A DNA stretch of 64,000 nt from Tomocerus qinae. Taxonomy: Eukaryota; Arthropoda; Collembola; Entomobryomorpha; Tomoceridae. The stretch spans positions 24,416,201 through 24,480,200 of the forward strand of contig CM034548.1 of assembly GCA_020055645.1 (NCBI GenBank). The letters run 5' to 3'. Under the pieces are notes generated by a model that saw nothing but the letters and a program-made list of their open reading frames with translations, made no database searches and was not told where the DNA came from. The translations under genes and the position numbers were made by a program. Below, piece by piece: positions 1 to 64,000 of this stretch (the first letter of the stretch is position 1; each line of letters opens with the position of its first letter).

Positions 1-380
1 TTGGGTCAAGAGCTACGGCAACTCTGTGAAGACTTATTAGGACCAACACACTCTGGCTCTTTTATGAGCAATAATTGGAATCCAAAAATTATTGTAAGTG
101 CTGGTTTAAAAATTTAGAAAATGCTAATTTATTCTATTGTAGTTTAGTTTAGGAATAATCGATTTATGACAACATAAGCCCGAAATATCAATGTAATTAT
201 CTATTCAGTTTTCTATACTAATGCTAATCAATTTATAAATAGGGTTTAGAGAAACGGACCATTCTAAGAGAAATACTCACAGCATTATTAGAAGATTTAA
301 AATGGCAAGACTTATTCTGCGAATTCAACGAACTTCTTCAGAAAGTGGAAGATGATAATCAAAACAAAACATCGTATTGA
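1..380 (+). CDS. 3' end of an unrecognised protein-coding gene (last two exons, partial)
   Basis: Two coding exons, 1-93 and 243-380, are joined by a 149-bp GT-AG intron (donor GTAAGTG, acceptor ATAG). The reading frame is open from the window edge. Exon 1-93 ends on a codon boundary and 243-380 continues in phase 0 for 45 codons to a TGA at 378-380. The 76 visible residues are acidic and leucine-rich. They look alpha-helical (for example LREILTALLEDLKWQDLF) and end in a polar tail, QNKTSY. This could be the end of a helical-repeat or coiled-coil scaffold, but I do not recognise the family and assign no function. The gene lies on the same strand as neurofibromin, about 6 kb upstream. Confidence is good that this is coding and low on identity. 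Confidence 0.7.
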
Positions 381-3300
381 TAAATCCTACCTTTCATGTT
401 GGTTACCGCTATATGTCAACTCTAAACGTATTGGCAAAATTTTACTAACAGGCTAAATAGATATTGATGGTTCTTTTCAAATGGACACTCTGGGAACGCT
501 AATTTATTACCTGGTGTCGTAAGTAAATGGACTCGCTCGAGTTTATTCAAAGCAGAAGTATAGCTAATAGTACGAAAGATATGACCTCTCGTGCCTCAAA
601 AGACTGAATTTACCGAATATTACCTACACACTCTCTAAATTGTTTCCTTTCCTTACGAATTTTAGACAAAAGCTGTAAAGGCAAATACATTGTACAACAT
701 TGACTAACAATGTTAGCAATTCGACAATATGTATTTATTTTACATTTTAATAGAAAATTGAATGTATGTCAGATTTATGATGGAAATGAGTTTGTAACAC
801 TCCACTTAAATTTTAAACCATACTGGAGTTGCATCACATTGATGCCCATTTTTGATGTAGTTGTAGTGTGTTTGCCTATTTATATATTATATGTATGTTT
901 TAAAACCAAAAATTGTCGTGGCTGCAACCAATCTGTCTATAGGACTAAATGCTGTCCAGGTCTTATTGTTTTTAAAAGTATTAACTATTGCATGGACTGC
1001 GATTCAGAGTTCCTTTTTTAAATTGCTTGATGGGCAAATTCCCTGTCTATGTATTATCTCTAATTTTGTGTACTTTAATTGGGTTACTGTAACTTTAATT
1101 ATAACTACTGCCAAAATTCCCATAACTGTATGTTTCAAGTGATGTAAGACATTATTTTGGAGTTTTATACGATGAGCTGTGTGGTATTTTTTTAATTAAA
1201 TGATTAATGACTATGTGTACCTGTTGGACAAGGGAACTAAATTTTTGATGTAACCATTAAAATTAATAACAGCAAAATTTAAAGAGTTGGCATTTATTTT
1301 TACGCCTAGTTAACATTCATAAAACATAAAAACTTCGTTCTGTACAGTGTAGCTGTAAAAATATTTGTCAGCCTGTTTGCATTGAATTATTTCATTGAAT
1401 AGCTGAATATATACAGTGAATCATATCAGTTATATAATTAAGTAGGTACACGTATATTAAGATTGTTCTGAAAACTTGTTACAATTTGCATGCGATGTAA
1501 CATCTCATGAGAATGTTGATAAACATCAAAAAACGTAAAATATGCTTATCTGCATTGTAAAAGAATGTTATCATTCCTTTCTATCATTCCATAGCCTAAC
1601 AAGCAGATGAAGTCATCCTGTGTAGTGAAAATGACAAAAAATGAAAGTATCTTGTTTAAATGGTAATAATGGGATCTGAAGAATGGTTTAAAACTAATTC
1701 CACATTCTTAAGTGTTTCATGGCCATGCAAAAATACTTTAGAGTGAAGTAACATAAAAATTGATCCTTCTCATTGGTGCTCACAGACATGGTGTAGTTAA
1801 ATGGATATCCCTTGTCTTCAATTCCCCTGAGTTTGTGCTTTAATAATGGTTTAGTGCATAGATATTTAGGAAATATGTAAATAGCACGACAAAAAAAGAA
1901 AAGCGAGAAATGTTTAATAGAGAAGTGGAGAAGCTCTAAAGATTTAGTGGGTCTACATGATACGTAGGTCAAAAGGTCATGGTGTTTATTTTGTCAAGTA
2001 AGACTGACATCTCATTCAGAGCAATGTTACAGGAATGCATAATGTATTGCGAATTGCTTATTGCGCATTAATAATTTCGCTCTTTGTGCGAAGTTGGGTT
2101 GATGTCTCATTGCTTGGTAACTCACGGGAACAGTTTTAAAGGCTCAACATAACATTTGTATTTACATAGTACTTTACATATAATATCCAGTAGAATCCAG
2201 GCACGCACATATATGTACATGTATATAGAATCTCTGTCTCTATGATTTACATCCTCTCTGTGCAGTATGTGTTTTCGCTGTCTGTGTATGGTAATCAATG
2301 CCACAATTTCATGCTCAGGAACTCATTTTGCGCAACAGTCATAAAATGATACTCTGGGAGTTAAAGCATGATATAGGAGAAAATGTAGAAAGCAGTAGAA
2401 ATGGTATAAATTATTAAAGGCGGGCCCAAAAATGCTCCAGCATTTTGCAAAACTGGGATGGCTTCTGATGATGTCATTTGAGTTTCATCTGAAGTGAATG
2501 ATTTGACCTTTCCCTGAGTTTTAGCTTGCAACATTTTAATGATTTTCCAGAAAACAGGGGAAGTACATTGCAAAATAATCTAATTTTAAGTCTGTCTTGC
2601 CCTAGAATGTCTATGTAGTATGATATACCTTGAAACTTGATACAGAAACTCAAGTATCATGATGGATGGAGTATGCGGTAGTTTGAGAAGTGTCTCCTAT
2701 AAAATGGATTCCCTCCCCCAGAACTGTCAGTCGAGAGTCTGGAGAGCATTGAAGGAAGAGGGGTCGAGTTTTTTTGTTTCCCGCGCGTCACGCAACTGAG
2801 CAACTGACACGAAATAATATTTATTGACGCCATCATTAATTACATTTAGAAATTCAGTTGCGTATACATAAGATGATCAGTGGATGATGATGAAGGGAGA
2901 GCGAGAGGGAAGTCTCCAATCCACCTCGTCCTCATACGATTCGGTACATAAAAAATGGTCTGTCTGTGTATACCGGACCGGACAAACGAGCTCTCATGAC
3001 TGCTCTCTGAAACTCTCATCTCATCATCACAGAAGAGTGGCAGGCAGTCTTCGTTGGGCAGAGATGTTATAGATCTCATGAATGTCAATCGTGTAGGTGT
3101 ATAGGGAGCATAGCCATAGCATTAGCCATTAGCATGATATGCGCATAATATATACAAAGTAACTATATATAGAGAGGGAGGCTTTTCCGGTTCCGTAGAT
3201 GGTGGTGAATTTCCGAGGACATGGAACGGAGATCTCAAGCAATCCCAGTTGACTCAGGGATTTTGCTCAGTTGAGCAGCTGCCCGAACTGACAATGAATG

Positions 3301-6300
3301 AACAGGGAAGAGAGAGAGATAGAAATAAAGTACAACAAAACTGACAGACTTGTAAGTTACGTTTTCATCTTGAGGCACGCGGCCCTACCATCTTAGCACA
3401 TAGTAGTCTTACACGCATACATTATAATATTATATCCATCATCATCATAATAGATTTAGGTTATTATTATTATTATTATGGAAGGAAATTGAGATAAAGG
3501 ACAACATATGATGATTCTCCTCCCGACTCGGATCAACGGAATACAATACCCCTCATTATTACTACAGCTGCTGTGATATTCTGTTATCGATCAACACGTG
3601 AACAAGCCAATTATTGTCAACCACCTAATTATCGTAGTAGTAAGTAGTAGTACCTCTATACATTATTCCTTTACACAACTCCAGCGAATCCAGTCACAAG
3701 AGCTCTCCTCTAGTAGTCAGTGTTCTGTCATAATAATTAAAAATGTTATAGACCAATGGCTGGAGGCTGAGCACAAAAGAATCCGTTTTCCACAATATTG
3801 GTTGGCTGAAGACTTTCCTAAAGGTAAACTATAACAAATAAACTATACTACTCACTACTCGAGCATTGTCAAAGCAGGCATTTTTTCCTAGTTTTGTCCT
3901 ATTGATATTATGTTATTAAGCTGCAGTCATAGAGGGATATGCGTACAGAAGGAGAATTTGTGCATATCTTCAAATCATCTGTTGATTGATAGCTGATGTT
4001 GATATTATTGTATTGATTTGATTTTTTGTTTTATACACCTTTTTTATACTTTTTCGTCTTGTAAATGTCACTGGGACAAACCACTGGTGACATTATTACT
4101 ACTACTATGCAGATATTAGGCAGTAAGGGACTAGTATTTAATAACGTCATTCTGACGATTGGTTAGTTGAACCAGTTTTTATTGTAAATAAATAATTGTA
4201 AATAACTACCGTATGTAATCTGCATTTTACAACACATGTGTTCAGTTGTCAGTATTTATCAATCTGTATTAGCAATATAATTTACAAAAGAGTAACTTAT
4301 TATTATATTTGTGAATCCAATTTAATCAGTGACAGGTAGTACCTTTTGATGTGAGGAAATTGTGCAATATATTTGTTTCTTCAACCCTGCAATTTGTTCA
4401 AATCAGGATATTTTTTAAAAATCAATGTCTGATTTTTTATGCAGAGACTGTAACATTTAATTTCGGATTATTTTAATGAACATGGGAAATTGAAGCTGGA
4501 ATTGCTGCTGGCGGCTGGCTTTCCATTGGGAGTTGTCATTAATTTAAGCAATCAAGAGTTAGTAAACAAGATTATGCAATATAGACTTATTCCGTATACA
4601 ATTAATTTTGTGACCAAATAAAAAAGTGATTTTAATTAATGGTGAATGGACTTGGCGACGTTGTTAAAAGTGTTTAGTAGACAGTGACGTAAAATATAAT
4701 CTTTTCTATCACTCGATATGGTGACATTTACATGTGAATTACTACTAAGACCTGTGTTCCTTAACAGTTGGTGACTCTACCATTCGACAGATTGTTTTGT
4801 TTTAACTCAGATCCATAATTTACATTTAGTCCCCATAAATCTCACTGTTCCCATATCGCTCATCAATTCTATTGAAACCGAAACTCCGATGTGTTTACTT
4901 TCGGATATCTAGGTAATCGTTTTACAAGTTCTTTGCCATCTGTTCAACCACTCACTCTCTCTAGTCATCAAATAAATACTCAAGACATTAACCACACTGT
5001 AAACTTATCCGAATTGGCGTCAACACTTTATTGCCAACTATGTAAGTAAAGTCCATTACTTAATTTCTGTCATTTTTATTAAAAATTATGAAGCAAATAT
5101 TATTTTAGCCCTGAAGAACGTTTCTTAAAAGTTCACTTTTTTTAATTTAAAATTTAGACACTATTGGTAGTTGTGCAGTCGTTAGACAAACGTCAAAAAC
5201 TAATAAAAACTTTTCAAAGACTAACATGTTAAAAAAATTAAATTATCCTAACACCATTTTTTCAAAAGTAATGTCTTTAAAAACTGTATCATTTTTTCTT
5301 AGATTTCCTTTCACCAAAATCGTCTTTTTTCTTTAATTTATTTCTAATTTTTAGCATTAGCAATTTTATGAATTAACCAATGATTTTGGTAAAAACTACA
5401 AGCAATATGTATTTGCATTGCAAACCTGCAATTTTCTGCAAACACATGCCCTTATATTGCCCACAATTGGATAGCAGCAGTTGTGCTTTCTGCTTTTCAG
5501 TAGTAATAATGCAATTTTCTTTATAGGGATGCTTTGAAGACTTGATAATTTACTTACCTACTCTTAAGAACATTGTCGTGTTCTAATGACAGTTTTAACT
5601 TTCACCGTTTATAGTAATATATATGTTATAATCGTCGCTTAAAAACTAAAGTAACCATGCAAATTGAAATGATGCAATGGGGTTGTTTACTAAGTAGCTG
5701 TTTGACCTGCTACTGATTACATAAGCTTAGCCTTTCATCGATTTTCCTAGAAAATATGCAAATATTGAGTAGCAATTGATGTTTATTTTTAGCGTGCAAA
5801 TGCAATATGTTATGTAATGAATAAGTGATCTTACTGGTCGTAAAACATTAACATGTAAACATGACCATTGCATAATGCTAATTGTGCATCATAAATTACT
5901 TAATCTCGTGCTACAAATCAAAGTTGTCATTTAACTTGAGTGAAAACTGCATTTATTTACGGGTTTCACATCAGAATATTATAATCTATAGTCCATAACT
6001 TTTCCATGATCTCTTGATGAGATAGTATATTTATATAATGGTCTGAGTAGATTTTGGAACTATGTTATATAACAGGGTATCTGCAATGCCTTATTAGACA
6101 GATATATTTTATCACCAATGAAATAAACCATTCATTCTTGAGTTTGGTTTTTTGTTGAGATTGTCTCTGTGGTCATTTGCTATGCGTTCTCATTTATCGT
6201 TATTTATATTGTTTGTTTATAGGTCAGAGATAGAATGGGCATTAATTTGTCTCTCTGTCGTGCAATCCCATAGTCATGTCTTACTTCCATGGTTATAGAC

Positions 6301-6545
6301 CCTGCAGAAAAAAATCCTCCAAAGTATTACATGGATATGTTCTTCAATAATTAAATCTCTATGACCTGCATATCGTTGGTTGAAGCAATGATTGAAATTT
6401 CGGCTCCACAAGGAAGGACGTTATTTGTTAACAGTTTCAATCACGTTTGTATTGGGTAGTCAATATCTGACACGATCTGCTCCAGAACTAACCCAGTCTG
6501 GTGAAAATATTTCTCCATTTTATCTAGTAATAGGGTGAAAATAGA
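381..6545. other. Intergenic stretch: 3' UTR of the left gene and upstream region of NF1
   Basis: I see no convincing gene here on either strand. The open frames are short, without domain signatures or splice support. The first kilobase or so is probably the 3' UTR of the left-edge gene. ATTAAA variants occur near 1190 and 1256, but no canonical AATAAA was found close to the stop. About 2740-3300 is noticeably less AT-rich, with a short CG-containing patch near 2780 and purine-rich runs. It could be a promoter or untranslated first exon for the downstream gene, but nothing proves that. A (TTA)n run sits at 3461-3480. The last bases before 6546 include TTTTATCTAG (6519-6528), which would serve as an acceptor for a 5' UTR exon. 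Confidence 0.5.
3461..3480. repeat. (TTA)n microsatellite upstream of NF1
   Basis: About six TTA units in the NF1 upstream region. Confidence 0.85.
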
Positions 6546-24101
<17,556 letters not shown>

Positions 24102-24173
24102 TCCACCTTGTGTGTTACTTCTTCATGTGCTAACCATTAAATCAATTATAGATATTAAGATTTGGTGTTGTCA

Positions 24174-24179
24174 AATAAA
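24174..24179 (+). terminator. Possible NF1 polyadenylation signal (AATAAA)
   Basis: The first canonical AATAAA after the NF1 stop lies 73 nt downstream. Further copies occur at about 25268 and 25291, so a longer 3' UTR is equally possible. Position is the only evidence. Confidence 0.4.
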
Positions 24180-27100
24180 TATCAGCCTATGCGAAGACGA
24201 CTAGCTGAATTAGTAGCAAACATTCCTTACATCTTTGTTTGCGCTTCGTCTTCGCCTGCTTTCGCCGTGTTAATATAATCTTCTTCGTAACTTTACTACA
24301 ATGGCTATGTAATCGTGCTCGTCTATTTTGACTGATCAAGAATTATGGCTCGTCTGTTCAAGGGGGAAGTTTTAACTGATCCAGAATTATTGCTATTGGA
24401 TTATATGGGGGATTTTATCGAATCCTAAATTATTGTTCATCACTTAAAAAATGAAATGTAAATGATTCAAAATTAATGTTCGTAATTTTAAGCGGGGAAT
24501 TGCAATTGATCACAACCTTATTGTTCATTAATTAAATGGGGAACGTTAACTGATAAAGAATTAGGGCTCGTGCATTAAATGGGAAATGTTTAATATCGTA
24601 ATTTTGTGTATGGTGTTGTTCTGTATCTGTAGTAGTTTTGATGGATGTAAGTTTATGGTACCTACTTGATATCTTTAAAATAATTATGTAGATCTATGTA
24701 AAACTGAGTACCTTTAACCTAAATGCGTTTAGGTGATTTCTGTATACTCAGCATTCATTGCATTTTAATTTCTCGGTGATCACGCATAAAATCAAATACT
24801 GTTTACGTAGAGTCTTATTTTTAAATTGTTCCAAAAGATGCTTAGCATTCATGTAATGAATCTGTATGAAAATGTTTTGTTGTTGTAATTGCTTGTGTTG
24901 TGGTTGTATTGACAACATAAAGATATTTAATATACGTAGATATGTTTAATCAACAAACAGACCAATAGCAGAACTCTGCTACCATCTGCTATTTTCAACG
25001 GAAGGACTTATAGATATGTTTTGTGAATTTAGTTTCGAATGATTATGTGAGTCACTAAATCTGTTATTAGTACCTAGCTCTGTGTAGTCTCGACGGACAC
25101 TTGATCTCGCTCTCATCTAAAAACAAACTTATAGAATTTATATAAGAAAGATATATCTACCTCATTGTTTCTGCTCGTGGAAAACTTTCCTACTATCCAG
25201 AAATACAAATGCTTTTATTGAGGACCAACCAGCCCTCATCTACTTACTTCTATATGTTGTCTGTTGAAATAAATGTTTCCAATATACTCGTGAAATAAAT
25301 ATTATATACCAAATGTTGCATTTACTTGCATGCATCCTAAGATAATTAGTTTATCCCATGCATGCAATCAAATAAAACCGATATACTGCATGTAACACGA
25401 AAATCCTCCGTTTTATTCAGTTCACTTCAGATTTTTGATATATATAGTAAGTACATTTATCAGTTTAAACATCATTAACAGTTAGTCAAATTATTCAATT
25501 AACTATAATTATAACATTCCTTACCATTTAAAAGAATTTACTCCGTTTATCTACAACAACGTTGCATTTATTGTGCTTATTTCACGTCAACCGTTCTTCA
25601 CAGGGTCTCAATAATAGAAACATCAAGTATAATACATCATCATACCTATTAGAATGTTCTTAGACCTGTCGCACTTATTTCTTGTCTCACTTCATTTTCC
25701 GATGTGGTGAATGAATAGTATGATTGATGGGCTATCCAAATGTCTCAGGACGTAGCAATCAGTTTTTGACAGCTTAACGCTTTAGCCAGTTAGTTAAAAC
25801 AATATATCAGTAGAGGATTATATTCCTTTTTATTATTTAGCAAAGAAGATATTGGTATTAGTAGTTAGTGTGTGGTCAATAAAGTGAAAGATCCGTTCAA
25901 ATCATCATGTATACAGTATACTAGTTACATTTATACTTACTAGGTATGTTTTACTCTATTACTTACATCTATTGTCATAATAATATCCTCCTACGACTAA
26001 CTACATCACTATTTAATTTTAATTATAACTGTTATTTTTATTAGTACAAGTATTTTCACATTGCCCCAAAATCTGTTTCTCTGGCATGACATTTCATGTC
26101 GTTCATATACAAATACAGCTTCACATCATAGTATGCATTACACTCTTTATGTTTTGAGACGAAATAGCCTATTTACAGTAATTTCCATCAAATACATTTT
26201 TTCAGCCAGTGTAAAGTATAACTAAGCTACCTTAGCACTAAGTCAGCAAGAAAATACGAAGATAACGTTTCATGCATGATGCAGATTAGACACGCCCACC
26301 ACACATTACAGTTAATTGTACCTTCCTGTTTCTAAATCCATAATTAGATATATATAGCAGCCACACGAAGCAAAAAAAGTATGATTTATTATTAATTTAC
26401 ATTGAGAAGTAGATATTTTGTAAATCTAAAAATACTGATGGATGATGTGGAGTGTTAGGAGGAGGATGGGTCATAAAAATGTTCGTATACGATTGCAATT
26501 AACAGGATTGACTTGTTTATCTTTCTCACCTCAGTTGGTTAAACTGAGCCTAGACATAAGGTTGAGGAGATGGATGCTATTAGCAGGACGCTTTACGATG
26601 CAGGAGCTGATTCAATTGCCTATTCTACTTTCTGTTTTAGGGAGAAAGCTCCTGTCTACTTTATCTTAACTCCTTAAAGCACTTAAATAGGACAATGAAG
26701 AAAACTTTTTATTTATACTGCAGCGGTCTACTTTCTTTTCCGACGGAACTAACTGCACACAACTTAACTATAATATAAGGTGTGCAAGTATAGAGAGACT
26801 GCCAGTACTCAACTCTGTCGACTTGTTATTTGAGAGGAATGGGAAAAGGCCGTAAAGAAATAAGGAATCCCATCGAGACTGAAATTGTAAGTAAGAAACT
26901 ACAGAGGAGTGGACCGAAATGCAGTATAAGTACACACACATACAGTCCATTACATACCATGACCATAATATATTATCATAGGGAAACATCTAAATCCAAA
27001 CCTTAGATAATAGTGCAGTAAATAGAAGGTCTAGAGAACTTTCTCTAGTATAGCCACCTTTTCCTTTGATACTTACGTTCATTAGCCGATGTAAACTATT

Positions 27101-30100
27101 CCTCGGTTATATACCTGACCAATTATTATTAACTGGCGGGTATGAGTGGAGAAGTAGATTCATGAACAGTTAATGCAATGCCAGGCGGGTATTTGTAGCA
27201 TCACAGTAATACAGTGTCCTGGGAATGGTTACTCTGTGGTGGTCAAAGAAAAGTGGGTAAACTAATTAGGTACATCAATACTGATAGAATGGGCGAAGGT
27301 GAGCACGTTACCTAATACACTTCACAAACTTCAAATAGGTAGTTACTATAAAACCAACCTCTCGTTCTTTGTAGCATTTCTACTTTGGTGTGTACTTTCT
27401 GTTACTTTCCCCGGTGCCAGCAATTGCATTGTACTGGAGAAAATATAATCAAGAGAGCAGGTATAACTAATAAGCACCACTTCATAAAGCGTCGACGAGG
27501 GGAAAGATTTATTAAGGAGAACAGTGTGTAATTAGTTCTTCGTGGTCCAGCACCGATCAATCATAAGCTCGGACAGGGGCCAATTGTAAGCTCAGACAGG
27601 AGGTCATTTCATGCACTACATCTACACATTACTTAGTAACTTTATCTAACCTCGCCTTTCAATCATGCATAAATTATACTAACTCTGCATATTATTATTA
27701 CCTTTTAATCTTTCTACATTCTGCATAGTAAGTCCAATTATCTCAGAGCATCTGTAGCATTAAGTTATTCAAAAGATGTGGGTGAAAGCCTAATTGTTGT
27801 TTTTGACACATATACTCTACTAATAGGGAACATTTACAACGTATTATAGCAAGGTACAGCAATACACTTTTTAAGGGACAACTTCCATTTATAACGCAGC
27901 GTATTTTGGAGACATGCAAATAATACGATTCCGAATCAGAAATTATACTGGTTATGACGAATATAGTGCATATAAATGAAACCAACGAGCTTATGCCTAA
28001 TCAGCTTTTTTTGTAATAATTTAAATTGAAATAGTAAACAAAAATGTCAAAATAATTGATTTCTGTATCCAATATCATTTTAAGTCATAAACAATTTTTA
28101 TGTGGTTGGTTTGTCTGTATTGAATCTATATTTTGGATACACGACGGAAGTAACTTGTTCATCCTCACTATGACCGATATGTCTAAACCATACAAAAATT
28201 GATAGGAATGATAGAAAACAATAAAAGATTTATGATGGTATCAAAACATGAAAAATACAAACATGGCGAGATTAAGTTTAATCACGATAAGCCTATGACT
28301 GTTAAATTTAGTTGTGAAACGAATAGATTAATCCCACTGTCTGATTCTTAACTCGGACAAGGAAATGATATTAAAAGAAGAAAAAATAAGTGCATTACTT
28401 ATATTGCTTGTCTAGGAAAGATTTTTTTCAATTTTTTTCGGCCTTGGGTTGAGATTACTACATAAAAGTGGAGAGTATGGGATGGGAAACTTTGCTACTT
28501 GCTAGTGATGCTTTCCGGTGATATTTTCTGCAAGAAGTACATCCGCGTAGTTACTCCCATTTAGTCGAGAACATTAGCAGGGCAACGGAATTCAGCTACG
28601 GCAGTTCCTTCTTTCCCCATATCATCTGCTTAATCCTAACTTCTTACATTTCCTGTTCTGACGAACTTCTCTAACTTGCTCTTGCTGACATGACAATAAG
28701 TTACTTATGCATTGCTTCATCTCACTTGCCAATCAATTTCCCTATTATCAAAGGAGCGAGGAGGGGACATCCGTGTAATACCATCAAAGGAATGTCTTTC
28801 ACTTACTTTCCCCCCACTTCATCACAACTAAAGTTTTAAAGCTTACGCTCAACATTTCATGAATGTACACCAACAAAAACTTGCTTCGTTCTCGGGCTCA
28901 AAAATCCTTTTGGTATTTTCTTATTTCGTTTGTCGTTTAAATTTTTAAGATATTCGAACAATAAATATTAGAATTAGAATGAAAATGGTGCATTGAAATT
29001 GTAGGCTACTCTGTATTACAGTTAACATGGGAAATCATTTTGGTGGGACATCAATATCGTTAAAAAATACATAAAACATTTCAACAACTTGACAAGGTAC
29101 TCTCTAGTGGTATCCATTTAAGGAAAATGAATTGAAAGTTGAAACTATGGATTTAATAATAACGGTTGATGTACATTAGTGAAGCTTTTAAGAAATAAGA
29201 TTAATGTCAGTATTTTGGACGGGAAATGGATTAAATTGAAATATATAGATAAGCAAAGTAGTATGGAGGTTTTACTTGTGTGGGCACTTTTTGTAGGAGG
29301 TACAGGTAATAATTAATGAAATAGCCAATATAGACTGAAATAGTGTTATGGAAATAGGCAGAGAGTCATTTGTTCTTGTGCCATAGCAGACAAACGGGAA
29401 CGACACGACACATAACCATTTACAAGTTGAAATTGACTGACGTGAGTTGGCAGTTTGGTTCTATTAGTACGAGTGTGTGTAAACATTATACATGGGATAC
29501 TTAGGCAATATGTTTATATTTGCATGGGAAAGTAGCGTTGCCTAATTTTGAATAACTACACTTCACCGGGGGAAGGAAGGATTTTACACATTAGGCAGCC
29601 GATAATATTGCTAGCTAGATAGATTGGACTAGAAACTGACAGTTTCGTTATTGAATGATTGCGGAACTGATGTAGACTGCTCAGGAAATCATAGTTTATT
29701 GGATGTTTCTCCAAGCCGGATGTGTAAAGACGAACCTTAAGTATGATTCTTTGACTTGCATTTAAATCTGCTGAAATTCCCTAATTTCCATAACTACCTG
29801 TAACAGAAAAACTTTATTGATATTATCAAGGTTAGAATAACATCACACATGCAGTAGATAGAACTATAGTATGAATATGTAAATCTACGTCCAAATAAAT
29901 TGATTTTCATTAGCGTACTTTCTCATTCCACCCAAACAACAATCATAGAAAACGCAACCCTAGTTATCTTTCAGCACATCTTTCCAGCAATTTTCAACGT
30001 GCACAAATTCAAAGCTATTTTATATCAAATGTTCTTAAAAATTTGCTCAGAGTCAATTTTGAGCACATTTTGCTTAAATGCAATTTATCACATTTCCAAA

Positions 30101-33100
30101 TTTTTTTAAAATTGTGCGCTCAGGGATATAGCTTACCATTTTGAACACATTGCCACACATGTGCTCAAAAATAACTATGGCGAAACCGAAACACTACAAA
30201 ATACTAACTCGGCTACTGGAACAATATGTAAAACGAATTAGGACGATTACAATACAAAGTATTCAGTTATGTACGCGCACCTAGATTGCAAATTGCAACA
30301 GCAGAACGTTCCGAATCTCCAACGACGAGAAAGCTATTTGCATGACAATAAGTTACGCCAATTTCCATCCAATATCCAATGTATTATTTCAATGACGTAA
30401 ATATTGTATGTGTAAAAGCAAAAGTATTATTCATAGCTCAAACTAGATTCCACGTAAAATCTGTAACAATTTTTCATGCAAAGTGTATGCTGAAGGCATT
30501 TCAGTCAGTCTACATATGCCCCATTCTTTCCTATCCGTAGCAATGCATAGTAATTAATAGGTATGCAGTGGATTCGGCCAACTTGAAACGTTGAAATGCA
30601 TGTCTTTCTACAAAGGGTATTTGAAAATTAATTAAACTGCTGTAGAATGGAATAAGTAGGCTTAATTAAAATTCAAACTTTAACATGTCATAGGCCTAGC
30701 TTTTAACCCTTGTATAAAAATTTGGTCTTTCTGCAATATATCATTAAAAAATAAAAGATATAGTATTTAAATACTTATATGGCAGCATATCTACTTCAAA
30801 CTTATTTTTGTGAGTCTAAATTCCTAAATTAAGTGGCTTTCTGCTTAGCTATTAAAAAGTATTTATAGGTACTGAATACTCGATTTTGACTTTATGAATG
30901 ATGAATAATAAAGTTTTAAATGCAGTGAATTGAGGAATAACTTTTGACCACATTTTAATCTACTGAGCTACAATTACGCTATATTTGGGCTGACATACAC
31001 ATACACACAAAGTAATGTAGATAAATAATTAGTGGACACTGTCAATGGAAAGATTTCTATAGAATGAGATTAAAAAAGATTTTCATGTCTGGACTAAATA
31101 AGGTTTTTAGAAAACCTTGTTTGCTACTTAAGTAATAGGAAATTGGTTGAGCAAAGAAAGTATTAAATAAAATAATGAAATAAATATATATTGGCGATTT
31201 GAAAGTGAAAACTTTGATATTTAAAATTGTTTATCCTATTGAATAATAAATCGTGTCATTAAATATATGACCCCTTGTATAATAAGATTTTGAAAACGTA
31301 TTTATGCACTAGTTTACATTCCTATGTGTAGCTAACGCAGTTGAATATAATTTTTAATAATGAATTACGAATAAGATTAAATATTATTACCTTCACATAC
31401 AATAAGCATCTCACAATCAGATATTAAAATCCACGCTGATTGTTGCTGAGATCACACTTCCACTTTGGGGTCAATATTGGCAGTCAGTTGCAATGTAGTA
31501 CTTATATTATCTATTTTCTTTGGTTTTTGACACATTCAGAAAATCTTTTGTAGCTTTACTTTACAAATGACAATGTAGTATTTACACATTATCGCACATT
31601 GGTTGGATTGCATTACATTACAGTACAATAGAGAGACGTCAATAAACAGCACATTGCTTCACATTTATAGTACAATAAGTTATATTATATTACATCATTC
31701 ATATTTATCTCTCTTCCTGCTCTCCCATTATGTACAATTACTTTTCTCCTTTCGTTTCAATAGTATATTATTTAGTTAGTATGTATATTACTGGCCGAAA
31801 AATTCAATAACAACACATTCCGATAATAATCTTTTAAAGTACTTAATTAATTATATTTATAGTGTATAGTACAGCAGCTACAAGAACGTGCTTTATGTAC
31901 ATACACATTATTTTATGTCTACTACAAACCTACATAGTCTTACACTATCTACACGTACTAGGAAGCAAAAATAGTTTCCATGCACTCTGGGTCTGGGTCA
32001 AGGTAGGACATTACACTCCGTACAAATACTTGACAATAAAAAATTAATTGCTTACAATTACAGAGAGCAGCATCAACTTCAGAAAAGCCTACAGAAACAG
32101 CATTTTATGTTAGCTACGAGAATTGGTAGAAAATCCTTAATTAGTTACGGCCATACTCACCATTTTGAAAAAAGTCTTTATCTATACAGTTTCATAAAAC
32201 CTTTTTAATATTTTTAGTCTATATTTCTGACCTTATAATTACTGTGAAATTAAATATCAGCATTGAATTTTCCTGAAACAAGCTTGCACAAATAACATGG
32301 CCAGATTTCCCCAGAGGGAGAAGAAACTATTTTTGCTCACCCTATACATTACGATGAGTACTTCCCACATTTTATAATCTATGACTATACTATTTTCCAC
32401 ATAGAATATAATACTATGTACAGAGTTACTATCTTAAGTGTAATATCAATTTTATTATAGAAATGGTAGCTTTAACAACGTAATCATCTAATATTTACAT
32501 ACCTAATTACAAAATAAACAAGGTTAGAGAATTACGAAATAACATTTTGATGTCTTACAACAATCTACTACTATAGATATAATTTTCATGATCTATAGAT
32601 AAAGGAAACATGTAATGCTATCTACAGTATTTAAATACGAGTATAGGTACAATCATTAATTATTGAAATTAATACAATGATTATCTTATCGTATAACACA
32701 AGGTAATAGGTTAACACGTATTTAATTACATAGAAAATTTCACAATAGCCAATTTTACATGGGTTATCCTGCAATATCCTACGCTTTACAATATTATAGA
32801 TTTGACATTAATAAATATTCTCATTAGCTAAAACAAATACCACAGTACAGTATACTAATGTCATGAAAACTAAGTCATTGCTAATGTCAGTTGTCTAATT
32901 TCAAATGAAATATTTTGTAAAAAGTAGTGTCTTTTCGAAATTAAATGTTTTTCTGTCACTGTCCTTACTTTCTTCAGTATTTCACGTTTATTACCAGTCA
33001 AGTGTGTTAGTGCCTAGTGTACTGGTATTTGTGTGGGTGCCGTGAAACTTCTTGTTTGGCATAGCATAATTTATGTAATTATAGTTACACGTACGCAGCT

Positions 33101-34632
33101 GCTACATAAGTCAATACTTTGTACCATTATCCGATCTGTTTTCCTGTTTTCGTTAATTTACTATATAGGTATCCACTTATAACTTGTACATAAGTACTTT
33201 TATATCCCAAAGATATACATAACATGTAGAAAGTTATATAGTACATTTCCTTACTTTCCCGAGATTACTTAAATGAAATTCTGTTACAAGTATTGACTGG
33301 TTATATAGCTATTAGCGTAATGCATTCATGCGTGTAATTCTGTCGTCCCGTAATGTATTAACTCCATAGTAACTTGCTAACTTTTGTCCTTATTCTGAAT
33401 TGCATATTACTATGAAACGCAATTAATGATTACTTCTTTCAAATCTGTAGAAAATAGTCAGTTTGTTTCCCTAAAGTTGGGGGTGATTCAAAACACTCAA
33501 TATTCAATGCCTAAAAGTAGCAGAAATGTAGAATTTGAAGAATAGCATGAATTTGTTTAGAATTAATAGAGAAACTTATTGTATTCAAAACAATGAAATT
33601 TAAGTTTAACTTATTCATATAATTTTACTGTTTAGTTTAATTAAATAATATCTGTAGTAAAATTAATGACAATAATAAAACTTTGAAATCTACAAATTCC
33701 ACAACAATCTTTGCCTAATTAGACTCACACTTGTAATACTGATGGCATTTCTGTGTTGTGTTTTGATTTGTCGTCAATTTATGTATATAGCTAAGTCTGC
33801 ATTCTGTCTTTCATTTTTAGTTTCAGCAGCTAATTGTACATACAATAAGATCGTAATTATTAGAATTAATTATAATGAAGTCGGAGTCATAAATAAATCT
33901 AATATGGAAATTCCTTGATGTATTTTTATGTTCGGAATGGATATCAGTAATTGTCCTGTAAGGATATTCTATTGAATTTACAAAGTTGACATGAAATCAC
34001 GGTATTTTTATGGGAATAGAATCCACATTCGGGATACGTGACAGAGTAGTACATTTAAAGAGTTCATCACAACCACAATCGTACTTAGAGTTTCATCTTC
34101 CAAAAACAACGAAACTGAATTTAAAAAGAATGGTAGGATTTTTGAATAAAAGGCTGAATAATTTGGTTGAAGCCAGGAGAGTGTAAACAAGTACGTTGTA
34201 AAGAGGTTAGTATAATGAACTAAATAATTCATCCGCTATGATTTCAGGTATGAGGGTATTTATGTAATGATTGTATAGTGATGCTTGTGAGTTAAAGCTT
34301 TTGTTTGTATTGTACAGTTAAATTGCAAAGTAGGAATGTAAAGCATGGTATTTGTTTAGGCATGTGTCCCTTTCTGTTCTGTTATTAGATGTCTTTGTCT
34401 GTGTGTCTGGTTAGTAAACAAACAATGATATTCGCAGTAAGTGAGAGGAGTACAATATAGCATTTAGCATGGTGATTCTCGCTAAAGTACAACAGGTAGT
34501 CACTTTATGTTCATTATATATTATGCACCTATGTATGTACTGGTATTAGTATCTGCATGTATCTTATGACTATTTGAATATAATTTATATGGTTTAGAAC
34601 TAGTATAATAGATTAGCATCGGTAAGTAAGTA

Positions 34633-34638
34633 TTTATT
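34633..34638 (-). terminator. Possible polyadenylation signal of the SMPDL3-like gene
   Basis: AATAAA on the minus strand, the first canonical copy downstream of the stop codon, about 1 kb away. It is supported by position only. Confidence 0.35.
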
Positions 34639-35631
34639 TAACAGGCTGTAATTGTGTCATGTTAATATAGTTTAATCCTACGGAGAATAGAATGACTTAC
34701 AATTAGTTTAAAACCTAATGCATCATTTATGAGTTTGAGTATAGAAATCTGGAGGGCTTCCTTTGTATTGTTTGTAGATGACTGACTTCACTGATCGTTC
34801 GTGTGATTGAGTACATAGTACAGTACACTATCTGTAGATTCGTTTATAGTTAGTTACGTTGTATTTATGAAGGTAGTATTATTAAGGATTTATGTGTATA
34901 GATTTCATCTAAGTTAGATCGGTATTAGCCTATTTACTTTGATAACTATACGAATTGGCTAAATACAATATAGCTTTGTATAGTATAAGTGTATTTTTAG
35001 AAGAACGGAAAGAGTTACACTTTATAAAACAGACATCCAGACATTTACTTAAAAGGTAGGGGAAAGGTGAATCATCATGGAAGTTAAGGAAGTAAACTGG
35101 AAGGAAGAGAATCATAAACACCATTCAAATCTTTTGTATCGCCTCGAGTCATAATTTAAAGGAATTATGTTATTATTACTTATTGTTAGCATTAGTATAG
35201 CTACAAGATCAGTATTAGTGGTTTCCTTACATCCGGATGTCTGTAAAAGCAAATACTTTCTCCCAACTCCATACTCGGGAACATCCCTAGTACTATTCAT
35301 GCACTATTATGACAACAACAATGACTGACATTCCCAAATAGAAAATTACCAAGGAATTTTCTGCCGTTCATGGTCATTCTTTAGTTGGGATAGTAGAGAG
35401 AGGAGTTGGGGGAGGAGGAGCTATGTATATCATAATATGCCGTATCTATTAAGTAGTAGTATTTGTATAGGTATGTATGTAGGTATACGTATGAATAAGT
35501 ATGTCAAGTATGTCTGTGGGGATTCAGAATACAACAACGAACGTACAATAGTTTCTTTCACTTGAACGCGAAGGGATAGCTAGGGTGAAGAGAGACTCCT
35601 TATGGAATTCTCACCGGGTTCCGCTTTTCTT

Positions 35632-35854
35632 TTAAGTGCCCGATTTCCATCTCACCGTGACTGCCAAACATAGAAGAAGGAACATGGAAACAGCCTCTGC
35701 ACAGTTCCTCCCTACGGCTGACCCAAACACGGTCTGGATACATCTCTCGAAATCTTGGTAATCTATGTTGGTAATGACACAAAAATGAGTCCTCCGACAA
35801 AGGTTGCTGCATGACTTGGGATCTTCGTAGCCCACTGCGTTGGCAATGTAATAC
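35632..35854 (-). CDS. SMPDL3-like exon G: cysteine cluster and hydrophobic tail
   Basis: The exon reads YYIANAVGYEDPKSCSNLC, RRTHFCVITNIDYQDFERC, then a tail with AEAVSMFLLLCLAVTV and a short polar end RWKSGT before TAA at 35632-35634. The four cysteines match the C-terminal disulfide cluster of SMPDL3 proteins. The hydrophobic tail near the stop resembles the GPI-attachment signal of SMPDL3B, though the basic RWK at the end would also suit a membrane anchor. Acceptor CCCAAAG (35855-35856). Confidence 0.93.
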
Positions 35855-38800
35855 CTTTGGGAAACACAAAAATCCATATTTAGACTGGAATTATAGGTAC
35901 GAAATTACTCAAAACTATTTTCAATAAGCGCACAAGTTGCACAACTATTTTGCATGGAATGAATAACTTCACTAAAGAAATATTGTTCATTGAGATGTTA
36001 TCATGCCGAAGGAATTATATCTATTCCATATAGAAAAGAAGGTTACGAGAATTGCATTTCGTCAAGTTTTCAAAGAAATTTTACTGCAGTTGAGCCTGAC
36101 CAGAAATAAACTTTGGGAAATTCCCTGAAGCAAAAATATGTAATGGCAGTTTCCTGACGCTTCTCAGATTTGAAGAAATAGCAGAGGCTTTTATTTAAGA
36201 CTAGACGCTGGTGTGTAATTTTTGTGAAGCATGTAAGTAACTATGTAGAGAACTAACTGGAGAACTATCTCTCGTTGAGTACGTTATAACTAGAACTGTT
36301 TGCGAATTGAACGACATGTCTATAAAATTCTTTGAACCTATTGAATTGACTAGAGTGGAGAAAGAACCTTTCACATTCTCCGTATCACTATCACTACTAC
36401 TGCTCTATCTTGAACCATTTTAGTCGTCAGGTCAGGATCCTCAAAGAATACATTTAATATTGCACACAATACAGTAGACTGTCTCTTGAATCCCTATTCT
36501 ACTCCGGCTACTTACAGCATGTTATTTTATAGGTATCCGACTCTCTCTATTTCTGAAATAGCTTCACTAGTGACTTCAACTCTATGTGTATTTTACTTTC
36601 TCCTAGTAAAGTGTTATTTGTATCCTCACGTACCTTTTCGATTGCACCGACAGACTTACTGCATTGCAATGTAATCGTATCAATCTGTGCTATGCGCACT
36701 ACTACAACTATATCCACTCTCCTGTCCTGCATTCTATATTCTCAAGTCCAAATTCTCCAATGTCTGTTATACATCCCATACTTGTTAAAACAGAATTACA
36801 TTCAACTCTTTCAAAAAGACCTTGGACATCTCACATAGAAAATACAAAAAACAAATTATTCTCTGCCAAATATGTTTTTAAAGAAATTTTATTGAATTTG
36901 AAACTTGAGATGCAATTGTACTATCTTTCCTTTATTTTTGCTTAGAATCATTATGCCCACAAAATGTTCACGTTTTGTTGACTTTATTACAATTCCCTAT
37001 CAGCTCAATATTCTGACAACCATTTCCGTCTTCTATCCAGCATGTCCCTGTAAATCGATGACAGCATATCCGAACTCTGTTTGCCCAGCTCCACTGGGTA
37101 TTAGTATTGTATGGTCCTATTAGTTCTATTTTATTCATGGCCCTTAGCGTTAGGATGTACATACACACAATAAGTATCTATACATAGACTCTAGTATGTA
37201 TATCCACATCCTGAGTGAGTGCTGCTATTTATTCATTAGTTTTAGCCTTGCCTCATTTTATAATAATAGTCTATACCAAGATCAAGTAACTCTACGCATA
37301 CAAAGTAACTATATATCTCTCTTTTCTAGGGCTAACTGAGATGCCACTTTTTTTGCAACTGGGACTGGACTGGAAAAAGACAAGTAGATAATACATTATA
37401 AAGTAACTTGAGACTAAAACAGTTTGTTATTTGGCAATAGGGAAAGAAGAGTTTGTAACGAAAGTTTATTCCTTCATTATTTAATGTCAACTGACTCTCT
37501 TTTAATTTCCTCGGAAGACTTTTTTGATGGTATTCGATGGTCCAGCTATTACGTCACTGCCTTTTCTACTAGGATTCTCCAACTAATATTATATTCTTAA
37601 TAGAGGTGTTTATTTCTGCCTCCTTTGACGAAGATCATATTATATGCTCTATAATAGCAAATAAATCTAATTTTTTGTAAACCTGGTCTTAACATTTTGG
37701 CAATTTCCTTTTAAAATGGAATCTAGATTTTTTCTGCGAAATAAAAATCAAATACTATTATACTGTATCCATTATTCTAGTTTTATCCTTATGACATTAT
37801 AAGTTGTGAAGATCCTGAAATCAACAATTCGTAGTCTTGAAGCTGCATCGAAAGATAATAAGCAAAATTTTTCTCCTTGGATTCATATTCTTTTTTCGAT
37901 TTGGTATACTAGACTAAAGGTTAATGTAATTTTATATGCAACGGAGTTTCCCTAATCACATTTCTGAACGGAAAAACAATTTTACAGTTCAGGAAATCCT
38001 ACAAAATTTATCTACGTATAGAAATGCCATTTCGTCGTAAGTGTTCCAAAAGCATTGGCAAATTGTAATTTAATAGCGTTAGAAATGGAAACTCACGTAG
38101 CGGTATTCTAGTAATTAAAAATGGCTTATTAACTCTAGATGTTATAACGGCAAGTAATTTCGTTTTTTTCCTTTTTCAAGAATGCTTTTTGTATGTAAGA
38201 ATTCTTTGATATTGTGCAGAGAGTATGCGAAAGGAGGAAATCAATAATTAAGGCAACAAACTTGGTAAATGAAATATTATTAAGTGGTTTGAAACGAGGG
38301 AACTGAGAAAAGTTGTCAAACCCATGTAAAGAGTTGGAAGCGTGTTAGATCAATTAGCGGGTAAAGTGGCAGGAGTCAACTTACTTGTAAAATGGGTTGT
38401 TTTCTGTGTTCTCCAGGAAATTGAAAGCAAGATCACTCAGAGACGCAGCAGAAACATTTTTAAGATCATAGTATTGTGTGAGATTGTAAAGGATTTTCCA
38501 CTCCGCCTTGTTCTTTTGATTGGCCACTGTCAGGTTAAGGTAATACTGTGTGTAGTCGAAAATCTGTCCAGATGTTGTATTGTACTGGTACAGACGGACT
38601 CCAGGATTATTAGGACCAATTTCGTCAGCTATTGTTGATTTTCGAGGACTGACGGCAGGAGCAATAAACAGGTACGAAATTGGCTCTCGCTCCCAAAACT
38701 TCCCTTTTATTTTATCTAAGCAAGAAAAACAAAAGACTCTTATTCCCCTACATCCTCTATATTAGCACCGTCAACTCTCTTTCACTCCCACCACTTTCTT

Positions 38801-41800
38801 GTCACTGAATACAGTTGACAGCGGAGTACATACACACCTTTATATCTACTACTAGTAGCTATTGAACCCTGACAGACCTCTCTTCTCCGTCGAAATTCAT
38901 ACATCGGGTTCTTGTTTTATCCACTTTCTATACTTTCATCTTGTTGCCTCACTAACCTTTAGCTACCTCTCCAATCAATATTGAAATACCCACCTCCATC
39001 ATACGTACACAATTTTAACAAGTAAACATCAAATTTATCATTACCTTCAACAATAGTAATCAAATTATAAAAAATACAAATATAGCTGCCTTGGACATGT
39101 AAAAGTATTTATCTCACTTCCTAATTAGTGTTAAGCTAAACTTCATTCAAACTGGAAATGATGCATTGATGTACATAATGATATTTACTACTGTACCAAA
39201 TTTAGAAAAGTGTTAATTTATTATTCATTAATAGGAAATAATTCAAATGGAAAAACTTACCCATTTTCTCATAAAACACTCTAAAAGAGTCAGAGTGGAA
39301 GTGACCGAAAAATTGTCCTGCTATCACACTGGGGTAATCTCGTACCAATTTTAAATAGCTGCAATAATGAAATATCATATTATTTAGCAACCTTTATATT
39401 TAATAGTAGTAATCAAAATATTTCTAGAGCTTAATTTCATGTAGAAATGTGGCATGTAAATTAAATGAAGTGTTTCCGTAGAATTAGTAGCGAAAAAATA
39501 AACCCGAATATTTTCATCGATAACATATACAGCAATTTTCTAGTGTATAATTTTTCAATAAATCATTTCTTAATCTCATAAATCCTTTCCCTTAATCTAT
39601 TTTTTGGATCTAAAAGTTAATATATTTGTGATTTGTTTAAATACAGTTCATTGATTGGTATTTTTATTTAGTAATCAATAGTCAATATTATTATTTTCCC
39701 AGAAATTATACTTTTCACACTGTGTGTGCTGTTTTATGGATTGAAAACATTGGAGTAGAATTATAACTTGGCCCGTCAATGTTTTCGTGGACTTGGGAGA
39801 GATTTTGTCCTAATTAGGTACGTATTTGATAAGCATTGTCGCCCGTAAGTATAGTAATTTAGCCCACCCGTTGGATTTTCACCTGTAATTATAAAAATCT
39901 ACTAATCTCTTTCAGGTCTAAATATTTAAATAGAAAGGCATGTCAAAATTGAGAATGTTGATAAAGTGTTTTTAAATAGATGGTGTTCAATCGTCGACAG
40001 CTACCTACATTATATTTATCTCAGCTAGTGTGATTGTAGCCAATTATTCCAGAATCTATTACGCTATATGCTCACCACACTTTCTTTCATCTTAAAGTTA
40101 TAGCGTTTTGATATGAGAAAGCGGTTGATAGGGTTTGATAGCTACAGCGAAATCCATAGCCCGTAATTAAAACCAAATTAAAGTGCGATAGCGGTTGTAT
40201 ATATAACTATAGTCTGTAAGTAGCAATTCCCATTCTTGATATTTATTACTAACAAAGAAAATGTGACTCCTGAGGTGATTTTACTTGGAGCTTACGATGT
40301 ACTTTGGTTAGCACAGAAAGACATTAATGCATATCAAAAGATACACTTGCGTTCTACAATAAAAATCTCTATTTCTCGGATTTGAGAATATATAAAGCAA
40401 TAGGGAATTAAGTTGGCGTGTAATATTGCTTTAGCAAGAAGGTAGATGACATAAATGCCCAATAGTATCAATCAGTAATACCATCTGAAATGAAATCCTT
40501 AGAAAGAAATCGATAATAATGTATAAAATGACGGCAACAGGTTGTGCTTATCGAGGTTTCCTTTCGTAATGGACATGTTGACAGTCAGCGTTTGCAATTG
40601 CATTTTGGTTAATGCTATGAATTACTAACATCATCGCCGTTCCTTTCATCTCCGCATTCATTCTCATTCTATCTCCTCTAACTAACTTATGCATTATTGC
40701 ATTACGTACTCAAGATTAGGTAATCTAATTGTTGCGGCTAACTAAGTAATACCGACGTGACATGATTATCAAGAATTTACTCCCTGTCTTCTCTTTAATG
40801 CACAAGTACATTTCATTATCGTTTTATTATATCCCTTTCATTCTACTGGATATACCTATCATCCGGTTAATTTGCTACACGAAATAAACCATTGACACCA
40901 AATGTGAATTTTCCTCTACCCAATAAGAAAGCTATATTTAAACAGAATTTAAATACCATGATCAAAACAATCCCTATCGCATTTAAGTCATAAGAATACA
41001 CTAACGTTTTAAAAAGTAGAACAAAATTAACATTTTGATTCATTTTGTCAGTTTTGGACAAAACTAATTCAAATTCGTTAAATTAAAATCCAATTTCTAC
41101 ACCATGCTAATTTACGTCAAAAATAAATTAAGGACGCTTTGAATATTAGTGTAATTTCCCATTTGAGTGACATAATTGTGTTTTGTAAAAGTTGTTAAGC
41201 TAATTGCAATCAGTATGTTAAAGTCAGTGGGGAAATTCAAGACGAATGCTTCATGGAAAAGTTTTTAGGATTTTATTTAGTGGTTTACCACAAGTTAGGG
41301 AGTGCAGTATGTTATCCGTCAATTGATTCATTCGTTGTTATTTTATTTTATGAAAGGATACTGTCATAGTGTCTGAAGGAGCTTTTTCCTTGGCATGGGG
41401 TACATTAACTTTTGTACAGGAAACATAATATGCAGCGTAAAAGTCATGTCTGTAGTTGTTTTATTTATCCAGGAAAAGGGTTTTGTGGATAGAGAATTTT
41501 GTTAGGAGGGAGTGTTGGGTAAAAGATAACACCATAGTAGATGTTATTAGGTACTTAACTGATATAAAAGTGGAGCTATTATCTGTATGAGAGGAGTTTA
41601 GCAGGTTATTAAGGAAGTTGGTGGTCGTTGCATGATAATAAACTGATGAACGTTGCGCAGACTGTGACTAAAATGTTGTAGTCGTTAGTTAGTGAAAGTA
41701 TTAGCTGTCACTCATCACAACCGAAACACAACTCTCATGTTTAGCGGGTTGGACAGACATTTGATATTACTACATCGTATAATAGCGGATTCAATATCCA

Positions 41801-44800
41801 AAATGAAAATGGCAGTGAGGAACATAAAATGAAATGGGGGAATAAAACATGCAGTTTTTATTGATATGTGTATAGCAGCTAATAGATTTACATCCATAGT
41901 GTGTGCCTATCTATTTAAATTAGATACCTAACTGTGGAATGTAATTCTATAGTAAATACTGTAAGTATGCAAGGTTTTTGGTAATTGTCCTGTAGTCACG
42001 TAATTACGGAAATTGCTGAGCTATATGAGACAAGTCATTAGTTTTAAGTTATTAGTTGTTGCTGGAGCACATGTGAACCTTTCTACTGCTACAAAGTTCT
42101 ATTAGATGAAGACTCACTTTTTGTTGAACTGGTCTTGATATACATGGTAGCCAAATCGACTGCTCAAGTATCTCTCCATTTTCCCCGGCGGAGTATGTCC
42201 GATGATATAAACCATATCACCGTTGTTCTGAGCCTTCTGCAACATTTTTTCGAGCCACTCAAATTGTCCGGCTGGATCTTCTTCATTCGGTCCAATCAAA
42301 GTGTTCTTCTTGTAGTACAGACTCGTGTTGAGAATCAAAAGTTGTAGCTTCCTGTTCTTTTGCTCGATGGCATAAAAGCCGCCTGAAAAGAAACAACCGA
42401 AAATCAGGTCAGCTATCACTCTATTCAACTCACTCTCTTCCTAGTATACTACTACCCAGTCACTATCATCACTATCAATGTCTTTGCTACGCAGTGGCCT
42501 TTGCATTTAGCTTCCAACGACTTGAACGATCTATATTTTAATGCTCTTCGTCTATAATACAAATTATATGGCGGTGATGAGTATGTATAGTGCCTACAGA
42601 CAGCCATTTGCCCCGACAATACAAAACAGCCTTTTCTCCTTTATCAGAGACACTCGTGTTTCAACTCCTAGTACGTACCTCATACTTTCAGTCTACATAC
42701 ATTGCGTATACGTACTTAAATATCCTTACCTAATACATACATACGGCACTTGAAGTGGAAAGAGTCTTCGATTTCGCAAAGTAAGTATAAGAAAGTCAGA
42801 GACGGCCGTTCTCTATTGTTAGTCTCCTCTCCGTCCTGTTACACTCTCCCTAGACCTCCATCCACTCAGTAAAATAAAGTCTTAATGACTTCCTAGAAGT
42901 TAAATTTAAGTCGAGACGTAGACACTGAGAAGATCTTACAATTTTCTTCCTTTCTCTCCAAACCTATCCAATTACGTTTCACTGCATTAGATTCCAAACT
43001 GAGCTAAAAATATTTCATTAGCGTCTACTCCAATGTTTTCCAACTGTTAATGAATTATTGCCAGGGACTGGTTTATTGCATTCTCTTCTGTTACTGTCTT
43101 AATTATGTCTTGACAGAAGCCATATAATATTTATCTAAACTTATTTTACTTCTTTCCCACTCTAACTAAGCTATAAATACAAATCTGATTTTCTTGTTCT
43201 CTTTTAATTTATTAGCATGGACTACTTTCTCCAGAAATTAAATACATCGACTTAATCAATACCAGACTTTACTCTTTCCAATCACATTAATTATTTCATT
43301 TGCCACGCTAATTATTTCCCTTAAACTCATTAAAATTTACACTAAAAGAATCTCTCAGTCAACAGACAATCATTAAAATCCCCTCGTTTATTTTAACTAC
43401 TATTTACATTGATAACTAGGCTAATCAAAACAGAAAACTCTAAGGAGTATCCCTAAATAATTTGGCATGACTCGTAATTATAATTTGCCCCCTGTACATA
43501 CTATTTGCTTTTTCTGTTTCAATTAGTCACTGGGAAAATTGCCATTTCAAGAATTCTGTACGTTTGATTAAAATGTTTCCTTAAATCAAAATTTAGTGCA
43601 ACTAGTATTTTTGTAAATCAAGTTTTAAATCTATAGCTATATAGTTGTTTAGGTGAACTTTAGCTGTATGGGTAGAAAAATGTTTGGACAAAGATAAAGG
43701 TGGCTGATGATGTCAGAAAAAATTGTAATGTAAGTTGGAAGGAAGAAGTGTAATATAAATATAGTGACTGCTGACTGTCTCCATGAAATCTCTGAATTCA
43801 TTTTCATTTCTTCCTTCCTTGACACTTTTTGCGTCTCGCTTTCTCAGCTACTATCACTAGGCACTACTAGACTAACATTACTCTTGCTTTCTCTTTTCAA
43901 TAGAGGAAAGAAAAGAAGATTGTTGAGGCCAGCGGATTGGAATCGTGGGTTGCTCCGACTATAGGAAATAATAATGACAGTATAGCATAAACGAACGTAC
44001 GTAAGTGGCTTTTATTTGTATGAATATATAGCGGTTATATATAGGTATTATATAGATGTGTAAATGTATGCCAAATATTGAAGCTTGTATGTATAAATGT
44101 GTCTGTGTAGACTCAGCTGGAGTTGGGCATATTACATTCATTCAACCACCAAAAGTTACAAAGTTACAATGACATCATCTCTCACTTGAGTTCAGACAGA
44201 CAGACAGACAGAGCGATGCGATAGAGTAGCAGACAGTGGAGTGAATTCTATATCTCACTTAGCATTTAACAGTTTAGTCGGAGCAACTGCGGGGCTTAGA
44301 AAATGGAAGAAAGAACGGATGACATGAAAATGAATAAAAAGTATATTCTTCCGTGCAGTCTTAGCTAATGGAGTGTTATAAATTAAATGGTTATGTGTCG
44401 TAGGCTCATTGATTAAGCATATTGCCGCTTTTTTGGCTTATCGGGAGCTTGTCACTGCAGCCGTGAAAGTTGAAGGAGGAAGGAAAATTGAGACATCAAA
44501 TGAGTATAATATGAACCATTCTTCAAAGCAAATCCAAAAAGCTTTTCCTATCTCCACCATTACAATCCTTTGAAATCATCTGACGGAAGTGTTTCCACGC
44601 TCTCTAGAGCCTTCCCGGATATATTTCTAGTAAATAGAACAAAGAGGACCGCATCTCTCCAGATGTAACTGTTAATATTTCATACATATCTTCTATTCCT
44701 CCAACAGAATTTGCACTACAAAAACTTTAGATTAGTTCTAGCTAAACTATATTACAGCCTATATAGCCCTGCTCTCTCTCCTTCTCTGAAAACTAATAGT

Positions 44801-47800
44801 AAATGTAATTCCCTTTGCTAGTCTATGTAATAGTACTAGGTCATCCATATGTACTACATCTACCCACACAACAATATGGATCACTACATCAAATGGAATA
44901 TTTACTTCCCAAAGAATAATTCCTTAAGGCAATGCTAATACCATTTACATCTCTTTACGTGTAGGAGTAATTCTGGAAAACTTTCGAAGCATTTTAATTC
45001 CTATCAATTTTAATATCTCAAAAACAATTTCTTCTCCATTCCCCACCATTTTACTAATTCTCCATTTGGATAGAATGAATTTTCATACTTTATGACCGTG
45101 GTAATAATGTGACCTGTTAAAAGGACGTTTCCATATTTTCAAGGAGAATGTTGGCGTGAACAGTGGCACTTTAGTAGATATTTCATTAAATATAATCCCA
45201 GGCTGATGTACATGATATGTGCCCCCAAGTATCCCTGTACTATAATAAGTAATCTATTTTATGTGGTGACTCTAGGTTCTTGAGATTCACAGAGGTGCGA
45301 TACATAATTATACCCTGTATAGTAGTAATATGGACACGGGGTAAATGCATACATTAAGGAAGCCCCGCCCGTTCCGTGGTTGAGTTACCTTAATAATATG
45401 AAAGTATAATAAATACACAGGGAGTCAAAGGAACTATTCTAGAGACATGATATGACTCAACTGGGATGGCAGACAAAATGTAGTGGTCTCTTCTGCACGG
45501 GAGACCTTTTGCTTTCACACTCCAAGTTTTCATCGTGACCGCAGGTAAGAGACTACATTTGCAAGAAACTATTTATCATTATAAACGTGCTATAGGTACT
45601 TAGTTCTCGCTACGCAGTAAGGTTAAGCGTAATATCACGTTACAAATTAAAAGGGAAATGAAAAGGAAGAAATGATTATATAGACCAAATTACCACACAG
45701 GCAATATTAATACAACTTAGATGTAAAAGATGTAAATGAGGTTTAAAAATGCATTTCGACGTTTCCAGGTGGGAAGTATTTATAATTTAAGATGCAAACG
45801 AGTGCCTTAAGCTGCGAAATGGAAATCGTCTTTTCTTTTGTACAGAATGGAAAGAACATAAAGATGTTATGGAGGATTTGTACTTTGCCGACGCAGGTAA
45901 ATTGCTCCTTTCCTCTAACTACTCCATACCTACGTACATACTAACATTTATTATTAGTCAGATACATATACTTAATACTTATATACCTACTACAGCTCTG
46001 CCTTCTGGTGATCGTGATACTTAGAACGCATGGGATGACAGAGCCAATTACCAATATAATGGATTGTCATTGCATTCAAGAATTTAGAGGATGAAGAGGA
46101 GGATCCAACCAAACCCAAATAAAGATGCTTCAAATTAGAAGCCTCCCTTTCCTGCCACTTACTCCAAGACAAAACTTTTATGTGTTATGTTTCCAGCTCT
46201 CCTTCCCTTGTTTTCTCTTGCTTACACTTATTGTTATTTGCTCTCGATTACGCTTACATTCACAGTTTGTCTCTAATACTCTCCTATATTTTCTCCTTCA
46301 CTATCCACTATATAGTCCAATGATATAGAACCTTCCAACTACTAAGTATAGGCAGAGGTTAGCCCGTTAGCCTTTCACTATTTCTCCTAGATTTAAATTA
46401 CTACTGTAGATCTATACCTATCGAGTATATAATTTGGTATATCTGACAGACATATATTTTTCTTTCGTAAGCATTGGAACATCTGCCCTTATAGTAATGT
46501 AGGTATAATATAACTTCCATGCTACTTATTAGTATTTAGGTAAGTACATAAAGTTCGTCTGTCTACTATTATATATATACTAGTATAAGTAAAAGTGCAA
46601 TTCCTGTTGGCTGGCTCTTGTCTGACTCATTGTATTGCCGCTCCACTATAGTTAGGCCACACAACAAATTACATTAGGTATAAGATATCAGAGAATAACG
46701 CCGACGGGGTTATTCTGAGTAAAACTTTGCGTGTCTTTCTCCGAGTACCCACCCAACCCGGTAAAATGAGATTTGCTAGCGCTAAAAATGTTCTACTTGA
46801 AAAGTACCAACTCTGCAAAAATTTAGACTTTTTCTTCCTGAGGAATTGCTATAAATAACTTACAATTGTGGTAGAAAAATTATTTACCGTCTAACAAATT
46901 AATTCCCCTCTCAAATTGAAGAATAACTTGAAGAATAATGCACTTTTCCAACGTGAATGATAGTTACTATCCTAATGAAACTTTTTTTCTATAACAATGT
47001 GAAAATGGGTTCTTCTATTCCGAAGAGAAAGTACATTGCTACCGGTCCTGATGATGTGAATGAGAAACTTGAGATTTCGTTGTCTGTTTGTACAGTTTCT
47101 GGAGTATAACACTAACCTACTAATTCAAGTAAAATGGGAGTTCTAGAGAATTTCTCTGTAGCTGTATATTGCAATACAAAGGATTACAAGACATAAAGTG
47201 AGGTAGAAACAGCTTTCTCCGAGCATTCTCTCCAGCATTTAGACATATAGGTATACACATAAAGACTAAATAGATAAGCAGTTTAGATTAGAGAATTACC
47301 TTTCAAGAAAGTCCCGAGGGATTCAGGGGGAACCCACTTTGACCACAATTCGCCATAGCGCTGAAGCATCGATTTGAATTTGTGTTTACCCGGAGCCATC
47401 TCGTGTCTGGGGTACCAATCCAAACTTCCCAGGACTGGGTAAATATTCGCTGAAGAGAATTCTGAAGCTAGTAGAGCAGTGACGTTTCGAATTACTGTAA
47501 AGACGCTTTCATCGCTGAAAGCATCGTCAATATGCGTCGCATGGGATATCGAATCGCTGAAATTAAAATTAATTATTAGAAAACAGAATTTTGTGAATCT
47601 CTGTTTATTTTTCCTAACTTTTCCTTTAGCTAAATATATTTGGTGATAGTATCTGTAAAATCAGACGTTGTCACTACTATTATTTATTATGAGAGAGAAT
47701 AGGGAGCAAAGGGAAGAGTAGTATTTTAGAATTGTTGATAAGGTAGTTTTGTAAACGAATTATTTATTATTGTTGGCTGGGAATGTTATTAGATGGTTTA

Positions 47801-50469
47801 GTTTACGAGGAAGAGGATTGCCATTGAGGAAAAATAGTGACTAGTGAAAGAAGCAAGCGGGAAGAGATGGGAGATGAAGTAGACAGTTGAGACTTTATGG
47901 AGGGTGACACGATTGAGTGCATCGTTTTGTGTCACCATGTTGTTGGGCTATTTGAAAGGAAAACAATGGGAAAAGAGGGAGAAGAGTTAGTTAGTTTGTA
48001 GGTGGATGCATTTTTGTCCAGAATTCCGTGGAGTGACATAGTATTGTTACAGGCAGTAACTGTAGTTGGTGCTCAGGGGCCAAGGATTCTGTGAAGTGTT
48101 TGGAGGGAAAAGAGTGAGGATAGAGTGGCTATTGAACGACCTGGTCATTGAGTGTACTAATACATCGTTTAATTAGCACTGGGGACAATTGGAGTGAGTG
48201 AGTGGAGTGAATGATCGTAGTTGTTCCCGGGCAAATGTGATAAATTAGAATGGCCATTCTGAAGAGAGTTTGTGAGAAAGAACATTTGATGGTCGTCAAG
48301 AGAATGGCTGAGCGGCGGGTGGGAGCTCATTATTGGTAACACCATAAAATAACTCAGGCTGGAACGAGTTTTATTTTACTCGGTGTGGGTGCACCTCGGA
48401 CACAGGCCACGCCGTCCAATCTCATCTCTCTCCACGCACTCACTTTCTCCCGACTCTCTCCTTGCATTAATAGTACAAACACCTTCTTACTACTACTACT
48501 TCATCGTATGTGTGAGTGTGTGTGGTGAAAAGAGCGGGAGAGTGTTCATATTGCAGTGTCCCTCGTTCCTTAGCTATTCCACTTTGTTTTGCTAAGTACT
48601 TTCTTCTTCTCCTGACACAGGGAAAGTGGAGACGAGACAGGAAACACTCTCCTCGCCTATTTAATAGCTGTCTATATACGAAGAGAGTTCTGAATAACTC
48701 ACCCGGTCCACAAGATGAATTCCACTTCGGGCTTGACCTTTTTCATTGCCCGAATTGCCGACTCCACGAGGGAATATGGTGAGTCGCAACCGTAGTCACC
48801 AAAACGACCTTCAGCAGTCCGATACGACGCACCATTTTGGCGCCAGCACACTATCAATAAGATCAGATCACACACCAAACGTTTTAAAAAAGGCAATCAA
48901 CAACATAATAATAGTCACTCACACTTCGTCTCCACACTGATCAATCACAGTAAATGAGCCATTTCATACGACACGATATATCAACATCATTTGATCTAAT
49001 CAGACATTTTCATTTGCATACTCTCCCGACCCCCTCCTTTCTTTTCTAATCCACATTACATACCTCACACTACTTTCTATTAATATCTAACCCTAATCCA
49101 CTCATTTATTACTATTTATACTACATACGCATATATTTGTCCACTCTATTTATTAAACCTCTAAAAACTTGCATAACACAGGAACTCTTGATAATAGGTT
49201 GCTAAATTGCTCCAAAGAAATTATACTCTTGTATATACTCTAGTTGTATAAATTTATGTGTGTGCATTAATATTTTATCTTGTCTGGACAATAGTATATG
49301 CGTACATTATATAAACATAAGCCAATTTTAATGCCTAATCTTTTTGAATGTATTGTATGAGTGGATATCTGATACATCCAATTAGACCCGTATATCTCTA
49401 AATACCTATAGATATAGTATGTATGCTAATATTAAGATACATTTACTGCCGCAAATATATTTTGCTCCCACACGATTATAAATAATATTAGCACGATAGA
49501 ACTATTACCACATAGTAAATCATCCGCAACTTTCTTATTGTAGTTGAAGTCTACAATGTTCTTCTAGTCAGAAATATATGTATTACATCCTGAACAGAAC
49601 TTCCTCATTTCCTTCTTTAATGTTCTCTTTTCTCAGAACGGCGAAAGGAGCACTTTATTCTTCCTTCGTTAAATAACCCCTATCTACCTTCATTCTCCAG
49701 ACACATTGCATAATAAGTAAAGCACTATAGATAATGAATCGTTTTATAAACTGAACTCGATTCCTGATCCTATCTCTCACTCTGCTTTATTATATTTCCA
49801 ACCAACTTCAGTGACATTAACAATATATAAGAGCTTTAATTATCTCTCGCTAAATTTACACTACCTACTTAACGTGAACTACTATATAATATGTCATTCA
49901 AATACTTTTACATCATTTCTCAATAACGCTAATGCACAGATATTATACATACTTATTTTATACCAAGCTATGCAATTATGATTTACTATTGCCCTAACCA
50001 TTGTCTGCTGCATAATAGAAATGGCAATCTTCTCCCATTGTAAATACTGGATACCTAACTCAAAACTAGTTACAATGCCTAATATGCACTTCATATTAAC
50101 AAAGCATCAGACTAATCAATTTCTACTTTATTGTTTTAATCATTCCCCTGAAAATCCCTTTCTACACTAAACTGCAATCAATACTTTGCACCAGATGTAC
50201 TAAAGTGCCATATGAATCCTAATAATCCTGCAGTTACTTCTGTGTCTTTTTAATCCATTCCCTCTACTTTTAATACACTATAATACTTCTCCAATCATTA
50301 TTAATTTAATTAATCCTACTTTTATCCTTTACGTATTAATCTCACATTAAGTAGAACAGGCAATGTGCCGGAATGTAATAAATTATTTTTATTAGCTTAC
50401 TTTTATTTCGACCTCCATCCAACGTGTAATTCAATTCCAAATGGATGTCGGTAATTTGCCAGAAATAAC
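35632..50469 (-). CDS. Acid sphingomyelinase-like phosphodiesterase, SMPDL3 type (7 exons, 5' end missing)
   Basis: This is a calcineurin-like metallophosphoesterase of the acid sphingomyelinase family. Its vertebrate relatives SMPDL3A/B are secreted or GPI-anchored and cleave nucleotide phosphodiesters or act on membrane lipids. Coding exons in transcript order: 50469-50401, 48850-48703, 47556-47300, 42382-42118, 39358-39261, 38715-38385, 35854-35632. All junctions are GT-AG and all phases match, giving about 462 residues; the family is usually about 450-460 including the signal peptide. Motifs seen: FWQITDIH, TGD, GHTPPG, GHFHSD and the C-terminal cysteine cluster. The GNHD motif reads GSLD, which removes two active-site residues. 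Order and spacing resemble SMPDL3B most. The exon with start codon and signal peptide must lie to the right of 50469. It may be an inactive or altered enzyme. Confidence 0.93.
38385..38715 (-). CDS. SMPDL3-like exon F: C-terminal subdomain
   Basis: The exon includes EPISYLFIAPAVSPRKST, GPNNPGVRLYQYNTTSG, DYTQYYLNLTVANQKNKAEW and LYNLTQYYDLKNV. Several N-glycosylation sites are present (NTT, NLT twice, NVS). I placed the acceptor at CTTGCTTAG (start 38715) because it has the best pyrimidine tract and the right phase. A second in-phase acceptor about 30 bases inside would delete about ten residues. Donor GTAAGT after FYK. Confidence 0.92.
39261..39358 (-). CDS. SMPDL3-like exon E: GHxHxD metal motif
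   Basis: The exon encodes YLKLVRDYPSVIAGQFFGHF followed by HSDSFRVFYEKM. The GHFHSDSF motif carries the last two metal-binding histidines and matches GHHHTDSF and GHTHRDSI of relatives. Acceptor ATTATTGCAG, donor GTAAGT. Confidence 0.95.
42118..42382 (-). CDS. SMPDL3-like exon D: GFY and GHTPPG motif
   Basis: The exon continues GG-FYAIEQKNRKLQLLILNTSLYY, then DPAGQFEWLEKMLQKA, NNGDMVYIIGHTPPGKMERY and YQDQFNKK. LNTxLYY, DPxxQFEWLE and the metal-binding His of GHxPPG are all conserved. Acceptor TTTTCAG, donor GTGAGT, phases 1 and 2. Confidence 0.95.
42383..47299 (-). other. Largest traced intron of the SMPDL3-like gene (4.9 kb)
   Basis: The intron lies between exons C and D. No gene is recognised within it. 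On the opposite (plus) strand two short segments look exon-like: 45845-45895 and 43902-43982, both discussed under findings. A GACA microsatellite lies at about 44193-44212. Confidence 0.5.
44193..44212. repeat. (GACA)n microsatellite
   Basis: About five copies of GACA, within the large intron of the SMPDL3-like gene. Confidence 0.9.
47300..47556 (-). CDS. SMPDL3-like exon C: degenerate GNHD motif
   Basis: The exon begins DSISHATHIDDAFSDES and continues through FTVIRNVTALLASEFSSANI to YPVLGSLDWYPRHEM and ELWSKWVPPESLGTFLKG. In relatives the segment reads LGNHDYWP or LGNHDFHP. Here the codons at 47418-47429 give Gly-Ser-Leu-Asp, so the bridging-metal Asn and the catalytic His are absent. One N-glycosylation site (NVT) is seen. 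Acceptor TTTCAG, donor GTAATT, no frameshift. Confidence 0.92.
48703..48850 (-). CDS. SMPDL3-like exon B: GDYxCDSP and GD motif
   Basis: The reading is CWRQNGASYRTAEGRFGDYG, then CDSPYSLVESAIRAM, then EVEFILWTG, with the Asp of WTGD on the next exon. FGDYGCDSP and FILWTGD match the SMPDL3 pattern closely. The leading cysteine joins a Met across the splice (K-M-C), as in the KVC of relatives. Acceptor TTGATAG, donor GTGAGT. Confidence 0.92.
50401..50469 (-). CDS. SMPDL3-like exon A: metal-binding DxH motif
   Basis: The exon encodes YFWQITDIHLELNYTLDGGR. It is preceded by a clean TTTTTACAG acceptor and followed by a GTAAGC donor. The D-x-H of TDIH is the first metal-binding motif of the superfamily; vertebrate relatives read FWHVTDLHLDP. 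The usual Asp after the motif (HLDP) is Glu here. The exon starts with two bases of a split codon, so at least one upstream exon must exist. Confidence 0.88.
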
Positions 50470-53400
50470 CTGTAAAAATACAAAAATATCAAGGGTTAGA
50501 ATAAGTATAAACTTGGAAAATTTTTTTTTGCAAAATGGCATGGTGGATAGGAATAGGAAAGATGTAAGTGGCTATTCGCATCGTCTCAACTTTGTAATGA
50601 TTAATATACATTTGCAATCAAGAAATAAAAAGTTCCAGCATGGGTCATTGGGTTTAAATTCTCATTCCTAAATTCTCAACCTTAATTTATTGTTACTTCA
50701 TTGTTATTTATTCAGGCAAAGTATTTTTAATTTTTGACTTTTTGCAACGAATGTAGGTTATGGCGCAGTCGTTTGGCTAGTGACTAATAGAGAAAGGCAG
50801 CTAGTATTTTATGGATAATTAGAAATTAGCAAAGTCAGAGCATTTATGTGTATTTGAACAAAGTACAAATCTGTGCAAACAAGGTGATTATGATTTGGAG
50901 ATAGAAAGCAGTTTCCTCGTGAAAACAATAGGACATTCATTCCGAGTTTTCCATCTCGGTAATTGCACGGCTCCCTTGGATTCCAATAAGCAGTGCAGTA
51001 CGATCGTGTGGCAGATAAAGCTGCTTTCAGCCTCAGTCAGACTCCCTTATCTGATCGTGAGACTATGTACCTAACTATTTAATATCTGGGGAAGATCAGA
51101 GAAGTGGAGTGGAATCCGTCGGCAGTCGAGTCAGAATTAACGCTCCTGGATGAGCCAATCAACTGAATGTCGGTTTTCACTTCTCTCTACCAAATCCTAA
51201 TGTGAAACGCCAGAGCTTCCTCTTCGACTATTTGATGGAGTCTCGATCTCACATCACATTCACAATCATTCACTCTTTCTTATTGCCTACTCCTATAATT
51301 GCTAAGCAACTTTCCTCTTCCCTTTTCACGTTCCCATTCATTCACTACATAATTAAGTAGGTCCGCCTATTTATATCTGTTTATTACACTTTATAACTCA
51401 TTTATACGCTCAAAAAATCCTTGTTAATTAATTAAAGTAATCAAAAGCTTTCTTATCCTTTTCAGAAGTCACTTGAATACGATTAACTAGAAAAAGCCCA
51501 TAACTGTTTATTTTATAACTAAACTGAAAATGCAACGTTAATGAACATCAAAAACATGTTCATTAGCATCAGAATAATCCACTAAAGCTGCTCTAGCACA
51601 TTTTTGGATTAAAAGTATTACTACTATTACAATTTACCTCTTGACTTGAATTCTTTTCATACCAATTTTGAAGAAAGTCTCCTGTATTCCTTATTCTACA
51701 AACATTCTCAAGACAGGACGTATAAATGTATCAGGTATAGATTCACTGATATAGATTGAGAGACTCGGGATTTGTGTCAAAGCAGTCATTAAACTTGGTT
51801 GTCCGTAGATTTAAAATGTATGTTGTTGTGTGAGATTGGATTGAAAAGAATAATGATGTAGGTAAACTGAGGAGGATAGAATGAGGAGGGTGAGGGAGTA
51901 ATTGGAGGAGGAGGAGAAAGTTATTTCCGCAGTGAAAGAGCAGAGGAGGGAGGGGAAGTGCATAGAAAACGTGTATGAGGTGAAGTTTAGTGAAGTGAAG
52001 TGAAGGATATAATATGGCATTGTTTGTTGTTGGAGAGGATAAATGAGAGATAAAAGGATAATACAGAGAAATAGTCTAATATGGTATGAACATAGGTAAA
52101 TACAATAGCATTAGCATTGTGTGTGAGTTGTAGCAATTTACGTGGCATATGTAGGTACAGGAAATAAGTATACACTTTGGTTAGTGTTTCTGCCTGTGTA
52201 CAATGGTAGCATTTAGGACAGACTAGTATTTGTGAATGTACTTATGTATGTATCTATTGAGTGAGGATGACTGGTTGCATATCATCTAAAGCAGTTGGTT
52301 TGCTTTACTTTGGTTTACTTTGGCTTAGCTGACGTGAAGTATCCACATTTCTGGTAAATAGTAATAAATAGCTATAGTCCTAGTCGACTGTTTTAAGTAA
52401 AATAACGTACGGGTGCGGGTGTTGAATTTAATGGATGGTTGGTTAGTTAGCTCGTTGACTCATCTGTTTGAGTTGAGTCTCATCTCTGTAATGAGGAGGA
52501 CTTTGTAAAACAGAGCTGAATACAAGAGCCAGAGAGAGAAAGCCCCATGTCGTGTCTTTCTTCCTAAACTTAACTCCTGCATAGACTTGAGTTGCTCTGC
52601 CTCGATGCTTTGCTCCCTGGCCTCGTTTGTAACGAAAGTAACTATTCTCTCTCCTCCTATTGTCATTCTCATGTCACTTCTGTTCAGTTCAGTCACACTC
52701 ATTGTCACTACCCCATACTACTTATACAGACTGCTATAATCTATATAATAAGGAACAAAAACTAAATCCTGCCCTTCTAGTATATCTAGATCACTTTGAA
52801 ACCCAAATTTGGGAGTAGGTACAACCTACAGAAAATGTTTGTCGTTTTTATAGTGTACCTAGAATGTACATTAGGCTATTATTGTTGGAGTGTTGCAAGG
52901 AGAAAGGTATGCACCTGCATTGGTGCACACGAAATAACAGCAGGATAATAGAGTCAATACTTTAGCCATTGTGCGATGTGATGTAACGTTGTGATGGCAT
53001 CGAAAGCACGGGGATTTCTAACTGCTGAGCTATGACATCACATTCAAACTCAAATAGATACCTTCATCGGCTCAGCTACCCATTTCTGCACAACATGCTT
53101 ACATGACATTGCTACTACATCCATGAGCTATTTTACCTCACATTATATTGCATTTCCTTCCATTCTATACAATGCATTTGCTCATATAGTTACACAACAT
53201 TGCAAATTACACTGTTACATTTAATAGATGTCGTAGTCATACTTGAATGCTATGAATAGCCGTAGATACTACTAGAACTGCTACTACACTCTGAACATAA
53301 GTGCTTCTGACTACTACTACTACTCTCTCCATTATACATCCAACCTCGGCAAAAACCAAGTCATGTGCCAGTGCCAATCTACTACAGTCCACTATTACCT

Positions 53401-54860
53401 ACAAAGTAAAGCAATAACGAAATGACATTCCATTGTGCCTCCTACTTACAGCCTTTCTATTTCCTTCCGCATAATATGTTAGCGGACTATCGCAGAAAAC
53501 GACATTCGACAATATACAAAGTCATTTTTCCTTGAGCTGGATTTTTTTATTCTCGCAAAAGTATAGCATTTTTATTCACAATAATTAGTTGTTATGCAGT
53601 ATACTAAAAATTGAATGACCCTTTAGCTTATTTCAATTTAATAATTTATAGTAAGTACTTGTTTTTTTGTTGTGATCTAGTTTTATAGTAGCTATGAAAA
53701 TATGTATGAAAGTGGCTACTACTCATGGTTTGTTACTGATTAAAGTTGATGTAGATAGTTATTTAGTTTAACGTCTTGTTTAAGATAACCCTCTAACATA
53801 GGGTCTAAGTTCTAACTCCATTCTGATATATGGAGCAGTGTAATAGTAATGTGGTCCTCAACTCAAGTCGACTGTTATCTGTATGTATATGGATTCATAG
53901 TAGGCAGTTGAGAGGCTATATTGTTAAGTTGGCTTTTTATTAGGAAGTATTGTGATAAGGTAGTTAGTTGTAGTGTGGTGTATAGTAGTAGATATTGTAT
54001 GTACACAATGTAATGGAATGTAAGTGTAACTACTTAAATGTGGATACTAGAAAGTAAAGAGTTTTAGGAGAATGTCTATGCGGAAGAAGGAGAGAGAGTG
54101 TGTGAGTGAATATATAGAATTACTAATAGTGGGATATAAAATGGAATATTATATACATAGGAGGACAATAAGTAGCAGAGAAGAAAATTCGAATGGAGAA
54201 TGGATGGTTTGGTTTATGTTGGCTGGGATGAGATGGGAATGGGATGTAACAGAACAGAACATACGGCAACATAACAGAGTGAAAGCAGGAGTGAAAATAG
54301 TAAGAGTGACTGTGTGCATAGAGTAGTAAGCTTTTAGTCGTGTGCACAGATCCCAGCCTGTATTTATATGAGACTGAGCTAAACTGGCTGAGTGAGTTGA
54401 CTGAGAACGAGGAAGAAAGCACACTTTTGTAGTAGCCGGATAGACTGGGGTTGTAGTACTAGTAGTGTGTATGTGTGTGTATGAGAAGTGTGTGTGGAGG
54501 AACCCGGGTAGCAGTAGCGCCGTTGTAGTCGGAGGAATGGGAAGGCTACTTACATTTCCAGTCTCGCATTTGCAATGAATGAGAGTAGGAGAAAGCAAGT
54601 TAATTGCAATCATTTTTATGTGTCTGCCGAGAGTCGTTTCCTAATATGAAGCAATCTGATTTTTCTTCTCACTCTTGCACACTTCAAACTCTACACCTTC
54701 ATATCAACATTCTAGTGATGCGCAAATTTTTAAACATTTCTATTTCTCCTCCCTTGTATGTGCATTTTGATCGTAAAATTTTATATGACTCGGCTTGAGT
54801 CGAGAGATTGTCTTTACTTATGTGTGGGTGTACATGCATAGGTTCCCCTGATCGCTCTTC

Positions 54861-54882
54861 TGTGTCTGTCTGTCTGTCTGTC
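54861..54882. repeat. (TGTC)n microsatellite
   Basis: About five copies of TGTC/CTGT. It is the reverse complement of the GACA motif seen near 44200. Confidence 0.9.
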
Positions 54883-57432
54883 CGTAACCGGGAGAGGAGT
54901 GAGTCGTCGTAATCTAAGTAGCATCTTGATCTGCTTTCTCCTCTCGCTTGTCGTCCTCGGCTCAATGCCTGGCTCACGCTCCTTTGTCTTAGTCACTCAG
55001 TCGACACGGCACTTGTCTCTTCCATTACATTACATTATATTACCGAATTTCTGTACTCCTCCTAACAATAACTAAACCTTCCCGCTCTTTGCCAACTTCA
55101 TTCTGAATTATATTTCTACACTCCGACTATCTCTGTGTCGGCGCTCTGTCATTTTATTTGACCATCAAATAGCTCACGGAGGAAATAAACTAAATAAACT
55201 CATTATATTTATTGTTTTAAAAGCAATAGAACTAAACCTTCATGATTAGTTACCAACTCTCTCTCGCTCCTTATATTTAATACGCATCACAGTTACATAC
55301 AAGACTTCTTTATACATCCCACCCCTTACTACTATGCTTAATTTTTGGCACTAACTAATATCTACTATCTGTGCTCCCGCAAAACTCTGATATCGCTATC
55401 TCTCTTCTGTCTCCCATACCTAATTCAGTTCTACTTTCCCTAGCTATACACGTACTAGAACCTCTGTGGCGATTACTATGTATAATATCTACATTTGTCT
55501 ACTTACCATTTACTATTTACCTACCTAAGCCAATTTATTTGCATGTCTTGTCGTGTCGTGTCTACTTTATTGCCAGTAACCGCACACATTCGTTTAAATC
55601 ATTAAAATGGGGCTTATACCCTGAGTAACTATATAACCATTTAGTCAACTCTTATAGTACAGTCCATTTGAATCAGGGTTCACCATTCTGCCTTTTACAG
55701 TTTTCATCTAAAATCTCTTTTCCATTAGAGACAATTGCCTTTGGCAATCTTTTATAATACCCAATTAATAAATGCTACCAAGGATTAAATATCGATGCGT
55801 CCAGCTGTAACAAATAACTTTGCTAGTAGAAACGAATTTTGTGTGTTAATTTAACAATCCATATTGCCGCAACTTTTGTAATTATCGCAGTATTTCATTT
55901 TAATACAGATCATTGCGTGTTATAATTTTCTGGCTTAGTTAATAAAAAGGATTTTTTTCTTAAAGAATTTATGAACCTTGATGTGTGGTAACATTAATAA
56001 GTTTACTGCTTATAATTGCATTACATTAAGCACAAAGCTGTTAAATAATGCATTTTATAAGCCAGCTTACATAGGAAGCAAACAAGTGAAGCATTTGTGT
56101 GGAAAGAGGTTGTAGGTAGAAGATGGGGAAAAGTGATAAGTGGGAATGTAAAGGGACGTAAAGAAAAGAGTAAAATGCATTATACATTAATATGTATTAT
56201 GTAGTATGAGTAATGGGAATGAAAATAATGCAAGTTACTTACTTAATGCTATGACATGGAGCAATACTAATTTGCTTTCTGAGTTTTATTTGGCTGCTTT
56301 CGCCAAGACTTTTTACATGTGCATAGCTACTTACATGTAGTAATTTCATGGTAACTGCATCACTGCCAAGGCGAAGGAAAAGAATACAGCAATTTGAGTG
56401 TAATGCACAAGACAGTAAAATGTTCGGCATTTGTATGTAATGCTGTGAATTAATAGCGCATTCCTTACAAGTTATTAGCGTCTCCTTCTTTCTCCGTATG
56501 TAATGTGCACTATCAGTGGGCTAATGTATTTTTGTATGAAAGAGTCGGGGCCGAGGAGGAGCGAGACTCGAGTGAATTAAATGGAGGAGTGAATTCGTAG
56601 ATCTCATTTAGTATTCCTTTCCTTATTGTGCTCTACACGTTAGTTATAGTTGATATTGTCAGAGGCGAGTGCACAGTGTCATGGCTGGGAGAAGCGAAGA
56701 GCAGCGTCTCACATGCACACACACATGGAGAGATAAGGAGAAAGCAATGCAGAGAGGAGTCAGCAGAACAGAACAGGCCATTAAGGTCCAACATATGCAT
56801 AGAACTATAAATAAGAAGTGCATGTTTATTTGCTATAGGCTGCTGGTAGTAGTAGTAACTTGGGTTCTTGTCTTCTTTGGCCCCAAGAAAATTCCAGTAC
56901 ATGCAGAGAAGTAATAATGAGAGGTTAATTGTTACTGATAACGCTTTTAGTTAGGAACATTATGGAATGGAGCGAAAGAAAGGTGGGTTGACTTCCCTCC
57001 ACTTTGACTTCGTTCCGTTCCGAGTCCAGCCCGGCCGCGGTGTGGATTTTTCTGTTGCGTGCTATAAAATTTATGCGACGGGCTGATTGTGAGTTGTATT
57101 GATGGACTAGAAAAGCCATTAGAGTGCCGAGTATATTACGTATAAATGGCCCGGATCAATTTGGCTAATTATTTTCTCTCCTCTCCTTCTGTGCTCATAT
57201 TATATTTGCATTTGGCACGCGTATGAGCTGGCTACTGGCTTGGCCTGGCCTGGCACCTTCTTCTGTCCTCAATCCCAGAGTCTCCATAATCCACCAAATG
57301 CCGCTCATTTCTTCAAGATTCATTCTCTTAATGGGGAACAGAGTCACGTCATGACTTCCCCTACTACTACTACCAACTCAACTCTCAGTCCAATCCACTT
57401 TCTCTATTCTGTCTGCCCCAAAAGCTGCCCTC

Positions 57433-57447
57433 GCTCTCTCTCTCTCT
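57433..57447. repeat. (CT)n microsatellite
   Basis: A short CT run within a wider pyrimidine-rich stretch of the plus strand (about 57350-57480). Confidence 0.85.
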
Positions 57448-59757
57448 TTTGACTACTCTTTCTTTCATTCCTTTTATCTCCCACTCATATCTGTATTAAA
57501 TACACACATATCATATAACATGTACTTACACATACCAAACAAAAGTAAAGAAGTCCATGAAATCCACTGAATTTATCTAATCTGGCTATAGCCACCATTA
57601 GCCAACTCATACACACTCATATACTATATTATACCCATCTAAACCTACTACTAACTACTATACTATATTCAATGCTCTCTCAACATTGTCACACAAGATT
57701 TAAACTACAGGCATTTTATGGGGATACTTCTTCATTGTCCCACTGCTGAGAATGGAGAGCCAATCATCTTGAGAAATCATTCGATTGGCTAACTATCCAA
57801 TGGAAATAACTATAAAGAATGCATTAGAAAATGTAATATAATATCTATTATCTGCTACAAAGTATTGATGTCCGTATATTTCTATATATACTATAAGTAG
57901 GGTAATATTTCACTAATAAATAATAAATAATATTACATCGACATATCATTCTTTTAGTTTAAGTGAATGGGAGCTCTTCCTTATGTTCACGGAGACATTT
58001 GTGGGACACATTCTTGTACATGGAACCCAAAACACAATTCTAAGCATGACTTATACAGATAGTAATGTAAAAAAGTAGAAAATACAATACCCGAAATGAC
58101 AATGCACATATCTTGCATTTGTATTTGTAAGTGAACGCTTATTATTTGAAAAGTGTTGAGAAGAGATGAGGGAGTGAAAGCAGAGAGAGAGAGTCGACAA
58201 AATTGAACTGGCTCCCATTTGGTTCGTCTCAATCTGAACTGTTCTCTCGTAATGGTCTTAAATGGACCGCCTACTATCACTACTCACTACTGAACTCAGT
58301 CACGACTGACAGCAAAGAATACTCCCTCATTCCATTTACTACTAACAATAAGTGGAAATGCAATGCAATTCACTATATTCCAACTGGAGAAAGTATAATA
58401 TACGTTGTCTATAATATATAGTAGTACTATAAAGCAAATTCGTTCTGTTTTTAAAGGAGAAGAAAAGAGATCTCCCAGTGAGTGTATCTATATCTCCACA
58501 TGTATTAGTATTGGCAATTTGTGTTGGAAATGTAAATATTTTCTTATTGTATGTATGTTGACTGTAGCAGGGCAATTTCTTGTGCATTTCTTGGTGGAAT
58601 TGTCGTCCTTCTGTTCTTGGTCGAGAAATCTTAGCCAGCAGACTGAAGAAAGAATTGGAAAAGAAAGTAGAGCGCTGGGTCCGTCTGGTGTGACTTGAAA
58701 TTGAGTTTACTGCTACTTACTACCTATCAGTATATGAGGATAATAATAATGCTATATGCACTCGAATTCTGTCTGACTCTGTGTGGGAGAGAGAGTCGTG
58801 AATCCGTGGGTATTAGATATGCTAAAGCTTTTAGAGGAGTTTAGTCTGGCTCGCAGCTCATTGTCAGTTTAAGAATAGAATGGGTATTTCAATTTGGTAT
58901 AACTGTCCGTATGTATGTCTCCCTCGGTTCTTTTCGTGACTATTAGCCATGTCGAAAGTAAAACTACTCCAATCCCATGTACGACAACATTATGGAAGGA
59001 GCAAGTTGCGACTTGGGACTGATTGTGAGTGTGAGTAGGATTTGATTCGTGACAGAAGCCGACTGCCCATTAGGGCGCCGTACTCATTTTATCATGGAGT
59101 TTGAAGAGAATCTCGACGACCATCTTTCCAGCCATTATTGTCCATAAGACCCATGATAAATACATAACAACTGTCACTGCTTAGACATATCATCATATCA
59201 TAACTTGCAATGTCCACAGACTAATGCACTATTAGCAACTGGCTGACTTGACTGCAGTGCCCTCCTTGCTCGCTCGAAAGACGACAGACTAGTCTTCTCC
59301 TCGACGATTATACCGCATTGTTTCACAAAACCCCAGGAAGAAACTCCTCCATGCATGCAATGCACTCAGTCACTTTAAATGTATAAAATAAAGGATGGTT
59401 GCCGGGAGCGAATATTCGCAGTCATTTCTTTCATTCGGAATTGCAGTGCATTCCCTCTCGGAACTACAAATACGCGATCATCACGAAACGGAGGAAACTG
59501 CCGAAATGTCGAAAGAAAGTGCTTTCTTTCGAGCCTGCTTTCCCTCGTCCTCAACTTTTTTCCCTTCCAGTATTATCTCTTCCTGCACGTAGTAATTATG
59601 TACTCACTATTCGTCAGACAGTAAACTACCTCAGAAAGAACTATTTAACTAACCTACATACTACATTTAGCTACTATACATGTACATACATTAGACATTC
59701 CACTCCTTTCCTATGAATTAGTACAAATTACAGTGCAGATTCCCAGTCATAGCCAAA

Positions 59758-59770
59758 ACACACACACACA
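59758..59770. repeat. (CA)n microsatellite
   Basis: A short CA run in a pyrimidine/C-rich stretch. Confidence 0.85.
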
Positions 59771-62100
59771 TACTTATCTCGAGCATTATCTCTTGTCCTT
59801 ATGTCTAATACCTACTCTGCCTGCTCCACTGCACGTCACGTACATACAATGGGTACTTATTAACAAAGCGCATGCAGTTCAGATGAGACGCAGATTTTTT
59901 GCGCTCGTTTCACAGCCGGTGCCACACTTGAGCCTTCTGCCTCGATTCCCTTCCTTCCCGTGCCCTCATCCTCTTAAAGATCTGCTAAGAGCTGTCACTA
60001 CCCGAACCATTAAGCCCCCTTATAAATTCTCATACATATTTAATAGAATTATTAAGAAACTTTATTTTAAATTCCAAAGGAACCCTACAGTTATTAATCA
60101 CTCCCAGACATTCACTTCTACATCCAATATTCAACACATAATTTCATCTCCTCCCTATTTCCTCAGTTGTGTACATATTAGTCCTTCTATATTATATCTT
60201 GCAAATATTTCCGTACGCTCCTTATTTATTAAGTAGCCACTAAAAATTTATTTTTTGATGAAATTCCACATAGACTTTTCTACATCAAGACCTCTCTAGC
60301 TATGCTACCCGTATTTTATTAAAAACTTATCATGCAGATCGGATATTTAACCGTTTCAATTATTTAGAATGTTATTTACTACTTATAAGCAATAAATGTG
60401 CACAGATAATAATTTGCTAGCACAAAGGAGATTTATGCTCTTCTATCTTATTAATCTTCCTCCGTCTAATTGCTATAAATTCGTGGGTGTAGTAATTTAT
60501 CATCTTCTATAGGGGATTTCTAATGATAAATTCATGTGATGATTTGGTTAGTAGTCACATATTAGCATAATGTACTTGGCGATGTCTAAGCTCCGTGCAC
60601 TTTAATTAACGTTAATATTTAATGGTTATACTACTAGAGAAGAGTTTAGTAGGTTTACGGCGTATTATTATAGGGATAAAATTTTATTAGAGAAAGAGTT
60701 AATCACAGTTGAAAAGATTAGTGAAGGCGAGCTGTAGCCATTTAGCCAAGGGTTATGTGACAAAGCTGCTTATATTTTGTATCGGCCATAATCGCCAGGA
60801 GGATGAAATGGTGAAAGAATGTGGACTGAAACAGAGTATAAATAATGTGCAATATGTATTTAGTATCTATAACTGTGTTGTTTATCTGTATCTATTAGAA
60901 AAGTGGGCCTTCCAAATATATGGAACAAAGTATATAAAGGGTTAAGTATTATAGTTGGTTGAATGGGAGTGGGAGATAGGAATACATAAAATGATATCCA
61001 GTCGGTGCTGTTGTTTGGATGGGACGGTGACTGGCTGACTCTGGGGGATGATAATATTTGTTCTGTGCTCAAGTAGAAGTAAAATGGAGTGTAGTCGAAG
61101 ACAAATATTTGCGTTGAAGGAGGGCCAAGTATTTGACAATGAGAGTAAAAATGATGATGGTGTGTGAGTGTTGGTATGTGATACGTTCCGACTAAATCGT
61201 AAATGATGCATAACGAGAAGGTGCTAAAGTTCCGGCAGAGAACATAAAGACAAAGCACAGTTGCCATTTGTGCGAGACACAAAACGGAAATAAGAAGCTA
61301 AAGTGTGATATAAACCGCGTCGTAAATTGGTGTAGTAATTTTAGGTGTGTGAAAACTGTGCGTTTAGTGATTGATATACAATATAATGAGTGTCTCCCCG
61401 CATCCTCCAATTCTACTTTTACATTCTTTCTATCCGAGAAAGGGGCTTATGTTTGATGGGGTATAATAAGTGTCTTCCGTGGTATTGCGACTTCTTGTTT
61501 TCACAAGTCGTTGGCACGATCAGGCTGAATGGAGAGAGAACAAGAGATACAATAAGACGAGGAGTGACGACGATGCGATGGTGGCCCAAAGGAGCCGACT
61601 TCTTCTTGATCCTTTTCAGTCAACTAACTCACTCCGCTTACTATTCAGCCTGGCCATCAACTTCAGTTCACTTCGGTTCAGTTTAGCTTATCGTTAGTTC
61701 AGTTATCCTCTCCTGCCTCATCTTCTCCCTCTGTTTTACTTTACTGTTAGTGTTGATTTTTTTTCGCTTCTCTATCTACGCCTCTACATACATAAAATGT
61801 GTACGTATGAACATGCATGCTGAGAATGGATAATATTATGATAGTCCTACTATATATCTACTATTACCTATTATTATATCACGTTATGGGGTGAGACATA
61901 CTGCAGACGACATTGCATTCTACTATATTATTATCTACGCAGATAAGATACTGAACTTGCATCTATACACTATATATTATATCTATATACTATATAGAAA
62001 GACTATATATATTAGTCTTTTGTGTGTAAGAGTTTCTACTATGATGACCCAAGTTAAGCCAGGATATTTATATCTATGTATATTTTATATTATGATTGTA

Positions 62101-62126
62101 GTACGTACGTATGTATGTATGTATGT
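62101..62126. repeat. (GTAT)n / (GTAC)n microsatellite
   Basis: GTAC copies pass into GTAT copies, about six units in all. Confidence 0.85.
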
Positions 62127-64000
62127 GATTCAAGTATTGTTGTAGGATATTTACTTAGGTATGTGCATACTGTTATGTATTTTGGTGATATTAGGGATAT
62201 AGAGTGGATGGATGGTAGAATTGGGGATGGGGAGAATGCGTGCGTCTGTTTCCCATAATAAGAGGACAATTTGGGCATGAGACAAAAAAGGACTTGAGAA
62301 ATAAGACAGAGAAAGCAAAAATGGCACTGTAAATCTGCCTTGGATTCCGGCCAAGAAGCGTTTTTAAAGCTATCCCCATAAAAACTGAGCCAAGAAGACA
62401 AGAAAGAAACAGAAAGAGAAAGCTAAATGGGGTCAGAGTAGGAGAAATTACAGGACTCGACAAGACAGAGACTCTATGTAGGGAGCATTTGAAAACATAG
62501 AGATGATCTTGGACTGGAGCTCTATTGGCCATTAAAGCGATTCCTTCAAATCACCATGATTACTCACATCATATCGCGTCTTTTCATATCCTCGCCAATA
62601 CATGCCCGTTCCCTACCTAAGCACAACCAGCCACTCTTTTCTTCAAATGAAATGTTGCTCTCGTTAAACAGACTTTCTCACTGCCTTCCCTGTCTCCCCG
62701 TGTCGTCCAGCTACAAACTCCTTATTATTACACTCTCTCTCTACTACCAATCCCAACAACCCTCACTACTTCTTATACCTTATACATTCACATGTGAACA
62801 TACATATTATTGTCAAATCCCAAATATAAATCTACTAAACTAGGAAACATAGTAATAAGACTCAAGTCTGAACACATTATCTTTCCTAACAAATAAAAAC
62901 TATCTATGTATGCAATATAATAACACTTGTCTAAATTTTACAAACCATTTGCACAATTTAATGGACTCTTCATCTCTTCTCCAAAAACGACATTAATAGT
63001 TATATTATTTCGATCGATATTCAGTTTTTTATTAATTTTACTACCAGACCTCTTTGTGAAACTAAATAAAATGAGAATAACTTTTTAAAGACTTTATTAA
63101 ATACGTAGTATGTCCATAATATATTGCTCTAAATGAACCAATGGCTACATTTGTATTTTACGTTGAAAATATAATGGAGTCTATGGCATACTCAAACTTT
63201 GTAAGTTAATAAAGTATATATCTATATAGTACTAGATTAAAAGCTAATGAATGCTCAGGATATTTATTTAGTACATGCCAAAACATATATTTACATAAAA
63301 TATCATATATGTTAATCAACCAGCCTTTTAGACGACTTATTTTCAAATTTTGTTGACATTTAGAAAATATTAGTAGAGAAAGTAATCACGAGTTGACTTT
63401 TCTGAAGCGCAAACATACTCATGTGAGATGAAAAGCGTTGAATATCCGTATTTATTAAAAATGTTACTAATCCTGGAAAGATATGACAATATTAAAAATG
63501 GGAGGTAACAGAATGTCCATATGGGAAGAACGAGAAAGGAGAGTAGGTTTAATAAAAATGGTTTGGTAGTAATGGTTGGGGAATATTTGAGTGTAGTAAA
63601 GAGTTGGTAACTGATACTCTTGACAGTGCAAACAAACAGACTCGGTGCTGGATGGAATTCGTAAAGGATAATAGAGCGGGAAGGTATGTACTAACTAATG
63701 CACTTTGACTACCTTCCACTTGATATTCTGTATCTCTTTTGTAGAGTAAGCGGCCTATTGTTCCTGTGCAGAGACACGTATTGTTAGTTTTTTGCTGTGG
63801 AGTGGGTGGATAGGAAGGGATCTCTCTTTGTGGAAGAATGACTGAAAGTAGAAATACATAAAACTGTACTTATGCAAGTAATGTATGTATATGTGAAAAA
63901 AGTAAAAGTCGGAGTTTCATGCAATTCAAAAGAAAGCAAAGAAGCTTCAACATTTCTACCTATAAGTACACTACACGCAACTTTCACTCCGCCATTATTG

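Follow-up and report, generated by a model that had tools for sequence, protein, structure and literature searches.

A GSLD motif in place of GNHD marks a candidate pseudoenzyme of the SMPDL3 family in the collembolan Tomocerus qinae

In a 64,000-nucleotide stretch of the Tomocerus qinae genome (contig CM034548.1; hereafter, the window), an otherwise intact SMPDL3-like gene on the minus strand carries the codons GGA AGT TTG GAT (47429-47418), which encode Gly134-Ser135-Leu136-Asp137 of the spliced protein in place of the GNHD motif of its relatives. This replacement had been put forward in the original prediction and was borne out by the alignments, since LGNHD stands opposite GSLD in all the five that were inspected (5ebe_A, 5ebe_B, 5ebb_A, 5kar_A and 9k2e_A), drawn from the 12 distinct PDB sequences matched by the spliced protein. 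The complete set of catalytic motifs including GNHD is not present, Asn having been changed to Ser and His to Leu, and from its sequence the gene would qualify as encoding a pseudoenzyme in the sense of replaced catalytic-motif residues in an otherwise intact gene. The reading that we favor, with moderate confidence, is that the product is an exported, probably membrane-held SMPDL3 protein with a weakened zinc site, being either non-catalytic or very slow.

The gene comprises eight coding exons (52969 to 35632) separated by seven GT-AG introns and joined in phase, and its spliced product of 481 aa contains no internal stop (Table 1); the earlier statement that stops and broken splice sites are missing was thus confirmed. 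The original prediction had also described seven exons joining in phase, of which the in-phase joining stood and the count did not, as the added exon 1 brings it to eight; the seven exons counted earlier are probably exons 2 to 8. Exon 1, a putative exon, is the weakest part of the gene model: a loose filter built to admit its unusual donor let through 12 combinations of exon and donor, this one included. Homology begins at aa 18-19, after the signal-like segment that this putative exon would encode. At the other end of the protein, a hydrophobic tail spans approximately aa 462-475 and is followed by RWKSGT; the best 15-residue hydropathy window starts at aa 459 (mean 2.29) and the tail is compatible with either a GPI signal or a short membrane span.

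Table 1. Exons of the SMPDL3-like gene and the altered motif (window coordinates).
Feature	Coordinates	Strand	Evidence
Altered motif GSLD in place of GNHD, aa 134-137, within exon 4	47418..47429	-	sequence, spliced translation, PDB alignments
Exon 1 (putative): start codon and signal-peptide-like MAKVLTLLSCCYFVCTNA, donor GTGCAT	52915..52969	-	phase, start context, hydrophobicity; no homology support
Exon 2: YFWQITDIHLELNYT, with D26 and H28	50401..50469	-	spliced translation, PDB alignments, motif columns
Exon 3: FGDYGCDSP (D64) to WTG, G91 split by intron	48703..48850	-	spliced translation, PDB alignments, motif columns
Exon 4: D92, H96, altered GSLD	47300..47556	-	spliced translation, PDB alignments, motif columns
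Exon 5: IIGHTPP with H239	42118..42382	-	spliced translation, PDB alignments, motif columns
Exon 6: GHFHSD with H284, H286, D288	39261..39358	-	spliced translation, PDB alignments, motif columns
Exon 7: initial part of the ASMase_C match (aa 309-449)	38385..38715	-	spliced translation, Pfam
Exon 8: remaining ASMase_C with C423, C427, C433, C446, hydrophobic tail, stop	35632..35854	-	spliced translation, Pfam, columns, hydropathy

The spliced protein matched the Pfam families Metallophos (PF00149; aa 21-287, 40 bits with a cut-off of 21.5) and ASMase_C (PF19272; 114 bits with a cut-off of 23.7), neither of these two being saposin. Among the PDB matches, eight SMPDL3A/B sequences gave E-values from 7.3e-87 to 2.6e-82, the best being a SMPDL3A chain (7.3e-87), and four SMPD1 sequences gave E-values from 7e-44 to 8.2e-43; judged by these match E-values, the protein appears nearer to SMPDL3A/B than to SMPD1 among the solved structures. 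The order of the domains, Metallophos then ASMase_C without an N-terminal saposin, points to a member of the SMPDL3 family by descent. With SMPDL3A and SMPDL3B the protein shares both domains, the ligand motifs and six cysteines, and it differs from them in GSLD for GNHD, in insertions of approximately 2, 3, 4 and 9 residues and in overall sequence, the identity being 39% to 5ebe_A (SMPDL3A) and 35% to 5kar_A (SMPDL3B). The longest insertion, of about nine charged residues (KIKGKFWERE region, aa 299-308, about 38684-38713 on the minus strand), lies at the start of exon 7 shortly after GHFHSD and is absent from both PDB references. SMPD1, the source of the residue roles discussed below, is homologous over aa 24/40-434 (best E 7e-44); in contrast to it, the collembolan protein has no saposin match and the positions of Asn318 and His319, assigned by motif, are replaced.

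Pattern searches in a prokaryote contig collection gave 47 matches with one confirmed relative locus, and in a viral contig collection 34 matches with no confirmed relative. The one confirmed locus (L001, 3001-7324, on a contig labelled Verrucomicrobiaceae bacterium MAG) holds two tandem ASM-like genes with interrupted frames, both with GNHE; the contig may be of eukaryotic origin and have been binned with a bacterium.

In order to compare the motif residues with both references, twelve columns were chosen (26, 28, 64, 92, 96, 135, 136, 137, 239, 284, 286 and 288). Ten of them are identical to both references, the only exceptions being 135 (Asn to Ser) and 136 (His to Leu). The residues D26xH28, D92, H96, H239 and H284xH286xD288 are intact, in agreement with the earlier claim for DxH, GD, GHxPP and GHxHxD, and the cysteines common to both references are all retained (6/6), as had been noted for the C-terminal ones. 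D64 would be, from its motif, the Asp assisting the donor His. Where both references agree, 104 of 169 columns are kept and 65 changed (94 of 157 kept outside the twelve chosen columns), so that the Asn and His replacements are two among many.

The passage from Asn-His codons to AGT TTG takes four or more base changes: Asn accounts for one (AAT to AGT, counted by eye) and His for three (computed), every shortest path from His to TTG having three steps. The shortest path that is Leu from the first step contains two silent steps, other paths existing, and the gene uses TTG more often than any other Leu codon (14/42). Both observations would fit a Leu136 that is old and kept, without being proof of it.

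Correspondence to ASM numbering was established by motif context; the enzyme numbered His280 and His317 is mouse ASM, and its His280 position is retained here as H96. According to the consulted sections of the work on human ASM, the two zincs are bridged by Asp278, one zinc has Asn318 and His425 as ligands, and the residues in contact with the phosphoryl oxygens include Asn318 and His319 (PMC5062611). The Asn is therefore a zinc ligand and not a bridge, and the original idea that it bridges the second metal does not hold. The further idea that the GNHD His helps protonate the leaving group has one study on its side and one against it. The preferred proton donor in the former is His319, the GNHD-type His, whose substitution H319Y leads to severe ASM deficiency in humans (PMC5062611, sections consulted); in the latter, His280 is the likely donor and the GNHD-type His317 probably serves substrate binding. 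There, His317 matters on liposomes, and His317Ala only slightly lowers activity on the soluble substrate bNPP (PMC4961792, sections consulted). The GNHD His as donor is thus one side of an open dispute, and how essential this residue is depends on the substrate.

In the reading that we favor, an intact SMPDL3-family gene would encode a protein that is exported and probably stays attached to the membrane through its hydrophobic tail, retaining the fold and most of the zinc-ligand positions. With Ser at the position of the Asn that ligates one zinc and touches the phosphate, and Leu at the neighboring phosphate-touching His, Ser135/Leu136 would weaken zinc binding on the Asn side and remove the phosphate clamp. 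Owing to these two effects turnover would be absent or very slow, ligand binding may survive, and the protein would be left with a putative binding, regulatory or dimer-partner role. The kept ligand positions also speak against this explanation, as they would be equally expected of an active enzyme.

Catalytic residues have often been lost in natural members of hydrolase families, which limits the surprise. An engineered parallel comes from calcineurin H151, which we take to be the His of its GNHD-type motif. The phosphatase-dead H151A mutant equals the wild type in restoring TCR zeta phosphorylation and acts as an adaptor (PMC11407306, sections consulted); the calcineurin His-Asp pair that donates the proton corresponds to ASM His317 (PMC4961792, figure legend). 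Different from the present case, this is an engineered mutant of a distant family with the same fold. The SMPDL3A of Clonorchis sinensis likewise comes from an invertebrate and has a hydrophobic segment at its C-terminus, and its zinc-bridging residue is reported to be replaced by Gly, a change at another position than those in GSLD; loss of activity is not discussed in the consulted sections of that paper (PMC12841337).

According to a review, SMPDL3A and SMPDL3B hydrolyse cGAMP and form dimers on it, and SMPDL3B is GPI-anchored (PMC13157387, sections consulted). The hydrophobic tail found here would fit membrane anchoring. The dimerisation makes a non-cutting binder or dimer partner attractive, albeit unproved. 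In its boldest form, which we regard as improbable, the proposal would be a maintained invertebrate pseudo-SMPDL3 that binds a phosphodiester (a cyclic dinucleotide, for example) at the membrane without cutting it, and works as a sensor or sink or as the dominant partner in dimers with catalytic SMPDL3 paralogues.

Activity on small substrates may remain, considering the slight effect of His317Ala on bNPP (PMC4961792, sections consulted) together with the kept H96, and an enzyme for small substrates is the strongest rival, though we hold it clearly less probable than a non-catalytic or very slow protein. In such an enzyme of altered chemistry, Ser would ligate the metal weakly or through water, His96 would protonate the leaving group, and the substrates cut would be soluble phosphodiesters, nucleotides among them. 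The retention of H96, D64 and the other motif columns and the bNPP result are in its favor, and so is the variety of substrates in the family, a bacterial ASM-like protein being able to hydrolyse ATP and not sphingomyelin, with zinc as the weakest of the transition metals tested (PMC4140839, sections consulted). It has to face, however, that the zinc-ligating position and its neighbor are replaced together, and that in human ASM each of the two touches the phosphoryl group (PMC5062611, sections consulted). We consider it unlikely that the gene has just begun to decay, or evolves under relaxed constraint, and lost its active site before anything else: the 65 changed columns among the 169 shared by the references would agree with it, whereas no stop, frameshift or broken splice site was found. 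We also simulated substitutions alone, leaving aside indels, splice sites and changes preceding loss of constraint, with 3000 runs at each of eight divergences between 0.01 and 0.2. A stop-free frame combined with hits at no fewer than four of the six sites concerned had a probability of 3.5e-6 at most, a post hoc figure that is uncorrected for site choice and assumes an unchanged Asn-His start. The GC3 of the gene is 0.49, above that of every third intron base (mean GC 0.348, sd 0.030, maximum 0.448 in 2000 samples) and of single introns (GC 0.313 to 0.407). A recent loss of constraint may be compatible with this GC3 and with the intact frame.

Least probable of all, and in our view very improbable, is that GSLD stems from a mistake in sequencing or assembly, or that an overlooked alternative exon supplies GNHD. 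The pattern search, which would miss a GNHD whose codons are divided between two exons, found no unsplit GNH[DE] in any of the window's six frames; introns 3 and 4 are contained in the window in full, and tblastn with three exon pieces (E up to 100) revealed no convincing second copy of exon 4 in the 64 kb. The best other exon 4 match had an E-value of 1.0 (19.6 bits), among many weak chance-like ones, and an alternative or duplicated exon 4 was rejected on the weak matches and on the missing unsplit GNH[DE]. The original view that a single sequencing error is unlikely is supported by the four or more clustered base differences that leave the frame unchanged. Taken with the missing alternative exon, the GC3 above that of introns and the simulation, these differences make both an error and a long neutral decay unlikely, though they are no proof that the altered state has been maintained.

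Should the altered site prove to be conserved in related species, the gene would provide a natural pseudoenzyme in a family lately tied to the breakdown of cGAMP, an immune messenger, and a way to probe SMPDL3 roles apart from catalysis. In open-licence literature searched under the terms SMPDL3 or sphingomyelinase pseudoenzyme, a scope that leaves aside subscription papers and other wordings, we found no printed case. A follow-up is worthwhile in view of the SMPDL3 setting and of a clean change limited to two residues of the motif.

Across the window, Rfam (gathering threshold) and ARAGORN returned nothing. At 8475-8649, a 28-base unit is repeated in tandem (6.2 copies, 93% matches). On the plus strand, NF1-like exons span 14893-17450, with RasGAP pieces at 14893-15243 and 15279-15668 and PH_NF1 at 16995-17450; four of ten open frames gave any match, one of them below the cut-off, and a joined piece matches the PDB neurofibromin 6v65_B with an E-value of 7e-101.
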